Part shown: positions 1 to 64,000 of the stretch, in pieces
Position numbering within the stretch: position 1 is the stretch's first letter
Layout: every line of letters starts with the position of its first letter
From: Ralstonia pickettii DTP0602
GTDB lineage: Bacteria > Pseudomonadota > Gammaproteobacteria > Burkholderiales > Burkholderiaceae
DNA: 64,000 bases
Assembly: GCA_000471925.1 (NCBI GenBank)
Contig: CP006669.1
Location: forward strand, 372,001 to 436,000
Direction of reading: 5' to 3'
Program-made: the position numbers and the translations under genes
The notes under the pieces: generated by a model
Told to the model about the DNA's origin: nothing
The model's input: only the letters and a program-made list of their open reading frames with translations
Database searches by the model: none

Positions 1-340
1 GTGACCGCGGGCGGTCATGCTCGTCTAGCATCAGAGATGCGTTTTTTTCTATTGCTGACATGCGCGCGTCAGGCCGCCAGCGCAGCAACTGCGGGGCACG
101 GATCAGCTTGGCCAGCGGTGCCTCAGTTCGCGGCCACATGTTGGGCGCACCCGCCGTGCGTGGTGACAATCCTCGTTCGATCAAGACGCAGGCTATTACG
201 TCCTTATACGCCACCGTTTCCTTCATCGGGTGGCACTGGTAAATCGCGTGCAGATTTCCCTTGTTGGAAAAACCATCAAGCACGCGACTGTGCGCGAAGC
301 CCCGTGATGCCGGTCCTTATCTCGGATTGCCAGCCTGCTG
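1..340. other. No gene recognised
   Basis: Open frames exist on the plus strand but their composition is that of random GC-rich sequence (Arg/Ser/Pro-rich, no motif, no ribosome binding site). The first 20 bases contain a short dyad (GACCGC / GCGGTC). Nothing else is seen. Confidence 0.5.
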
Positions 341-769
341 TCAGGCCATTTCACTGGCAGCTTCGCCAGTCAGCGCGACTTCCGTCTCGTCGGTCGCCGT
401 GCTTTCCGCTATCGCGTTGTCGTCTCCAGAAACCATGTCGCCCAGACCGATGACGACAGTGATATTCGGCGTCCAGTTCTTGCGGTCGGTGCTGACCTCG
501 GTAAACGTGGTCACCGTCGCGGTGTAGCCCTGCGCTCTGAGGTCGTCGGCTAGCCGTTGCGCGCGCGGTTCCAGCGCTGCTTGCGGATTGTCTTCGTCGA
601 TGTCGAGTACCAGTCTGGTCTCGAATTCTTCCTTGCCCCTCTGGATTGCCGTTTGCATTGCCTTGAGTTGCTTGTTCGCGAGCGCGACGAGCTTGCTGTA
701 CCTGGACTCTTCCTGGCTGGCGCGCAATGCCTTGGCGGCGTTGATGATTTCGGTGCGGTCCACGAACAT
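341..769 (-). CDS. Hypothetical protein behind a LexA box
   Basis: About 142 residues, no family recognised. The start MFVDRTEI is chosen over an upstream ATG because GAAAGG lies just before it. The first half is helical and charged, with Lys/Glu/Gln-rich segments; the second half (TATVTTFTEV, ITVVIGLGDM) alternates in a beta-like way; the tail is acidic. No signal peptide or membrane segment is seen, so it is probably cytoplasmic. A textbook SOS operator lies 86 bp upstream of the start (855-870), with no other gene reading from it, so DNA-damage induction is inferred. Function unknown; a phage- or plasmid-derived SOS accessory gene is possible. Confidence 0.6.
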   Translation of the reverse strand: MFVDRTEIINAAKALRASQEESRYSKLVALANKQLKAMQTAIQRGKEEFETRLVLDIDEDNPQAALEPRAQRLADDLRAQGYTATVTTFTEVSTDRKNWTPNITVVIGLGDMVSGDDNAIAESTATDETEVALTGEAASEMA

Positions 770-854
770 GATTACCTTTCGAGGTGGGGAGAGAAAGCAC
801 AGGCGCCGCACGGGCTCGACTTCAGGAGCCAGCTTTTTCGGGATGCGACGACAA

Positions 855-870
855 CTGTATAAATATACAG
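855..870. promoter_or_regulatory. LexA (SOS) box
   Basis: CTGTATAAATATACAG fits the LexA operator CTGT-N8-ACAG exactly, with an AT-rich core. It sits upstream of the minus-strand unknown gene ending at 341. The site is seen directly; control by LexA is inferred from the match. Confidence 0.8.
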
Positions 871-1415
871 TGTTTGCCGGTTAGCCGGCAAGGCATATCT
901 AGAGGCAGATCGATTGCAGCTTCTGGTCGGTCTCAGCCCTCGGTCCGACCTGGGCAGGGGCATGCCGGCGCCAGAGGCGACTACCGACCCCTGTACTGCC
1001 CTTCGATCGGGGCAAGCTCTACGGGCTGCATCCGAAGTCAAACGGTCATTCGAATGATCGCGTCGATCGCGCCGAACTCCCGCTCGGTTTCGAGCGGAAC
1101 AGTGTTCTTACGTGGGTCAACATTCGATGCCGTGCAATTTACGTCCGCCACCCACGCCGAGAGGGACGTGGGCCCTTCGTGAGCAATACGCATAGCAACA
1201 AGCACCGTCACGCGCCAGATGACCCTACCTATCCAGTTCCCTGCCGGAGGGCCTAAGCTTTCAAGCTCGTCGATAGCGGCGGGTACTCCAAGTATGCAGT
1301 GCCGCAAGCGTGAGGTACCGCACGTATCTCCACGAACCATTGTTCGAGCAACCGAATCTGCCTACCAGTCAGAGACTGGCGTCGGAATGCGAACGGAACC
1401 ATAAAGACAAGCGGC
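871..1415. other. Intergenic, no firm gene
   Basis: A minus-strand frame at 1038-1340 has a protein-like C-terminal half (segments such as VADVNCTASNVDPRKN and ETEREFGAIDAIIRMTV), but there is no clear ribosome binding site and I do not recognise the family. It may be a relic. Nothing else is seen. Confidence 0.35.
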
Positions 1416-2426
1416 TTACCTTCTGTTTGCCGGCCTGGTGCTGCGCCACCGCGTCGGCGTCATGCCGAACTGCGCCGCGAACCAACGGACGAACGAGCCA
1501 TAAGTGGAGTAGCCAAGCGATTCGGCAATGCGTCCGAGCGAGTAGCTTCTGTTGTCCAAATAGTGGATAACGAGATCGCGCCGTACTCCATTGACCATGT
1601 CTGAGAAGACCTTTCCGCCGCCTTCGAGTTGGCGCTGCAGGGTACGCACGTTCATCCCCAGGCCCTGCGCAACCTGCTCAATCGTCGCGCGTCCCGCGGG
1701 AAGCATCAGATAGATCGCCTTGCGCACCTCGAGCACAATTGACGGCTCGTTGGCTCCCGGCAGACCTGCAAGCAGGCGTTGTGCATGGCGTGCCATGACC
1801 GGGTCGGCAATAGGGTTGGGCAAGTCCAGGTCGGCTGCGCGGCAAATCAAGCCATTGAATGAGCTTGCGAACTCCAGCTTCCCCCCGAAGATGCGGCGGT
1901 GCAGCCGCAGATCAGGGGGAGCGTCATGGGTGAAATGAACGCTGAGGGGCTGCCAGGACGTGCCCAGCAGTGTGCTGCACATGCGCGAGAGTGAGCCCAG
2001 TGCCAACTCGATTGACTGCATGGACGGCCCGGCGTCATCCGCGACGACGTCCTCCCGCACGATGACCTTCCTGCCGGTCTCCTCAATACGGATGACCAGA
2101 AATTCATTCATCAGGTGCCGATACTGAATCAAGGTTCCAAGAGCGTCGCGCAGGGTCTTTTGATGCGTGAGCAACACGCTGACGACACCGAGGTCAGACA
2201 GTTGCCACAGGTCGGCCATCCGCAGCCCAAATGTCGGGCATTGCGTGAGTCGCGCTGACTCTTCCAGCAAGGCAACGGCACCACTTCCGGATATCCAATG
2301 TTCCGGGTCCGCAAGCATCTCGCTGCTCAACCCCAACTTGCGCAGCACCGGCTTCGGTTCAAGGCCCAATTGCTGCGCAACCTTGAAGTAGTTGGTCAGC
2401 ACGCCAGTGCGAATCAGTGTGCCCAT
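1416..2426 (-). CDS. AraC-family transcriptional regulator
   Basis: A 336-residue regulator of the OruR/ArgR-like AraC subgroup. An N-terminal ligand-sensing region (about residues 15-200, 'arabinose-binding domain-like', PF12625 type) is followed by two helix-turn-helix motifs near the C terminus (IEQVAQGLGMNVRTLQRQL and the SYSLGRIAESLGYSTYGSFVRWF region). The start MGTLIRTG is preceded by AAGGAG; a longer frame begins 23 codons upstream but has no such site. It is divergent from the BKACE gene at 2594, and the 167-bp gap carries two 15-bp direct repeats spaced 21 bp, which suits an AraC dimer. It probably controls the catabolic block 2594-8574. The effector is unknown. Confidence 0.88.
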   Translation of the reverse strand: MGTLIRTGVLTNYFKVAQQLGLEPKPVLRKLGLSSEMLADPEHWISGSGAVALLEESARLTQCPTFGLRMADLWQLSDLGVVSVLLTHQKTLRDALGTLIQYRHLMNEFLVIRIEETGRKVIVREDVVADDAGPSMQSIELALGSLSRMCSTLLGTSWQPLSVHFTHDAPPDLRLHRRIFGGKLEFASSFNGLICRAADLDLPNPIADPVMARHAQRLLAGLPGANEPSIVLEVRKAIYLMLPAGRATIEQVAQGLGMNVRTLQRQLEGGGKVFSDMVNGVRRDLVIHYLDNRSYSLGRIAESLGYSTYGSFVRWFAAQFGMTPTRWRSTRPANRR

Positions 2427-2497
2427 TGTTTTCTCCTTCACCCGGTGTGCAGGCCGGATACGAGGCCTTCCGGGGAAACCCGGATACCCCGACATTC

Positions 2498-2533
2498 TGT
2501 CACGAAATGAGACATGAATGTCGTGAAATGAGA
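2498..2533. promoter_or_regulatory. Direct-repeat operator, AraC type
   Basis: TGTCACGAAATGAGA (2498-2512) and TGTCGTGAAATGAGA (2519-2533) are near-identical and start exactly 21 bp apart, two helical turns, on the same DNA face. They lie between the divergent AraC-type regulator and the first BKACE gene. Tandem same-orientation half-sites are the usual AraC/XylS operator form. Binding by this regulator is inferred. Confidence 0.6.
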
Positions 2534-2593
2534 GGCAACGGTCAACCCGGGATTACTAGACTAGTCCCGTAAATCGACGACAGACGGAACACC

Positions 2594-3529
2594 ATGGCAG
2601 CCTCTCAGAACAAGGTCATAGTCACCTGCGCAGTAACGGGCGGCATTCACACGCCTACGATGTCCCCCTACCTGCCCATTACGGCAGAAGACATCGCAGG
2701 CGAGGCAATCGGTGCGGCCCGGGCCGGCGCCTCGATTGTCCATCTGCATGCGCGCGAGCCGGAGAATGGCCAGCCGTCCCAGGATCCTGCGCTCTTCCGG
2801 GAATTCCTACCCGAGATCGCCGCGCGTACCGACGTCATCATCAACCTCACCACCGGTGGCGCCCCCAACATGCTCGTCGAGGAACGACTGCAACCGGCGC
2901 TGCAACTCAAGCCCGAAGTCGCCTCTCTGAACATGGGGTCAATGAACTTCGGGTTGTACCCGATGCTCGGCAGGCACAAGGAGTTCAAGTACGACTGGGA
3001 ACGTCCTTACCTCGAGGGCTCCGAAGACCGCGTCTTCCGCAACACGTTCAAGGAAATTCGCTACATCCTGGAATCGTGTGCCGGCAACGGGACTCGCTTC
3101 GAGATCGAATGCTACGACACCAGCCATCTCTACACGGCGGCGCATTTCATTGACCGTGGCATCCTCAAGCCGCCGTTCTTCATACAGTCCGTCTTCGGCC
3201 TGCTCGGCGGCATCGGCACGCATCCCGATGATGTCATGCATATGCGCCGCACCGCCGAACGGCTGTTTGGCAAGGACTACTACTGGTCCGTGCTGGGTGC
3301 GGGTCGCAGTCAGATGCCGATCGCTTCCATGGCGGCTGCGATGGGCGGAAATGTCCGCGTGGGTCTGGAGGATTCGCTTTGGGATGGTCCGGGCCGGCTC
3401 TCGACCAGCAACGCCGATCAAGTCAGGCGCGTCGTCGGGGTCCTGAAATCCCTGAATCTGGAGGTGGCCACGCCGGATGAGACGCGCGAGATGCTCCGAC
3501 TGAAGGGCAAGCACGCTGTTGCCTTCTGA
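2594..3529 (+). CDS. BKACE family beta-keto acid cleavage enzyme (DUF849), first copy
   Basis: A 311-residue TIM-barrel enzyme of the 3-keto-5-aminohexanoate cleavage family. Members condense a beta-keto acid with acetyl-CoA to give acetoacetate and a new CoA ester, using a divalent metal. Visible family marks are the metal-binding H-x-H pair at residues 50 and 52 in IVHLHAREPENGQPSQD, the INLTTGG strand at about 83-89, and VRVGLED with Glu259. Length is normal. It is the first gene after the AraC operator; a second, divergent BKACE follows 102 bp downstream. The substrate cannot be read from the sequence. Members include the enzymes of lysine fermentation (Kce) and dehydrocarnitine cleavage. 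Confidence 0.92.
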   Translation: MAASQNKVIVTCAVTGGIHTPTMSPYLPITAEDIAGEAIGAARAGASIVHLHAREPENGQPSQDPALFREFLPEIAARTDVIINLTTGGAPNMLVEERLQPALQLKPEVASLNMGSMNFGLYPMLGRHKEFKYDWERPYLEGSEDRVFRNTFKEIRYILESCAGNGTRFEIECYDTSHLYTAAHFIDRGILKPPFFIQSVFGLLGGIGTHPDDVMHMRRTAERLFGKDYYWSVLGAGRSQMPIASMAAAMGGNVRVGLEDSLWDGPGRLSTSNADQVRRVVGVLKSLNLEVATPDETREMLRLKGKHAVAF

Positions 3530-3631
3530 GAAGTTTATCGGCGACAAGCCATTTAAGTGAATTGATACCCGACCCGGCCTCCACAACCAGTTGCGGCGCC
3601 GATAACCAACGTCATTATCAAGGAGAACGAA

Positions 3632-4690
3632 ATGCAATTTCTGGATGATTCGCTGCACCCGGAGACCATGGACAAGGTAGTAATCACCGTGGCCCCGTAC
3701 GGCCCAGAGTGGATGCCGGAAGATTTCCCGGAAGACATCCCTGTGACCATGGAAGAGCAGATCCAGAAGGCGGTGGATTGCTATGAAGCCGGCGCCAGCG
3801 TGCTGCACCTGCACGTGCGTGAGCTGGATGGCAAGGGCTCCAAGCGCCTGTCCATGTTCAACGAACTGATCGCCGGCGTGCGCAAGGCGGTGCCGGACAT
3901 GATCATTCAGGTCGGCGGCTCGATTTCCTTTGCACCGGAAGACGAAGGCCAGGCTGCCAAATGGCTGTCAGACGACACCCGTCATGCACTGGCCGACCTC
4001 GACCCGAAGCCGGATCAGGTGACGGTAGCACTCAACACCATCCAGATGAACATCATGGAGTTGATCTACCCGGAATACTACGAGAGCACGCACATGGCCA
4101 ACCCGGCCGTCTACAACGCGTATCGGGAAATGATCGTTCCGGCCGGCCCGACCTGGGCAGAAGAGCACTTGCGCCGCCTGCAGGACGCCGGCATCCAGCC
4201 GCACTTTCAGTTGGTTGGCATGCATGCGCTCGAAACGCTGGACCGCATGGTGCGCAAGGGGATCTACAAGGGCCCGCTGAACCTGACCTGCATCGGCATC
4301 GGTGGCGGCCACCATGGACCGCATCCGTACAACCTGTTCGACTTCATCCAGCGTGCGCCGGATGGCTGCACCATTACCGCCGAGTCGCTGTTCAAGAACG
4401 TACTTCCGTGGAACACGATGGCGTTGGCAATGGGTATGCATGTGCGCTGCGGCATTGAGGACACCCTCATCGATCAGCACGGCAAGCGCTTTACCTCCGT
4501 GCAGCAGGTTCAACAGCTCGTGCGAATCACCAAGGAGTTGGGCCGTGAGATCGCCGACGGCAAGGAAGCGCGGGAAATTTACCGTATTGGCACCTGGTAC
4601 GACGATGTCGATGAAACCCTGGCCGCCAACGGCATGACCCCGAACCGCAAGCCTGGTGTCAAGAACGTGCCGCTGCGCCGCGTAGCCTGA
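3632..4690 (+). CDS. BKACE family enzyme (DUF849), second copy
   Basis: A 352-residue second member, clearly divergent from its neighbour. The metal pair H59-x-H61 sits in VLHLHVRELDGKGSKRLS, which lacks the usual TG-x-P-S-x-D stretch after the histidines, and the C-terminal VRCGIEDTL motif (Glu276) is kept. An extra GGHHGPHP loop at about 225-232 may contribute to the substrate pocket. The C terminus is about 40 residues longer than in the first copy. An AAGGAGAAC ribosome binding site precedes the ATG. Two BKACE paralogues side by side suggest either two related substrates or a hetero-oligomer; the data do not choose between them. Confidence 0.9.
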   Translation: MQFLDDSLHPETMDKVVITVAPYGPEWMPEDFPEDIPVTMEEQIQKAVDCYEAGASVLHLHVRELDGKGSKRLSMFNELIAGVRKAVPDMIIQVGGSISFAPEDEGQAAKWLSDDTRHALADLDPKPDQVTVALNTIQMNIMELIYPEYYESTHMANPAVYNAYREMIVPAGPTWAEEHLRRLQDAGIQPHFQLVGMHALETLDRMVRKGIYKGPLNLTCIGIGGGHHGPHPYNLFDFIQRAPDGCTITAESLFKNVLPWNTMALAMGMHVRCGIEDTLIDQHGKRFTSVQQVQQLVRITKELGREIADGKEAREIYRIGTWYDDVDETLAANGMTPNRKPGVKNVPLRRVA

Positions 4691-4797
4691 GTCGGCTACG
4701 GCACCGACTAAGAATCGGTCCGGTTGATGTGTGCACGCCAGCCTGAATGGCTGCAACTGGATCGATTCGATTTGTCTCAATTCAAATAAGGAGTTTC

Positions 4798-5544
4798 ATG
4801 ACTCATACCGTCGTCCTTGTTACGGGCGCCACGTCTGGAATTGGCCGCGCAACTGCGCTGGCTTTTGGCCGTGATGGGGCACATCTGGTTTGCTCCGGCC
4901 GCAATGCCACTGCAGGCGCCGCACTTGTGTCTCAACTTCGGGAACTGGGTGCCGAGGCCGAGTTCGTGCCCGCTGACGTAAGTCATGAGGATCAAGTCCG
5001 CCAACTCGTCGAGCATACCGTCACCCGCTTTGGACGGCTCGATGTCGCAGTGAACAGTGCAGGGACTGAAGGCACGCCAGGGTCGATCGTTGACCAGACC
5101 ATTGAATCCTATGCAGCGACCTTCGACGCGAATGTCCTTGGGACGTTCCTTAGCATGAAGTACGAGTTGCGCGTCATGCTGGAGCAGAAGGAGGGCGTTG
5201 TGATCAACCTTTCCTCCACCATGGGAAGCCGCGGCAACGCACAGAATCCAATGTATGTGGCGAGCAAGCACGCGATCGAGGGCTTGACCAAGGCTGCAGC
5301 ACTCGAGGCAGCCAGATCGAATGTCCGAGTGAATGCGGTCGCGCCTGGCCCGATCGAGACCGGGATGCTGGACCGCATTGCGGGAGGCGCCAGGAACGTT
5401 GCGGCAGTTGCCGCGACTATCCCGGCGGGTCGCATTGGGACCCCGGAGGAGGTCGCCGACGCCATTGTGTTCCTCGCGTCCGCCCGGGCCAGGTACATAA
5501 CGGGCCAGATTCTCGGAATCAATGGCGGCAAGACAGCGATGTAG
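4798..5544 (+). CDS. SDR-family NAD(P)-dependent oxidoreductase
   Basis: A 248-residue classical short-chain dehydrogenase. The cofactor motif TGATSGIG lies at residues 9-16, NSAG at 86-89, and the catalytic Ser139/140, Tyr153 and Lys157 are in the LSSTMGSRG...YVASK region. GXXXGXG plus a downstream basic residue would allow NADP or NAD. The start MTHTVVLV is chosen because AAGGAG lies 5 bases upstream; a 17-residue longer frame has no such site. It sits 107 bp after BKACE 2 and 69 bp before the quinone oxidoreductase-like gene, all same strand. A beta-hydroxy/beta-keto interconversion feeding the BKACE enzymes would be a sensible role, but this is inference. Confidence 0.9.
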   Translation: MTHTVVLVTGATSGIGRATALAFGRDGAHLVCSGRNATAGAALVSQLRELGAEAEFVPADVSHEDQVRQLVEHTVTRFGRLDVAVNSAGTEGTPGSIVDQTIESYAATFDANVLGTFLSMKYELRVMLEQKEGVVINLSSTMGSRGNAQNPMYVASKHAIEGLTKAAALEAARSNVRVNAVAPGPIETGMLDRIAGGARNVAAVAATIPAGRIGTPEEVADAIVFLASARARYITGQILGINGGKTAM

Positions 5545-5613
5545 TTGCCGACACGCTGGGCTTGCCCCAGGCGCGCTCAGACGCAATGAATAAACTGTTT
5601 CAGGAGACAAGTC

Positions 5614-6585
5614 ATGGCAAAAGCAATTCGGTTCTACGAGACGGGCAGCGCTGATGTCCTCAAGCTCGAGACCGTGGAAGTCGGCGATCCAGGCCCCGGC
5701 CGGGCACGTGTGAGGCACAGCTACATCGCCGTCAACTTTATCGACATCTATTTCCGCACCGGCCACTATCCGCTGGACCTGCCCAACGGCCTGGGCTCTG
5801 ACGCCGTGGGTGTGGTCGAGGCCGTTGGCCCCGGCGTAACCGACATCCGCGTGGGCGACCGCGTGGGCTACCTGCTCGGCCCGCAGGGTGCCTATTCGGA
5901 CGTGCGCGTCATGCCTGCCGAGTGGCTGATCCCGCTGCCGGACGGCGTCTCCGACCGCGTCGCCTCCACGCTCATCATGAAGGGGATGACGGCGCAATAC
6001 CTGTTCCGCCAGGTCTACCCGCTGAAGGGCGGCGAGACCATCCTCTATCACGCCGCGGCCGGCGGCGTAGGCCTGATCGCCTGCCAGTGGGCACGCTCGC
6101 TTGGCGTGAACATGATCGGGACGGTCAGCACCGACGAGAAGGCGGAACTTGCAAGGGCCAACGGCTGCTCGCACGTCATCGTCACCTCGCGCGAGAACAT
6201 CGTCGACCGCGTGATGGAAATCACCGACGGCAAGAAGGTCCCCGTGGTGTTCGATTCGGTCGGCAAGTCGACGCTGGACGCCTCGCTGTCCTGCCTGCAG
6301 GTGCGCGGCACGCTGGTCAGCAATGGCACGACTTCGGGCCCCGTCGAGATCGACAGCCGCACGCTCGCGGCGAAGGGCTCGCTTTGGGTCACGCGTCCGG
6401 CCATGGTGCACTACGCCACGCCGCGCTCGCACATGCTCGCCATGGCCAACGAGGTGTTCGACATGGTGATGGCCGGAAGGATCACCAGCGAGCCGAAGCA
6501 GTCGTTCGCGCTGGAAGACGCCGCGCAGGCCCATCGCGCCTTGGAGAACAGGCAGACGAGCGGCGCGACGGTACTGGTGCCGTAA
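5614..6585 (+). CDS. Quinone oxidoreductase-like MDR-family protein
   Basis: A 323-residue zinc-free medium-chain reductase of the QorA type, which reduces quinones or activated alkenes with NADPH. The nucleotide-binding loop AAAGGVG is at residues 147-153 and the GSDAVGVVEAVG stretch at 61-72; the cysteine ligands of zinc-dependent alcohol dehydrogenases are absent. The start follows CAGGAGACAAGTC. It is placed as the fourth enzyme of the block. A decayed copy of its 3' end is present at 10731-10816. The true substrate in this pathway is unknown. Confidence 0.9.
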   Translation: MAKAIRFYETGSADVLKLETVEVGDPGPGRARVRHSYIAVNFIDIYFRTGHYPLDLPNGLGSDAVGVVEAVGPGVTDIRVGDRVGYLLGPQGAYSDVRVMPAEWLIPLPDGVSDRVASTLIMKGMTAQYLFRQVYPLKGGETILYHAAAGGVGLIACQWARSLGVNMIGTVSTDEKAELARANGCSHVIVTSRENIVDRVMEITDGKKVPVVFDSVGKSTLDASLSCLQVRGTLVSNGTTSGPVEIDSRTLAAKGSLWVTRPAMVHYATPRSHMLAMANEVFDMVMAGRITSEPKQSFALEDAAQAHRALENRQTSGATVLVP

Positions 6586-6732
6586 GGCGAGCCTGCTTTT
6601 CAATCGATTGCGGCAGTTTCGCAGTCCAGCCGGCAGTCGCTTCGCTCACCAGGCCTAGTCAGGTTGCCGGGCGGCGGCTGCTTCTAACAAGGCAAGTGCA
6701 CATTGCCGGAAGTTCCAAAACGGAGACTATAG

Positions 6733-7713
6733 ATGTCAAATCGACCTGCCGTCCTGCGCGTGCGCCGCGTCGTCGCCGCGACGCTCCTGGCGCTTGCCAT
6801 GCCTGCCGCCATGGCGTGGACCAACAAACCGGTGCGGGTGCTGGTGCCCGCGCCTGCCGGCGGCACGATGGATGTGATGGCCCGCATGCTGTCCGAACAA
6901 CTCACGGCAGACTTGGGGCAGCCGGTGGTCGTCGACAACAAGCCGGGAGCTGGCGGCGCCATCGCGGTCGGCGCGATGCTGGCGGCGCCGCCCGATGGGC
7001 AGACCATCCTGGTGTCGGCGACCAACGTGTTTGCGGAGATCCCGCACGTGATGAAGGTGCCCTACGATCCGATGAGGGACGTGAAGCCGGTTGCCGCCGT
7101 GGCCAGATCGACTCTGCTGCTCGTCGGCGCGCCCAGCCTGCCGGCGAAGGACCTGCCGGGGCTGATCAGCTATGTGAAGGCGCATCCGGGCACTCTGAGT
7201 TTCGCAACCTATGGGCCGGGCACGGCTTCGCAGTATGCCGGCATGATCATAAACCAGAAGGCCGGGATGGACCTCCAGAACGTCCCGTTCCCGGGGTCGC
7301 CGGCGGCATTGACGCAGGTGATGGGCGGGCAGATCGCCGTGATGTATGACGGCATGGTGACCTCGCTGCCTTATCTCAAGGCAGGCAAGCTGAAAGCCTT
7401 TGCCGTGGCCGCGAAGCAGCGCTCACCGATGCTCCCGCAGGTGCCGACGTTCGCGGAACAGGGATATCCGGAAGTTGACTTCAGCAACTGGACCGGTGTG
7501 TTCGTGTCGTCCAGGCTGCCGGCAGACCTGACCGAGAAAATCCAGGCGGCCGTCTACAAGGCTACCTCGAGAGCCGGCGTAAAGGAGCGGATTTCCGCCC
7601 TCGGGTTCGAGCCGCTGGGGCCACAAGGCCTTTCCCAGCTCAGCCACGACTTGCGAGCCGACTTCGATCGGAACGCCGGCATCGTGAAGACCTTCAACAT
7701 CCAGGCGCAGTGA
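6733..7713 (+). CDS. Tripartite tricarboxylate transporter substrate-binding protein (Bug family)
   Basis: A 326-residue periplasmic solute-binding protein. It has an Arg-rich n-region, a hydrophobic stretch (VVAATLLALAMPAAMA) and probable cleavage after about residue 28, followed by the Bug hallmark VRVLVPAPAGGTMDVMARML and VVVDNKPGAGG. These proteins bind carboxylates and normally feed TctAB membrane subunits, but no tctA or tctB gene is present here, as is common for the very large Bug families of Burkholderiales. Placed within the catabolic block, it probably captures the pathway substrate. A second, distinct Bug gene lies at 46854-47858. Confidence 0.92.
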   Translation: MSNRPAVLRVRRVVAATLLALAMPAAMAWTNKPVRVLVPAPAGGTMDVMARMLSEQLTADLGQPVVVDNKPGAGGAIAVGAMLAAPPDGQTILVSATNVFAEIPHVMKVPYDPMRDVKPVAAVARSTLLLVGAPSLPAKDLPGLISYVKAHPGTLSFATYGPGTASQYAGMIINQKAGMDLQNVPFPGSPAALTQVMGGQIAVMYDGMVTSLPYLKAGKLKAFAVAAKQRSPMLPQVPTFAEQGYPEVDFSNWTGVFVSSRLPADLTEKIQAAVYKATSRAGVKERISALGFEPLGPQGLSQLSHDLRADFDRNAGIVKTFNIQAQ

Positions 7714-7725
7714 AACCCATCGACC

Positions 7726-8574
7726 ATGCGAGTTGAACAACTTACCTGCGCAATCGGCGCAGAACTCATTGGGGTCAGCCTGGCCGATGCTATCCATGAT
7801 GATGGCTTGTTCGCCGGAATCCGCGAAGCGCTGCTCAGGCACCGCGTCCTGTTCCTGCGCGACCAGGACGTCACGGCTGCCCAGCACGTGGCCTTTGCGC
7901 GCCGCTTCGGGGATCTGGAGGATCACCCCGTGACGGGTAGCGACCCAGAGAATCCGGGGTTGGTGCAGATCTACAAGACGCCCGCCAACCCGCCGGATCG
8001 TTACGAGAACGCCTGGCACACAGATGCAACCTGGCGCGATGTACCGCCGCTTGGCGCTGTCCTGCGGTGCTGGGAGTGCCCGACCGTCGGGGGCGACACC
8101 ATGTGGGCCAACATGGTGCTGGCGTACGAAAACCTGCCCGCCCACGTCAAGGAGCAGATTGCCGACCTTCGGGCGCGTCACAGCATCGAGGCGAGCTTTG
8201 GCGCCGCCATGCCAATCGAGCGGCGCCTGGCGCTGAAGAGTCAGTTCCCTGACGCCGAGCATCCGGTGGTGCGGACCCACCCAGAGACTGGCGAGAAGGT
8301 GCTGTTCGTCAACGGGTTTACCACTCACTTCACCAACTTCCACACGCCGGGCCGCGTGCGCTTTGGGCAGGACCACAGCCCCGGCGGCGCCGACCTGCTG
8401 CGCTACCTGGTCACGCAAGCGTACATCCCCGAACACCAGGTCCGCTGGCGCTGGACGAAGAACAGCGTGGCTATTTGGGACAACCGGTCGACCCAACATT
8501 ACGCCGTCATGGACTATCCGCCGTGCCACCGGAGGATGGACCGCGCGACGATCATCGGCGACCGTCCATTCTGA
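7726..8574 (+). CDS. TauD/TfdA-family 2-oxoglutarate-dependent dioxygenase
   Basis: A 282-residue Fe(II)/2-oxoglutarate dioxygenase. The facial triad is readable: H98-x-D100 in WHTDATW and H258 in NRSTQHYA, with Arg269/270 for the 2-oxoglutarate carboxylate. Family members hydroxylate sulfonates (TauD), phenoxy acids (TfdA) or betaines, usually to release a leaving group. The start lies 12 bp after the Bug stop codon, so it is almost certainly co-transcribed with it. It would be the entry or activation step for the imported compound. A carnitine/betaine-like or aryl-ether substrate would fit the neighbouring BKACE genes, but that is inference. Confidence 0.92.
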   Translation: MRVEQLTCAIGAELIGVSLADAIHDDGLFAGIREALLRHRVLFLRDQDVTAAQHVAFARRFGDLEDHPVTGSDPENPGLVQIYKTPANPPDRYENAWHTDATWRDVPPLGAVLRCWECPTVGGDTMWANMVLAYENLPAHVKEQIADLRARHSIEASFGAAMPIERRLALKSQFPDAEHPVVRTHPETGEKVLFVNGFTTHFTNFHTPGRVRFGQDHSPGGADLLRYLVTQAYIPEHQVRWRWTKNSVAIWDNRSTQHYAVMDYPPCHRRMDRATIIGDRPF

Positions 8575-8626
8575 TCAGATTGGGCTGACCCGCATACCGG
8601 GAGGTCCTGGCTCCAGGTCGTTGATC

Positions 8627-8640
8627 AAAAAGGGGGGGGG
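8627..8640. repeat. A5G9 homopolymer tract upstream of porin
   Basis: Five A then nine G, 113 bp before the porin start. Runs of G this long are prone to slipped-strand change. It lies in the dioxygenase-porin gap and outside any gene. Confidence 0.7.
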
Positions 8641-8752
8641 CGGATTGCAGAGTCCGCCCTTTGTAGTAGCGGCGCACTTGGCGCCGGAAGTCGTAGTGAC
8701 TATGCCTGAAAACAATCAAATGAGAACGATGAACCATGGAGGATGGGAGTAG

Positions 8753-9910
8753 ATGAAAAGAGCGTTTCTTGCCCTAGCCGCCGCAATGGCATGTGGTGCG
8801 GTCCAGGCGCAGTCCAGCGTAACGTTGTACGGCGTGATCGACGTCAACCTCGAATACGTCAACAAGGTCGGCGTCGTCCCGTCGGCGGCCAACGGCTACA
8901 ATCCCGGTACGGGCCATTCGGTGTTCCGTGAGAACTCCGGCGGCTACTCTGGCTCGCGTTGGGGCCTGCGCGGCACGGAAGACCTCGGTGGCGGGCTGAA
9001 GTCCATCTTCGTGCTGGAAAGCGGCTTCAACGCCGATACCGGTACCCAGCAGCAGGGCGGACGCATGTTCGGCCGCCAGGCCTTTGTCGGCCTCAAATCG
9101 GACTACGGGCAGGTCACCTTAGGCCGCCAGTACACGTCGCTGTTCGTGTCGTTGGCCAACTTCGTGCCGGCCCGCTTCGCCACGCAGTATGAACCGGCGG
9201 GCGTCATCGCCGGCGCGAACTTCCGCGAGGACAACGTGGCGCAGTACACGGGCACGTTCGGTCCCGTGACTGCCATGGCGCACTGGTCGTTCGGCGTCGG
9301 TACGACGCTATCGCAGATCAATCCCGGTATTCCCACGTTGGGCGGCAACGGCGAAGTGCCGGGCCAGTTCCGCCGAGATTCGGCCTACGGTGCGGGCGTG
9401 ACCTACATGAACGGCCCGCTCGGCCTGGGCGTTGCCTACGATCAGTGGAACCCGACGATCGGCACGAGCAACGGCACGTTGAAGAAGGCGGCCGTCATGG
9501 CCAGCTATTCGATTGGCGCGGCCAAGGTGATGGGCGGCTACCGCTGGGGGCAGAACAAGGACCAGACGGGCAAGGAGTTCCTGCGCGACGACTTCTACTG
9601 GATCGGTGGCCAGTACCGCGTGTCGGCGGCGCTGGACTTCACCCTGGAGTATGACTACCAGAACCTGAAGAACGTCGGCGGCAACACGCACGCGGCCAAT
9701 CCGTGGCAGATCGCTCTGATCACGGACTACTCGCTGTCGAAGCGGACCGACGTGTACCTGACCACGGCGTATACCCGGAACGCCGGCCTGACCATGGACT
9801 CGGCGGCGAGCGGTTTCGCCACCAGCCTGGCGCTGGGCAACAGCTACTCGCTGTCCAGTGGGCAGAAGTCCATGTTCGGTGCGGCTGTGGGCATCCGCCA
9901 TATCTTCTGA
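8753..9910 (+). CDS. Gram-negative porin (Burkholderiales type)
   Basis: A 385-residue outer-membrane trimeric beta-barrel porin. It opens with the signal peptide MKRAFLALAAAMACGAVQAQ (cleavage after AQA), then SSVTLYGVIDVNLEYVN, the family's first strand, and ends with the C-terminal strand AAVGIRHIF, whose terminal Phe is needed for outer-membrane assembly. The SRWGLRGTEDLGGGL and GRQAFVGL motifs are typical. A GGAGG site precedes the ATG. The gene closes the catabolic block and likely provides substrate entry. A relic of a related porin lies at 46595-46810. Confidence 0.95.
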   Translation: MKRAFLALAAAMACGAVQAQSSVTLYGVIDVNLEYVNKVGVVPSAANGYNPGTGHSVFRENSGGYSGSRWGLRGTEDLGGGLKSIFVLESGFNADTGTQQQGGRMFGRQAFVGLKSDYGQVTLGRQYTSLFVSLANFVPARFATQYEPAGVIAGANFREDNVAQYTGTFGPVTAMAHWSFGVGTTLSQINPGIPTLGGNGEVPGQFRRDSAYGAGVTYMNGPLGLGVAYDQWNPTIGTSNGTLKKAAVMASYSIGAAKVMGGYRWGQNKDQTGKEFLRDDFYWIGGQYRVSAALDFTLEYDYQNLKNVGGNTHAANPWQIALITDYSLSKRTDVYLTTAYTRNAGLTMDSAASGFATSLALGNSYSLSSGQKSMFGAAVGIRHIF

Positions 9911-10070
9911 CCACCCGCGTGGTGGCGATGCCGCGGGCAGGCAGCAGCCCTGCGCTCACGGTATCTCGCCGCGCGACATGCCACGCTTCGCGCGGAAGGG
10001 AGCGTGGTAAGTTCAACCGGCGGGCGCAGAACGATCACGCTCCGGATTTCAAACGAGGAAATCGAATTCC

Positions 10071-10640
10071 ATGACTTCTACCAACCTGCCGACTGTCGTC
10101 ATTGTTCCCGGTCTTCGCGACCACATGCCGGAGCACTGGCAAACGCTGCTCGCCGAACAACTGCAAGCGCAGGGAAGGGCGGTGCTGATCGTGCCGCAGA
10201 TCGACCATGACAAGGCGCTACGCAGCGCCAGGGTGGCGAACCTAGAGCGCGTCGTCAGCGGTATCCAAGGGCCGATCGTCCTGGTGGCCCATAGCATGGG
10301 ATGCTGCATCACGGTTCACTGGGCGCAGCAGACGACGCGCGAGGTCCAGGGCGCGTTGCTCGCGGCCCCCGCCGACCTCGACACGCCCCTGCCCGCCGGC
10401 TACTCCGATCCGCAGACCCTGGCTGCCAGCGGCTGGACACCGCTGCCGAGGGCGCGCCTGCCGTTCCCGAGCATCATGATCGGCAGCCGCAACGATCCGA
10501 TCGGGGAATTCGAGCAGGTCCACGCCCTTGCGCAGGCTTGGGGCAGCCGCTTCGTCGATGGGGGCGACATTGGCCACCTCTCGCCGTCCGACGGATATGG
10601 CCACTGGCCGAAGGCCGCGGAGTTGCTCCGCGAGCTGTGA
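10071..10640 (+). CDS. RBBP9/YdeN-type alpha/beta hydrolase
   Basis: A 189-residue small serine hydrolase. VVIVPGLRDHMPEHWQTLL opens the fold and VLVAHSMGC (residues about 63-71) is the nucleophile elbow G/A-H-S-M-G with Ser as nucleophile; Asp in SRNDPIG and His in GGDIGHL complete a plausible triad. Members are called serine hydrolase RBBP9 or DUF3086-like esterases; their natural substrates are mostly unknown. It lies 160 bp after the porin, same strand, with GAGGAA before the start. It may belong to the catabolic block or be an independent gene. Confidence 0.88.
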   Translation: MTSTNLPTVVIVPGLRDHMPEHWQTLLAEQLQAQGRAVLIVPQIDHDKALRSARVANLERVVSGIQGPIVLVAHSMGCCITVHWAQQTTREVQGALLAAPADLDTPLPAGYSDPQTLAASGWTPLPRARLPFPSIMIGSRNDPIGEFEQVHALAQAWGSRFVDGGDIGHLSPSDGYGHWPKAAELLREL

Positions 10641-10730
10641 GATTCACCATTCATTGCGTCTCCACTCCGGGTGCCGACCTCCGGTCTTGACGACACTTTC
10701 CACGGCAGCCGGTTTTCGGAGATTCCACAC

Positions 10731-10816
10731 ATCACGAGCGAGTCGAAGCAGACCTTTGCGCTGGAGGATGCTGCCCAGGCACAGGCAGGCGAGCGGCACT
10801 AGCGTACTGGTGCGAA
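10731..10816 (+). pseudogene. Relic of a quinone oxidoreductase 3' end
   Basis: ITSESKQTFALEDAAQAQ is read here and matches ITSEPKQSFALEDAAQAH of the intact gene at 5614-6585. The reading then breaks and ends in a stop where the intact gene encodes its last residues. Only about 85 bp remain. Confidence 0.8.
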
Positions 10817-10895
10817 AACGTTGGCAACCTGGCGCGAGGGGGTTAGTGCCCACGTGCCAAGTTACGAACGGCCGATCACACGGCCAATCTCATGC

Positions 10896-12194
10896 ATGTC
10901 ATATTTGAAGCCTCTGGAGGGAATCGAAAGCCATCTATCTCGAACAACCGGAGGGCTCCACCGCCTCGTCGCGGGGATGGCGGAAACCCGGCCGCCCGGC
11001 TTCGGTGAGATCACAGTTCGCATCCATGCGAGTTCGCTGAACTATCATGACTTTGGCGTCGTCAGTCTCGTGGCGGGATCTGTGCTGCGAATTCCGTTGT
11101 CAGATGGCGCGGGTGTTGTCGCCGAAATTGGAGCCGGGGTGAAGGAATTCTCGGCCGGAGACCATGTCGTCAGCACGTTCTTTCCGACGTGGCTGGATGG
11201 CGAGCCGAGCCTGTCAGACTTCGCAACAGTTCCCGGAGACGGCATCGATGGTTTTGCGACGGAGACCGTCACACTGCCTGTGACCGCCTTCACGAGTGCA
11301 CCGGCGAACTACAGCCATGCAGAGGCCGCCACGCTGACGGCCGCTGGACTGACTGCGTGGCGCGCACTGTTTGTCAATGGCGCCCTGAAGCCCGGGGAGC
11401 GTGTTCTAGTGCTTGGCACTGGAGGTGTGTCGATATTCGCCCTCCAGTTTGCCAAGGCTGCGGGCGCCACCGTGATTGCGACTTCAGGCTCGAACGACAA
11501 GCTCGCACGCCTGCGCAGGCTGGGCGCGGACCATGTGATCAATTATCGCGACGACCCGCAGTGGGGCGATGCAGTACGGGCACTGACCGGGGGCGCTGGC
11601 GTGGATCACGTCATCGAAGTCGGCGGCGCGGCAACGCTGGAGCAGTCCATCAATTCCGTGCGCACGGGTGGCCATGTGGCAATCGTCGGTGCCTTGCCCG
11701 GCGCGGACTCGCCCTTCAACGTCAGACAGATCCTGCGCAAGCAATTGCGGATCACCGGTTTGCTCGTGGGCAGCCGGCGCCACCAACTCGACATGGTGCG
11801 CGCGTTGGATGCGACCGGCATCCGCCCCGTCATTGACCGGCACTTTCCGCTGCACGAGCTCGCCGATGCCTTCAGCTACCAGGCGGCGCAGCGGCACTTC
11901 GGCAAGATCGTGGTGGACATTCGATCCCAGGACGTGCGGACAGGCCGAAAGCCGGCAGCCGTCACGTTCAGGATTTCAGCACCAGCCGGGTCCCGGGAAT
12001 CGCGCGCGAGCAGCGCATCATCACCCGGGGGTGGACTCACGCTCGCCACGCGTGAGGGGACACGTCCCGGTGGTCGACCGCGCCATCCAGCACGCGCACT
12101 TCTGCCTTGTGGACCGACATCGTCGCGAGGGCTTCGCGGGTGGCGCCTAATAGCCGTCGGAGAAGCCAATGGTCTGGCCAATGACTGCCTGTGA
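10896..12194 (+). pseudogene. Zinc-type alcohol dehydrogenase, both ends damaged
   Basis: The middle is a good NAD(P)-dependent MDR alcohol dehydrogenase: VRIHASSLNYHDFGV, the GDHVVSTFFPTW region, GERVLVLGTGGVSIFALQFAKAAG (Rossmann loop) and RHFGKIVVDI near the natural end. The classical first beta strand (KAIYLEQPEG) is found in another frame at about 10930-10960, so one base appears lost near 10960. After KIVVDI at about 11925 the frame runs on for some 90 Arg/Pro-rich residues with no homology, over an antisense ferredoxin relic. A product could still be made from the in-frame ATG at 10896, but with an altered N terminus and a foreign tail. Confidence 0.65.
11968..12120 (-). pseudogene. 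Relic of a VanB-type reductase ferredoxin domain
   Basis: On the minus strand, VRVLDGAVDHRD and then, after a frameshift, MMRCSRAIPGTRLVLKS followed by TGA, match the last segment of the [2Fe-2S] domain of vanillate/phthalate-type oxygenase reductases (R-V-L-x-G-x-V-D-H-R-D ... C-S-R-A ... L-V-L). The cluster-binding Cys loop upstream is not recognisable. Confidence 0.6.
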
Positions 12195-12349
12195 GTATCA
12201 GGTAGCCAACGTCCGCAGCGGGAGGTAAATCGGACGTCTCCATGAACGAGCACAGGTCTCAGCGAAGGACCGTTCATGGCCGGCTACTGCCGTTGCGTTC
12301 CGCCGGACTCGCAAACAAGGGGAGCTGCTGCGCGCGTGGTCAGGATGCT

Positions 12350-12405
12350 CGTGACGCCGGCGTTGCCAGGGTGCGGCGATAAGACACGATAACGTTGTGC
12401 TTATC
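12350..12405 (+). repeat. Dispersed hairpin repeat, copy A
   Basis: A 28-bp dyad core at 12378-12405: GATAAGACAC, then GATAACGTTG, then TGCTTATC. It is preceded by GTGACGCCGGCGTTGCCAGG, shared with inverted copy D at 43675-43730. Less exact similarity to copy B extends about 100 bp further left. Confidence 0.75.
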
Positions 12406-12568
12406 TTCGTGACGACGCGGCGTCGCGCTGTTCCCCCTGAGCCACGGCCCGGCCTTCTCTGCTGCAACGATCGTCAGCGGTGCAAAATTTGTGTACAAAA
12501 CAACACAAATTTCGACATCAAGGGTGACTGTGAATCACTTTCTCTCGCGCGTCGTTTCGGATATTGCG

Positions 12569-12587
12569 AATTCGATTATTTCGAATT
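12569..12587. promoter_or_regulatory. Inverted-repeat operator candidate
   Basis: AATTCGA-ttatt-TCGAATT is a perfect 7-bp dyad with a 5-bp spacer, 34 bp upstream of the antitoxin start. Type II antitoxins usually repress their own operon at such sites. Inferred role only. Confidence 0.5.
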
Positions 12588-12621
12588 ATCATGCACGGAT
12601 ACGTAGCATTCGGAGCCCTTC

Positions 12622-13083
12622 ATGCATGCAACCATCACCAACACGACGCTGCCTTCGGCAAACGAAAGTGCTATCGCCCGTGAATCGAGCCGCAGCCTGG
12701 CGGTAGCCTTGGACAGCCGCTTCGAGACGCAGCAATTCGACTTCAAGACTGACAAGGGCGAGTTGCATAGCGTCACATTGCCCACCTCTGCGTTGAGGCT
12801 TCTCGTCGAGGTTCTCGCTGAAATCGGCCAAGGGAACGCCGTCTCTATCATTCCCATTCACGCCGAACTGACGACGCAAGAGGCGGCGGACCTGCTTAAC
12901 GTCTCTCGGCCATACTTGGTTCAGCTTCTAGAGAAGGGGGAGATTCCGTTCCGCAAAGTCAACACGCATCGGCGCGTCCTCTACCAGGACGTTGTTAGCT
13001 ACAAGCAGCGCATTGATGACGAGCGACGTAAGGCACTAGACGAACTCGCGGCGCAGGCCCAAGAGCTGGACATGGGCTATTGA
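12622..13083 (+). CDS. HTH (excisionase-type) antitoxin of a PIN toxin
   Basis: A 153-residue protein. An N-terminal half with a DUF-like beta/alpha region ends in a MerR/excisionase-type helix-turn-helix: LTTQEAADLLNVSRPYLVQLLEKG (about residues 77-100), then the wing IPFRKVNTHRRVLYQDV. The charged C-terminal helix (RIDDERRKALDELAAQAQ) is the likely toxin-binding part. It ends 2 bp before the toxin start and is therefore the first gene of the operon. It is expected to neutralise the PIN RNase and to repress the promoter, probably through the dyad at 12569-12587. Confidence 0.8.
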   Translation: MHATITNTTLPSANESAIARESSRSLAVALDSRFETQQFDFKTDKGELHSVTLPTSALRLLVEVLAEIGQGNAVSIIPIHAELTTQEAADLLNVSRPYLVQLLEKGEIPFRKVNTHRRVLYQDVVSYKQRIDDERRKALDELAAQAQELDMGY

Positions 13084-13085
13084 GC

Positions 13086-13619
13086 ATGGCTTCCAACTTC
13101 GCTGTAGTCTACGATGCCTGCGTTCTCTATCCTGCGCCGCTGCGGGATCTGCTGATGCGTCTCGCGCTGACCGACTTGTACCGTGCCAAGTGGACGAATG
13201 AAATTCATGACGAGTGGATTCGCAACCTCCTCGCGCGGCGGCCGGAGCTTTCCCCGGATCGCCTGGCAGGCACGCGCGAACTGATGAACCGAAGTGTTCG
13301 CGATTCGCTGATTAGCGGGTACGAGCACCTTATTGAGTCCATTAAGCTTCCTGACCCTGACGATCGACATGTGGTTGCGGCCGCAATTCATAGCGGCTCT
13401 GAGGCAATCATCACGTTTAATTTGAAGGACTTCCCCGAAGCCGCACTCAAGGAGTTCAACGTCGAGGCGATCCACCCGGATGATTTCGTCGTGGACCTCT
13501 TTGATCTGAATGCAGGGAAGGTCCTAGCGGCAGTGGCGGAACACCGTGCGTCTCTGAAGAATCCGCCGAAGTCTGCTTCGGAGTATTTGACTACCCTTTC
13601 GGCACAAGGCCTGACGTAA
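13086..13619 (+). CDS. PIN-domain toxin (VapC-like RNase)
   Basis: A 177-residue PIN domain nuclease (PIN_3 type, longer than VapC). Acidic residues suitable for metal binding are Asp10 in VVYDACVLYP, Glu43 in IHDEW, Asp90/92/93 in KLPDPDDRHV and the TFNLKDFP motif near 110-117. ATG at 13086 follows GAGC and lies 2 bp after the antitoxin stop; an alternative TTG at 13080 would overlap it. The likely activity is Mg-dependent cleavage of RNA in the cytoplasm when the antitoxin is lost. Target RNA is unknown. Confidence 0.85.
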   Translation: MASNFAVVYDACVLYPAPLRDLLMRLALTDLYRAKWTNEIHDEWIRNLLARRPELSPDRLAGTRELMNRSVRDSLISGYEHLIESIKLPDPDDRHVVAAAIHSGSEAIITFNLKDFPEAALKEFNVEAIHPDDFVVDLFDLNAGKVLAAVAEHRASLKNPPKSASEYLTTLSAQGLT

Positions 13620-14049
13620 ACGGTGTTGATCCTAACGCAGTACAGTCTGGCAATTTGAATTCCCCGGGCGGGTTTTGCCAGACGTCCTCATCTTGGTACC
13701 GGGCGGCGACCGATGCTCGGCCTCAGACGTCATGGCACGGTGCTGCAGCGAGCTTGGAACAAGATCATGCAAGCCAGACGACGGCTTTCACGTCGAAAAG
13801 GTGGGCACATTTCAACATAACGCCCGTAGGGCGAACTTTGCCTGGACATTGCCTGCCGCGGCAAAGTTGGAATGTCCGATTTTGGCCGAGACATACCAGA
13901 CCCCGGCAGGGTGGACTCAATCCCGGCTGGGGCGTCAATTGCACATCAGTCCCTCCTGGAACCTCATCCCGGCAGGGCGACAGACCGACTACGATGTTGT
14001 TGTGGCATCCTTGCTGTTGGATAACAAAAAAAGCAGGGTTGGGGTCAAC
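13620..14049. other. Gene-free stretch with nested inverted repeats
   Basis: No gene is recognised. It contains a roughly 30-bp repeat (13811-13840) also present inverted at 42570-42600. Next to it are two overlapping dyads: AACTTTGCC / GGCAAAGTT and GGACATT / AATGTCC (13833-13878). Confidence 0.5.
13811..13840 (+). repeat. Roughly 30-bp dispersed repeat, copy 1
   Basis: TTCAACATAACGCCCGTAGG then GCGAACTTTG. Sixteen bases in a row (AACATAACGCCCGTAG) match the minus strand at 42570-42600. The right half contains the small dyad CGCCC-gta-GGGCG. Confidence 0.75.
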
Positions 14050-14340
14050 ATGTACAAGAGCTTGCTGCTAGTCGCGGCCGCCGCGGCCGTTTTCATCTAC
14101 TACAAAACGCACGCGCCGCTGGAAAATGTGGGAGTCGACGCCGAGCCACAGCCGATCGCGGTTTCGATTATTGCCCCAACGCCGGAACCAGTCTTCCGTT
14201 GCGAGGGCAAACAGCACTGTAGCCAGATGTCTTCCTGCGCGGAAGCCCGCTTCTACCTAAAGAACTGCCCAGCGGTGAAAATGGATGGCGATGGTGACGG
14301 TATTCCATGTGAGACGCCGCCTCTCCAGTGCACGTTTTGA
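14050..14340 (+). CDS. Excalibur-domain protein, membrane-anchored or exported
   Basis: A 96-residue protein. An N-terminal hydrophobic segment (residues 4-18, SLLLVAAAAAVFIYY) acts as signal anchor. It is followed by a Pro-rich linker and an excalibur calcium-binding motif: paired cysteines (C51, C57, C63, C73, C87) and the DGDGDGIPCE loop at 79-88, which gives the family its name. Such domains are extracytoplasmic and often accompany secreted nucleases. It is part of a row of three small envelope proteins (14050-15577) behind the PIN toxin locus. Its own role is not known. Confidence 0.85.
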   Translation: MYKSLLLVAAAAAVFIYYKTHAPLENVGVDAEPQPIAVSIIAPTPEPVFRCEGKQHCSQMSSCAEARFYLKNCPAVKMDGDGDGIPCETPPLQCTF

Positions 14341-14628
14341 CGCGCTGATGAGGTAGTTCATGCGCTGCCATTTTTCACGAAGACGCGGGGCGGGAAACCG
14401 CATGCGGCAAGTGGCGAGGCATCCGGCTGCTATGCGGCCATCGCTTCCGACCCGGAACCGCCGTTCGGACTCGGACCACCAAGGTCCGCTTCCGAAGTGC
14501 GACCGGCTTTGGCCCCGACGGGGGCAGGGGCCGGTTTGCGCATCCCGACCCAGCCCCACTATGGAGGGGTGCTGGCAGCTTGCCCCAGCGCTTAGCATCG
14601 CCCTTAAACAATAAGCAGAGGGTCACAA

Positions 14629-15186
14629 GTGAAAGCAATGCTAGGGCTGGCGTTCCTTTTCGCAATTGCCATCCTTTTCCTGTCGATACTAAAGTCAGCA
14701 GCGGCGGGCGGGCGTTCCTCCAGGGATTTTCGTTTTGTTCGCAGATCTCCATTCTTGGGTCAGGATGAGATACAGTTCTACGAACGGCTGACAGCGGCGC
14801 TCAAAGATACCCACATCTTCCCCCAGGTCGCCATGTCCGCGTTTGTGCAGCACAAGGGAACGTCACAAGCCGCCAGAAATCTGTTCGCTCAGAAGTATGT
14901 CGATTACCTCGTATGCGAGCGCCAAACGATGCGACCTCTCTATGTCATCGAACTTGACGGCGCCTCGCACGGTAGCGCGAAAGCACAGAAGCGCGATAAG
15001 CAAAAGAATGACGTTCTCGCATCGGCCGGCATTCCGATCATGCGCTACACGTCCAAGGACGTGGAACTGAAGACGATCCTCAGCGACTACTTCAGTGTTG
15101 TCCCGCCTCAGTCGTCCGAAGGAGTTGGTTCGTCCGCGCCAGACAAAGAACGAAAGCTGCGGGCCGTACGGCCACCCGTGGCCTGA
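14629..15186 (+). CDS. DUF2726 protein with N-terminal membrane anchor
   Basis: A 185-residue protein. Residues 4-24 form one transmembrane helix (LGLAFLFAIAILFLSIL). Residues about 40-160 are a DUF2726 domain, a restriction-endonuclease-like fold: FLGQDEIQFYERL, then YVDYLVCERQ and LYVIELDGASH carrying the D...E-x-D type residues. The GTG start at 14629 has GAGGG 8 bases upstream; an ATG three codons in is an alternative. Nuclease activity is suggested by the fold but is not established for the family. The next gene starts 7 bp after its stop. Confidence 0.82.
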   Translation: MKAMLGLAFLFAIAILFLSILKSAAAGGRSSRDFRFVRRSPFLGQDEIQFYERLTAALKDTHIFPQVAMSAFVQHKGTSQAARNLFAQKYVDYLVCERQTMRPLYVIELDGASHGSAKAQKRDKQKNDVLASAGIPIMRYTSKDVELKTILSDYFSVVPPQSSEGVGSSAPDKERKLRAVRPPVA

Positions 15187-15193
15187 AGTTACC

Positions 15194-15577
15194 ATGCTGA
15201 GATATCTGACGATCGCCATGTTCGCCATGGCCACGAATGCCGCGGGCCAGACCATCTATCAATGTCGGAGCGCCGCGGGACATGTCACGTTGCAGGATGC
15301 TCCCTGCCAGCACGACGCAAGGACTGAAGTGGTGACGAAATCCATCGGCCAACGAAACGCAGAGTATCGTGCTGAACCGTCTTCGTTCTTCGACCCAAAG
15401 GGACAGGAGCGGCTCGCATCGAGCATCATGTGCCCGTCGCTGCGCCAATCCTATCGGACTACGGTTACCAACTCCGAACGAGCAATGCTCACGCATAATT
15501 CGGTGCAGATCCAGCAAGCATCAGAGGCAGTACAGCGAGCCGGGGCTCAACTATCTAGTGATCTGCGTCATAAATAA
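15194..15577 (+). CDS. DUF4124-type exported protein
   Basis: A 127-residue protein with a signal peptide (MLRYLTIAMFAMATNAAG, cleavage near residue 18) and the DUF4124 start QTIYQCRSAAGHVTLQDAPC, where a paired Cys and Y-x-C-x-x-x-x-G motif is usual. The rest is Gln/Ser-rich and helical. It is 7 bp after the DUF2726 gene and probably co-transcribed. Members are periplasmic proteins of unknown function, common in Burkholderiales. Start chosen because the longer frame upstream overlaps the previous gene and lacks a signal peptide. Confidence 0.78.
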   Translation: MLRYLTIAMFAMATNAAGQTIYQCRSAAGHVTLQDAPCQHDARTEVVTKSIGQRNAEYRAEPSSFFDPKGQERLASSIMCPSLRQSYRTTVTNSERAMLTHNSVQIQQASEAVQRAGAQLSSDLRHK

Positions 15578-15626
15578 TGCAACTTAATGGCGATCAGTGA
15601 GTCTGCTTTATATGGAGGGCGAACTC

Positions 15627-16712
15627 ATGAGAATCGCGGCACAGGTTGAAGTAAGTGAAGCACAGCGCAAACAGCTAGAAACGTGGGCTACGAGCCGGAC
15701 GATCGCGGTGAGGCTTGCGGAGCGCGCCAAGATGATCTTGCTCGCAGCGCAGGGCAAAATGGATAAAGAGATCGGCGTAGAGCTAGGTGTCTGGCGCGGC
15801 ACAGTAGCACGCTGGCGAGCGCGATTTATAGCCAACGGACTCGCGGGGATCGAGCAAGATGAGGCGCGGCCGGGACGAAAGCCGAAGATTTCCGCGCGCA
15901 AGGTCAAGGCCATCGTGGCACTGACAACCCAACAGCGTCCGGATAACGCGACGCATTGGAGTACGCGAAGTATGGCAGCGAAGGCCCGCGTCAGTGCGGC
16001 GAGCGTGCGGCGCATCTGGCAGGCGCATGGACTCAAGCCGCATCGGGTGGTGAGTTTCAAGGTGTCGAACGATAAACACTTTACCGAGAAGCTGGAAGAC
16101 ATCGTCGGGCTGTATCTCAATCCACCCGAACACGCATTGGTCTTCTCTTGCGACGAGAAGTGCCAGATTCAGGCGCTTGACCGGACCCAGCCAGGCCTGC
16201 CGTTGAAGCCAGGTCGCTGTCAAACGATGACTCACGACTACAAGCGTCATGGCGTGACGACCTTGTTCGCGGCGATGAACACCCTCGATGGAAGTGTCAT
16301 TGGTCAGTGCATGACAAAGCATCGACACCAAGAGTGGCTGCGCTTCTTGCGGCAGATTGATCGAAGTACGCCCAAGGACCGCGAGCTCCATTTGATCGCT
16401 GACAACTATGCAACCCACAAGCACCCCAATGTGCAAGCGTGGCTCGCCAAACACCCACGATTTCACATGCATTTCACCCCCACCAGCGCCTCCTGGCTGA
16501 ACATGGTCGAACGCTTCTTTCGTGACCTCTCAGAGAACCAATTGCGGCGCTCGGCTTTTCACTCGGTACCCGAATTGGTCAGCACCATCGAGCAATACAT
16601 GGAGAGGCACAATCGTGATCCGAAACCGTTCATCTGGACCGCCAAAGCTTCTGACATCTTGGCGAAAGTCACGCGTGCCCGGGCAAAGCTGAATAAGATG
16701 CAATCCGTTTGA
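15627..16712 (+). CDS. IS630-family transposase, first element
   Basis: A 361-residue Tc1/mariner-type DDE transposase. An N-terminal pair of HTH domains (LAERAKMILLAAQG ... IGVELGVWRGTVARWR) is followed by the catalytic core: Asp in VFSCDEKCQIQALDR, Asp in LHLIADNYATHKHP and Glu in SWLNMVERFF. It appears complete. IS630 elements cut into TA; I could not settle terminal inverted repeats at either side, so only the gene is given. A different IS630 element starts at 62941. Confidence 0.9.
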   Translation: MRIAAQVEVSEAQRKQLETWATSRTIAVRLAERAKMILLAAQGKMDKEIGVELGVWRGTVARWRARFIANGLAGIEQDEARPGRKPKISARKVKAIVALTTQQRPDNATHWSTRSMAAKARVSAASVRRIWQAHGLKPHRVVSFKVSNDKHFTEKLEDIVGLYLNPPEHALVFSCDEKCQIQALDRTQPGLPLKPGRCQTMTHDYKRHGVTTLFAAMNTLDGSVIGQCMTKHRHQEWLRFLRQIDRSTPKDRELHLIADNYATHKHPNVQAWLAKHPRFHMHFTPTSASWLNMVERFFRDLSENQLRRSAFHSVPELVSTIEQYMERHNRDPKPFIWTAKASDILAKVTRARAKLNKMQSV

Positions 16713-16953
16713 CGCACACCACTAGGTATAAGTGCGAGTAACATCGCTCCAGAAACCATGAGGTCAGCCGTAGCCATCCTACGATGGCTTTCGCTCTGCG
16801 GCGGACGATGACCGAGAGCGACCCTTAGCGGAAATTGCCGCCCGGTAAAAGCCGCCCTTCAACGTTTGAGCAGAAGGGGGTGCGGCGTTCGCAGCCGCAC
16901 GTATGAAAGAAGCATGCCGAATTCGCGGTACTTGAGGACGCCAATTCTTAGCT
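16713..16953. other. Intergenic, no gene seen
   Basis: Likely holds the right end of the IS630 element. No gene recognised. Confidence 0.4.
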
Positions 16954-18744
16954 CTAGAGCGCTCGGTAGTAGTCGCGGATAGCTGCGGCCATCAACTTGC
17001 GACGTTCAATCAGGAACTCCTTGTATGAGGCTGCGACTACCGTGCGCACTTGGTCGGGAACTGCGTTCTCGTCGAGATTGCGCGCCAAGTCTTCGGCTTC
17101 GGTGATTTCTCCAAGAGTGAGGACCCCAGACTTGATCTGAGTGTCGACTTCGGCCATGTAGGTAGATGGGGACTTGTTGCTGATGCTGATGTTGATTGAC
17201 GTCTCAGTGAGCACGAAGTTCGCAACTTGGTTGTAATCCGCACGATCTGGATAGCCGTTCTTCTGAAGGTAGTCCTTAGGGACGATGTGGTGGATGTCGC
17301 CTGATTGTTGATGCATGGCGGCGACCGTGATTCCCTTGGACAAGAAACCGCGAGCGTTGTTGGTCACCTGAGCGGCGAGGAACGTCTGGAAAAATGGACT
17401 CGTAGTGCTAGTCGTTTCCAGAGCCGCAGGCAGCGCGACAGCCCAGAACGTCTCGGAAAGCTCGGCTTCTTCGACCTGTTTGGCATAGTTCACAACACCC
17501 AGCTCGCTGATCCTCCGGATGTCCTGTTCCCATGTCGACTCGAAACTTCCAGAGTGTCGCCCCGTTAGCATTGACATTACGAACCAGCGCTTTACGACCC
17601 TCTTTCGTTCGCCTTCGCTGATGGTCTTGTCCTCGCGAAGACGTAGATAGAGGGCATATGCGAAGTTCAGCGCATTCTTCGAGTTGACCATACCCTGTGT
17701 GATGAAGCCCGCGGATTTGACGAGCATCAGGAAGTTGTCGAAGTGGTACTTGCTGACGATCTGGAGCAGCGCACGCTCGAGTTTGTCGTAGGCAACAGGT
17801 ATCCGCTCCTCTTCAACCTTTCTTGTGTCTGGGTCACGTCCCGACAACTAGCTAACGATGCTTGACGCCTTGCCGCGGCTGAAACCGACGAGTCCTGCCA
17901 CACGGATAATGTCGCTGTACTCCGGGTCGTAGAGGTCCTCGGCTTCGTCCTTCAACCAGCTGATGGCCTTGAGGTAAGGCGTATCGGCGAATTCGCGGTC
18001 GTTCTCCTCGATGTCCGAATAGGCATGCGGTGCCACAGCCAACTGACAGAAATAGTCGATGAGTTTGCGTAGGTTCCGACCTCGGTCGCCGTAGGTGGCG
18101 ATCTTGCTCATTGCGAAGTCGGCGCTGCTCAGCGGTACGCCCTTCGAGTTAATGCGGATGAATATCTCGGATATCGTCTCGACGTCGAGTCCATCGTCCA
18201 GGCTGATGATCCCGATCTGGGCATTCTGAATGCTGCTAAGGCGAGCGAGGTTGTTCTCGAAAGCAGTCTCATCGGCATTGGGGTTCCGCTCAAGATACTT
18301 GCGCGCGAAAGTCAATGGCGAGGTTGTATTGAAGTATTCGCTAATATCCGCGATCCATTGCGGATTTCTTTCGATCACCGGGGTAAGCGTTGCGAATTCT
18401 TCAGTAATGGGGTTGAAGGAGATCGTTATGCAGACGGGCTTATATCGCTTGTTGATTACCTTCAGCCCGGCGACTGCGGCACGGAGCGCTGTGATCCGCT
18501 GCTGCCCATCGATCAAGATTTGCTGATGCGCTGCAATCTTGCCGCCTTTAAGTTTCGCTCCGACCGACTGCCAGGTGATTAGGTAGCCGACCGGATATCC
18601 CTTGTAGAGCGAGTCCATAAGGTCGCGAACTTTTACGCTGTCCCAGACGAATGGTCGCTGGAGCTCTGGTATCGCGATCTTGTCGCTCTTGACGTCTGTC
18701 AACAACTGCGTGACGGGAGATTGTGTCACCGAGTATTTCGTCAC
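16954..18744 (-). pseudogene. GmrSD-like DUF262/HNH defence protein split by an in-frame amber codon
   Basis: Two open frames of 298 and 297 codons abut in the same frame, separated only by TAG (17848-17850). The first has the DUF262 marks ELQRPFVW (28-34) and IDGQQR (78-83), the ParB-like nucleotide-handling part. The second has the C-terminal HNH-like motif GDIHHIVPKDYL with a following N-x-x-A-N-F-V-L-T and NKSP. Together they make one roughly 596-residue protein of the expected GmrSD/type IV restriction form. The GTG start follows AAAGGAG. Family members restrict modified phage DNA. The sequence after the stop, LSGRDPDTR, continues the family pattern, so a TTG-to-TAG change is likely. Expression of a full protein would need amber suppression. 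Confidence 0.85.
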
Positions 18745-19275
18745 TCTGACTCCTTTGGAGGTAGAAATTGTATTGGACTGTCCAATATCCTGTTCGTCGC
18801 GCGTAAAGCATTGGCGGCAGCGCCCGATAGCTTACCCGATAGCATGGTCAACAGCACTTTCGAGTCCGCCCCCTTTCAACGTCGGCTTGCGGCGTTCAAA
18901 TCGACCGACCGCTTGTGGCCGGCCACTTGCCGTTGCACTCCCGCCAGATTCGACGGCGACGGTGAGCCGCAGCATGCGGGGTCAGGCGAGCGCTGGCGTT
19001 GCAGTGACGCGGAGATAAGGCGCGATAACGTTGCGCTTATCGCGTCGCAACGGTCCGAATGCAGATGTATCCTCCGATCTATTCACTCCTGAAACATACC
19101 TTTGGCCGATATTGCGTCGATAGTTCGATCGCTACGATTCATTGCGATGTAATCAATTGCATTCTGATACCCGCATCGCATGAGTTGGTCGCGTGACATC
19201 GAGCTTAGCGTAGGGGCCCAAGCAAGTGACCAGCATGTAAAACACGGGGCACGTTGGGTAAGGAGGGAGAATCCC
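18745..19275. other. Gene-free stretch with hairpin repeat copy B
   Basis: No gene is recognised. Hairpin repeat copy B and its diverged left flank lie at about 18905-19041. Confidence 0.5.
18905..19041 (+). repeat. Dispersed hairpin repeat, copy B
   Basis: The core at 19014-19041 reads GATAAGGCGC, GATAACGTTG, CGCTTATC. The left flank (GGCCGGCCACTTGCCGTTGC and onward) aligns with that of copy A near 12275, with gaps. It is about 137 bp in all. Confidence 0.7.
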
Positions 19276-19527
19276 ATGACCCAAGACATCTTCGAAGACG
19301 TGGTGATGATCCAGAATCGGTACCGCGAGTGGGTCCAAGGCGGCCGGAAGGATGAGGCTCTGGGAGACGCATTGCTCCGTGAGTTAAGGAAGCGCCTCAC
19401 CATCTTGTTCCGCGTTCCTGGTGACCTGACTTCCCTAAAGCAAGCCAAAGGGGGCTCAGGCTTGGAGTTGACGGTGCTGCGGACGGACAAGATGACGTTA
19501 GATACGCCACCGTTCTACATCGAGTAG
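19276..19527 (+). CDS. Small hypothetical protein
   Basis: An 83-residue soluble protein, not recognised. It begins MTQDIFEDVVMIQNRY, with an Arg/Glu-rich helical middle, and ends LDTPPFYIE. GGAGGGAG precedes the ATG at 19276, which is why this start is preferred to one 32 codons upstream. No signal or membrane segment. It stands alone between the GmrSD-like relic and the IS3-split gene. Confidence 0.55.
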   Translation: MTQDIFEDVVMIQNRYREWVQGGRKDEALGDALLRELRKRLTILFRVPGDLTSLKQAKGGSGLELTVLRTDKMTLDTPPFYIE

Positions 19528-19583
19528 GACTGGTCGGATAGAAGCCAGGATCCTGGGAATTTAAGCCACGAGCCTTGACACAG

Positions 19584-20150
19584 TTATCGCGTACGGATGT
19601 AAGCGTCGAAGAGGCCCGCGTGCAGGCCGCGTAAAGTCTTTCGTCGTTCAACCAAATCATGCTGCCGGCCTTCGCGCTCAAGGAGCAATAACTCCAGCAT
19701 GATTCGCATCCCCTGTTCGGGTAACGTGCGCGTCGAGGGCTCGGACCCGCGTAGGAGGGCGGCAAGCCCAGGTTTCTCTGTCAGTGCCCACGCCGGAAAC
19801 CACGCAAGATCATCGATTGTGCCGTCACCGTCGAAATTCGCATCGAATACCCGGCGTAGCGCCAGCAAAGACGAATCACCGAGCGCTTGCATCAGCGCGC
19901 CAAGCTTCCTCGGCGACAACCAGGCAAGCTCGGCCAAGAGCGACCACGCCGGTTCAAGCCCCTGGAGCCGGTAGACCGTCTCGGCCATCCAAGCGAGCGT
20001 GATTGGAATACGTCGCCACGACCCGATCCGCTTTATGCTTTCGCGTGCCGCAGTCCACTCCGCTGCGCGCATCCATAGCGGCGCGGCATGCCATTCCGGC
20101 ATCTCGCGCTCAAACGGCAATTGCGAAGCGGCTTGCGCAACGGCTTGGAG
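19584..20150 (-). pseudogene. 3' part of a gene split by IS3
   Basis: About 185 codons with a helical Leu/Ala/Trp-rich sequence (WHAAPLWMRAAEW, LAELAWLSPRKLGAL). Joined to the part at 21454-21779 it gives one frame of about 298 codons reading ...LWRAG then VLQAVAQAASQLP.... It is not recognised beyond being a helical-repeat-like protein of unknown function. The IS3 insertion has inactivated it. Confidence 0.75.
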
Positions 20151-20201
20151 GTGACCCGCTTTTTCGGACAGTGCCTATCTTGAGTAAACAGGAGGTGCAC
20201 T

Positions 20202-20516
20202 ATGCCGAAAACGCGCCCACCGTACAGCACTGTCTTCCGTCAGCAAATGGTTGACTTGGTCCATGCAGGTCGCCGCCCCGAAGATCTGGCCAAAGAATTC
20301 GAACCCACGGCTCAGACCATTTACAACTGGGTTGCACAGGCCGAGCGTGACGCAGGCACACGTCATGATGGCCTGACCAGTGCCGAGCACCAGGAGCTCA
20401 CACGGCTACGCCGTGAGAACCGGCAGCTCAAAATGGAGAGGGAGATACTTGCAAAAGCCGCGGCTTGGTTCGCCCGGGAGACCGACTCGCTGCCCGACAA
20501 GGGTACGAATTCATGA
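20202..20516 (+). CDS. IS3 OrfA
   Basis: A 104-residue HTH protein: YSTVFRQQMVDLVHAGRRPEDLAKEF and TIYNWV form the helix-turn-helix, and a leucine-zipper-like helix follows (LTRLRRENRQLKMEREILAKAAAW). It binds the terminal repeats. GAGGTGCAC precedes the ATG. Its end overlaps orfB; a CAAAAG run near 20453 could serve the -1 frameshift that makes the OrfAB transposase in this family. Confidence 0.9.
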   Translation: MPKTRPPYSTVFRQQMVDLVHAGRRPEDLAKEFEPTAQTIYNWVAQAERDAGTRHDGLTSAEHQELTRLRRENRQLKMEREILAKAAAWFARETDSLPDKGTNS

Positions 20517-21418
20517 AGGCGAACCAAGCTCGTTATCCGCTGTCCACCATGGCCCGGCTGCTTAAGGTCTCGCGCAGTGGGTTCCATGCGTGGAACGGGC
20601 GTAGCCCGAGCCCCCGTGTCGTGCGTGACAAGCTGCTGCTGGTGCAGATCCGAGCAATTCACTCGCACTCCTGCGGCACCTATGGCGTGCCCCGGGTACA
20701 CGCGGCTCTGCTGCGTCAGGGCATCCGGGTGGGGCGCAAGCGCGTGGCGAGACTGATGCGTGAGGCCGGGCTGCGCGGGGCATGCCGGCCACACTTCATC
20801 TGCACGACGCACCGCGCAGCGCGGGCCAGACCCGCTGCCGATCTGGTGCAGCGGCACTTCCGTGCTGAGGCCCCCAACCAGCTTTGGGTTGCCGATGCGA
20901 CGTACATTCCGACCAAGGCCGGCTTTTACTATCTGGCTGTCGTCCTCGACGTATACAGCCGACGCATCGTGGGCTGGGCCATGGACAACCACCTGCGCAC
21001 CGCGCTGATGTTGCAGGCGCTGGACATGGCGCTCGCGCAGCGACATCCCACGTCGGTGATCCACCATTCGGACCAGGGGTGCCAGTACACGTCGGTGGCC
21101 TTTGGCCAACGCTGTCGGGATGCGGGCGTACGCCCCTCCATGGGTTCAGTGGGCGATGCCTACGACAACGCCATGTGTGAGGCCTTCTTTGCCACGCTCG
21201 AGTGCGAATTGCTGAACCGCTCGCACTTCGCCACCCACGACGACGCCCGACAGGCGTTGTTCACTTGGATTGAGGGCTGGTACAACTCGCACCGCTTGCA
21301 CAGCGCCCTGGGCTATCGTTCCCCGCAGGAATTTGAAAAGCTGCCTGTCAATGGCATGAATCCGGCGCTACACCGGGCCTACACTGCCCCATCACAAGGA
21401 GGAAACCCATCGACATAA
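20513..21418 (+). CDS. IS3 OrfB (DDE integrase core)
   Basis: The region from ATG 20513 encodes about 301 residues; the open frame extends to 20465, as needed for a frameshifted OrfAB. It has an HTH_21 region (YPLSTMARLLKVSRSGFHAW), then the rve core: DATYIPTKAGFYYLAVVLD, HHSDQGCQYTS and NAMCEAFFATLECE give D, D and E. ATGA overlaps the orfA stop. Length and motifs are intact. Confidence 0.92.
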   Translation: MKANQARYPLSTMARLLKVSRSGFHAWNGRSPSPRVVRDKLLLVQIRAIHSHSCGTYGVPRVHAALLRQGIRVGRKRVARLMREAGLRGACRPHFICTTHRAARARPAADLVQRHFRAEAPNQLWVADATYIPTKAGFYYLAVVLDVYSRRIVGWAMDNHLRTALMLQALDMALAQRHPTSVIHHSDQGCQYTSVAFGQRCRDAGVRPSMGSVGDAYDNAMCEAFFATLECELLNRSHFATHDDARQALFTWIEGWYNSHRLHSALGYRSPQEFEKLPVNGMNPALHRAYTAPSQGGNPST

Positions 21419-21453
21419 AATTCCAATGCGAATCTGTCCGATGAAACGGGGTA

Positions 21454-21779
21454 ACCCCAGCTCGCCACAGCGATATGCACCAGGCCATGCCAGCCGCGTC
21501 GCCGAATGCGCGGCGGGCCGCCAGCACGCTCGGCGAACACCATGCCTCGCAGGTGTCACGTAGTGCCGCGTGACTAGTGATGGGCTCTTGGACAGGATAC
21601 TCAAGAACGCGTACCAGTATCTCGAGGGGCGGCACGAGCGCGTCGGCTGGATATTCCGCGGCCAGCCGACGCAGTGCTTCACGCCCGGCGGCGGCATTGC
21701 GTTGCTCAAGCGCGGCAAGCACGTCATTGCGAAGCATGACATCGCGGCTATGTTCGAAGAGATCGAGCTGATTCGTCAC
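21454..21779 (-). pseudogene. 5' part of the gene split by IS3
   Basis: It encodes TNQLDLFEHSRDVMLRNDVL and a helical continuation (AALEQRNAAAGREALRRLAA) up to ISLWRAG at the IS edge. A GTG at 21779 is the likely start. The combined length with the 3' part, after removing the IS, is a multiple of three. Function unknown. Confidence 0.75.
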
Positions 21780-21845
21780 GGCGTTCAAGTTGGTATGCCC
21801 GATTCCAGCCCTGTAGGGGGGCTCGGAATTACTGGGAGGCAACAA

Positions 21846-23054
21846 GTCTGCGAGGAATGGTAGCTCGTGCGGCCAAGACGGGCAATCGGCGACTGGCCTG
21901 CTTTAACTGCCGTGCAACATATGAGGGTGCGGTGCCTTCATACACATCAGGCGTACCTGTTTCTGCGAAGGGCACGTCCGGAGAAGGTTGGCCGCCGCGC
22001 TGCGACGAGCCGAGCGGGCCGAAGCGGAGGGGGCGCTGGCCAGCCAACTGCTGGCAGGTTGTTCGTACTGCGTTGCGCTGCTTGGGGCCGCCAGCCCTCG
22101 GACAACTGCGGATAGCGCCATGGCGTCAAACTTGCCCGTACAATCTCGCATCTTCGTTGGGGGCACAAGGCATAGAGGACGTTCTGATTCTCGCCGGCGG
22201 AGGCCTATTGCTCGTCACGCCCTATACTATTCCTGCCAAAAAAAGTGAACGATGCAGTGGCCTGTCGCTCGACTGCCAGCCCTGCGCAAAAATACCCTGC
22301 CGCCAGCACCCTGGCCATTGTCAAGCCGTAAACGCCATCTGCTCCCGGAGCCCGAACTCCGCTATATCAGCTCGTGGCCCGCATTAACGCACGCACGCCC
22401 TGACCGACGCCACCTTTTTATCTCAGCGGCCGGCGACGCTCATCGCCTACTGGAGTGGGGCGGTGCGGCAGCTCAATGAGCCGCTGGCCCTGCTAATCTA
22501 CGAGAAGCTTCTGATCTACCCGACTTGCACTTCGGGGCGGGGTAGTCCATGTGAATCCAAACTTCCGTTTTTCTGCAGGGGGGCTCGACGTGACGATGTC
22601 GCGCAGCCCTGGCGGGCAGAGCCCTATCAAATGCTTCGCAGGGCTTCGAACATGGAATGTCCTTGGCTCGTCAAGCGGGGGTAAGCCTTGCCGCTATCGC
22701 TATCTAGTCGCCACGACAATCCTGGCTGTGCGCCAGGGCGACTACGTTCTGCCCCGCGCAGCCGCTTCCACCGAGTCTTATGAGCGGGCAGTCGTGGGGC
22801 TGATTGCGTAGCTGAAGCAGCAGCTGCCACATCGCAGTAGCGGAAGCCGCGGTGGCCACCGCCGACGCAATGGGCTGGATCCTTGGCCCGACCCGGCAAC
22901 GGTCGCGGGAATGGACCTACAATGAATACTTAGGCAGGCGGGATGTGAACAGCACAGCACAATCCCGCGGATCCGGCCCGGAAATCGGAGTCGACACTTA
23001 TCAAGCTGCTGATCGGCTTGTTATCGACAGTTGGACCGCAGCCAGAGGAGCCAA
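21846..23054. other. Degraded stretch without intact genes
   Basis: Open frames here lack recognisable composition. The only assignable piece is a relic of a 64-residue protein family (22631-22698, minus). A plus-strand phrase RPATLIAYWSGAVRQLNEPL near 22420-22480 looks protein-like but is not recognised. Confidence 0.5.
22631..22698 (-). pseudogene. Relic of the small protein found intact at 38167-38361
   Basis: The minus strand reads AYPRLTSQGHSMFEALRSI, matching AYPRLTSQGHSMLEAVRSI of the intact gene; the DNA match is about 68 bp. The upstream part is not recognisable and no start is present. Confidence 0.7.
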
Positions 23055-26000
23055 ATGCCGAGTGACACGAGCGGGGCCGGTGGCGAACGGTCGACGCGGT
23101 TACAGGTCCGCCTTCTTGGTGCAGTCGAGATAATCTTGGACGGCCGGCCTCTTCGCGCCTTCAACTCTCTTCGCTTGCAACGGTTTCTGGGGTTGATCGC
23201 GTTACAGAGAAACCCGCAGCACCGCTCACGACTCGCGTTCGAGCTCTGGCCCGACTCCGACGAATGTCAGGCGCGCACGAACCTCAGAAAGCTGCTCCAC
23301 GATTTTCGTCATTCCCTTCCCGACATCAGTGAGTTCGTCGAGATCGACAACGAGACTGTCCGGTGGATTCCGAGTGGGCCGAGCGAGGTCGACGTGCTCA
23401 GGTTCCAGGAGGCCATCGCGACCGGTGATTTCGAGCTCGCCGCACGCCTCTATTCGGGCGATCTCCTCCCGGCTTGTTATGACGAATGGGTCCTGGATGA
23501 GCGAGCGAAACTTCGAGCTGAGGCGTATGGGGCCCTGATGCGGCTGACTGAAGAGGCTGCGAGGCGCGACGACCACAAAGCCGCGATCAAGCATACCCAA
23601 CGCATTATCGAACTGGAGCCGACCGACGAAGCGGCCGCTCGAATTCAGATAGAAGCACATCTCGCGCTTGGCGATAGAGCCGCGGCGCTGCGCTCCTACC
23701 ACCGGTACGCGGAGGTGCTCGAGCGCGACCTCGCGGTGGCACCAGGCGAGGCGCTCCGAACCATGTACCAACAGCTCCGGGCTGGCACACTCAACCGCAA
23801 CGAAGTGCAGGGCAAGGACCTACCTGTCGCCGAATCGTCTTTCGTCGGCCGCGAACTTGAATGGAACCAGCTCATCGAGGCTTGGAACACAGTACGGGAG
23901 AGGGGGGCACATCTCGTGTTGGTGACCGGGGAACCGGGGATCGGAAAATCCCGTCTCGCACTGGAACTCGGCCACCGTGTCCGAGCAGAGGGACACGTGG
24001 TGGCATCGGCTCGTGCATATGAGGCAGCGGGCAGATTGCCATGGGGTCCCGTCGTCGACCTACTCCGATCTGATGCTATTAGAAGCCACATCGACACGCT
24101 GGGCATGGTCTGGAGGGCTGAGCTTGCTCGTCTGCTGCCCGAACTCCGCCACGTTTCCCAGCCATCTGAACGGAGCCAGTCGGGCGACCTGGCCCAGCGG
24201 CATCGGCTGTTCGATGCTGTGAGCCGAGCCATTGTCGCGGACAATCGCCCGCGCTTGCTGATCATCGACGATCTCCAGTGGTGTGACGCCGAGACCATCG
24301 AGTTGATCGGTTTCGTTGTCCGTTCCGGACAGACGGCACCGGTCCTCATCGTCGGTACTGTCCGCTGGGAGGAGATCCCACAGCATCATCCCCTCGTTGG
24401 ACTCGTCGACGCCTTGGGCCACGACCAGGCAGTGACCACCGTGCCACTCGACCGACTCGCCGAAGCCACCACTGCGACGCTCGCTGCTCGGCTACGCGCT
24501 GAGGATACGATTGATGCGAAACTGGCGGCACGTCTCTGGAGCGAGACCGAAGGCAATCCACTCTTTGTCATTGAGGCTCTTCGAGCAGGGATCTCCTCTG
24601 ATGGAAGTCAAGCAGTGCTCACGCAGACGATGCGGGCGGTGCTGCGCGCCCGACTGGGCCAACTAACTGACGGCGCTCGACAACTAGCCGAAGTGGCGGC
24701 CGTTATCGGTCGGCCTTTCTCAGTCGGTCTGATGGTCTCGGCCACTGGGATCGACGAGCACGAGCTCATTGATCACGTCGATGAACTCTGGCGTCGACGG
24801 ATCATCCGCGATCAGGGGTTCACATACGATTTCAGTCACGACAAGCTTCGGGCGGTCGCGCTGGAGATGGTCGGCCCAGCGCGTCGACGCCAACTCCACC
24901 GGGCTGTCGCCGAGGCGATTGCGGTCGAGCTTCACGGCGATATCGACGCGGCCAGCCCGCAACTGGCCGCACACTACGACCAGGCCGGCATGGTCGAACT
25001 GGCCATCGACGCCTACCGCGTGGCGGGGGGCCGAGCGGTGGCCGTGTCGGCCCTCGAAGAAGCGGTCACCATGTTTCAGCGAGCACTCGCACTGCTCGCC
25101 GACCTGCCACCGTCACGCGACCGCGATGCACTCGAACTCGAAATCCGGATCGCCCTCGGACCCCCGCTTGTTGCCCTCGACGGTTACGGCTCCAAGGGGG
25201 CGCACCAACTCTACGAGCGAGCCCTTTCGCTTTGCCGCAAACTTCACAGACCGGTGGTGCCGCCGATCCTCCGTGGTCTCGGCCTCGCCCGGCTGCAGGG
25301 CTGCCGCTTCGACGATTGCGATGAACTCGCTCGTGCCCTTCTCGAGCATGAGAGTCATGATCCGGTCGCCAGGACAGAGGGCCGGTATCTTCTCGGCGTG
25401 AGCGCGTTCTGGCGGGGCGATCTGGCCAGAGCACGTCACTATCTCGATGGCGCTATCGAAGCCTACGACGTATCCCATCGCGACGAGCATCTAGCGTTGT
25501 ACGCCCAGGACCCGAAGGCGGTTTGCCTCGTACGGCTGGCCCTCGTCGAGCTGTGGGCCGGAGATGCCGGCAGAGCCGGCGACACAGCTCGATCTGCACT
25601 TGAGATCGCCGTGGCTCTCGATCATCTGATGACGTTGGCGTACGTCATCACTTACGCGGCAATTCTAGCGGGCGAATCCGAAGATCTCGCGCGCCTCGCC
25701 GAGCTCCTCGCGGCCGCCGACCTTTTATGGAAGCGTCTTTCGGAGCGCTACCTCATGGTCGTCGTGGAAGCCCTTCGGGGCTGGCAGGAGGTCTGCGCGG
25801 GATCGGCTGGCGGCATTGAGAAAATCGTGCGGTCGGTGGGGCGCTCGCGTACCGAAGGGGAGACCTTGCACCTGACCTACACACTCCTTCTTCTCGCCCG
25901 GGCTCGCGGCATGGTCGGCGAGTTCCGTCAGGGACGAGCCGCCACACGCGAGGGGCTCTCGTTGTCACACAGGTGGAACCAGCGCTATCTCGAGGCCGAG

Positions 26001-26258
26001 CTGTGGCGAGTCGACGGTGAGCTGGCTTATCGCAGCGGGGAAACCGAAGCCGCTGCCGCTTCTCTGCGCAGCGCCATTGAGACTGCCAGCGCGCAAGAGG
26101 CGGGCTGGCTAGAGCTTAGGGCGCTCCACGCCTTCGCCAGGCGATTTCCCGATCAGACACTGCGTGAGCGACTTGGGGACCTCATCAAGAATATCCCGTC
26201 GGGTCATGATCTCCCGGCGTTCCGGGCAGCCTCCAGCCTTCTGCGCGAGCCCGGTTGA
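23055..26258 (+). CDS. BTAD/AAA-domain transcriptional regulator (SARP-like, large)
   Basis: 1,067 residues. Order: N-terminal OmpR-like winged helix (about 10-100, LQVRLLGAVEIILDGRPLR), bacterial transcriptional activation domain (about 105-245, TPR-like), STAND/AAA ATPase with Walker A GEPGIGKSRL near 290-299 and Walker B RLLIIDDLQWCD near 399-410, then a long TPR-like helical C terminus. GAGGAG precedes ATG 23055. Proteins of this type are common in Actinobacteria and sporadic in Proteobacteria, where they adjoin FAD-binding oxidoreductases; the next gene is exactly such a gene, though deleted. It is probably a signal- and ATP-controlled activator of the downstream genes. Intact, unlike its neighbour. 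Confidence 0.9.
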   Translation: MPSDTSGAGGERSTRLQVRLLGAVEIILDGRPLRAFNSLRLQRFLGLIALQRNPQHRSRLAFELWPDSDECQARTNLRKLLHDFRHSLPDISEFVEIDNETVRWIPSGPSEVDVLRFQEAIATGDFELAARLYSGDLLPACYDEWVLDERAKLRAEAYGALMRLTEEAARRDDHKAAIKHTQRIIELEPTDEAAARIQIEAHLALGDRAAALRSYHRYAEVLERDLAVAPGEALRTMYQQLRAGTLNRNEVQGKDLPVAESSFVGRELEWNQLIEAWNTVRERGAHLVLVTGEPGIGKSRLALELGHRVRAEGHVVASARAYEAAGRLPWGPVVDLLRSDAIRSHIDTLGMVWRAELARLLPELRHVSQPSERSQSGDLAQRHRLFDAVSRAIVADNRPRLLIIDDLQWCDAETIELIGFVVRSGQTAPVLIVGTVRWEEIPQHHPLVGLVDALGHDQAVTTVPLDRLAEATTATLAARLRAEDTIDAKLAARLWSETEGNPLFVIEALRAGISSDGSQAVLTQTMRAVLRARLGQLTDGARQLAEVAAVIGRPFSVGLMVSATGIDEHELIDHVDELWRRRIIRDQGFTYDFSHDKLRAVALEMVGPARRRQLHRAVAEAIAVELHGDIDAASPQLAAHYDQAGMVELAIDAYRVAGGRAVAVSALEEAVTMFQRALALLADLPPSRDRDALELEIRIALGPPLVALDGYGSKGAHQLYERALSLCRKLHRPVVPPILRGLGLARLQGCRFDDCDELARALLEHESHDPVARTEGRYLLGVSAFWRGDLARARHYLDGAIEAYDVSHRDEHLALYAQDPKAVCLVRLALVELWAGDAGRAGDTARSALEIAVALDHLMTLAYVITYAAILAGESEDLARLAELLAAADLLWKRLSERYLMVVVEALRGWQEVCAGSAGGIEKIVRSVGRSRTEGETLHLTYTLLLLARARGMVGEFRQGRAATREGLSLSHRWNQRYLEAELWRVDGELAYRSGETEAAAASLRSAIETASAQEAGWLELRALHAFARRFPDQTLRERLGDLIKNIPSGHDLPAFRAASSLLREPG

Positions 26259-26333
26259 GAGGGAACGCTTTTGGAACGCCCCAGGGCCTATCCTTCGCGC
26301 ATCCTTGGTGACGCGGATGCAGAGGAGCGCCCC

Positions 26334-26714
26334 ATGAGCGACACGATCAAGGCATTGACCGAAGCGGTACGGGGCCGCATCTCGACGACCGGGGTTGGTG
26401 GCCTGACGCTGGGCGGCGGCATCGGCTACCTGACCCGCGGCGTCAGTCTCTCCATCGACAACCTGCTGGCGGTCGATGTCGTTCTCGCCGATGGCCGGCA
26501 GGTCACCGCGAGCGATTACCAGAACGCCGCCGCTATTCATCCCCACTCGGGCGGCGATGGGGGCTACGTCAACTTCATGTCCAGCGACGACGATCACCGT
26601 GCGCCCGCAAACTATGGCGCCAACTACCAGCGGCTTGCGGCAGTGAAGGCGACGTATGATCCGGACAACCTCTTCCACCTGAATCAGAACATCGCTCCAG
26701 CAAATGGGCACTGA
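26334..26714 (+). pseudogene. FAD-linked (BBE-type) oxidoreductase reduced to 126 residues by in-frame deletions
   Basis: Three blocks of a roughly 450-residue berberine-bridge-like oxidase remain in one frame: the N terminus [15 protein letters not shown], part of the FAD-binding PCMH domain ([18 protein letters not shown] ... [13 protein letters not shown]), and the C-terminal BBE motif ([20 protein letters not shown]). The segments between, including the His for covalent FAD and most of the substrate domain, are missing. GAGGAG precedes the ATG. It cannot be an active oxidase. It follows the BTAD regulator by 75 bp. Confidence 0.85.
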
Positions 26715-26752
26715 GAATCATGCCTTTCATCCAGTCAGGGGGGGCAGACGAA

Positions 26753-27421
26753 ATGAGTAATCGATGGCTTTTCAAGAGTGAAACTTATGACAACTGCAAT
26801 TGCGCTGTGAATTGCGGTTGCCAGTTCAACTTGCCGAGCACCCACGGCTATTGTCAGTCTGCCTTCGTCGGTAAAATCATTGAAGGCCATTTCAACGACA
26901 CGCCGCTGGCGGGGCTGAATTGGGCGGCGCTGTACAAGTGGCCTGGCGAGATCAAGGACGGAAACGGGAAACGCCAGATCGTTATCGACGAACGTGCAGA
27001 TAAAGCTCAACGGGTAGCACTGGAAACAATTATCTCGGGCGGCGCATGCGAACCATTGAGCAATCATTTCTCCGTATTCGCAACCACATGCTCAGAATTT
27101 TGCGAGACATTGTTCCTACCGATAGATCTCGAGGCAAACTTGGAACTCAGAACCGCAAAAGTTGATATACCAGGCATCATGAGGAGCAGCGGCAGACCAA
27201 TAATCAACGAGTTTACTGGTCAACCGTTCCACATTGCGTTGGCACGGCCTAGCGGCAGTTTCGAGTTTACCTACGCGGAGATCGGGCAAGGGACGACCTC
27301 GGTGACAGGTGACATGGAGATGGCGTTCGAGGATTCATGGGCGCATTTTTGCGTTCACCACTTCAATCAGGATGGGCTGGTCCGCGAAAGATCAAGGCTC
27401 ACGGCATGGCTTGATACCTGA
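26753..27421 (+). CDS. DUF1326-domain protein
   Basis: 222 residues. It opens with WLFKSETYDNCNCAVNCGCQFN, the Cys-rich motif (C-x-C-x-x-x-C-x-C) that defines DUF1326 and could bind a metal; a further Cys set lies near 100 (TTCSEFCET). No signal peptide. The gene is followed by DUF2182, its usual partner in other genomes, so the two likely work together. Biochemical role not established. The start is placed at ATG 26753, 38 bp after the FAD relic, rather than at 26720. Confidence 0.85.
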   Translation: MSNRWLFKSETYDNCNCAVNCGCQFNLPSTHGYCQSAFVGKIIEGHFNDTPLAGLNWAALYKWPGEIKDGNGKRQIVIDERADKAQRVALETIISGGACEPLSNHFSVFATTCSEFCETLFLPIDLEANLELRTAKVDIPGIMRSSGRPIINEFTGQPFHIALARPSGSFEFTYAEIGQGTTSVTGDMEMAFEDSWAHFCVHHFNQDGLVRERSRLTAWLDT

Positions 27422-27498
27422 CGTTCCGGAAGGGACCGGTGTCGAGGTGGCGCAGACAAGCCATATTCGGAATTCGGCGAACATGATCGGGGGGCAAA

Positions 27499-28344
27499 GT
27501 GAGAACGGTACCCATCGACGCCACACTTGAGGCAGCGGTCAGGCGCGATCGCTTGGTCGTCGTTACCGCGCTTACTGCGGTTATCGCTCTGTCGTGGGCG
27601 TATCTGCTGGCCGGCGCCGGCATGGGCATGTCGGCGTTCGAGGTGACCCGCATGTCGCAGCGCGGGATAGCAACGGGCATGTGCGACGGGGGCATGTCCG
27701 GCATGGCGATGGTGGCGCCTGCAGTGTGGACGCCCGGCTATGCAGTCCTGATGTTCTTCATGTGGTGCGTTATGATGGTGGCGATGATGCTGCCCAGCGC
27801 GGCGCCGATGATCCTTTTGTTTGCTACGGTCAATCGCAAGCAGCGCGACACCAGGCGTCCCTATGTCCCGACAAGCATATTCGCAATGGGCTATCTTGCC
27901 GCCTGGGCTGGCTTCAGCTTGATCGCGGTGATCCTGCAGTGGGGGTTCCAGCGGACCGGTATCCTTTCACCGACGCTCGTCGCCACCAACACGATCTTCA
28001 GCGGTTTCCTGCTGCTCGCCGCCGGCGTTTACCAGCTCACCCCGATCAAGCATGCCTGTCTTCGCCACTGCCGATCGCCGCTTGCATTCCTTAGTACCCG
28101 TTGGCGGTGCGGCGCCCGCGGGGCGCTCCGCATGGGTCTTTTGCACGGCGCTTTCTGCGTCGGCTGCTGCTGGTTCCTGATGGGGCTAATGTTCTTCGGC
28201 GGCGTGATGAACCTCTATTGGATTGCGGGACTCGCGCTGTTCGTACTGTGCGAAAAGACTGTCCCTGCGGGGCACTGGCTCGGCTACGCAACGGGCGTCG
28301 CTTTGCTCGTCTGGGGTGCCGGGATGCTGGCGCTCGCGTTCTGA
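27499..28344 (+). CDS. DUF2182 membrane protein (putative metal-binding)
   Basis: 281 residues with about seven hydrophobic segments, including VVVTALTAVIALSWAYLLAG, the Met-rich MFFMWCVMMVAMMLPSAAPM (family signature) and the C-terminal WLGYATGVALLVWGAGML. Met/His/Cys-rich loops (GMCDGGMSGMAM, HACLRHC, HGAFCVGCCW) suggest copper or another soft metal, which is why the family is called 'predicted metal-binding integral membrane protein'. GTG start with a G-rich site upstream. It pairs with the DUF1326 gene 77 bp upstream; function of the pair unknown. Confidence 0.88.
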   Translation: MRTVPIDATLEAAVRRDRLVVVTALTAVIALSWAYLLAGAGMGMSAFEVTRMSQRGIATGMCDGGMSGMAMVAPAVWTPGYAVLMFFMWCVMMVAMMLPSAAPMILLFATVNRKQRDTRRPYVPTSIFAMGYLAAWAGFSLIAVILQWGFQRTGILSPTLVATNTIFSGFLLLAAGVYQLTPIKHACLRHCRSPLAFLSTRWRCGARGALRMGLLHGAFCVGCCWFLMGLMFFGGVMNLYWIAGLALFVLCEKTVPAGHWLGYATGVALLVWGAGMLALAF

Positions 28345-28379
28345 GGCGGCATGCAGGCATCACGCCGCCTGTCTAAGAG

Positions 28380-28401
28380 GAGACCGCGCCAAAACGGGGG
28401 C
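28380..28401. repeat. 22-bp fragment shared with the ISKra4 relic
   Basis: GAGACCGCGCCAAAACGGGG then GC matches 31597-31618 with one difference. In the latter it is the very 3' end of the transposase gene. Probably a leftover of an IS end. Confidence 0.45.
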
Positions 28402-28429
28402 AAACGACCTTGAGGTTTCTGAGAGGACA

Positions 28430-29248
28430 ATGAGCCACCTAGAATGGGCCAATGGCATCCGATCCTCGGCCGGCTATCGCCGTCCTGCAACTTCGAATTG
28501 CTCTGCGCGGCTTGAGGTCAAACCGCAGCAGGTGCGCTCCCTGAGTCTCGAAGGCGAGAAGGACATCGACTCGGTCAACCCGAAGGTCCTGTACTTCCAC
28601 GTCGATGGCGGCTATCCGAGCGAAGTCACGCTGTATCTGCGCGCGCGCAGGTTCAGCTCGCTCTACTACACGGAACTGGGCAAGCACAGCCACACCGCCA
28701 GCGTGACGATCAACGACACCTCGATCGTGCTCACCCACAACCACACCGCTTCCGCCACCGAGACCGACCCGGCCGGCGGCCACGGCCACAACCTGCTGAT
28801 CGACGTGAAGGTATCCGAAGGCGATCCGCGCGGCGTGGACATGCAGGACGTCAGCGACTGCGGCTGGCCGCCGGACCAGATCAGCACCGTGGCCGATCAC
28901 ACGCACAAGATCACCAAGCCGCAGATCGACAACTGGGTCAAGACCGATGTGCACCACCACTCCGGCAGCGTGGTGACCAACAGCAGTTTGAGGGCGGCCT
29001 TCACGGTTGGGATCATTATTGTTATTGTTGGTCGATGGGTCACCCGACGCCTCGGAAGACGTAGTACCGGCCGCGGAGGCGGCGACACGCGCATGTATTG
29101 CACGCGCTGCCATAACAGCGGTAGACGCGTCTGCGACCGTTGCGATGGTGCCGGCTTCGTCCGCGACTTCCAGGGGAATCCCGGCACTTGCCCACGGTGC
29201 GTCGGGGCTGGTCGGCTGAGCTGTGAATGTGGGCGCAGTTCTTACTGA
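28430..29248 (+). CDS. Unrecognised protein: His-rich domain plus CxxCxG zinc-finger tail
   Basis: 272 residues, no family recognised. Residues about 25-80 are strand-rich (VRSLSLEGEKD, VLYFHVDGGYPSEVTLYLRARRF). Residues 85-185 are rich in spaced histidines (GKHSHTASVT, LTHNHTASA, GGHGHN, ADHTHK, VHHHSG), suited to metal binding or a tail-fibre-like beta fold. A hydrophobic stretch follows (FTVGIIIVIVG). The end has DnaJ-type repeats: CTRCHNSG, CDRCDGAG, CPRCVGAG, CECG. GAGAGG precedes ATG 28430. The join of these parts looks composite, and it may be a fusion. It lies downstream of the DUF2182 gene. Confidence 0.6.
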   Translation: MSHLEWANGIRSSAGYRRPATSNCSARLEVKPQQVRSLSLEGEKDIDSVNPKVLYFHVDGGYPSEVTLYLRARRFSSLYYTELGKHSHTASVTINDTSIVLTHNHTASATETDPAGGHGHNLLIDVKVSEGDPRGVDMQDVSDCGWPPDQISTVADHTHKITKPQIDNWVKTDVHHHSGSVVTNSSLRAAFTVGIIIVIVGRWVTRRLGRRSTGRGGGDTRMYCTRCHNSGRRVCDRCDGAGFVRDFQGNPGTCPRCVGAGRLSCECGRSSY

Positions 29249-29412
29249 TGGCATGTTCCCCCAGCGCCTGGGTGAGGACCGGTCGAGAGCCGCCTGGAGA
29301 GGGCGCCTGCGAGCGTGCGTGCAACGCTGGACAGTGTCATGAAGAGTTCCGGGGCAACCGTCATGCGCGACGACGTACTATCGGCGCTGAACGCGGTCGC
29401 GCCGCTGTCTGT

Positions 29413-30357
29413 TCACTCGGCATCGAGCTGCATCAGAGCGCTGACATGAGCCATCGCACTCGTGGCCAATGCGTCAAGGCTATAGCCCCCTTCCAGGATT
29501 GATACGATGCGGCCGTCGCACGTCTCGTCGGCAATCTGCATCAGTTCCTTGGTGATCCAATGGAAGTCGCTGTCCTCCAGGTTCATGCCAGCGAGGGGAT
29601 CCAGGCGGTGCGCGTCGAATCCCGCGGAGACAATGAGGATTTCGGGGGCGAACGCCCTTAGCGAGGGAAGCACGAGGGCGGAAATCGCGGCACGAAACTG
29701 CGCCGGCTCACAGCCGCGAGGCAACGGAACGTTGACGATATTGTGGTTCACCCCTGTCTCGGACCGGGCTCCGGTACCGGGATAGAAAGGCGACTGGTGG
29801 CTGGATGCATAGAACAGCTCCGGGCGGTCGAAGAATGCTGCCTGGGTTCCATTGCCGTGATGCACATCGAAATCCACCACAGCGACGCGCTCGAGTTTGT
29901 GGACCTCATAGGCGTAGGCTGCCGCGATCGCCGCCTGGTTGAAAATGCAAAAGCCCATCGCCTTCGCCGGTTCAGCGTGATGGCCGCACGGCCGCGTCGC
30001 GCAGAACACGTTACGCGCCTGGCCGTCCATCACCGCATCGACACCCGCGCAAGCAGCGCCGACGCAGCGCATGACGGCTTCCCACGAGCCCGGCGACATG
30101 ACCGTATCGCCCGCGTCCAGCGGCACGTATCCCTGGGTGGGGGCGCTTTGCGCGATCTCGTCGATGTAGTACGAATCGTGGATCAATTGCAACTGCTCGA
30201 CGGTGCCCATTGGCGCATTGCGCCATTCCAGCGAAGCGAACTCCGGCGTTCGCAACGCCCGCACGACGGCTCTCAGGCGTTCGGGCGACTCCGGATGGTG
30301 CGGCCCGGGGCGGTGCTCGAGACACGCGGTGTGGGTATAAATAATCGTAGTTGTCAT
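29413..30357 (-). CDS. Histone deacetylase-family amidohydrolase
   Basis: 314 residues, a class II HDAC/acetylpolyamine amidohydrolase-like zinc enzyme. Signature parts: H20-HPESPERL near the N terminus, the RPCGHHAEP charge-relay histidines 126-127, zinc ligands Asp164 and His166 in VDFDVHHGNGT and Asp248 in SAGFDAHRLDPLAG, and Tyr292 in EGGYSLDAL. All catalytic residues are present and length is typical. Bacterial members remove acetyl groups from polyamines or other small amides, or act on proteins. The gene stands alone between relics; substrate unknown. Confidence 0.93.
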   Translation of the reverse strand: MTTTIIYTHTACLEHRPGPHHPESPERLRAVVRALRTPEFASLEWRNAPMGTVEQLQLIHDSYYIDEIAQSAPTQGYVPLDAGDTVMSPGSWEAVMRCVGAACAGVDAVMDGQARNVFCATRPCGHHAEPAKAMGFCIFNQAAIAAAYAYEVHKLERVAVVDFDVHHGNGTQAAFFDRPELFYASSHQSPFYPGTGARSETGVNHNIVNVPLPRGCEPAQFRAAISALVLPSLRAFAPEILIVSAGFDAHRLDPLAGMNLEDSDFHWITKELMQIADETCDGRIVSILEGGYSLDALATSAMAHVSALMQLDAE

Positions 30358-30888
30358 GTTCGGCTGTACTCGGTTTCAACCGGCGACGTTCCCTGAATCG
30401 CTCACCGGTGGCCTACGTCGATCGTCACGCCAATCCTATCAGATATGTAATATATCAGGAGGGCCCGGTGTCGCCGGGCCGCACGAATACCAACTGTCCA
30501 GCCGGTTTTGAAGAGTCGCAGCGCCAGCCAAATAAATGTCGGTACGGCCGTGCGTTTTGTGCTGGGTATTGATCTTTTTGATGGGTGGTCCCGTCGGGCG
30601 GTGGCGCTGGCAGGAAGGGGCAGAGTCCCGCTCAGGGGGGCGGTTGAAGCCGCGATGGCCCGCTCCAGGTCCAGCCGGTTGAGAGCCGCTGCCGCTTTGT
30701 GCCCGGCGCCTTGGCCAAGGTTGCCTTGATCTTGTCGCATTCGGTCTTCGGCGGACTCTTTCCGCCGAACGCCCGGGTCAATCATGAACCGCCGATCATC
30801 CGCGAAGAAGGTCTCTAGCCGACCCTTGTCGGACACCTGGAGAACGTTGGACGAAGGGGGCAACATGCAGCGATGCGGTCATTTGTTC
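30358..30888. other. No intact gene
   Basis: A GC hairpin (GGCCCGG / CCGGGCC near 30463-30481) is seen without a T-run. Frames on both strands look non-coding. Confidence 0.4.
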
Positions 30889-31146
30889 CTAGCTCGGGAG
30901 GAAGAAAAAGGTGAGGGCAAGGGCAAGATAGACGACCAGCAACTGCGCGCCCTTGAACCAGTCGGCGTGCCCATCGCTCGCCATTTGCGCCGTGACTGGC
31001 ACTGACAAGATGACAATCAGCACAAGGGCCGGACGGAACGCGAGGTCCATCGGCGCCGGACCGAGGAAATGGCATGCCAGCACCGGCGAGACGAACAGCG
31101 CCCCCTGGACGCTCGAGCCGACCGCAATGGAAAGCGACAGGTCCAT
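30889..31146 (-). pseudogene. 3' end of a Ca2+/H+ antiporter gene (CaxA/ChaA type)
   Basis: 85 codons are left: MDLSLSIAVGSSVQGALFVS, a central GPAPMDLAF loop and the last membrane helix LLVVYLALALTFFFLPS before TAG. This matches the conserved last repeat of cation/proton exchangers (M-D-L-x-x-x-I-A-V-G-S-S-x-Q). The upstream 250 or more codons are missing; the break is next to the ISKra4 relic. Confidence 0.8.
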
Positions 31147-31164
31147 GCAAGGGCCGGCACGGCC

Positions 31165-31625
31165 CCTGCAACGCGGTATTGATCAAGGCACTGCATAGCG
31201 CAAAGTGGCACCTGTGGCACGGCTGCCCCTATCCGGCGTTGCGCCGATTGGAAAGCCTGGGCTGGGATCTGGACGCTGAGGCCAGCCCCGAAGAGGCCAA
31301 GCTCATCGGCAAGCTCGAGGAGTTCATCGTCTACCTGGACAACAACCGGCACTGCATCGTGAACTACGGTGACCGATATCGGCACGGGGAGCCCATTGCA
31401 TCGGGGTTCGTTGAGTTGGCCATCAACCAGGTGGTGAGCAAGAGGTTCGTCAAACGGCAGCAGATGGCCTGGCGGCCTCGGCACGCGCAGAACTTGCTAC
31501 AAATCCGGACGGTCGTGCTCAATGACCAGTTGCGATCGCACGTTGAGCGATGGCTTCGCGCTCTGCCTCGGGCCCGTTCGCCAACTGTTGGGCAGCGAGA
31601 CCGCGCCAAATCGGGGGCTGACTAA
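31165..31625 (+). pseudogene. 3' part of an ISKra4-family transposase
   Basis: IKALHSAKWHLWHGCPYPAL, then VYLDNNRHCIVNYGDRYRHG, then ELAINQVVSKRFVKRQQMAW and LLQIRTVVLN are the C-terminal block of ISKra4 transposases. The N-terminal two thirds are missing. The stop is TAA at 31623-31625. The left edge coincides with the truncated cax gene, so the IS or a later deletion removed both. Confidence 0.8.
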
Positions 31626-31792
31626 GCAGCAAAGCGTTGGGGTTCTCCTCCGGAGATGGATGGTCTGCCCCTCGCGGGCGAAGAGCACCCGGGTCTTCCC
31701 ATAAGGAGAGCCTCTGGACATAGCAAAAACTGGATCTCGTCAGTGCACTCCCAATGAACTACTTTGTTAGAAAAACAATGTGCGGAGGCGTC

Positions 31793-32149
31793 ATGGCGAA
31801 AATTGGCATTCCGGTTCAGTCTTTAGAATTGTTCAGACTGGACGCTGCTGCGAAATATGTCACTGAATTCGAACCAAGGCAAAATAAGAAACTATTTTGT
31901 GTTATCAACGTCGTTGTTTTCGTATTTGATTCCAGCGGACGCGCAGTGTCCGGAATTCGATATAGAGAGTTCAAGGCTTCTCGATTTGCCGATATGGTTG
32001 GTATGTGGACAAATGTCGACCTGCAAACCGTGGACGAACTATCAAGGCCAGGAACATATTTCCTTAAATTTTTCCCTTATCGGTCGACGCGTCCCGATCC
32101 AAATGATCTCATCCCGGATGCGCTGGCTTCGGAGATCTATCTGATTTAA
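31793..32149 (+). CDS. Hypothetical protein, lower GC
   Basis: 118 residues, not recognised. It begins MAKIGIPVQSLELFRLD, with a beta-rich middle (KLFCVINVVVFVFDSSGRAV) and end (TYFLKFFPYRS ... EIYLI). GGAGG sits 4 bases before ATG 31793, a much better start than the ATG at 31754. Base composition is visibly more AT-rich than its neighbours, suggesting a separate origin. No signal peptide; no linked gene. Confidence 0.65.
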   Translation: MAKIGIPVQSLELFRLDAAAKYVTEFEPRQNKKLFCVINVVVFVFDSSGRAVSGIRYREFKASRFADMVGMWTNVDLQTVDELSRPGTYFLKFFPYRSTRPDPNDLIPDALASEIYLI

Positions 32150-32885
32150 TTCCGACGTTTGCTGGCTCCCAGACCTATTGGAACGGGCATTGGGCAAGCG
32201 ATTGTCCAGGTATCGAGAGTAGCGATTCGTGAAAGCCAGTTGGTGGACGACCCTTGGAAAGAAATTTAGGTAGTGGCACTAGTGAGGGCTTCTTTCTGGT
32301 GTCGGCACCGCTTGCAACTTTCTTCTATCAAGGGGATCATTCCTCCATGTCACTGAGGAAACAGATACCGTTGACTTCTCAACCCTGTTGAGGGATTTCC
32401 TAACCAAGTTCTTCAAAATATCGAGGCTCTTGTGGCTGCATCAGGGCGAGGTTGAAGAATAGACGGGTGAGTATTCCGCGAGTCCATTTGTCGCCGCTGA
32501 CACAGTGGGCGCCTGGGAGCGGAAAGGACGGAGCAACAATCATCACGCGATGGATGACTGCTCATGTTGTGGGTTTCCGCCATTCGATGCTGGCGGCTTC
32601 TGCGTCCGTAAGTGAGAGCTGCCCCTGTCAGCAGTTACAACCAGTCGCCCCAAACGCGCTGGGCCTGGAAGGACGTGAGACCGATGTTGCCTGGACGCGA
32701 TAAGGCACGAGAACGGTGCCTTATCGCGTCCCTCTCGCTGGCTTGATCACGTGCGTTATCCGCAATTCGGCATCGGCCCAGCGTACAAGCTGCTGCGCCC
32801 CTTTTGCGCCGAATGCCCAATATCGTCGGGGCCCAAACGACACGGCGAAACCGGTTTGGCCCGGCTTGTCTCGGTGCAGCAAAAA
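32150..32885. other. Gene-free stretch with hairpin repeat copy C
   Basis: No gene is recognised over about 735 bp. The perfect hairpin copy C lies at 32693-32731. Confidence 0.5.
32693..32731 (+). repeat. Dispersed hairpin repeat, copy C (perfect dyad)
   Basis: Arms GGACGCGATAAGGCAC and GTGCCTTATCGCGTCC are exact inverted complements, 16 bp each, with the 7-base loop GAGAACG. It resembles copies A, B and D in the GATAAG...CTTATC arms and partly in the centre, but not in the flanks. Confidence 0.75.
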
Positions 32886-33479
32886 CTATGAGGCATGATA
32901 GCCAGTAAGTTTCCCCTCTATGTGAACGACCTCCAGGCGGGGATCTTTACTGATGTCGCCGGGATTGGAACCCGGTTCGCCATCCGGCACTTCCATCCCA
33001 AACTGCTGATAGTAATGGGTCCACGCTTCCAAAATCTCACCGGTGACCTTGTCCCTAAAACTCATCGGTCGCTCAACAAAGAACGGTTCTCCCCCGTTTG
33101 CTGCTTTGAACATGTCGACAACGAGTTCGCTGCAGTACAAGGCTTTTTCGTCTGTCAGGTAGAACTGATCGTACGGAAGGTCGCGTAGCTGAAGCCCGTA
33201 GTCAATGGCCAAGGGCACAAGTGATGAAAAACTAGAGTTCAGTCGGCCAACCAAATAGCGCGGCTTCTTTTCCGCATCATTTGACCGCCGTAGAAAAACA
33301 TCAATATTGGTCACTCTCACTTCCGGCGGGAACGCCTCGAGAACAAAGGTTCCTTTGTTGTTCTTTAATGCGACCCCAACGTGGTTGACGTGAGCACCCC
33401 GATAGCCTTCGGTTACTGCGGAAATTGCATTTTGACTTGAACCTATTTGCGTGAATATGATATCGCCATGCTTGATCAC
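32886..33479 (-). CDS. YiiX/YebB-like NlpC/P60-family cysteine hydrolase
   Basis: 197 residues. KHGDIIFTQIGSSQNAISAV and HVNHVGVAL (His as base) and later KALYCSELVVDMF (Cys nucleophile) are the permuted NlpC/P60 (PF05708, YiiX) pattern. Such proteins hydrolyse amide or ester bonds; cell-wall peptides and lipids are known substrates in relatives. The GTG start has GGAGGAG six bases upstream. No signal peptide is visible, unlike YiiX itself. Lower GC than the surroundings. It stands alone on the minus strand. Confidence 0.82.
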   Translation of the reverse strand: MIKHGDIIFTQIGSSQNAISAVTEGYRGAHVNHVGVALKNNKGTFVLEAFPPEVRVTNIDVFLRRSNDAEKKPRYLVGRLNSSFSSLVPLAIDYGLQLRDLPYDQFYLTDEKALYCSELVVDMFKAANGGEPFFVERPMSFRDKVTGEILEAWTHYYQQFGMEVPDGEPGSNPGDISKDPRLEVVHIEGKLTGYHAS

Positions 33480-33950
33480 GAAATTCTCCTCCCAAAAATT
33501 TTTTTCTATGGCCACACGGTAGCTTTTCGCCTGAAAAAACGCGTCGCGGCGGTGAATTATGGCAGAACCGCCACAACCCATGCGAATCGCGGCTCTCTGC
33601 ATAAGCGCCTGCAGCGTGTGGAAGACATAGCGCAGCTACGTCAACGCCAGCAGTGCGTGTCAGGATGCACGCACACCAGCGCTGGAAGTGGCGTGCCGGC
33701 CATCAGATGCGCCGCGACGTCGGCCCCGACCAAACTAGCCAGCGCGAGCGCCGACGCGTGGAGCTGGCGGTACGCCGCGAAGCCCCGAGCGTAAGTAGTC
33801 GTTCTCGATTCCGACAGATATTTGTCGTTTGTAGCCAGTCAAAAGGCAGGTTTGAAGTAGGGTTGTCGGTCCCTGATCTGGAGTCGCTCGAATGACGTCG
33901 CCGAGGTTGTCGAGTACGCTATTTATGCTTGGGTGTGAGAGAAACAGACA
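33480..33950. other. Intergenic, no gene seen
   Basis: No ribosome binding site or recognised frame. Two short Arg-rich frames overlap here and are judged non-coding. Confidence 0.4.
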
Positions 33951-34373
33951 ATGAGGCTCATTAAGCATTCTGCTGGGTTGGTTGTGCTCCGACCTACTGC
34001 TGGTCAGTGGCTCTGCCTGATCCTACGTGCATATCGAAATTGGGACATGCCCAAAGGCATGCCAGAGTCTAACGAACAGCCGTTATCGGCCGCGATGCGG
34101 GAATCCAGGGAGGAAACCGGCTTGTCAATGCTTGAGCTTCGTTGGGGGGAGGACTATCGCGAAACGGAACCTTATGCGAACGGCAAGATTGCGCGCTTCT
34201 ATCTTGCGGTGTCCCCCAACGGGGAGGTGAGCTTACCAATTAGCTCTGAACTAGGGCGCCCAGAGCACCACGAGTTTCGCTGGGTGACATTTGCGGAGGC
34301 CCAGCAACTGCTGCCATCTCGGTTCGAGCCGATACTGGAATGGGCTCAGAGCATGGCCGGAGCGCCGAGTTAA
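33951..34373 (+). CDS. Nudix hydrolase
   Basis: 140 residues. The Nudix box G-x5-E-x7-R-E-x-x-E-E-x-G-U is complete: Gly36, Glu42, Arg50-Glu51, Glu54-Glu55, Gly57-Leu58. WDMPKG before the box and HHEFRWVTFAEAQQLLP after it resemble the Ap4A/bis(5'-nucleosyl) hydrolase type, but substrate class cannot be fixed by sight. It hydrolyses a nucleoside diphosphate linked to another moiety, in the cytoplasm with Mg. The ATG follows GAGAAACAGACA. No operon partner. Confidence 0.93.
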   Translation: MRLIKHSAGLVVLRPTAGQWLCLILRAYRNWDMPKGMPESNEQPLSAAMRESREETGLSMLELRWGEDYRETEPYANGKIARFYLAVSPNGEVSLPISSELGRPEHHEFRWVTFAEAQQLLPSRFEPILEWAQSMAGAPS

Positions 34374-34586
34374 GGTCAGCGGATGCCCTTCGTCCCTCGC
34401 TGCCCAATCGCTAGTCCTTGTCCTGCGTTGACCCATATTGCTGCTGCAAGCATGCAGGAGAAAAAAATATTTCTACTCGAGATCTTTGGGATCGGACTAC
34501 GCACTCCTGTGATAAGGTGAGGGCAGTTGTGCATTCCAGTTTTAATTCACACTGTCTTCTCTCAGACCTAAGAAAGGAAGAATCGT

Positions 34587-34898
34587 ATGGCTACATATAA
34601 GGAGTTGATGGCCCAGAAGCGGGCGCTCGAAGGCCACCTGGAAGAAGTGCGTGCCAAGGAAGTAGCAGGTGCCGTCGAGCAGATCCAGACTCTGATGGCG
34701 GAGTATGACCTGACAGTCGAGGACATTACCAAGCGCCGGCGCGGACGCCCGGCGGGGAGCGGTGCAAGCAAGTCGAAGTCCGAGCTGCCTCCGAAGTATC
34801 GTGACCCCAAGACCGGAAAAACCTGGTCGGGTCGGGGCCGTGCGCCCGCCTGGCTGGGTAAGAACCCGAACCGGTTTCTGATTGCAGAAGAAGCTTAA
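34587..34898 (+). CDS. H-NS family nucleoid protein, first copy
   Basis: 103 residues, the normal size for Burkholderiales H-NS. Residues 1-55 are a coiled-coil oligomerisation region (MATYKELMAQKRALEGHLEE). A basic linker carries an AT-hook-like RRRGRPAG, and the C terminus is the DNA-binding core YRDPKTGKTWSGRGRAPAWL. AAAGGAAG precedes the start. It binds AT-rich DNA and silences horizontally acquired genes; the AT-richer genes at 31793 and 32886 nearby would be candidate targets. A second copy lies at 39647. Confidence 0.95.
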   Translation: MATYKELMAQKRALEGHLEEVRAKEVAGAVEQIQTLMAEYDLTVEDITKRRRGRPAGSGASKSKSELPPKYRDPKTGKTWSGRGRAPAWLGKNPNRFLIAEEA

Positions 34899-34976
34899 CT
34901 GCGCTCGACGCACGACTCGGTAGAATGCATTCGCCCCTGGACAGCTGCAGGGATATCGCTTTTTGAGAATAGCGTC

Positions 34977-35270
34977 ATGTCCTTTGAAGCGATTCACGCC
35001 GAAATAATGCTTGCCCGGCCATATTTGATTCCCCGCGAGCGCACGGACAAAGGGATAAGGAACGGGTATTCGTACTGGCTGAAAGTTCCGCCCAGCAAGG
35101 AGTTGCGGGTTATCCGACTTTCGCAAGAGGGCGACAGCTATGAACTCGTGCGTTCGGCCAGCGAGCGAAAATCGCTTCAACGGGTACGACAGCGCTTCTT
35201 CGGCTCAATGGCTGAGCTCCTGGCCATCATCGATGAACAAGTAGAGATCATCCGTGAGCATGGGCCTTAG
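34977..35270 (+). CDS. Hypothetical protein downstream of H-NS
   Basis: 97 residues, not recognised. It starts MSFEAIHAEIMLARPYLIPR and ends in a helix (SMAELLAIIDEQVEIIREHG). Arg/Lys-rich, soluble. It is 78 bp after H-NS on the same strand and may be co-transcribed. An IS5 element has inserted 5 bp after its stop codon without damaging it. Confidence 0.6.
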   Translation: MSFEAIHAEIMLARPYLIPRERTDKGIRNGYSYWLKVPPSKELRVIRLSQEGDSYELVRSASERKSLQRVRQRFFGSMAELLAIIDEQVEIIREHGP

Positions 35271-35275
35271 TTTAG

Positions 35276-36623
35276 CAGGCTGCTGAAGTACTCCCCGCAC
35301 AAACGGTATGCTTTCCGCCTGTGCAGGTAAGCACTGCTTGATTTCACAATCCGAAAGCTACGCGCCCCTGAATCGAGTTTTTCGGCTGTTGGGCGCCCAT
35401 TTCCGGCCTTCTTTGCCCGCTTACTGCAACTGCGGACGGATTTGTCCCAGCGAACGCATGCGCACGAGGTTGTAGGCGGCCATGCTCAGCACGAACATCT
35501 GGTCGACTCGCTTCAGTCCGCGCACCATCACCTGGCGCATGCGCCCAACCGTCTTGACCCAGCCGAAGCCTTGCTCGATCAGCTTGCGCTTTTGCTGCGA
35601 GATGGCATATCCCTCGCTGCGGGCAATGGCATCAGGAACCGCCGAGCGCCGACCCGAGGTGTTTTGCGCCACATGCGGCGTCACCGTCATCTCCAGGCAG
35701 GCCTCAATAAACTCCTGCGCGTCGTAGCCCTTGTCTGCGCCCACTGTGATTTCGGTGTCCGGATTGTCCGTCACCTGCCGGGCATCGTTGAGCATGATTT
35801 TGGCAGCATCGCGCTCGGCGTGTCCATCAGCGGTGCTCACCAGGGCGCTGACCACCAGGCCGTGGCGGTTGTCACTCAACGTATGCCCCATGTAGCGCAG
35901 TTCACTGCCAGTCTTGCCTTTGCGATAAAGCTTCGCATCTGGATCGGTACTGGATTGATGCGTCTCGTTGCTGCGCTGGTGCCCCCTGAAGTTGCCGCTA
36001 TCGTCGTCGCCGTCGCTTCCATCCTTGCGGACAAAGCTCTTGTGGCCTGCCCACGCCTGAATCAGCGTGCCGTCCACGCTGAAGTGCTCGCCCGACAGCC
36101 AGTTCTTCTTCTGCGCAAGGGCCAGCACCTCGTTGAAGAATTCGATTACCGCGTCGTGTTGGATCAGACGCGCGCGGTTCTTGGTGAATACCGTGGGCAC
36201 CCAGACTGCGTCGTCCATCGACAACCCGATGAACCAGCGAAACAGCAGGTTGTACTGCGTCTGCTCCATAAGTTGGCGCTCGGACCGAATGCTGTAGAGC
36301 ACCTGCAGCAACATCGCTCGCAGCAGCTTCTCCGGCGCGATGCTCGGGCGACCGCCCTTGATGTCGGCCTCATACATCCCCGCGAACAGCCGATCCATCT
36401 TCGCCAAGGCCTGATTGACCATGGTGCGGATCGGGCGCAGTGGATGGGACTTGGGCACGAAATCGTCCAGCCGCCGCATGGTGAACAAGCTTTCGGTGAA
36501 GGTGTCTGCGCCGCGCATGCGATGTCGGAGAGTGAAGTCGGAGAGTGAATCGTGTTGAGTTCTCAGATCAACGTTTCGACCTGTCGATGCGCTGACTCGG
36601 GGTCGAGGTACTTCAGCAGCCTG
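35276..36623 (-). mobile_element. Complete IS5-family insertion sequence
   Basis: 1,348 bp. Terminal inverted repeats start CAGGCTGCTGAAGTAC at both ends. TTAG is duplicated at both flanks (35272-35275 and 36624-36627), matching the TTAR/CTAR target preference of IS5. One transposase gene inside. A clean, recent-looking insertion. Confidence 0.92.
35421..36518 (-). CDS. IS5-family transposase
   Basis: 365 residues. N-terminal DUF772 domain (LDDFVPKSHPLRPI ... KLLRAMLLQVLYSIRSERQL), then the DDE core: FSVDGTLIQAWAGHKS with the first Asp, VGADKGYDAQEF with the second, and a C-terminal E-x-x-F-G-W-x-K-x-x-G-x-x-R pattern (EQGFGWVKTVGRMRQ) with the Glu. Intact and in the middle of the IS whose ends are visible. 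Confidence 0.95.
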   Translation of the reverse strand: MRGADTFTESLFTMRRLDDFVPKSHPLRPIRTMVNQALAKMDRLFAGMYEADIKGGRPSIAPEKLLRAMLLQVLYSIRSERQLMEQTQYNLLFRWFIGLSMDDAVWVPTVFTKNRARLIQHDAVIEFFNEVLALAQKKNWLSGEHFSVDGTLIQAWAGHKSFVRKDGSDGDDDSGNFRGHQRSNETHQSSTDPDAKLYRKGKTGSELRYMGHTLSDNRHGLVVSALVSTADGHAERDAAKIMLNDARQVTDNPDTEITVGADKGYDAQEFIEACLEMTVTPHVAQNTSGRRSAVPDAIARSEGYAISQQKRKLIEQGFGWVKTVGRMRQVMVRGLKRVDQMFVLSMAAYNLVRMRSLGQIRPQLQ

Positions 36624-36627
36624 TTAG

Positions 36628-36854
36628 ATTAGGCGAATCCATTTGGTGCTTGGGATTGGCGTCACGCTCGCAAGTCATTTCCTCTTGCACAGCACCGTCG
36701 GTCCCGTCCGCGGCGGGACCAGAGCGCGGATTTTAGGTTAGAATGCGAAGCTTGAAACGATTTCCGAGCGTATGGGGCTTAAGCGAAGGCAAATGTCTCT
36801 GCGAGAGTTGGAAGCCCTGAAATCCCGGACGCCAGGCAATATTGTTTCTCCCCA
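36628..36854. other. Intergenic, upstream of tRNA-Leu
   Basis: The tRNA promoter must lie here; I do not see convincing -35/-10 boxes by eye. Confidence 0.3.
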
Positions 36855-36939
36855 GCCGACGTGGTGAAATTGGTAGACACGCTATCTTGAGGGGGTAGTG
36901 GCGAAAGCTGTGCGAGTTCGAGTCTCGCCGTCGGCACCA
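36855..36939 (+). tRNA. tRNA-Leu, anticodon GAG
   Basis: 85 nt including an encoded CCA. The acceptor GCCGACG pairs with CGTCGGC. The D arm contains AATTGGTAGAC. The anticodon stem CTATC / GGTAG encloses the loop TTGAGGG, giving GAG (reads CUC/CUU). A long variable arm follows, as in class II tRNAs, then the T arm with GTTCGAGTC. Only 17 nt separate it from the start of the exonuclease gene. Confidence 0.95.
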
Positions 36940-36956
36940 AACAACTTAGAAGCAGG

Positions 36957-37565
36957 ATGCAGACGGTCGCGGTTCTGGATTTTGAAACGACGGGATTGTC
37001 GCCAAGTCTCGGTGACCGAGCCACGGAAATTGCTGTCATCTTGCTGCGCGACGGCGAGATTGTCGACAGTTATCAAAGCTTGATGAACGCTGGAAGGCGT
37101 ATCCCCCCGCAGGTTGTAAGCCTGACCGGAATCACCAATGACATGATCGCAGATGCGCCTGCCGCATCGAAGGTCATGAGTGAAGCGGCCCGGTTTGTCG
37201 GCAGACATCCGGTGGTAGCCCACAATGCCGGATTTGACCGAAGGTTTTGGCAAGCCGAGCTTGGGCTTCTGGACATCGCAGCCAATCAGCACTTCGCGTG
37301 TACGATGCTCACCTCCAGGCGTATCTACCCACACGCTCAAAATCACAGGCTATCAACACTCGTCGATTTGCTGCAATTGCCCAAGACCGGGCGCGCGCAC
37401 AGAGCGATGGCCGACGCTGAAATGACCGGTCATTTGTGGCATCGACTGCGACACGATATCGCTCAGACGTACGGAGTGAGGCAGGTCGATTACGCGCTCA
37501 TCGCCCATGTTCAGGCAACCAGCCGCGCGAAGGTACCGACGTTCCTTCGTTCGCTGGGCGAATAA
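36957..37565 (+). CDS. DEDDh 3'-5' exonuclease (DnaQ/epsilon-like)
   Basis: 202 residues. Exo I motif LDFETTG (Asp8, Glu10), Exo II HNAGFD (Asp94), Exo III H148-R-A-M-A-D153: all four catalytic acids and the DEDDh histidine are present. It is a free-standing proofreading-type exonuclease without a polymerase. The ATG lies 17 nt after the tRNA-Leu end with AAGCAGG before it, so it could be expressed from the tRNA promoter. It would act on single-stranded or mismatched DNA 3' ends in repair or, less likely, on RNA. Confidence 0.92.
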   Translation: MQTVAVLDFETTGLSPSLGDRATEIAVILLRDGEIVDSYQSLMNAGRRIPPQVVSLTGITNDMIADAPAASKVMSEAARFVGRHPVVAHNAGFDRRFWQAELGLLDIAANQHFACTMLTSRRIYPHAQNHRLSTLVDLLQLPKTGRAHRAMADAEMTGHLWHRLRHDIAQTYGVRQVDYALIAHVQATSRAKVPTFLRSLGE

Positions 37566-37739
37566 GGCGGAAATTGTTCGCTGGTCGGCCCGACACTGAT
37601 CGGCATGGTGCTGCCGCTAGACAGACAGCCTGGCGTTTTCCCGCTGAGCGCCGCCCGCTTCCTATCCGCATCGTTTATCGTCTATCGCCTCGGCATCGAG
37701 ACTCGCGGCAAGTCGCTTGAGGCGATCTCGGCCCATTAG
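37566..37739 (+). pseudogene. C-terminal relic of an MFS transporter
   Basis: In the same frame as the exonuclease and right after its stop: LVGPTLIGMVLP, then ARFLSASFIVYRLGIETRGK then SLEAIS and a TAG. The L-G-x-E-T-R-G-K-S-L-E-x-I pattern closes metabolite:H+ symporters of the major facilitator superfamily. About 55 codons remain of more than 400. Confidence 0.75.
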
Positions 37740-38166
37740 TCGGCGCGATGGGCCCGGCCATCGCACGCGCCGGTCCGCCTACAGACAAGCCCTGCTTTTC
37801 GCCGATATGCGTTCGATCGCCGACAAGAGGAAAGCCCTCGGCCAATTGGTCGAGGGCTATGAGTATTGACGGGTTGTTCGCAGACCTGTCACCGACATCA
37901 TCACATTTACGCTCCATCCTGGGCTCCCCCTATTGGTGGGAGACCGAAACCTGCGCATAACGACACGGCAGCATCCTTTCGCCCCGGCCCGGCCAGCTCG
38001 GCTGGTGCCGACTGCACAATGTCTACCATCACGGTGCTGCTGTCCAACGACGACTGCCGGACGGTCACTGCCGTTGTGCTTTCGCCATCCTTCGACCCTA
38101 TACAAGCGAGGGCGTACGTAGGGACGGCGTTGCCGGAACGCGGCGATAGACCAAGCTCGGAAAGAC
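37740..38166. other. Gene-free stretch with a partial hairpin repeat (copy E)
   Basis: No gene recognised. GACGGCGTTGCCGGAACGCG then GCGATAGA (38123-38150) resembles the left half of hairpin repeat copies A and D. Confidence 0.45.
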
Positions 38167-38361
38167 TTACCGAATGCTTCGGACGGCCTCGAGCATCGAA
38201 TGTCCTTGGCTTGTCAGGCGGGGATAAGCATTGTCGCTATCATGCCCGTGTTCCATCGTGACCAGTTTGTGAGCCAGCAAGCCGTCCAGTTGTTCCAGAT
38301 CATCGATATCCGGTGCATCGCCGAGCAGTAGTAATGCAGCGATTTCGTGCGGACTTAGCAT
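38167..38361 (-). CDS. Small hypothetical protein, 64 residues
   Basis: MLSPHEIAALLLLGDAPDID ... AYPRLTSQGHSMLEAVRSIR. This reads like a single winged-helix-like unit: two helices, then a short strand pair 'HKLVTMEHG ... AYPRLTSQG' typical of small DNA-binding or regulatory proteins. AAGGAGG lies six bases before the ATG, a strong site. A relic of the same gene is at 22631-22698, so the family recurs in this genome. No partner gene. Confidence 0.75.
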   Translation of the reverse strand: MLSPHEIAALLLLGDAPDIDDLEQLDGLLAHKLVTMEHGHDSDNAYPRLTSQGHSMLEAVRSIR

Positions 38362-38742
38362 GGTGGCCTCCTTTGCCGGGGTCGGAAAATGGAACCTACG
38401 ACAGCTGGTCCGTGGATCGAATTCCACGAAGAGTGATGAGAACGGCAATCAGCGCCGCGGTGCGAGGGACGCGCGGGGGATGCGCACACCGATCCGTTAC
38501 CGTAAACTTCTTTGCCACCGAGGGCGCGCTAGGTCTATGCTGCGTCGCAGCAGCAGCGGTATCAGGCAAGGGCCGGGCGCTGCGAATGCAATGGAAACAA
38601 GGCCGTCAAAGTCGTCCAACTCGTATCTGCCAACTGGCTGATGCGATCGGAGGCAATACCCGTGTGCGACCGCATTCTCAGAGGGAAAAACCGAGTAGCG
38701 TTCTTTGCCAGTGCTACAACGGCTTAGTCGCGGGTCCTCGGC
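38362..38742. other. Intergenic, no gene seen
   Basis: No convincing coding frame on either strand and no repeat recognised. Confidence 0.4.
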
Positions 38743-39015
38743 TTACTGCGAAGAACACTGCAACGGCAAGCTTAACCGCTTGACCCAGCCTCGCAGCTCG
38801 GCTGCATGAAAGGATTGGAATTTCCCCGAGACCGCCAACAGAAGGTCCGTCTGGGATGTACCAAGAAGGGTAGCAGCCTGCGAGACCGTCAGCCCGGCAC
38901 CTCGAATCCGGTCGGTGATGTCTTTCACAATGCCCGCCTTAAGCGGGATTTCATCGGCGTCCGCAAAGCCAAGCTGCGCATAAACATTGCTCGTTCCATA
39001 CTCGAAGCAAAACAT
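38743..39015 (-). CDS. HTH-domain protein (XRE-like, HigA2/YgiT-type), first copy
   Basis: 90 residues. FEYGTSNVYAQLGFADADEI then a helix-turn-helix, RIRGAGLTVSQAATLLGTSQTDL, as in the HTH_37 family, whose members are antitoxins or stand-alone repressors. The usual toxin partner is not found on either side. A paralogue with about half its residues identical is at 56685-56945. The start MFCFEYG is aligned with that of the paralogue. Confidence 0.8.
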   Translation of the reverse strand: MFCFEYGTSNVYAQLGFADADEIPLKAGIVKDITDRIRGAGLTVSQAATLLGTSQTDLLLAVSGKFQSFHAAELRGWVKRLSLPLQCSSQ

Positions 39016-39646
39016 GTGGACACTCCTCTGTTCGTGGACGACAACGTCTCCCTGCACCGGCGTGATGGCGGCTGAGGGCGCGATTATTCAGGGAAGGCAA
39101 TGTGAAGGCAACTTCGGGGAAATACCGAGGATCCCCAGGCGCCCTAGCGACTGTTGTGCCATGAATTTGACACAGAACGCGCGTCCGTGACTTGATCCAC
39201 CGCAAGATCAAACAGTCGGTCCAGCCGCAAAAGCAAGGCACGCAGAAAATCGGGCCCACGACAAGACCATTGGCTCTCCAGCCGTCCAAATCGCCATGTG
39301 TTAAACAGGGGGAGGTGTGGCCTGAGACAAAAAAGCCTTTAGCTATTCATGGCTCTGCACCCGATGCCCATCGGCTTAGCGCGATGCTGCATTGCTGCAA
39401 TCTCTGGTACCCGGCATCCCCGTTTCTGCGAGTCTGAGAACAAAGCAAATCGGTACAAGAAGCGACCGACTTTACTTCAGAACGCCATCCCCTTCACTAT
39501 GTTCTTCGCCTTGACGCGCGCAAAGAAACCACGTTCGAATACAGCGTGCCAAATTGCATTCGGGGCCGACTTTAGACAGTGAATACCTTGCAGGTCTTCT
39601 TTGAAATGCGTATAAGTTAATGGTGATCGAAAAATTGGAGGCAAAA
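39016..39646. other. Intergenic, no gene seen
   Basis: About 630 bp; moderately AT-richer toward the H-NS gene. No coding frame with recognisable composition. Confidence 0.4.
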
Positions 39647-39961
39647 ATGGCAACGTATCAGCAACTGCTGGAGCAAAAGGAAGCTTTGGAAGCGCAGATC
39701 GCAGAGGCGCGTTCGACTGAGGTCGCGGGCGTTATCGAACAGATTCGCGAATTGATGATTCGGTATAACCTCTCGCCCGAAGATGTGGCGCCTCGGCGTC
39801 GTCGTGGCCGGCCTGCCGGTGCAGCATCCGCTGGCACGGAGAAAACCCCGCTCCCGCCGAAGTACATGGATCCTAAGACCGGGAAAACCTGGTCGGGTCG
39901 CGGCCGGACGCCGGCGTGGCTGGGCAAGCGGCCCGAGCGCTTTCTTATCGAGCAGGCTTGA
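39647..39961 (+). CDS. H-NS family nucleoid protein, second copy
   Basis: 104 residues. Same plan as the copy at 34587: coiled coil (MATYQQLLEQKEALEAQIAE), basic RRRRGRPAG hook, and YMDPKTGKTWSGRGRTPAWL. The two proteins differ mainly in the coiled coil, which decides pairing. ATTGGAGG precedes ATG 39647. Two H-NS genes 5 kb apart in a mobile-element region suggest at least one came in with foreign DNA. Confidence 0.95.
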   Translation: MATYQQLLEQKEALEAQIAEARSTEVAGVIEQIRELMIRYNLSPEDVAPRRRRGRPAGAASAGTEKTPLPPKYMDPKTGKTWSGRGRTPAWLGKRPERFLIEQA

Positions 39962-40259
39962 GCGAGGACACGCGCCCGAGCCGTTGACGACTACGGCGGG
40001 TCCGTCATGGGGTCTGCCCATGTCTCGTCTCCGGCGATCGGCGCGGAAAAAAGGCGGCTCTCGAGCCAGTAGCAGAGAGCCGCGGAACGTCCATGAAGAA
40101 ATCGGGCAATGGTTGCATTACCCGCCCTCAGTATGACTCCGTCGCACCTTGCTAGGCAATCGACCTGCCCAACGGCTCGCCTACGTTCTGCCTTACCAAA
40201 AAAATGAGCCCGCATGCCGAGGGACGGTGAATGCGGGCGGTAGTAGGACTGCCCAGCAA
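39962..40259. other. Intergenic between H-NS and the imuB relic
   Basis: No gene seen. The break point of the truncated imuB lies near the right end. Confidence 0.4.
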
Positions 40260-40478
40260 TCATAGAGTGTCGCGGTCAAAGAGAATGGTCTGCGGTGCGA
40301 TCATCTGCACGCTGCCACGGCGCATTGCCGGTTTCACGCCGGCCGCCATGGCCAGCGGCGACGCCAAGTGCACGCGCTCCTTGTCCAGGACAGCAACCGC
40401 CAGCTCAGTGGACCAGTTCGGCCGAAAGACTTCGAGTGGCAGGGACGACAGGCGTAGGCAGATCCACAGGCGCAGCAT
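40260..40478 (-). pseudogene. imuB: 5' fragment of imuB (Y-family polymerase-like)
   Basis: It encodes MLRLWICLRLSSLPLEVFRP, then VAVLDKERVHLASPLAMAAG and RRGSVQMIAPQTILFDRD, the N-terminal palm entry of ImuB, about 70 of the usual 450-500 residues. A stop follows at once. It sits just downstream of the imuA relic, in the normal imuA-imuB order. Confidence 0.8.
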
Positions 40479-41108
40479 GGCGATACAACTGAACGGGGGA
40501 GGGCTGCAGCGCCACGTCAAGCGGCGATTCCTGCTGCGGGCCTCGACGCTTAACGAACTGCACACGAATTCCGTCCGATGCGGGCTCCAGCGTGAGGCGC
40601 AGCGGCGCCGGCGAGGCATCGCGTGCACAGGCCGTCGGACGAACAACGAAGAAAAGGACATCCGAGGCTTGGGCAGCAAGATGCAGACGCCGAAGCGCAT
40701 CGTTACGCAGGTGCGACTGCCAAAAGACGAGCGCTCCGCAGGTCCCCGGTGCGCAAGATCTGCTCCGCGGCCCACAAAGCATCAGCGGTGTTCCGGGTTT
40801 CGACCCAGAGAATCTGGGCGGGCGCGACACTCCAGTTGGCGAGTGCCAACGCTTGAGGCGCGTGCGGCGGCGCCAGAAACGCGACAGGGCGGTTCGCGCG
40901 CGCAACGAGAGCAGGGCGTAACAAGGGCAATTCGCCGATCCGGTTGACGCTGCAGCAACTCCGTCAGGCAACTGAGCGGCCAGCCGCCGCCCGGCAGCTC
41001 CTTGTCGAGCGACGGATACCCGGTCGGAACGGTGCGTGCGCTACCTCGGGCAAGCTGTGAGGCAAGCCATAGCGATGGATGAATGGATTCAGCGGCGACG
41101 GTTAGCAT
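40405..41108 (-). pseudogene. imuA: imuA (SOS mutagenesis RecA/SulA-like), frameshifted
   Basis: ImuA sequence is readable in three frames: LWLASQLARGSARTVPTGYP-SLDKELPGGGWP first, then LPLLRPALVARANRPVAFLA and ILWVETRNTADALWAAEQIL, then FWQSHLRNDALRRLHLAAQA and VDLPTPV. At least two frameshifts separate them, near 40960 and 40770. The start at 41108 still has AAGGAGCTCACC, and a perfect LexA box lies 23 bp upstream. ImuA works with ImuB and DnaE2 in error-prone repair; here the gene is dead but its promoter is kept. Confidence 0.85.
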
Positions 41109-41131
41109 GGTGAGCTCCTTCCACCAGTGCA

Positions 41132-41147
41132 CTGTATATCCATACAG
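41132..41147. promoter_or_regulatory. LexA (SOS) box of imuA
   Basis: CTGTATATCCATACAG fits CTGT-N8-ACAG exactly and lies 23 bp before the imuA relic start. Confidence 0.85.
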
Positions 41148-41269
41148 TATTCACCTGTACGGAACGCCAGGCAGCAACCGCCTCCCTCGTCGCCGCTTCA
41201 CAAGAAGCTCAAAATGGTTACGGACAAGAGTCGCACTTAGCCGTCGTCAGTTGTCACGTAACAATCGAA

Positions 41270-41395
41270 AACTGTGAAGGCGTGGCCAAAAGCGCGACAG
41301 GGCGGTTTGAGCGTCAACGAGAGCAGAGGCGACTCGCCCATACCCGGCTGGCGCTGCAGCAGGTTTCTTGGGCGACGGTTAGCATGGCTAACTCC
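41270..41395 (-). pseudogene. Second, shorter imuA relic
   Basis: The minus strand reads NLLQRQPGMGESPLLSLTLK and a following PCRAFG, matching the ImuA segment T-E-L-L-Q-R-x-P-G-I-G-E-L-P-L-L. The DNA aligns with 40865-40970 of the first relic with gaps. A CGACGGTTAGCATGG stretch also recurs beside both copies. So there were once two imuA genes or a tandem duplication. Confidence 0.7.
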
Positions 41396-41834
41396 AGTCG
41401 CCGCTGTAAAATGAGGCGAATAGTTAATATCTAGGATGCGGATGGTATGATATGAATGGGCGGTTTGTAGGGCGTGACTCTGTCCACCGCACCTAGGCCA
41501 TCGCATCGCTCTAGAGCGATGCCAATTTATTGGCACGGCCAGCCCTGCTGCGGGAAGCGCATCAGGCCTCTTATAATTGGGGTGTTGCAGGCAAGCGCAG
41601 AGCTTGTAGAGGTCGTCGAAAGACGGCAGCCCGTCTTGGGTGGGATCCTCGAATCCGGGGCCTGCAACCGTCTTATTCTTAATTGTCGCGAACCGCGGCA
41701 ATCACACGTTGGCGCTCAGCATCTTCTGTGTCGCCGCACCAGAACTTCAAACCATACCCGTCCACCTGCCCGTTGCGCCGGCACAGATTGCGCGCGAGCA
41801 TGCGCAGGTAACGGTCCTCCGTCTGTGCAGTGAG
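41396..41834 (-). other. Possible gene fragment, unrecognised
   Basis: A minus-strand frame from ATG 41701 begins MPRFATIKNKTVAGPGFEDP then TQDGLPSFDDLYKLCACLQH, which looks like real protein, and continues to about 41470. No family is recognised and no ribosome binding site is clear. A perfect 20-bp palindrome, GCATCGCTCTAGAGCGATGC, lies inside it at 41503-41522. Confidence 0.35.
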
Positions 41835-42104
41835 CTACTTGTCGCCGTAGTGGTAGCGGCAGGCGGCGATGTAAACCGCGTCGTCGTCAGCCGTGTACAC
41901 GAAGCGGTTGGCGTCATCGATGCGGCGTGACCAGACACCAGACAGGTTGCCCTTCAAGGGCTCCGGCTTTCCGATGCCCTCAAAGGGGTCGCGCTGGCAC
42001 TCGACGATGAGTTGGTTGATGCGCTTGAGGATCTTCTTGTCCTGGGTCTGCCACCAGACATATTCCTCCCAGGCGTGCGGGGCAAAGATGACCTTGCGCG
42101 TCAT
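41835..42104 (-). CDS. yoeB: YoeB-family toxin (ribosome-dependent mRNase)
   Basis: 89 residues. FAPHAWEEYVWWQTQDKKIL, then KRINQLIVECQRDPFEGIGK and PEPLKGNLSGVWSRRIDDAN, ending AACRYHYGDK, are the Txe/YoeB pattern with the catalytic Glu, Arg and C-terminal His-Tyr. YoeB cleaves mRNA in the ribosomal A site. It overlaps the antitoxin gene by four bases (ATGA), the usual coupled order. Appears intact. Confidence 0.94.
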   Translation of the reverse strand: MTRKVIFAPHAWEEYVWWQTQDKKILKRINQLIVECQRDPFEGIGKPEPLKGNLSGVWSRRIDDANRFVYTADDDAVYIAACRYHYGDK

Positions 42105-42364
42105 TCAGCGTCCGGGTCGATCAATTGGCGCTCCACGCCCTTACCCTGACGCAGCTGCGCGAGCGATTCCATCAGGCGCTGGGCGTTGGCCGGATTCGAC
42201 ATCAGGTACATTGTTTCCATCCAGCTGTCGTACTGCTCTTGCGACATGATGACGGCGTTGGGCGCGTCGCGGCGCGTGATCAGCACGGCATCGTGGTCGT
42301 CGATGGCTTGGTCGATGACCGCCTTCAGGTTGTTGCGGGCATCGGAGAAATGAACGGTGCGCAT
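42101..42364 (-). CDS. yefM: YefM/Phd-family antitoxin
   Basis: 87 residues. MRTVHFSDARNNLKAVIDQA is the Phd/YefM DNA-binding head, AVLITRRDAPNAVIMSQEQYDSW continues the fold (in parts), and the flexible acidic tail (GVERQLIDPDAE) binds YoeB. The start MRTVHFS follows GAGAGGCGC. A dyad ACTTGT...ACAAGT at 42382-42405 upstream could be its operator. First gene of the toxin-antitoxin operon. Confidence 0.93.
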   Translation of the reverse strand: MRTVHFSDARNNLKAVIDQAIDDHDAVLITRRDAPNAVIMSQEQYDSWMETMYLMSNPANAQRLMESLAQLRQGKGVERQLIDPDAE

Positions 42365-42513
42365 GCGCCTCTCCCAAAAGAACTTGTTCAACTACTGAGA
42401 CAAGTATAGCAAACCTGCGCGCAGAAGGACGGGTGGATCTGCGCGCAGCCTGGGAGCGCGCCGGGAGGTGGTCAGACGGCCCAGAGCTGCTTAACGGCCC
42501 GAAGGCGCAAAAT

Positions 42514-42541
42514 ATTTAACATAACGATTATTATGCGTCTT
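42514..42541. other. dif-like Xer recombination site (28 bp)
   Basis: Arms of 11 bp around a 6-bp centre: ATTTAACATAA, CGATTA, TTATGCGTCTT. The first arm is exactly the XerD half of E. coli dif in reverse complement; the second starts TTATGCG like the XerC half and then departs at four positions. It lies between two toxin-antitoxin loci. Either a plasmid-type pdif site or the dif of a secondary replicon; identity by reading only. Confidence 0.6.
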
Positions 42542-42569
42542 TTGTTTGTTATGAATGAATGAACACACG

Positions 42570-42600
42570 CAAAAATTCGCTCTACGGGCGTTATGTTCAA
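42570..42600 (-). repeat. Roughly 30-bp dispersed repeat, copy 2
   Basis: On the minus strand it reads TTGAACATAACGCCCGTAGA then GCGAATTTTTG, the inverted partner of 13811-13840. It is 29 bp from the dif-like site and itself resembles a Xer site (x-x-x-AACATAA, 6-bp centre CGCCCG, then TAG-x-GCGAA-x-T). Confidence 0.7.
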
Positions 42601-42653
42601 CCGCCTCTTGGCCCGCCCTCAGTTGGGCCCATCTGCCAAAGCGCAACTGAACT

Positions 42654-42965
42654 TTATGAATGAGCCGGCTCGCCATGCGCAGGACGGACCGCCAAGCGCA
42701 TTCCCATCGCTTTGAGGATCGCCGAGAGATTGCTCAGTACGGGATTCCCGGTCGGAGACAGCGTGCGATAGAGTTGGGTCGGATTCAAGTGAGCTTGCTG
42801 AGCTACGGCCTGGACACCGCCGAACGCCTTGGTCAGCTGACGAAGCGTAATCATCAGTTCGGCTTGATCACCATCCTCGAGAATGGCGTTGAGTGTCTCT
42901 AAGGCGAAGGCCGGATCCTCGCGGAACATTTCGGCCATCGCGTCATCGTGGTGTCGGTCTTTCAT
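42654..42965 (-). CDS. HTH antitoxin of a HigBA/RelE-type module
   Basis: 103 residues. MKDRHHDDAMAEMFREDPAF opens the protein, and QLTKAFGGVQAVAQQAHLNP then TQLYRTLSPTGNPVLSNLSA is the helix-turn-helix of 'addiction module antitoxin' proteins. It overlaps the stop of the preceding toxin gene by one base (TAATG). The toxin is broken by frameshifts, so this antitoxin may now act only as a repressor or against related toxins. Confidence 0.88.
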   Translation of the reverse strand: MKDRHHDDAMAEMFREDPAFALETLNAILEDGDQAELMITLRQLTKAFGGVQAVAQQAHLNPTQLYRTLSPTGNPVLSNLSAILKAMGMRLAVRPAHGEPAHS

Positions 42966-43282
42966 TAGTTGGCCCTCCGTTGCCAGTCTTGCCAATACGC
43001 GCAAGCACGGTCAATGTCAGCGCTCTGCGTGCGCTTATCACCACCGCACAACAGCAGAACGATCTGCCCCTTTGCGATGCCGTAGTACACGCGATAGCCG
43101 GCACCCACGTCGACACGCAACTCCCAAACTCCATCTCTGCAAAACTTGTGATCGCCAAAGTTGCCCTGCTCGGCTCAAGCGGCGAACGACGGAGACCTTG
43201 GCGGTGCTGTCTTTCAAGCCACTAACCATTCGTAGAAGATGTCACGCTGATCCGGAGTCAGGTAGTGTCGAATCTCATACAT
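42965..43282 (-). pseudogene. RelE/Gp49-like toxin with two frameshifts
   Basis: MYEIRHYLTPDQRDIFYEWL runs into a stop; GLKDSTAKVSVVRRLSRA continues in the next frame; GNFGDHKFCRDGVWELRVDV, then AGYRVYYGIAKGQIVLLLCG and DKRTQSADIDRACAYW in a third frame. Two small indels, near 43221 and 43165, explain it. Otherwise a full-length phage-derived Gp49-like/HigB toxin of about 105 residues. Confidence 0.85.
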
Positions 43283-43789
43283 AATCTATTTTCGTCTATA
43301 AACGAAAAAAGGTCAAGGCCGCTCGTTGCCTGCCCCACTATCGGCGCCAAGCAGCCGGTACCGCTCCAAGAAGGATACGCCCGTGGCAAGGTGCTTTTAC
43401 TTCACAATGTGCGGCCACTGACTGCCTCTTTTGCTGTAACAGGCCTCGAACCGGGATACCCATCCCTCTCCACAGCGGCCGAGGGCTTACAGCAACTCCG
43501 GCAGTTGGTGCGGCTGTGCCGCCGACCTTGCCCAGTTTCGGCAACGCCCGCCGCAGGCTGGCTCGGCGCACCCTGAAGGCGGCCCCGTTCCGTCGAGAAT
43601 TGGGTACTCCGTGCCACGAACTGCCAGCCGGCCTCACCAAACTCCCCCTCCCCGGGGGCGGCGCGTCGCCGCTTGATAAGCTCAACGTTATCGAACCTTA
43701 TTGCCGCGCCCTGGCAACGCCGGCGTCACGTGGATCCTGTCTACGCGCATGCGAGTTTGGAGGGAGCGCAGCGGCAGCAGCCGGCCAGG
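43283..43789. other. Gene-free stretch with hairpin repeat copy D
   Basis: No gene recognised. Hairpin repeat copy D lies at 43675-43730, 60 bp from the left end of the first IS91 element. Confidence 0.5.
43675..43730 (-). repeat. Dispersed hairpin repeat, copy D (inverted)
   Basis: On the minus strand: CGTGACGCCGGCGTTGCCAG, GGCGCGGC, then the 28-bp core AATAAGGTTC, GATAACGTTG, AGCTTATC. The outer part is nearly identical to copy A at 12350-12405, in opposite orientation, 31 kb away. Confidence 0.75.
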
Positions 43790-43908
43790 GGACTAAACCG
43801 CTCGCGCGGTAACCCTCCGGCCATCGCGCAAAGTGACTGAACCGCCTGTGCTGTTCCCTATGTTGAGGACCGAGGCAATTGGCCTCGATTCTCGACAGGA
43901 GCACAGCC

Positions 43909-44784
43909 ATGTCAGTCGCGACGCCTACCATCAGCCCGCTGCGCCAGCGCATGATTGAGGACATGCGGATGCGCAAGCTCGCGGACAAGACTCAGACCCA
44001 CTACATCCGCGCCGTGTGCCAGTTCGCAGCCTTTCTCGGCCGCTCGCCGGACACGGCCAGCACCGAGGATCTGCGACGCTATCAACTCCATCTGGTCGAT
44101 CACGGCATCTCACCGACCTCGCTCAACGCCGCGATCAGCGGACTGAAGTTCTTCTTCGAGGTGACTCTCTGCGACGTCGACCGGATGGCCAGGATGCGCC
44201 CGGTGAGCGTGCCGCGCGTCCTGCCTGTCGTGCTCAGCCCCGACGAAGTCGGCAGGTTACTGGCTGCCGCCAGCAACCTGAAGCACCAGACCGCGCTCGC
44301 GGTCGCCTATGGCGCAGGCCTGCGCGCCAGCGAAGTGGTAGCGCTGAGGGTCAGTGACATCGACAGCGAGCGCATGACCCTGCGGATCGAACAAGGCAAG
44401 GGTCGCAGGGACCGTTACGCCATGCTCTCGCCAGTCCTGCTCGAACGCCTGCGCGTCTGGTGGCGCGTGGCTCATGCTCAGGGCAAGATGCTCGATGGTG
44501 GCTGGCTGTTTCCGGGCCTCAATCCCATCGAGTCACTCAGCACCCGGCAACTCAACCGTGCCTGCCACGCAGCCGCGCAGGCCGCAGAGATCGACAAGCG
44601 CGTATCCATGCATACGCTACGCCATAGCTTTGCGACGCACCTGCTGGAGCAGAAGGTCGATATCCGCGTGATTCAGGTGCTGCTTGGACATAAGAAGCTC
44701 GAGACGACAGCGCTCTACACCCAGGTCGCCACCGATCTGCTGCGCGAGGTGATCAGCCCGCTCGAACACCTGCGTTCCGACTAG
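43909..44784 (+). CDS. Tyrosine recombinase of the IS91 element, copy 1
   Basis: 291 residues. A SAM-like N-terminal core-binding domain (ISPLRQRMIEDMRMRKLADK) is followed by the catalytic domain with Arg in YGAGLRASEVVALRVSD, Lys in EQGKGRRDR, H-x-x-R in MHTLRHSFATHLLE, LLGHKKLETTALYTQV with His and the Tyr nucleophile. Start at ATG 43909 after AGGAGCACAGCC. It lies 22 bp before the transposase and is probably co-transcribed. Its role in IS91 transposition is not settled; it may resolve or integrate circular forms. Confidence 0.93.
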   Translation: MSVATPTISPLRQRMIEDMRMRKLADKTQTHYIRAVCQFAAFLGRSPDTASTEDLRRYQLHLVDHGISPTSLNAAISGLKFFFEVTLCDVDRMARMRPVSVPRVLPVVLSPDEVGRLLAAASNLKHQTALAVAYGAGLRASEVVALRVSDIDSERMTLRIEQGKGRRDRYAMLSPVLLERLRVWWRVAHAQGKMLDGGWLFPGLNPIESLSTRQLNRACHAAAQAAEIDKRVSMHTLRHSFATHLLEQKVDIRVIQVLLGHKKLETTALYTQVATDLLREVISPLEHLRSD

Positions 44785-44806
44785 GGATCCTGCCACCGAG
44801 CTCATT

Positions 44807-45976
44807 GTGCTCGAGGTCGCGGATATCTTCCGCCTCCACGGGCCGGCCTGGCGACAGACTGCACACCTGAGCCTGAGTCAGTTGCAAGTCATGTCGGCCA
44901 TTGAACGGTGTCGCACCGCGGCACTGGGTGGGCATGTGCTGCGCTGCTCCGGCTGCGCCAAGCTTGAGGTTGCCTACAATTCCTGCCGCAACCGCCATTG
45001 CCCCAAGTGTCAGGCCAATGCTGCCCGGCGCTGGCTCGACGCACGCAGCGACGACCTCCTCCCCATTGAGTACTACCACGTCGTATTCACGCTTCCCGCA
45101 AACATCGGCGCCATCGCCTGGTACAACAAGGCGGTGATCTACGGACTGTTGTTCGATGTCGCCGCCGACACCCTCCGGACCATCGCCGCCGACCCGAAGC
45201 ACCTCGGAGCGCAGATCGGCGCCACCCTGGTGCTGCACACCTGGGGATCGGCACTCACGCATCATCCACATGTACACGGCATCGTCCCCGGCGGCGGCCT
45301 CTCACCGGATGGCGAACGCTGGGTGGCCTGCCGCCCGGGCTTCTTCCTGCCAGTCCGCGTGCTCTCCCGCCTGTTCCGGCGGCGCTTCCTTGAGGCACTC
45401 CAGACAGCACACGCGATGGGGCAACTGCAGTTCTTTGGCGAGTTCAGTTCGCTCACCGACCCGGACGCGTTCGCGCAGTGGTTGGCGCCACTACGCGTCA
45501 CCGAATGGGTCGTCTACGCCAAGCGACCATTCGCTGGACCGGAAGCGGTACTGGCCTACCTGTCACGCTACACCCACCGTGTGGCGATCTCCAACACACG
45601 CCTGGTCTCGCTCGATGAACGTGGCGTGACCTTCCGCTGGAAGGACTACCGCGCCAAGGGACGCACGCGCTATAAGACCATGACGCTGGATGTCGGAGAG
45701 TTCATGCGGCGCTTCCTGCTGCACGTGCTACCGGGCGGCTTCCATCGCATCCGCCACTACGGTCTGCTTGCCAACCCCGTGCGCCGCGCGAATCTGATCA
45801 AGGCACGCGAGCTATTGAACGCCGTGCCGACGGTGACCGCTCCGCCTGACGACACCGATGTCGCTACACGTCCGTCCTTCCTTTGCCGGCACTGTGGCGC
45901 ACCGATGCTCATCATCGAGGTCATCCCGCGCAGTCCCTGTATCCGCGGACCGCCACCGCAGCGAGCCCTCGCATGA
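44807..45976 (+). CDS. IS91-family HUH transposase, copy 1
   Basis: 389 residues. An N-terminal zinc-binding region (CSGC, C-R-N-R-H-CPKCQ at about 48-69) precedes the HUH motif HPHVH at 153-157, and Tyr251/Tyr255 in YLSRYTHR are the nucleophile candidates. This is the rolling-circle (Y2/Y1 HUH) type. GTG start at 44807. The element moves from an origin end to a terminus end and can carry flanking DNA, which matters for the 13.9-kb block enclosed by the two copies. Confidence 0.95.
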   Translation: MLEVADIFRLHGPAWRQTAHLSLSQLQVMSAIERCRTAALGGHVLRCSGCAKLEVAYNSCRNRHCPKCQANAARRWLDARSDDLLPIEYYHVVFTLPANIGAIAWYNKAVIYGLLFDVAADTLRTIAADPKHLGAQIGATLVLHTWGSALTHHPHVHGIVPGGGLSPDGERWVACRPGFFLPVRVLSRLFRRRFLEALQTAHAMGQLQFFGEFSSLTDPDAFAQWLAPLRVTEWVVYAKRPFAGPEAVLAYLSRYTHRVAISNTRLVSLDERGVTFRWKDYRAKGRTRYKTMTLDVGEFMRRFLLHVLPGGFHRIRHYGLLANPVRRANLIKARELLNAVPTVTAPPDDTDVATRPSFLCRHCGAPMLIIEVIPRSPCIRGPPPQRALA

Positions 45977-46319
45977 GCCCGCACGTCCCACATCTCCCAC
46001 TCAACCGACGGCGCTCCGGAATCCGGCGCCGCAAGCGGACAGTTGCGCTCGCCGACTTGCTCGACCATGTTGCATGCTCAGCCTATCCACACAATCCTGA
46101 TCTACCCCGACCGTCGCGCCATGACAGGAGCCGACTGATGCCCTGCCTCGCCCTTCCAGCCACAGCGCTACGGATCGGCCGAACCCATCAATCGCCATAG
46201 CCCGCATCACCGGCATCGCCGGACTCCGCGGTTTCCTCCCTTGAGGTTTGTTCAACGCCTGCCCTCATGCGCCTGGAGTTCTGCAGCCAAGGGCAGGCAT
46301 CAAACAAACCTAAACAGGA

Positions 46320-46594
46320 AGCGACGGTCGACAGCACGCCCCGAACGGCGGCTCTACGCTTAGCTGCGGCCATCCAAAAGATCCTTCCTCATGTCCAGTT
46401 CCCGACCTACTTCTGCGCGACGTTCGTTCCCCGGAGCGGACATCCGACTGATACGTACGTCAAAGAACGCCTGAGCCTTCGCAGACGTCCTTGCAAGCTC
46501 CGGGTGTTCAGGAACCAGGTCGATGTCCGAGTTATGGCTCCATTCCTTCATCGTAGTGGGCGTGCACCCCTATTCCTTCGGTCTCCCGGCGCGT
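46320..46594. other. Intergenic after the IS, no gene seen
   Basis: The minus-strand frame with DIDLVPEHPELARTSAKAQA is not recognised and is judged a relic at best. Confidence 0.35.
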
Positions 46595-46810
46595 TCAGAA
46601 CTTGTGCCTGACGCCGACCGCCACCCCAAAAATGTGATCCTTGTCTGTACCGAGGTAATAGCCGCTTGTGTAGCCGATCGCGGCGGAATAAATGTTCAAT
46701 GCCGCATTGCGCGTGTACGCCGATACACATCGGTCCGCCTAGAGAAGCTGTAGTCCGCGATGAACATCCGGCCACGGATGACCGGTTGCTGGAAGCTGAT
46801 ATGGAATCGG
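46595..46810 (-). pseudogene. 3' relic of a porin gene
   Basis: FQQPVIRGRMFIADYSFSRR then TDVY, a frameshift, then AYTRNAALNIYSAAIGYTSG and VAVGVRHKF with TGA. These are the last three strands of a Burkholderiales porin; compare DYSLSKRTDVYLTTAYTRNA and VGIRHIF of the intact gene at 8753-9910. It lies directly downstream of the Bug gene, on the same strand, as porins often do. Confidence 0.85.
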
Positions 46811-46853
46811 ACCGCAGGGGTCCGGGACAAGAGGTGGGAGGCCGCTGAGGTGC

Positions 46854-47858
46854 TTACTCGACGACGATCCCGCGCTCCTTGATCAGCGTTGACAGCCGCC
46901 TGCTCTCGTCAGTCAGCAGGTTTCGGAAAGCTGACTTGTCCAGTGCCACCGGTTCGGCGCCGAGTTGCGCGAACCGTTGCTTGAGCACTGGCGAGGCCAA
47001 TACCTTCTTTAACGCCGCAGAAAAGCGCTCGCTGATGTCGGCCGGGACCTTATTCGGTGACCAGACACCGAACCAGACATCAAGACTCGCATTGCGGATG
47101 CCCAGGTCCGCGTATGACGGTGCGTCCGGAAAGAACGGCGACCTGCTCTCGCTCGCCACTGCCAGCAGCTTGACCTTGCCACTTCGGATGTGGGGGAAGC
47201 CAATCCCCGGGTCGAATACGACGTCCGTCTGACCGGCCATCACATCCTGCAGCGCAGGGGCGGAGCCTTTGTATGGCACCTGCGTGATCGACGTGCCGAT
47301 GCTCTGGTTGAATAGCTCGGCGGCGAGATGCGGTGCCGTCCCGGTTCCGGCCGACGCGATGGTGATCTTGCTCGGTTGCGACTTCGCCAAAGCGATGAAC
47401 TGCTTGGCGTCCCTGGCCTCAAGCGTTGGACGGGCGACCAGATACATCTGGGCGCGTCCGATCGCCATGACGGGCGTTAGATCCCGGGACGGGACGAGAT
47501 TCGACTTGAACAGATATGGGTTGGCCGTCTCAACCGAGGTGGGCGCAATCAGAAACGTGTACCCGTCCGGCGCCGCCCTCACGACTTCGCCGACCGCCAG
47601 GTTGCCGCTCGCCCCCGGCTTGTTGTCGACGATCACTGTCTGCCCCAGTGCTTCATTCAGCAACTGTGCAATCGCACGCGCCATCACGTCCGTTCCGCCG
47701 CCGGGAGCGAAACCCACCACTAGGCGGATGGGCCGTGCCGGCCACGCGGGACTCTGGCTCGCGGCCGGAAACGCTGCACCAGCCAGCATGACGGCAGCCA
47801 GCGCCAGTACCGCGCGGCGTGAACGGAAATGAGAAATGGGGCTGAAGCGGTGGGTCAT
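46854..47858 (-). CDS. Tripartite tricarboxylate transporter substrate-binding protein (Bug family), second
   Basis: 334 residues. Signal peptide with Arg pair and hydrophobic core (RRAVLALAAVMLAGAAFPAA), likely cleaved near residue 34; then IRLVVGFAPGGGTDVMARAI and VIVDNKPGASGNLAVGEV, the Bug signature. It is divergent from the aldehyde dehydrogenase operon over a 268-bp gap that carries a large symmetric operator region. It probably captures the carboxylate that the operon degrades. No TctAB subunits in the window. Confidence 0.94.
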   Translation of the reverse strand: MTHRFSPISHFRSRRAVLALAAVMLAGAAFPAASQSPAWPARPIRLVVGFAPGGGTDVMARAIAQLLNEALGQTVIVDNKPGASGNLAVGEVVRAAPDGYTFLIAPTSVETANPYLFKSNLVPSRDLTPVMAIGRAQMYLVARPTLEARDAKQFIALAKSQPSKITIASAGTGTAPHLAAELFNQSIGTSITQVPYKGSAPALQDVMAGQTDVVFDPGIGFPHIRSGKVKLLAVASESRSPFFPDAPSYADLGIRNASLDVWFGVWSPNKVPADISERFSAALKKVLASPVLKQRFAQLGAEPVALDKSAFRNLLTDESRRLSTLIKERGIVVE

Positions 47859-47931
47859 GGTGGTTGTCTCCTGGGTTGTCTTTGCGGTCGGAAGCGACCG
47901 TCGGATCGAACCATAGACGGAGCGCTCGATG

Positions 47932-48040
47932 TTGTAAATAGGGTTTCATGGTTATCCATAGGATAATTTTTTCGGGGAGCGCCCCTTGCGTCACCTCTAC
48001 AATAATTATCCTATGGATAACGCTTACACCCTATTTACAA
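47932..48040. promoter_or_regulatory. Symmetric operator region between divergent promoters
   Basis: Outer arms TTGTAAATAGGG (47932-47943) and CCCTATTTACAA (48029-48040) are exact inverted complements. Inside each half sits a near-perfect 15-bp palindrome: TTATCCATAGGATAA (47952-47966) and TTATCCTATGGATAA (48006-48020). The whole is a mirror arrangement centred near 47986, between the Bug gene and the dehydrogenase operon. Probably the binding region of the IclR-type regulator at 53076; inferred. Confidence 0.7.
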
Positions 48041-48126
48041 TCTCACTTCGATGTTCTACCGTTCGGTTCATTGGCAGCGGCCCTGCGCCGGTCGGCCTGC
48101 CGCAACGCAAATCAACGAGAGACAAC

Positions 48127-49623
48127 GTGCTTGAAAAGAGACAATTCCATATCGATGGGGAGTGGGTCACGCCCGCACGTCGCCAAGACCTGGCGGTGAT
48201 CGACCCATCCACCGAGCAACCCTGCGCGGTGATATCTGTCGGCGATGCGCTCGATGCCGACCGCGCGGTGCAGGCGGCAAGGCAAGCCTTCTCAGGCTGG
48301 TCTCGTACCAGCCCGGGCGAGCGCCTTCGGCTGGTAGAGCGCTTGCTGGAGATCTATGAACGACGCGCCGCGGAAATGGCGCGGATGATCAGCCTTGAGA
48401 TGGGGGCGCCCGTCGACATGGCGCGGGCCGAACATGTCGGTGCCGGCGCGTATCACATGAGGAACTTCATTGCCGCGTTTCGCACGTTCTCGTTCGAACG
48501 TTCCCTCGGCACAGGTGCACCCAACGATCGGATCCTGATGGAGCCGATCGGCGTCGCCGGCCTCATCACCCCGTGGAACTGGCCCATGAATCAGGTCACG
48601 CTGAAAGTCGTGCCCGCTTTGCTGGCCGGATGCACCGTCGTGCTGAAGCCATCCGAGATCGCGCCGCTCTCCTCGATGCTCTTTGCCGAATTCATCGAGG
48701 ACGCCGGCTTTCCGAACGGTGTGTTCAATCTCGTGAACGGGGACGGCACGGGAGTCGGCGCGCGCCTGTCGTCCCATCCCGATATCGACATGATCAGCTT
48801 CACGGGCTCGACCCGTGCCGGCATCGCCATATCAAAGGCCGCAGCCGAAACGCTCAAGCGAGTGGTGCTCGAGCTCGGCGGAAAAGGGGCCAACCTCGTC
48901 TTTGCCGACGCGGATGCGGATGCGGTCAGGCGCGGAGTGCTCCATTGCTTCAAGAACACCGGCCAAAGCTGCAACGCCCCTACCCGCATGCTGGTCGAGC
49001 GCTCGGTCTATGCGCGCGTAGTCGACGAGGCCCGGGAAATCACCGAGAACTTCGCGGCCGAGGCGGCGCGCGCGCCGGGGAAGTTCTTCGGCCCGCTGAC
49101 CTCGGCGGCGCAATTCAGGAAAGTCCAGGAGATGATCGAGACAGGCATGGCGGAGGGCGCGCGACTTGTTGCAGGCGGCCCCGGGCGTCCCGAAGCGCAC
49201 GAATGTGGCTACTTCGTGCGGCCAACCGTTTTCGCCGACGTAACCAACCAGATGACCATCGCCCGCGAGGAGATCTTCGGCCCTGTGCTCTCGATCATTC
49301 CCTTCGACACCGAGGAAGAGGCGATCGCCATCGCGAACGATACGCCGTATGGGCTGGCCAATTACGTGCAATCGACTGATGACGAACGATGCCGCCGCGT
49401 CGCGGGCCGGCTGCGTTCGGGCATGGTGGAGATGAATGGCAGGCCGCGCGCACCAGGATCTCCTTTCGGTGGCATCAAGGCGTCCGGACGTGCCCGCGAA
49501 GGCGGGATCTGGGGCATTGAGGAGTTTCTTGAAGCCAAGGCGGTTTCCGGCTGGACGGATCCTGCCCGTTCGCGCTGCCCCCACGCGAACCACCTTCATC
49601 GAACCGGAGAACACACAACATGA
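48127..49623 (+). CDS. NAD(P)-dependent aldehyde dehydrogenase
   Basis: 498 residues. The catalytic Glu249 lies in VVLELGGKGANLVF and Cys282 in FKNTGQSCNAPTR; the cofactor region ITPWNWPMNQV and FTGSTRAG are normal. GTG 48127 is preferred: the longer frame starting at 47986 would begin inside the operator region, and homologous sequence starts with QFHIDGEWV. First gene of the operon; its stop overlaps the next start (ATGA). It oxidises an aldehyde to the acid, probably the product of the decarboxylase encoded next. Confidence 0.93.
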   Translation: MLEKRQFHIDGEWVTPARRQDLAVIDPSTEQPCAVISVGDALDADRAVQAARQAFSGWSRTSPGERLRLVERLLEIYERRAAEMARMISLEMGAPVDMARAEHVGAGAYHMRNFIAAFRTFSFERSLGTGAPNDRILMEPIGVAGLITPWNWPMNQVTLKVVPALLAGCTVVLKPSEIAPLSSMLFAEFIEDAGFPNGVFNLVNGDGTGVGARLSSHPDIDMISFTGSTRAGIAISKAAAETLKRVVLELGGKGANLVFADADADAVRRGVLHCFKNTGQSCNAPTRMLVERSVYARVVDEAREITENFAAEAARAPGKFFGPLTSAAQFRKVQEMIETGMAEGARLVAGGPGRPEAHECGYFVRPTVFADVTNQMTIAREEIFGPVLSIIPFDTEEEAIAIANDTPYGLANYVQSTDDERCRRVAGRLRSGMVEMNGRPRAPGSPFGGIKASGRAREGGIWGIEEFLEAKAVSGWTDPARSRCPHANHLHRTGEHTT

Positions 49624-51164
49624 ATGGCGCCGAAAGTCTGGTCACCACACTGCTCGAGTCGGGCATCGATACCTGCTTCGCCAATCCCGGCACCAGCGAA
49701 ATGCATTTCGTCGCGGCCCTGGATCAGATTCCAGGTATGCGGTGTGTGCTGGGGCTGCAGGAGAACGTCGTTACCGGCATGGCCGACGGCTATTTCCGCA
49801 TGGCTCGGAAGCCCGCGAGCACGCTATTGCATTGCGGCCCGGGACTTGCCAACGGCTGGGCGAACCTTCACAACGCTCGCCGCGCTAATAGCGCGGTCGT
49901 CAACATCGTGGGAGATCAGGCGACCTATCACCGCCCGTATGATGCGCCCCTCACTGCCGATACGGCCGCGCTTGCGGGCGCAGTATCGGCATGGGTCCGC
50001 ACGAGCCAGTCCGCAGCCGACGTCGGTCGTGATGCGGCCGCCGCGGCAGCCGCTGCGCGCACCGCGCCCGGACAGATCGCCACACTGATCCTGCCTTCCG
50101 ATACGTCCTGGGATGCGGGCGGCGTTGCCGCGCGCGCATTGCCCGTACCGTCAGCGCCATCGATCGATACATTTGCCGTCGATAATGCGGCGCGCATTCT
50201 GCGCCAGAACAGCAATGACGTGCTGATCCTGCTTGGCGGCGAATGCGCGCTGCCCGAAGCGCAGGCGCTCGCCTGGCGCATTGCCAGCGCGACGGGCGCG
50301 ACCCTGAAGTACGAGTACGTGATGGGGCGGGTCTCGCGTGGACGAGGCCGTCTGCCGATCGAGCGGGTGCCCTACAACACCGATCAAGCCATCACGATGA
50401 TGGCATCGTTTCGGCACATCATCCTGGTCAACGCCAGGCCACCAGTCGGATTTTTCGCCTACCCCGGCAAGCCGTCCCTCCAGTATCCGCGCGAAGCCCA
50501 GATCCATCATTTGTCGCGCGTCGACCAGCATCCCGAAGCGGCCCTGCTCGCGCTGGCGGAGGCGCTGAACGCGCCAGTGGTCGATATGCCGCCCGCGCAG
50601 CCCTGCCCGGAGATCGTTACCGGTGCACCCACGCCGGAAGGGCTGGCCCAGACGATCGCCGCCTTGATGCCGGAGAACGCGATCGTATCGGACGAAAGCA
50701 TTTCGTATGGCCGCAGCTTCTACCGATTCACCCACGCTGCAGCACCACATGACTGGCTCTCACTGACCGGCGGTGCCATTGGCGACGGACTCCCGGTCGC
50801 AACCGGCGCGGCGGTGGCCTGTGGGGGCTCGAGACGGGTTATCAGCCTGCAGGCTGACGGCTCGGCGATGTATTCGCTTCAGTCGCTTTGGACGCAGGCA
50901 CGTGAACGACTCCCCTGTACGACGATTCTGTTGGCCAACCGCAAGTACAACATCCTGATCGGCGAGTACAAGAACGTCGGAGCATCACCGGGACCCACGG
51001 CCATGAGCATGCTCGATCTGTCGAATCCCGATCTCGACTGGGTCAGGCTCGCCAACGGCATGGGGGTGGAGGCCGCACACGCAACGACGCTCGAGCAGTG
51101 CGCCGACCTCATGAAGCAGAGCTTCCGCCAGGACGGCCCCTTCCTGATCGAACTGTTGATCTGA
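49620..51164 (+). CDS. Thiamine diphosphate-dependent decarboxylase (acetolactate synthase/benzoylformate decarboxylase-like)
   Basis: 514 residues. Three-domain TPP enzyme: ANPGTSEMHFVAAL and the activating Glu48 in LGLQENVVTGMADG; the middle domain; and the diphosphate-binding segment LQADGSAMYSLQSLWTQARE followed by NRKYNIL near 412-445. Usually annotated 'acetolactate synthase large subunit', but no small subunit is nearby, and with an aldehyde dehydrogenase beside it, decarboxylation of a 2-keto acid to an aldehyde (MdlC-like) is more likely. A carboligase reaction cannot be excluded. Translationally coupled to the upstream gene. Confidence 0.9.
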   Translation: MNGAESLVTTLLESGIDTCFANPGTSEMHFVAALDQIPGMRCVLGLQENVVTGMADGYFRMARKPASTLLHCGPGLANGWANLHNARRANSAVVNIVGDQATYHRPYDAPLTADTAALAGAVSAWVRTSQSAADVGRDAAAAAAAARTAPGQIATLILPSDTSWDAGGVAARALPVPSAPSIDTFAVDNAARILRQNSNDVLILLGGECALPEAQALAWRIASATGATLKYEYVMGRVSRGRGRLPIERVPYNTDQAITMMASFRHIILVNARPPVGFFAYPGKPSLQYPREAQIHHLSRVDQHPEAALLALAEALNAPVVDMPPAQPCPEIVTGAPTPEGLAQTIAALMPENAIVSDESISYGRSFYRFTHAAAPHDWLSLTGGAIGDGLPVATGAAVACGGSRRVISLQADGSAMYSLQSLWTQARERLPCTTILLANRKYNILIGEYKNVGASPGPTAMSMLDLSNPDLDWVRLANGMGVEAAHATTLEQCADLMKQSFRQDGPFLIELLI

Positions 51165-51265
51165 GTGAAGGCCGGCACTGCAACGCTACCCGAAGCACAC
51201 CGCACGCGGCACCAACTGGTAGACGCGGTGCGCGGAAATCTACCCAGATACGGAGACATACGAAC

Positions 51266-52195
51266 GTGAGCGAGATTACCCACGTCGGCTTTTTAGGCCT
51301 TGGCAACATGGGTGCCGCGATGGCAATGCGGCTTATTCATCCCGGGTGCCGACTGCACGTCTACGACCCTAACGCGGAAGCCGTGTCGCGACTTGTGGAC
51401 GCTGGCGCGGTGGCGCATGCCAGTCCGCGTTCGGTGGCGGATGCCGCCGCCATCGTCATGGCCTGCCTGCCAAGCCAGGCGGTATGCGAAGCGGCGATTT
51501 TCGGCCAGGACGGCGTGGCGGCCGGCAACGCGCTGCATACGTACGTCGAGATGTCGACGATCGGTCCGACTGCGGTGTCCTCCATCGCACAGAGACTTCA
51601 TCGTCAGCATATCGCCACGGTGGACGCGCCAGTCAGTGGTGGGCCGTCCGCCGCGCGTGCGGGCACGCTGTCCATCATGCTGGCCGGCGCGAGCCATGAC
51701 ATTGCGCGCGCCATGCCCTCGCTGGCTCGCATCGCGAAGACGATTCACAACCTGGGCGATCAGCCCGGCCAGGCACAGGCGATGAAGCTGGTGAACAACA
51801 TCATGCTGGCCGCCAACATGGCCGTTGCATCGGAGGCGTTGGCGATGGGCGCCAAAGCAGGCCTGAACGCCGACGCCATGGCCGACGTCATCCGATCCAG
51901 CACCGGCCAGAGCGCAGCAGCAGACATCCTTGCTCGCTTCGCCCTCCCTGGATCGTTCGACTTCGGGGCACACATGTCAATCCTCGCTAAGGATGTGGAG
52001 CTCGCCATCACAGAGGCCCGCAATCTGGGCGTCCCGGCGCGCGTTCTAGAGCAGGCCCGGGGCGTCTGGCAAACGGCAATGGAAGAAGGACGCAGCCAGG
52101 ACGATTTCACTTCGATCATCAAGAGTGTGGAAGAACGCGCCAACGTGCTGGTACGCGGGGCACCACGGCGGCAACCCGCCAATCAGCAAATTTAA
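51266..52195 (+). CDS. Beta-hydroxyacid dehydrogenase (3-hydroxyisobutyrate dehydrogenase family)
   Basis: 309 residues. Rossmann motif VGFLGLGNMGAAMA (GLGNMG 11-16), substrate motif DAPVSGGPSAARAGTL (120-135), catalytic Lys174 with Asn178 in QAMKLVNNIM. All family landmarks are present. The GTG start follows CGGAGA; a much longer frame upstream overlaps the previous gene and is not homologous. It interconverts a hydroxy acid and the oxo acid or semialdehyde with NAD(P), either feeding the decarboxylase or reducing its product. The pairing of a TPP enzyme and this family also occurs in glyoxylate metabolism. Confidence 0.92.
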   Translation: MSEITHVGFLGLGNMGAAMAMRLIHPGCRLHVYDPNAEAVSRLVDAGAVAHASPRSVADAAAIVMACLPSQAVCEAAIFGQDGVAAGNALHTYVEMSTIGPTAVSSIAQRLHRQHIATVDAPVSGGPSAARAGTLSIMLAGASHDIARAMPSLARIAKTIHNLGDQPGQAQAMKLVNNIMLAANMAVASEALAMGAKAGLNADAMADVIRSSTGQSAAADILARFALPGSFDFGAHMSILAKDVELAITEARNLGVPARVLEQARGVWQTAMEEGRSQDDFTSIIKSVEERANVLVRGAPRRQPANQQI

Positions 52196-52221
52196 CAACG
52201 ACAACACCCACGGAGCAGACC

Positions 52222-52677
52222 ATGGACTCATCCACCGAACACGTTCATTCCGCCACGTCGATTGCCGACGCCGAAGCGCTTGCGCAAAGGCTTTCCTATG
52301 CCACGCCCGAAACGGCGCCACTGGTGCCGGGACGCCGCTCATTCTTCAAGTATCGGGACCTGGGCGTGACGACTGCCACGGATGGCCGCATGCGCGCGCA
52401 GATAACTCTTGCAACGGGCGAAATGCAGCAAACCGGCTGGCACTATCACCTCTGCGATTCGCAGTTCATTTATACGCTGCGCGGCTGGGTCGACCTGGTC
52501 TTCGAGGACGGCCGCCATATTCGCGTCAGCGCGGGAGAATCGCTCCTGATCCCTGGCGGACTCAAGCACAACGAGCTGGCGATCTCACCAGACCTCGAGC
52601 TTCTCGAAGTCTCGATTCCGGCAAAGATGGGAACGGTGGCCTGCGACCCTCCAGGGAACTTCACCTCATCCTTCTGA
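52222..52677 (+). CDS. Cupin-domain protein
   Basis: 151 residues. Single cupin: GWHYHLCDSQFIYTLRGWVD carries the first metal motif (H-x-H ... E replaced by Gln in the last position region) and GESLLIPGGLKHNELA the second with His. It is likely a metal-binding barrel: small dioxygenase, isomerase or sensor. CGGAGCAGACC precedes the ATG, 26 bp after the dehydrogenase. Part of the operon; exact reaction unknown. Confidence 0.85.
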   Translation: MDSSTEHVHSATSIADAEALAQRLSYATPETAPLVPGRRSFFKYRDLGVTTATDGRMRAQITLATGEMQQTGWHYHLCDSQFIYTLRGWVDLVFEDGRHIRVSAGESLLIPGGLKHNELAISPDLELLEVSIPAKMGTVACDPPGNFTSSF

Positions 52678-52688
52678 CGGGAGACGAA

Positions 52689-52985
52689 ATGACGAAAGGT
52701 TACATTTTTGCCGAGGTAGACATCCATTCCCCCGGCGCGGAGTGGGATGAGTACGCCAGCAAGGTCCAGCCCACGCTGGATTCCTATGGCGGCGTGTTCC
52801 TGATTCGGGGAGGCACGCCCCACGTGCTCGAGGGCAACGCCAAAACCGGGACGTTCGTGGTTCTGGAGTTCGAGAGCCCCGAGGACGCCACGGCCTGGTA
52901 CACCTCCACAGACTATCAGCGCATTTTGCCGCTCCGCCTGCGCAATGCCGATGCGCGCGTCATCTGCTTGCCTGGAGCTGGCTGA
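52689..52985 (+). CDS. DUF1330-family protein
   Basis: 98 residues, a ferredoxin-like alpha/beta barrel of the dimeric type. KGYIFAEVDIHSPGAEWDEY, then YGGVFLIRGGTPHVLEG and VVLEFESPEDATAWYTSTDY are the DUF1330 pattern. Members are found in catabolic operons and may be small isomerases or stress proteins; none is assigned for this context. It starts 11 bp after the cupin stop and is surely co-transcribed. Confidence 0.9.
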   Translation: MTKGYIFAEVDIHSPGAEWDEYASKVQPTLDSYGGVFLIRGGTPHVLEGNAKTGTFVVLEFESPEDATAWYTSTDYQRILPLRLRNADARVICLPGAG

Positions 52986-53075
52986 ATTCCCGTGTCATCG
53001 CCCGTGATAAACTTAAAGGCCGTTCGCGCACCCTGAATCCGAGGTTCGCCCCTTCCGAGAGGAGTATCGACGGCT

Positions 53076-53939
53076 TTGACAGAAGCAAAAAAAACCATCG
53101 CAAAACCATCGGCGGTGTCGACGGACGACCCGCCGCCGACTGCTACCGGCAATGGCGGAGGACGACGCCGGATTCAGTCGGCCGACAAGGCAACGGAGGT
53201 TCTTCTTGCGCTTGTCGAGGCGGGTAAGGCGACACCCCTCCGCGATCTGGCGCGCGCCATCGGCATGCCAAACAGCCTCGCGCATCGCTACCTCGCGAGC
53301 CTAATGGCAAGCGGTCTCGCGGTACAGGATGAAGTCACCGGTCTCTACGACCTTGGGCCGACGGCGGTACGCATCGGCGCCTCCGCCCTCGCGCGTGTTG
53401 ATCATCTGCGCCTCGCCAGTGAAGCGATGCCACAGCTAGTTTCTAGCACGGGATTGCCCGCCCTCCTGTGTGTGCTCGGCGATCGCGGCCCCACTATCGT
53501 GCGATGGGAACGCAGCTATGTGCCGTTCATTACTACGTTGTCGGTGGGCTCGACATTCCAATTGACAAATTCGGCCACGGGTCGCGTGCTGCTCGCCTTC
53601 ACCCCCGATCAGGTCAGAGATGACCTGATCGAGTTGGCCGTTTCGAAGAACCATGAACAGCCGCCAGTGAAGTTGCTTGAGCGTCTTTCGACGATCCGGC
53701 GAGCCGGATACGACGAAGCAGAATCGGTTCTCATCCCAGGACTGTCAGCCATGAGCGCGCCGATTCTCGATGTTCAGAACGAGGCAGTCGCGTGTCTGAC
53801 GCTAATCGGCGCAAGCCCTGATGTCCGGCGCATCAAGACAAAGGCAATCAAAGCGCTGGTCGAGGCAAGCGTGAGCATCTCGCGATCTTGCGGGAGCAAC
53901 CTGTCGTTCGCCCCGTCATTGGCCGATCCGACAACATAA
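53076..53939 (+). CDS. IclR-family transcriptional regulator
   Basis: 287 residues. The winged helix (IQSADKATEVLLALVEAGKA ... LARAIGMPNSLAHRYLASL, about 34-90) and the IclR effector domain (about 110-275, with PALLCVLGDRGPTIV and SATGRVLLAF). A 30-residue disordered leader precedes the HTH. TTG start at 53076, after GAGAGGAG; a later start within the leader is possible. It closes the operon and is the natural candidate to bind the symmetric operator at 47932-48040. IclR proteins often act as ligand-controlled repressors of such catabolic operons. Confidence 0.92.
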   Translation: MTEAKKTIAKPSAVSTDDPPPTATGNGGGRRRIQSADKATEVLLALVEAGKATPLRDLARAIGMPNSLAHRYLASLMASGLAVQDEVTGLYDLGPTAVRIGASALARVDHLRLASEAMPQLVSSTGLPALLCVLGDRGPTIVRWERSYVPFITTLSVGSTFQLTNSATGRVLLAFTPDQVRDDLIELAVSKNHEQPPVKLLERLSTIRRAGYDEAESVLIPGLSAMSAPILDVQNEAVACLTLIGASPDVRRIKTKAIKALVEASVSISRSCGSNLSFAPSLADPTT

Positions 53940-54143
53940 GCCTGATCTCCTGCATTGCCGCCTGATCGTCTGCCAAAACCTGGCATCCAACTTGCGGGCG
54001 ACGGTCGCAACACCGACCCGGGCGACCGCTCTTGTCGCGACTTCAGTCAGAACAATTGGACCGGCCGACCGGCGGAGAAGGGTCGATCAGCGACCACTGG
54101 CAGAGGCGCAGACTGGTTTCCCTTCACCCGAAAGGAGACCATC

Positions 54144-54770
54144 ATGGAAACAACCGCTCTCGACCAAACGCGTCACGTTCCATGGAACAAAGGGAGGCTG
54201 ACGGGCCAAAAGCCTCCACTGAAGTTGAACGAGATATGGGCGATACGAACTCGGCTTCAGCTTACGACGAATGTTCGCGAACTGGCGATGTTCAACCTTG
54301 CCATTGACAGCAAGCTCCGAGCGTGCGATCTGACCCGCCTGCGCGTGCAAGACATCTGCGTGGGCAACCAGGTTGGCACTCGCGCAACGGTCATGCAGCA
54401 GAAAACTCAGCGGCCAGTGCAGTTCGAAATCACCGAACAAACTCGCCAAAGCGTTCAGTGTTGGATTCATGCTCGCGGACTTAAGCTGGGCGACTATCTC
54501 TTTCCGAGTCGCTTGCACGCATCGCCGCACCTGTCAACGCGACAGTACGCGAGGATCGTTCATCGCTGGGTCGCCTCCATTGGCCTTGACGATTCAGCTT
54601 ACGGAACGCATTCCATCCGGCGCACCAAACCATCGCTGATCTACCGGCGCACGAAGAATCTGCGAGCCGTTCAACTGCTTCTTGGGCATACCAAACTTGA
54701 GAGCACGGTGCGCTACCTTGGCATTGAAGTGGACGACGCGCTCGAAATGGCAGAGCAGACCGAAGTGTAG
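54144..54770 (+). CDS. Short tyrosine-type recombinase/integrase
   Basis: 208 residues. The catalytic domain is nearly all there is: Arg in DSKLRACDLTRLRVQD, H-x-x-R as THSIRRTKP, LLGHTKLESTVRYLG with His and the Tyr. The N-terminal core-binding domain of full integrases is missing, but this short form is a known, widely spread type often annotated as 'integrase' or fimbrial-switch-like recombinase. AAAGGAGACC precedes ATG 54144. It may catalyse local inversion or integration; its target is not identified. Confidence 0.88.
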   Translation: METTALDQTRHVPWNKGRLTGQKPPLKLNEIWAIRTRLQLTTNVRELAMFNLAIDSKLRACDLTRLRVQDICVGNQVGTRATVMQQKTQRPVQFEITEQTRQSVQCWIHARGLKLGDYLFPSRLHASPHLSTRQYARIVHRWVASIGLDDSAYGTHSIRRTKPSLIYRRTKNLRAVQLLLGHTKLESTVRYLGIEVDDALEMAEQTEV

Positions 54771-54961
54771 TTAGGGAGCGTGGCCGGCTCGCGGTCGCTT
54801 GCCGGCCACAAGGCGCGACTGGCCAGACTGCGTGATCAGCTTCACCATCCCGACCGTCAACGCGCATAGCCCCACCCGCTGCTTCGCCGGCTTCACGCGC
54901 CCGGCAAGAAGAACCAGCCCGACCGAGGCAGGCCGGGCTTCAGGGGATCGCTGCAGCAGGA

Positions 54962-55540
54962 TCAGGCGGAAGCTGAAGTCTTCTTCGAGGTGGCACGAGC
55001 CGTCACGCCGACTTGCTGTGCGGCATTGGTTGCCACCGTGGCAGCGGCCTGGATGTTGGATTCAGCAATTTCCACGGCCTGCGCCGCGGCCTTCTCCACC
55101 GACTCGTAGGCGTTGTCGGCGGCGGTAATAGCCGACTTCACGATCGCTACGGCCGATTCCGTGCCGGCCGGGGCATTCCTGGCGAGGTTGTCGACAGCCT
55201 CCCGCAGGTTCTGCGAGCCCTCCGTCAGCATGGCCTTTGCCACTTTGGCGAGTTCTTTCTGGGTTTCCGATGTGATCTCATAGAAATGGCGGGCGTATGC
55301 CATAGCCTTCTCGCCAGCCGGCTGCACCAGCGACGCGTGGACCTCGAGAAATTCCCGCGGATCTTTGGCGGAGAGCGCGCGCCTGGCGCCGTCCAGATTT
55401 TCCGTCAGCGCCTTTCTCGCGACCTGCATATTCAGCTCAACGAGCTTCTCGAAGCCTTCGATGGCCTTGGATGTCAGGCTGTACAGGGATTCGAGGCTGC
55501 ATTGCTGTACCGACAAGATTTGTTCCTGAGTAAAGATCAC
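54962..55540 (-). CDS. phaP: Phasin (PHB granule protein)
   Basis: 192 residues, PhaP1-type of Cupriavidus/Ralstonia. [40 protein letters not shown] and the long amphipathic helices with an Ala-rich end are characteristic. It coats polyhydroxybutyrate granules and sets their size and number. It is 169 bp downstream of phaB on the same strand. The usual repressor gene phaR and synthase phaC are not in the window, so this is an extra, accessory copy pair. Confidence 0.93.
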
Positions 55541-55709
55541 GCTGCTCTCCGATGGTGAATGATTTATCGCTCTACCGACACGCGTCTGTACGCTCAGTCG
55601 TCTTCCTAAAAGGCGGGGGACTGATGATGGATCGCGTGCGAAGTAGATCTCTACGTGCTCCCACGATCCGGAGTCGCAGAGGGGGCAGAACCATGTTCCG
55701 CCCCGTCAG

Positions 55710-56453
55710 TCATTGCATGTGCTGCCCGCCGTTGATCGCAATATTGGATCCGGTCACGTAGCCTGCATCCTCGGAGCACAGATAAGCAACCAGGGCAGCC
55801 ACTTCCTCCGGCTTGCCGAGCCGCCCCACCGGAATCTGAGGCAGGATCTTCGTATCCATGATCTCCTGCGGCACGGCGGTGACCATCTTGGTCGCCAGGT
55901 AGCCGGGAGAAATGGTGTTGACCGTCACCCCCTTGCGAGCGACCTCCAGCGCCAGCGACTTGGTGAAGCCATGCATACCCGCCTTCGCGGCTGCATAGTT
56001 GGTTTGGCCGAACGCACCCTTGGAGCCATTGATGGACGATATATTGATGATGCGTCCCCAGCCCCGCTCCACCATGCCGTCACACAGAGGCTTGGTCACG
56101 TTGAACACGGAATCCAGGTTGGTGCGAATCACGGCGTCCCAGTTCACCTTGTCCATCTTCTTGAAGGCCATGTCGCGGGTAATGCCGGCGTTATTCACCA
56201 GAATGTCGACCTGGCCGACCTCGGCAAGAATCTTTGCCACCGTTGCCTGGCAGGCATCGTAGTCCGCAACGTCCATCGCGTACGCACGGAGATTGCGGCC
56301 GGCAGCCTCCATGGTGGCGAGCCAGTTGTCCACATTCGGGTTGCCTGGCGTATGCGTCACGACCACGTCGTAGCCGGCGTCGTGCAGCCTGAGGCTGATG
56401 GCCTCCCCCAAACCGCCCATACCGCCAGTCACCAATGCAATGCGTTTCGTCAT
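55710..56453 (-). CDS. phaB: Acetoacetyl-CoA reductase
   Basis: 247 residues, SDR fold. Cofactor loop TGGMGGLG (residues 9-16), NNAG at 87-90, catalytic Ser140, Tyr153, Lys157, and the PhaB-specific GGQHMQ end and NYAAAKAGMHGFTK stretch. It reduces acetoacetyl-CoA to (R)-3-hydroxybutyryl-CoA with NADPH. Length and residues are complete. With phaP next to it and the phaA/phaC genes absent, it is likely a secondary copy (phaB2/phaB3-like) carried with the IS-flanked block. Confidence 0.95.
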   Translation of the reverse strand: MTKRIALVTGGMGGLGEAISLRLHDAGYDVVVTHTPGNPNVDNWLATMEAAGRNLRAYAMDVADYDACQATVAKILAEVGQVDILVNNAGITRDMAFKKMDKVNWDAVIRTNLDSVFNVTKPLCDGMVERGWGRIINISSINGSKGAFGQTNYAAAKAGMHGFTKSLALEVARKGVTVNTISPGYLATKMVTAVPQEIMDTKILPQIPVGRLGKPEEVAALVAYLCSEDAGYVTGSNIAINGGQHMQ

Positions 56454-56684
56454 CCTGCTTGTCTCTCACAAAGTTTGTTTGACCCCTGTCTTCCGGTCGT
56501 CCCGATTCTGTGTTCGGCTTTCGACCACTACCACCACGTATGCACGTGGCGCCAACAAATAGCGCTGCCGCGCCAGATTAGCGCGGTGATTTTTCAGTTT
56601 TGTGTCATTCGCCTGTCTGGGGCACCGAATGGTGCTGGATACCGGCTTGGCCGGACAACCCTCTTCGGGGTGATGGCGCTGCAA

Positions 56685-56945
56685 TCACCACAACCGCGAG
56701 CTAAGGCGCGCGAGCCAACCGCGCAACTCCTCTGCGCCGATGTCTTGAAACTTGCCGCAGAGAACCAGGGCGAGATCCGACGGAAGTGTCCCGAGCATGG
56801 CTGCAGCGTCGGACACGGTAAGGCCCGCGGCTCTTATACATGCCGTCATGTCCTTCACGATTTCCGCCTTGAGCGGAATTTCCTCGGCGTCCGCGAAGCC
56901 AAGCAGTGCGTAGACATTGGTCGCCCCATACTCAAATCGAAACAC
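56685..56945 (-). CDS. HTH-domain protein (XRE-like), second copy
   Basis: 86 residues. FEYGATNVYALLGFADAEEI then CIRAAGLTVSDAAAMLGTLP with the helix-turn-helix, and ELRGWLARLS at the end, closely following the paralogue at 38743-39015. AGGAGG precedes the ATG. No partner toxin gene is seen. In both places the preceding region contains a similar short stretch (CAGG-x-ATTATT and GGGGAAA). Confidence 0.8.
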   Translation of the reverse strand: MFRFEYGATNVYALLGFADAEEIPLKAEIVKDMTACIRAAGLTVSDAAAMLGTLPSDLALVLCGKFQDIGAEELRGWLARLSSRLW

Positions 56946-57515
56946 GCGGGCCTCCTCCTATCTTGTTGTTCTTGAACATGGCCCTCGAGCGTCGATGCGC
57001 CAATATGGTGCCGGCAGAGGGCAGGATTATTGGTGCATACATTCGATAAGACAATCGGGGAAACACTAAGACGCTTATGGCCACAGGTAGACCACGGACC
57101 CTACGCGATTTCATCACCTCGTAACAAGGACAAGGGGGTGGAGGCAGCCAATCTGGCCGGGCCAACCATCCAGAAGTTGCGTGGAGGACGCTGTTTGATG
57201 TGGTCGCGACCTGCGCTGGCCAACCAGCGAGGACTGAGCTCAAAGGGCGCGGACAAAAAACCGGAGGGTGACGGAGGCGTCGGTCCGGTCCTAGGCAGCG
57301 GCGTACAAGTGGTGCAGCACGATCCGCTGCGGATCTGTATTAAACCGCGTCGAAATCTGATATTAGCGTCATGAATGTCACCTCCCGTAATGCGGCAACG
57401 ACTGTCTGTGCAGTTGGATCTTGCTGAAACCGGATCGATTGAGAGTGGATTCCGGACACAGGATTCACCGTCATCATCACGTGACCAAGTTCTTGCTCGC
57501 TCCAAGGAGCGCGCT
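56946..57515. other. Intergenic, no gene seen
   Basis: About 570 bp. Frames on both strands look non-coding. Confidence 0.4.
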
Positions 57516-57775
57516 ATGCGTGAAGGAACGATAACCGCGGATCGGCTGACTGCATTTTCAGACGCGGTCTTCGCGGTGATCGTGACCATAATGGTCCTGT
57601 ACTCGTGCGGACGCTACGCAGATGTCCGCACGACGGATGCGGCGTGTCGCGAGGCGCCGATCACTTGCTGTCCTTGCGGGCTTCACGACCGCAACGCTGG
57701 TTGCGCTCGTCGCGCCGCGCCTAGGCTTCGGTCTCATATGCGCGGCGTTGATACTCCACACTCGACCAGATGTCT
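57516..57775 (+). pseudogene. TMEM175-like (DUF1211) channel gene with central deletion
   Basis: REGTITADRLTAFSDAVFAV then IVTIMVL is the conserved first helix (F-S-D-A-V-F-A signature). After a gap, in a different frame, RRSLAVLAGFTTATLVALVA and PRLGFGLICAALILHTRPDV give the last helices. The middle, about 120 codons, is gone. AAGGAG precedes the ATG at 57516. Intact proteins are potassium channels of about 200 residues. Confidence 0.8.
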
Positions 57776-58178
57776 CAGGCAATCGGTCGTGGCGAAGCCG
57801 ACCAGACCCCGGAGGCCGAGATGATCTGGGCGCATCTCTGCGCTGACATTGAAGATCACTCACCGATCTTCCGTCCGCACCATCGCCTTGCAGGTTTGGT
57901 CGTGCGCTATCGAGAGATAGTGCGGCTTCGCTACGCCTCCCTGGGCGTGGCTTACGTCTGCGCCAGGGCGCCGAAGCGGCGGCAAAAGCTGACGTTCCCC
58001 CGAGAAACGCCGAACGATCGAGTAGGGTCCGATAGCGGGTAACTGGCTTGCTACCGTCCCGCCCTCTCCCGACAGATTTCGACTGACTTTCCGACGACTG
58101 GCATTCCCAATCAACATCTCTTAAGATTTCACTTACTTGTGCTAGGCGCAGATTGTTGCCCTAAGGAAGGAAAGCCCT
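57776..58178. other. Intergenic, no gene seen
   Basis: Nothing recognised between the channel relic and the next small gene. Confidence 0.4.
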
Positions 58179-58421
58179 ATGTCTATCGAAGCTTATCGTG
58201 GATACATCGCAGAAGGCTTCGCAAGCCCCAATGGCGACGGTGGCTTTGAGGCACAAGGGCGCGTACGTTTGCGGGAGCGAATAGTCCAAGAGTCGGAATC
58301 ATTGGGTCATTACGAAAATAGCGAAACCGCCCAATATCGAGGGCTCCTTTGGGCTCGCAAACTCATTGAAACTTTGCCCTCTTCCTCGTTGATGCAGGAC
58401 GCGATGTTCAGCAAACGGTGA
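58179..58421 (+). CDS. Small hypothetical protein
   Basis: 80 residues, not recognised: MSIEAYRGYIAEGFASPNGD, a charged helical middle, LLWARKLIETLPSSSL near the end. AAGGAAGGAAAG is a strong ribosome binding site six bases before the ATG. Soluble; no partners. Confidence 0.6.
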   Translation: MSIEAYRGYIAEGFASPNGDGGFEAQGRVRLRERIVQESESLGHYENSETAQYRGLLWARKLIETLPSSSLMQDAMFSKR

Positions 58422-59565
58422 GTTTCCCAGCCGTACGCGTAGCATAGCCTCAACGGGCAATAGTCGACGGGAAGGCGTGGTTGTTGGTGCAACCAAATAG
58501 TCGAAGAGGCAGCGCACTTGACGGACAAGTGCGTCTGAGCAGAGCTTGCGGCGGCGACAAGAGCCGCAGCGGCAATACCATTCCACTTCGTTACGAAATT
58601 CCTTCAATGCGAAGCGCTCGCGGACAACCTATGATTCAATGCCCACCTCCTGCTCCAATTCGGCGAACCCGAGGAGGCGAGATCGAGCCTGCTTTACCTT
58701 GGATATCGGGATTTCGTAGCCTCGCGTCGTAACAGTGGTGTCGCGTAAGATTGTAGGCGGGCTGAAGGCTCACGCTACCACGTCTGCCCTCGCAAGTTCT
58801 ACCCAGGCTAGTGCCTTGATTCCCAACCAGCCAGATTGATTGATCTCGGCCCGCCGATCCCTGCTTTGGGGGTAATCTGTTTTGCTTCCTTTCCAAATAC
58901 GCCATATGGCTCATACCGTGCACTGTTGCAATTTCGTAACCTTCGCGATACAGCCCGCCGATGGGGGACCGGGGCTGGAAGTGAATAGCGAGGTCGGAGC
59001 ACAGGGTTTCCAGAAATTGCCTCCTCTTGGTCGCTCGTTTCACATATTCACTTCCAAGCAATGGCGGCGGGCTGTACCTTTACTATGGGGATTTCGCAGT
59101 GGAGTTGCTGGTCGATGGCCGCGACGGGATGGCACCATGCGATCCTCCTAAGATCTGAACGCCTCGCACCGACCGCTTTCTGACGCCACTGCACACGCCG
59201 AGCGGCACGACTCCGAAGGATCTGGGGTGTTTGCGTTGGCCCTCTGTGCCAGCTACTGCTTCATCCATAATGTAAATCTGCCCTTCGAAGCCAAGACGCC
59301 GCATTTGCTCGCTCATAGCCGCGATGTCCATATCAGCATGCGAAATTCCTTCTGCAAAGACGTGCGAACCTACAGAAGTGATGCAATGGCGCGACGCCCG
59401 CCCCTCTTAAGTAGGGATATGCTACCGAGAACATAGATGGGCAATATCGACCCTGTCGAATGCGCTCCCCCATTCGGCTTTCACGACGCCCGCTCTTTGT
59501 AGCGGACTCCTTTTATGGGGGCGACCTGCGACGCCGCGGCGGCCCACGAGCTCCAGGAGAGATCA
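58422..59565. other. Gene-poor stretch
   Basis: Two minus-strand phrases look protein-like without a family: DLAIHFQPRSPIGGLYREGY (around 58970) and MSEQMRRLGFEGQIYIMDEA (around 59260-59310). They may be relics. No complete gene is supported. Confidence 0.4.
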
Positions 59566-59757
59566 ATGCTCGCGCGAAGCATCCGCGTCGTACCTGCCGA
59601 ATGTGGCTGGGCCCTCCAGGTAGACCACCTGCGAGAGCCCCTACGCTTTGCCACGTTGGAAGCAGCGATCGCTGCGGGATGGGACTACGCACAGCGAGAG
59701 AGGGCTGAGCTGCTGATACATACACTTGACGGCCATGTGCGTCTGCGCAGTGCTTGA
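59566..59757 (+). CDS. Small protein, DUF2188-like
   Basis: 63 residues: RSIRVVPAECGWALQVDHLR then ATLEAAIAAGWDYAQRERAE and LLIHTLDGHVRLRS. The pattern 'x-V-V-P-x-x-x-G-W-x-V ... A-x-x-x-A-x-x-x-A ... L-x-V-H-x-x-D-G-x-I' is that of DUF2188. CAGGAGA precedes ATG 59566. Function of the family unknown. Confidence 0.65.
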   Translation: MLARSIRVVPAECGWALQVDHLREPLRFATLEAAIAAGWDYAQRERAELLIHTLDGHVRLRSA

Positions 59758-59790
59758 AGCGACGACCACCAAGAGCCACAGCGGTAATAA

Positions 59791-60110
59791 TCAGAACTTG
59801 TACTTGACCCCGGCGTAAAACGCTCGGCCCACACCGGGATAGAACACCGAGGTATTGGCCGTTCGCGCGTCAGCGACCGTGCTGAAGTCGCTGACATAGC
59901 GCTTGTTGGCCAGGTTGCGTGCGTCAAGGAACACCGTCACGCCACACTCGAAATTCGTACCTGGCTTCGATCCCGAACAGCACATAGGACGGCACCTTCA
60001 GCGTGTTGGCGTAGCCCATGTAGGCGCCGGTCGGCACCCAGTCGATTGGGCCGGCCACACACGCAGCCGCGATGCCGGGGAGCATGACACACTCGGCTAA
60101 ACGCTGCCGG
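59791..60110 (-). pseudogene. 3' relic of a TonB-dependent receptor
   Basis: WVPTGAYMGYANTLKVPSYV and LFGIEARYEF in one frame, then after a frameshift TVFLDARNLANKRYVSDFST and a final strand GRAFYAGVKYKF with TGA. This is the C-terminal part of a siderophore/TonB receptor barrel. The break upstream lies just left of the second IS91 copy. Confidence 0.85.
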
Positions 60111-60350
60111 CGTGGCGACGAATTGGCGAATGATCGAGTTTGGCAACAAACTTCGGTCGTTTGGGGGCACGGAGCGCTAACGGCCGATAGCCAACCGGCT
60201 CGCGACCGGCGGAGGTCGCTTGGCGGCCAGTGGACTAAACCGCTCGCGCGGTAACCCTCCGGCCATCGCGCAAAGTGACTGAACCGCCTGTGCTGTTCCC
60301 TATGTTGAGGACCGAGGCAATTGGCCTCGATTCTCGACAGGAGCACAGCC

Positions 60351-61226
60351 ATGTCAGTCGCGACGCCTACCATCAGCCCGCTGCGCCAGCGCATGATTGA
60401 GGACATGCGGATGCGCAAGCTCGCGGACAAGACTCAGACCCACTACATCCGCGCCGTGTGCCAGTTCGCAGCCTTTCTCGGCCGCTCGCCGGACACGGCC
60501 AGCACCGAGGATCTGCGACGCTATCAACTCCATCTGGTCGATCACGGCATCTCACCGACCTCGCTCAACGCCGCGATCAGCGGACTGAAGTTCTTCTTCG
60601 AGGTGACTCTCTGCGACGTCGACCGGATGGCCAGGATGCGCCCGGTGAGCGTGCCGCGCGTCCTGCCTGTCGTGCTCAGCCCCGACGAAGTCGGCAGGTT
60701 ACTGGCTGCCGCCAGCAACCTGAAGCACCAGACCGCGCTCGCGGTCGCCTATGGCGCAGGCCTGCGCGCCAGCGAAGTGGTAGCGCTGAGGGTCAGTGAC
60801 ATCGACAGCGAGCGCATGACCCTGCGGATCGAACAAGGCAAGGGTCGCAGGGACCGTTACGCCATGCTCTCGCCAGTCCTGCTCGAACGCCTGCGCGTCT
60901 GGTGGCGCGTGGCTCATGCTCAGGGCAAGATGCTCGATGGTGGCTGGCTGTTTCCGGGCCTCAATCCCATCGAGTCACTCAGCACCCGGCAACTCAACCG
61001 TGCCTGCCACGCAGCCGCGCAGGCCGCAGAGATCGACAAGCGCGTATCCATGCATACGCTACGCCATAGCTTTGCGACGCACCTGCTGGAGCAGAAGGTC
61101 GATATCCGCGTGATTCAGGTGCTGCTTGGACATAAGAAGCTCGAGACGACAGCGCTCTACACCCAGGTCGCCACCGATCTGCTGCGCGAGGTGATCAGCC
61201 CGCTCGAACACCTGCGTTCCGACTAG
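60351..61226 (+). CDS. Tyrosine recombinase of the IS91 element, copy 2
   Basis: Same 291-residue sequence as the gene at 43909-44784, including all catalytic residues. Identity over the whole element points to recent duplication. Confidence 0.92.
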   Translation: MSVATPTISPLRQRMIEDMRMRKLADKTQTHYIRAVCQFAAFLGRSPDTASTEDLRRYQLHLVDHGISPTSLNAAISGLKFFFEVTLCDVDRMARMRPVSVPRVLPVVLSPDEVGRLLAAASNLKHQTALAVAYGAGLRASEVVALRVSDIDSERMTLRIEQGKGRRDRYAMLSPVLLERLRVWWRVAHAQGKMLDGGWLFPGLNPIESLSTRQLNRACHAAAQAAEIDKRVSMHTLRHSFATHLLEQKVDIRVIQVLLGHKKLETTALYTQVATDLLREVISPLEHLRSD

Positions 61227-61248
61227 GGATCCTGCCACCGAGCTCATT

Positions 61249-62418
61249 GTGCTCGAGGTCGCGGATATCTTCCGCCTCCACGGGCCGGCCTGGCGACAGA
61301 CTGCACACCTGAGCCTGAGTCAGTTGCAAGTCATGTCGGCCATTGAACGGTGTCGCACCGCGGCACTGGGTGGGCATGTGCTGCGCTGCTCCGGCTGCGC
61401 CAAGCTTGAGGTTGCCTACAATTCCTGCCGCAACCGCCATTGCCCCAAGTGTCAGGCCAATGCTGCCCGGCGCTGGCTCGACGCACGCAGCGACGACCTC
61501 CTCCCCATTGAGTACTACCACGTCGTATTCACGCTTCCCGCAAACATCGGCGCCATCGCCTGGTACAACAAGGCGGTGATCTACGGACTGTTGTTCGATG
61601 TCGCCGCCGACACCCTCCGGACCATCGCCGCCGACCCGAAGCACCTCGGAGCGCAGATCGGCGCCACCCTGGTGCTGCACACCTGGGGATCGGCACTCAC
61701 GCATCATCCACATGTACACGGCATCGTCCCCGGCGGCGGCCTCTCACCGGATGGCGAACGCTGGGTGGCCTGCCGCCCGGGCTTCTTCCTGCCAGTCCGC
61801 GTGCTCTCCCGCCTGTTCCGGCGGCGCTTCCTTGAGGCACTCCAGACAGCACACGCGATGGGGCAACTGCAGTTCTTTGGCGAGTTCAGTTCGCTCACCG
61901 ACCCGGACGCGTTCGCGCAGTGGTTGGCGCCACTACGCGTCACCGAATGGGTCGTCTACGCCAAGCGACCATTCGCTGGACCGGAAGCGGTACTGGCCTA
62001 CCTGTCACGCTACACCCACCGTGTGGCGATCTCCAACACACGCCTGGTCTCGCTCGATGAACGTGGCGTGACCTTCCGCTGGAAGGACTACCGCGCCAAG
62101 GGACGCACGCGCTATAAGACCATGACGCTGGATGTCGGAGAGTTCATGCGGCGCTTCCTGCTGCACGTGCTACCGGGCGGCTTCCATCGCATCCGCCACT
62201 ACGGTCTGCTTGCCAACCCCGTGCGCCGCGCGAATCTGATCAAGGCACGCGAGCTATTGAACGCCGTGCCGACGGTGACCGCTCCGCCTGACGACACCGA
62301 TGTCGCTACACGTCCGTCCTTCCTTTGCCGGCACTGTGGCGCACCGATGCTCATCATCGAGGTCATCCCGCGCAGTCCCTGTATCCGCGGACCGCCACCG
62401 CAGCGAGCCCTCGCATGA
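61249..62418 (+). CDS. IS91-family HUH transposase, copy 2
   Basis: Same 389-residue sequence as the gene at 44807-45976, with HPHVH at 153-157 and YLSRYTHR at 251-258. Confidence 0.94.
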   Translation: MLEVADIFRLHGPAWRQTAHLSLSQLQVMSAIERCRTAALGGHVLRCSGCAKLEVAYNSCRNRHCPKCQANAARRWLDARSDDLLPIEYYHVVFTLPANIGAIAWYNKAVIYGLLFDVAADTLRTIAADPKHLGAQIGATLVLHTWGSALTHHPHVHGIVPGGGLSPDGERWVACRPGFFLPVRVLSRLFRRRFLEALQTAHAMGQLQFFGEFSSLTDPDAFAQWLAPLRVTEWVVYAKRPFAGPEAVLAYLSRYTHRVAISNTRLVSLDERGVTFRWKDYRAKGRTRYKTMTLDVGEFMRRFLLHVLPGGFHRIRHYGLLANPVRRANLIKARELLNAVPTVTAPPDDTDVATRPSFLCRHCGAPMLIIEVIPRSPCIRGPPPQRALA

Positions 62419-62940
62419 GCCCGCACGTCCCACATCTCCCACTCAACCGACGGCGCTCCGGAATCCGGCGCCGCAAGCGGACAGTTGCGCTCGCCGACTT
62501 GCTCGACCATGTTGCATGCTCAGCCTATCCACACAATCCTGATCTACCCCGACCGTCGCGCCATGACAGGAGCCGACTGATGCCCTGCCTCGCCCTTCCA
62601 GCCACAGCGCTACGGATCGGCCGAACCCATCAATCGCCATAGCCCGCATCACCGGCATCGCCGGACTCCGCGGTTTCCTCCCTTGAGGTTTGTTCAACGC
62701 CTGCCCTCATGCGCCTGGAGTTCTGCAGCCAAGGGCAGGCATCAAACAAACCTAAACAGGAGCGGACGCTCGAGACGATCCTATTGAACGGCAGGACTTG
62801 GGGTTAGAAGCGACGCGGACATCTTTGCCTACGTTCGCGGCCAGAGGGTATACGAGCCTACCAGGCTAGTGTCCTGTTCCGTTGTTAACCGATCTATGTT
62901 TGCGTAGGATGTTGGTATCAACGGAACGGGAGATACCAGC

Positions 62941-64000
62941 ATGCCAATGGGCCGACCGAAGGTAGAACTGGTGTTGAGCCAAGACGAACAGTCGCAACTT
63001 GCTTCGATGGCGCGTTCGCGCGCTATCCCGGCTGCGCTGGTGACGCGCGCGCGCATCGTCTTGGCGGCGGCTACAGGCGAGCCCAACAGCGAGATCGCCA
63101 AACGGCTGCAGCTCACGCGTGCCACTGTGGGCAAATGGCGCGCTCGGTTCCTTGAACGGCGCATCAATGGCCTGTACGACGAATTGCGCCCGGGCAAGCC
63201 GCGCACAATCGACGACGAGCGCGTGGCGGAACTCATCAAGACGACGCTGCATACGAAGCCTGCTGACGGGTCGACACACTGGAGTGTGCGGGCGGTGGCG
63301 GCCGAGACATCTATTTCGCCTACCAGCGTGCACCGCTATTTCAAGCTGTTGGGGCTGCAGCCGCATCGTAGCGAGACCTTCAAGCTGTCCACCGACGCGT
63401 TCTTCATCGAGAAGCTGCGCGACGTGGTGGGTCTGTACCTGAACCCGCCCGAGAACGCGTTGGTGCTGTGCGTGGATGAGAAGAGCCAGTGCCAGGCACT
63501 GGAGCGCACTCAGCCGATGCTGCCCATGGGCCTGGGCTATGTCGAGGGTGTCACCCACGACTACGTCCGTCACGGCACAACGACTCTGTTTGCCGCGCTG
63601 AACGTACTCAACGGTGCGGTGCTGGCCGAGTGCAAGCCGCGTCATCGGCACCAAGAGTTCCTCGCCTTCTTGCGTTCGATCGACAAGGCCGTTCCAGCCG
63701 AACTCGATGTGCATTGCATCGTGGATAACTACAGCAGCCATAAGCACCCCAAGGTCAAGGCGTGGCTGGCAGCCCGTCCGCGCTGGCACATGCATTTCAT
63801 CCCCACCTACAGTTCCTGGTTGAATCAGGTCGAGCGCTTTTTCTCGATCATCACCGGCAAGGCCATCCGTCGTGGCTCGTTCACCTCGGTCAAGGAGCTC
63901 GTGCAAAAAATCGATCGCTTCGTCGCTCACTACAACCAGAATTGCAAGCCATTCAACTGGACGGCCACCGCGGATTCGATTCTCGCCAAGCTAAATAGAC
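62941..64000 (+). CDS. IS630-family transposase, second element, cut by window end
   Basis: 353 codons are open to the end of the window, without stop. HTH: ASMARSRAIPAALVTRARIV and IAKRLQLTRATVGKWRARFL. Core: LCVDEKSQCQALERT (Asp), VHCIVDNYSSHKHP (Asp), YSSWLNQVERFFSI (Glu). About a third of the positions match the transposase at 15627, so it is a different IS of the same family. ATG 62941 is the first in-frame start; a few residues at the C terminus are outside the window. Confidence 0.9.
   Translation, partial: MPMGRPKVELVLSQDEQSQLASMARSRAIPAALVTRARIVLAAATGEPNSEIAKRLQLTRATVGKWRARFLERRINGLYDELRPGKPRTIDDERVAELIKTTLHTKPADGSTHWSVRAVAAETSISPTSVHRYFKLLGLQPHRSETFKLSTDAFFIEKLRDVVGLYLNPPENALVLCVDEKSQCQALERTQPMLPMGLGYVEGVTHDYVRHGTTTLFAALNVLNGAVLAECKPRHRHQEFLAFLRSIDKAVPAELDVHCIVDNYSSHKHPKVKAWLAARPRWHMHFIPTYSSWLNQVERFFSIITGKAIRRGSFTSVKELVQKIDRFVAHYNQNCKPFNWTATADSILAKLNR

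Follow-up and report, generated by a model that had tools for sequence, protein, structure and literature searches.

A predicted chromosome-type dif site on the 737-kb third replicon of a Cupriavidus-type genome, and IS1202-family transposon ends at dif sites of the genus

Sequence and neighbourhood of the site

The stretch of DNA analysed (64,000 nucleotides; referred to as the window) corresponds to bases 372,001-436,000 of contig C3. The genome is of the Cupriavidus type and comprises three contigs: C1 (4,499,145 bp), C2 (2,889,590 bp) and C3 (737,115 bp). The features at the centre of this analysis are listed by window position.

41835..42104, minus strand: yoeB-type toxin gene (PF06769, 134.8 bits)
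42101..42391, minus strand: yefM-type antitoxin gene (PF02604, 91.8 bits for 42101-42376)
42514..42524, plus strand: predicted XerD-binding arm of dif, present as the reverse complement ATTTAACATAA; identical to the C1 dif arm at 11/11 positions
42525..42530, plus strand: 6-bp centre CGATTA, unlike the centres of C1 (TATACA) and C2 (GATAGA)
42531..42541, plus strand: predicted XerC-binding arm TTATGCGTCTT; equal to the dif arms of C1 and C2 at 11/11 positions
42542..42550, plus strand: TTGTTTGTT, the 9 bases that follow the XerC arm, common to the C1 dif flank
42654..43004, minus strand: HigA-type antitoxin gene (PF21716, 44 bits)
42968..43282, minus strand: Gp49/HigB-type toxin gene remnant, interrupted by stops in translation

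The 28-bp site spans 42514-42541 and has the sequence ATTTAACATAA CGATTA TTATGCGTCTT, in an 11-6-11 layout. With up to 3 mismatches allowed over the 18 defined bases, it was the single match in the window to ATTTAACATAA-N6-TTATGCG, a pattern matched in 0 of 100 dinucleotide shuffles of the window. The site is real, and a chance match is excluded. Both arms agree with those of the C1 dif at 22/22 positions. The earlier note had read an exact XerD half at 42514, and ATTTAACATAA is indeed found there, with all 11 positions equal to the C1 dif arm. Its count of 7 of 11 for the XerC half holds against the E. coli arm and fails against the dif of the genome's own main chromosome, where the agreement is 11/11. 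It had also placed the site between yefM-yoeB and a HigA-type antitoxin gene, and profile matches were obtained on both sides.

The stop-free C-terminal piece of the toxin gene remnant at 42968..43282, the partner of the HigA-type antitoxin gene, matched PF05973 (29.1 bits; cut-off 23.9). A DUF3800-VII RNA (RF02967) lies just past yoeB at window 41586-41671, scoring 72 bits (gathering score 36.2). A tyrosine recombinase gene is located at 43879-44784, 1.3 kb from dif, and scored below the XerC, XerD and integron-integrase cut-offs. Since the adjoining gene encodes an IS91 transposase (427 bits; the pair spans window 43879-45976), this recombinase probably belongs to an IS91-type element. A second, similar recombinase was noted 16 kb away at window ~60390-61214 (C3 432390-433214).

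Imperfect palindromes of ~50 bp, AACATAAC...GTTATGTT, whose arms are similar to the XerD arm, form a further repeat family. Copies were located at C3 452278-452327, at C2 1081737-1081786 and at loci L068, L069 and L070-L080, and a half copy (42565-42600) lies 23 bp outside the window's dif. Exact matches to the family were present in 9/60 genus genomes, compared with 1/60 for the reversed control.

dif sites and terminus position on the three replicons

The whole genome was searched for dif at up to 3 mismatches. C1 contained one perfect site (centre TATACA), C3 one perfect site (centre CGATTA, the window's site) and C2 one site with 1 mismatch (centre GATAGA). C3 also contained two weaker matches with 2 mismatches each; for the reversed control pattern there was 1 match in total. 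At a threshold of 1 mismatch in 18, each contig therefore carries exactly one site. These sites lie at 50%, 52% and 56% of the length of C1, C2 and C3, respectively, and their 6-bp centres differ among all three replicons.

The cumulative GC skew of C3 reaches its maximum at 414,972, 445 bp from the site centre at 414,527, and its minimum at the contig ends. Mean skew is +0.020 on the left arm and -0.017 on the right arm. A 2-kb block bootstrap placed the maximum within -12 to +20 kb of the site (5-95% range). C3 opens with parA-parB genes (101-2280), of which the first is of the ParA/RepA type, so the origin probably lies at the contig ends, with the site at 56%. As a point against a terminus at the site, the C3 skew is weak at 440-500 kb.

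Copies of the KOPS motif GGGNAGGG on C3 are oriented towards the site in 85 cases and away from it in 29 (binomial p 1.5e-7). The nearest copies on each side both point to dif:

40496..40503 (C3 412,496), plus strand: nearest KOPS to the left, GGGNAGGG
43646..43653 (C3 415,646), minus strand: nearest KOPS to the right

The cumulative KOPS maximum, however, falls 73 kb to the right of the site, which also counts against a terminus there; this displacement is due to several wrong-way KOPS at 440-488 kb. Equivalent counts were made across the other two dif sites in 20 sampled 20-kb stretches per replicon. KOPS counts were 27/2 to the left and 2/22 to the right of the C1 dif, and 20/4 to the left and 6/25 to the right of the C2 dif. 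Skew had the expected sign in 17/20 stretches of C1 and 18/20 of C2, although over the first 10 kb on the right side of the C1 dif it was still positive. The recombination machinery is encoded on C1, with XerD (372.6 bits) and XerC (337.3 bits) each above cut-off and two FtsK-gamma matches above cut-off, both on this contig.

The sequence at 42514-42541 is on this evidence interpreted as the single chromosome-type dif of the 737-kb replicon C3, with a probability of roughly 0.95. The earlier note had offered the terminus of the replicon as one of two readings, and had pointed to GC skew and to a genome-wide comparison of dif sites as ways to decide; both came out in its favour, with one full-strength site per replicon (that of C3 being the window's), a skew maximum 445 bp from the site centre and a matching KOPS orientation.

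Its other reading took the site for a pdif and the toxin-antitoxin genes for a Xer-mobilised module of the kind found in Acinetobacter plasmids, where two inverse Xer sites flank a cargo and XerCD moves the module. The dif-like site does separate two toxin-antitoxin loci. The module reading fails, though, because no second Xer site brackets these genes: the window contained none within 3 mismatches, and a scan of C3 with the local arms and spacers of 5-8 bp gave five other sites of at least 16/22 (18, 17, 16, 16 and 16), the closest of them ~63 kb off. Nearer candidates, such as those at C3 407,341 (7 kb away) and 385,810, scored no more than 15 with the E. coli arms. Maximum scores in 10 Markov-simulated replicons, also with the E. 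coli arms, were 15-17. The best other site on C3, at 47,482 (367 kb from dif), scores 18/22 against the local arms; against the E. coli arms its score is 17, equal to the highest of the 10 simulations, in which the E. coli arms were used. The matches at 351,843 and 520,194 score 16 and 17 of 22 with the local arms, and all three were treated as chance level. The second toxin gene is, in addition, broken by stops, and the site sits at the skew maximum of C3. A Xer-mobilised addiction module is thus highly improbable here, and the search for further 11-6-11 sites that the earlier note had suggested yielded none flanking the toxin-antitoxin genes.

C3 is plasmid-like, with parA-parB at its start, and its site might accordingly be of the cer/psi type, at which XerCD is under the control of accessory proteins (PepA, ArgR) and not of FtsK. 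This is very unlikely given the 6-bp centre, the size of 737 kb and the symmetry of skew and KOPS. Results on large replicons in Enterobacteriaceae also speak against it (main text of PMC11724359). There, every enterobacterial replicon >242 kb is described as having a Xer site, and cloned sites from larger replicons, predicted to lack accessory sequences, underwent FtsK-dependent recombination. A reading as an integron attC-like site whose loop contains dif would draw on GCTTAAC (42489) and GGGCGTTATG (42586), which with their neighbours are roughly complementary by eye, and on the recurrence of the 36-bp stretch 42565-42600 in other Cupriavidus plasmids. That stretch, however, is half of the 50-bp palindrome family, which has copies far from dif; the fold of the region gave z values of -0.94 and -1.06, within the range of the shuffles; and no integron integrase scored above the TIGR02249 cut-off in this one genome. 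The doubt that the earlier note had itself expressed about attC is upheld, and such a site is scarcely credible.

dif sites and IS1202-family ends in the genus

In the genus, 57 genomes of at least 90% completeness were searched for dif at up to 1 mismatch. At least one site was found in 49/57 genomes and none in 8/57; the reversed control pattern matched in 0/57. Lengths of the site-bearing contigs were available for 13 genomes. In 9 of these 13 (G000, G014, G023, G025, G030, G037, G051, G057 and G059), the site-bearing contigs sum to the whole assembly, with assembly sizes rounded to 0.1 Mb in all of these except G000 (the present genome), and these nine therefore have no large contig devoid of a site. 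They comprise 27 contigs, 25 with exactly one site and 2 (G025:C2 and G037:C2) with a second, inverted one. Against a general rule of one dif per replicon, contigs without a site at this threshold account for 0.3 to 1.4 Mb in G007, G029, G033 and G038.

In two species, the second dif-like site lies in inverse orientation 1.1-1.2 kb from dif, on the second large replicon (L168, G025:C2 1458843 and 1459918; L173, G037:C2 1483190 and 1484435). In both pairs the XerC arms face each other, which is the geometry of a small dif module.

The search of 57 genomes yielded 129 sites with 68 different centres. Within genomes, centres no more than 1 base apart occurred in 4/150 pairs compared with 11.8 expected, and 27 of 5000 shuffles gave a count as low. 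Two of these pairs come from closely similar loci, with 1500 identical bases to the left, up to the locus limit, in G046 and 2577/3024 equal positions in G029. When one site of each was dropped, 2 close-centre pairs remained against 11.3 expected (2 of 5000 shuffles). Identical centres occurred in 3/150 within-genome pairs, where 3.9 were expected, and this depletion was not significant. By one of two measures, then, centres within a genome are more dissimilar than shuffled ones. The shuffle ignores replicon class, so common descent of replicon types could account for part of the depletion. It is already published that the dif centres of a single species differ from chromosome to chromosome (main text of PMC2731167).

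The flanks were compared across 73 distinct sites, drawn from several sets of loci and including some but not all of the 129. A transposon end (TGT followed by repeated AATGTC boxes) was positioned exactly 5 bp outside the XerC arm in 38 of the 73, and at other offsets up to 24 in 9 more. By the same fixed criterion, it was present on the XerD side at 0/73 sites. For 12 loci longer sequence was fetched: in six, the ACA end of the element is followed by an exact 5-bp duplication of the dif-adjacent bases, and in the other six no 5-bp duplication was present. The six duplicated elements are 1,663-1,952 bp long, and their right ends match their left ends at 13-22 of 26 positions. Both of the two transposases scanned were of the ISNCY/IS1202 type (NF033594, 507 and 514 bits). 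An IS21-family identity was rejected, with 28 bits for IS21 against 507 bits for ISNCY. Examples of Cupriavidus dif loci with IS1202-family ends are L315, L316, L317, L322, L324 and L325.

In the present genome the transposon end is at +5 from the C2 dif and at +11 from the C1 dif (flanks L003 and L001 among the loci of G000), and the C1 and C2 sites with their flanks have 433 bp in common at 97.5%. The window's dif has a TGT at +6 that lacks AATGTC boxes and no IS1202-family end at +5, nor was any ACA end at 42.5-50 kb of the window followed by a TTGTT duplication.

Draft contigs L184, L094, L111, L095 and L104 stop ~100-450 bp past dif on the XerC side. The ends of L184, L094 and L111 carry the IS1202-type end, and this repeat may be what breaks the assembly at those three loci; L095 and L104 have another flank in common.

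A scan of named, mostly pseudomonadotal genomes returned at least 120 candidate stretches with dif and the transposon end at the same spacing. The taxa among the matches listed include Acinetobacter, Cupriavidus, Erwinia, Pantoea, Rahnella, Xenorhabdus, Klebsiella, Ralstonia, Pandoraea, several Rhodobacteraceae and others.

Relation to known systems and proposed role

The window's site adds an example to an established kind, namely an ordinary chromosome-type dif, in this case predicted on a megaplasmid. It resembles the chromosomal dif of Proteobacteria as described in the main text of Carnoy and Roten 2009 (PMC2731167) in its 28-bp length, 11-6-11 layout and occurrence once per replicon, in having centres that differ between the replicons of one species, and in the presence of single xerC and xerD genes on the largest replicon. 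That work concerned species with two or three chromosomes, whereas here the site is on a 737-kb third replicon, and Cupriavidus is unmentioned in its main text. The large-plasmid dif of Enterobacteriaceae, controlled by FtsK (main text of PMC11724359), likewise consists of a 28-bp Xer site and occurs on replicons larger than about 250 kb, and in R27 the GC skew and KOPS are biased from the origins to the region holding the site. The host lineage is a different one, and function was established by experiment there and is predicted from sequence here. A study of large extrachromosomal replicons that includes C. necator N-1 (PMC13342612) concerns the same genus, and in the portion of it considered here reports a switch of KOPS polarity at the dif of secondary replicons; N-1, a strain other than the present one, is the sole Cupriavidus in its strain list.

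The elements at the dif sites of Cupriavidus have their counterpart in the IS1202-family (ISAjo2-type) 'dif site hunters' of Acinetobacter, for which interaction with XerC was proposed as one possibility (main text of PMC10132070). Common to both are the position 5 bp from the XerC arm, a single orientation, TGT/ACA ends and 5-bp duplications. The Cupriavidus elements lie next to other dif sites and not at the window's own. Neither Cupriavidus nor Ralstonia is named in the main text of PMC10132070. Among the matches listed, which included few subscription journals, IS1202-family elements at Cupriavidus dif sites went unreported in titles and abstract openings. The present survey extends the known IS1202-family dif hunters to new hosts.

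In the proposed mechanism, which would act before cell division, a dimer would arise whenever sister copies of C3 undergo an odd number of crossovers. FtsK at the division septum, oriented by KOPS, would pump the DNA until the two dif copies are paired, and XerC and XerD, encoded on C1, would recombine the pair and restore monomers. With its replicon-specific 6-bp centre, the site would recombine with its sister copy but inefficiently with the dif sites of the other two replicons, and the replicons would consequently not fuse. XerCD binding, dependence on FtsK, dimer resolution and insulation by the centre are all predictions of this scheme. The flanking toxin-antitoxin genes would be neighbours of the site and not its cargo, and the position of dif between two addiction gene pairs appears incidental.

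A broader proposal, to which we give even odds, is that in multi-replicon Cupriavidus the dif of each replicon is both insulated and hunted. Centres within a genome would be kept different to prevent replicon fusion by XerCD, and the position 5 bp outside the XerC arm would be a preferred landing site for IS1202-family elements, probably guided by dif-bound XerC, across many Pseudomonadota beyond Acinetobacter. The window's site would be an unoccupied member of this set.

A terminus and a predicted chromosome-style dimer-resolution site are now assigned to the 737-kb replicon, and a false lead, that of a Xer-mobile addiction module in Burkholderiales, is removed. For annotators, the frequency of repeated transposon ends in dif regions is a reason for caution. 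In Cupriavidus, IS1202-family elements commonly land at dif, and XerC-guided transposition becomes testable outside Acinetobacter.
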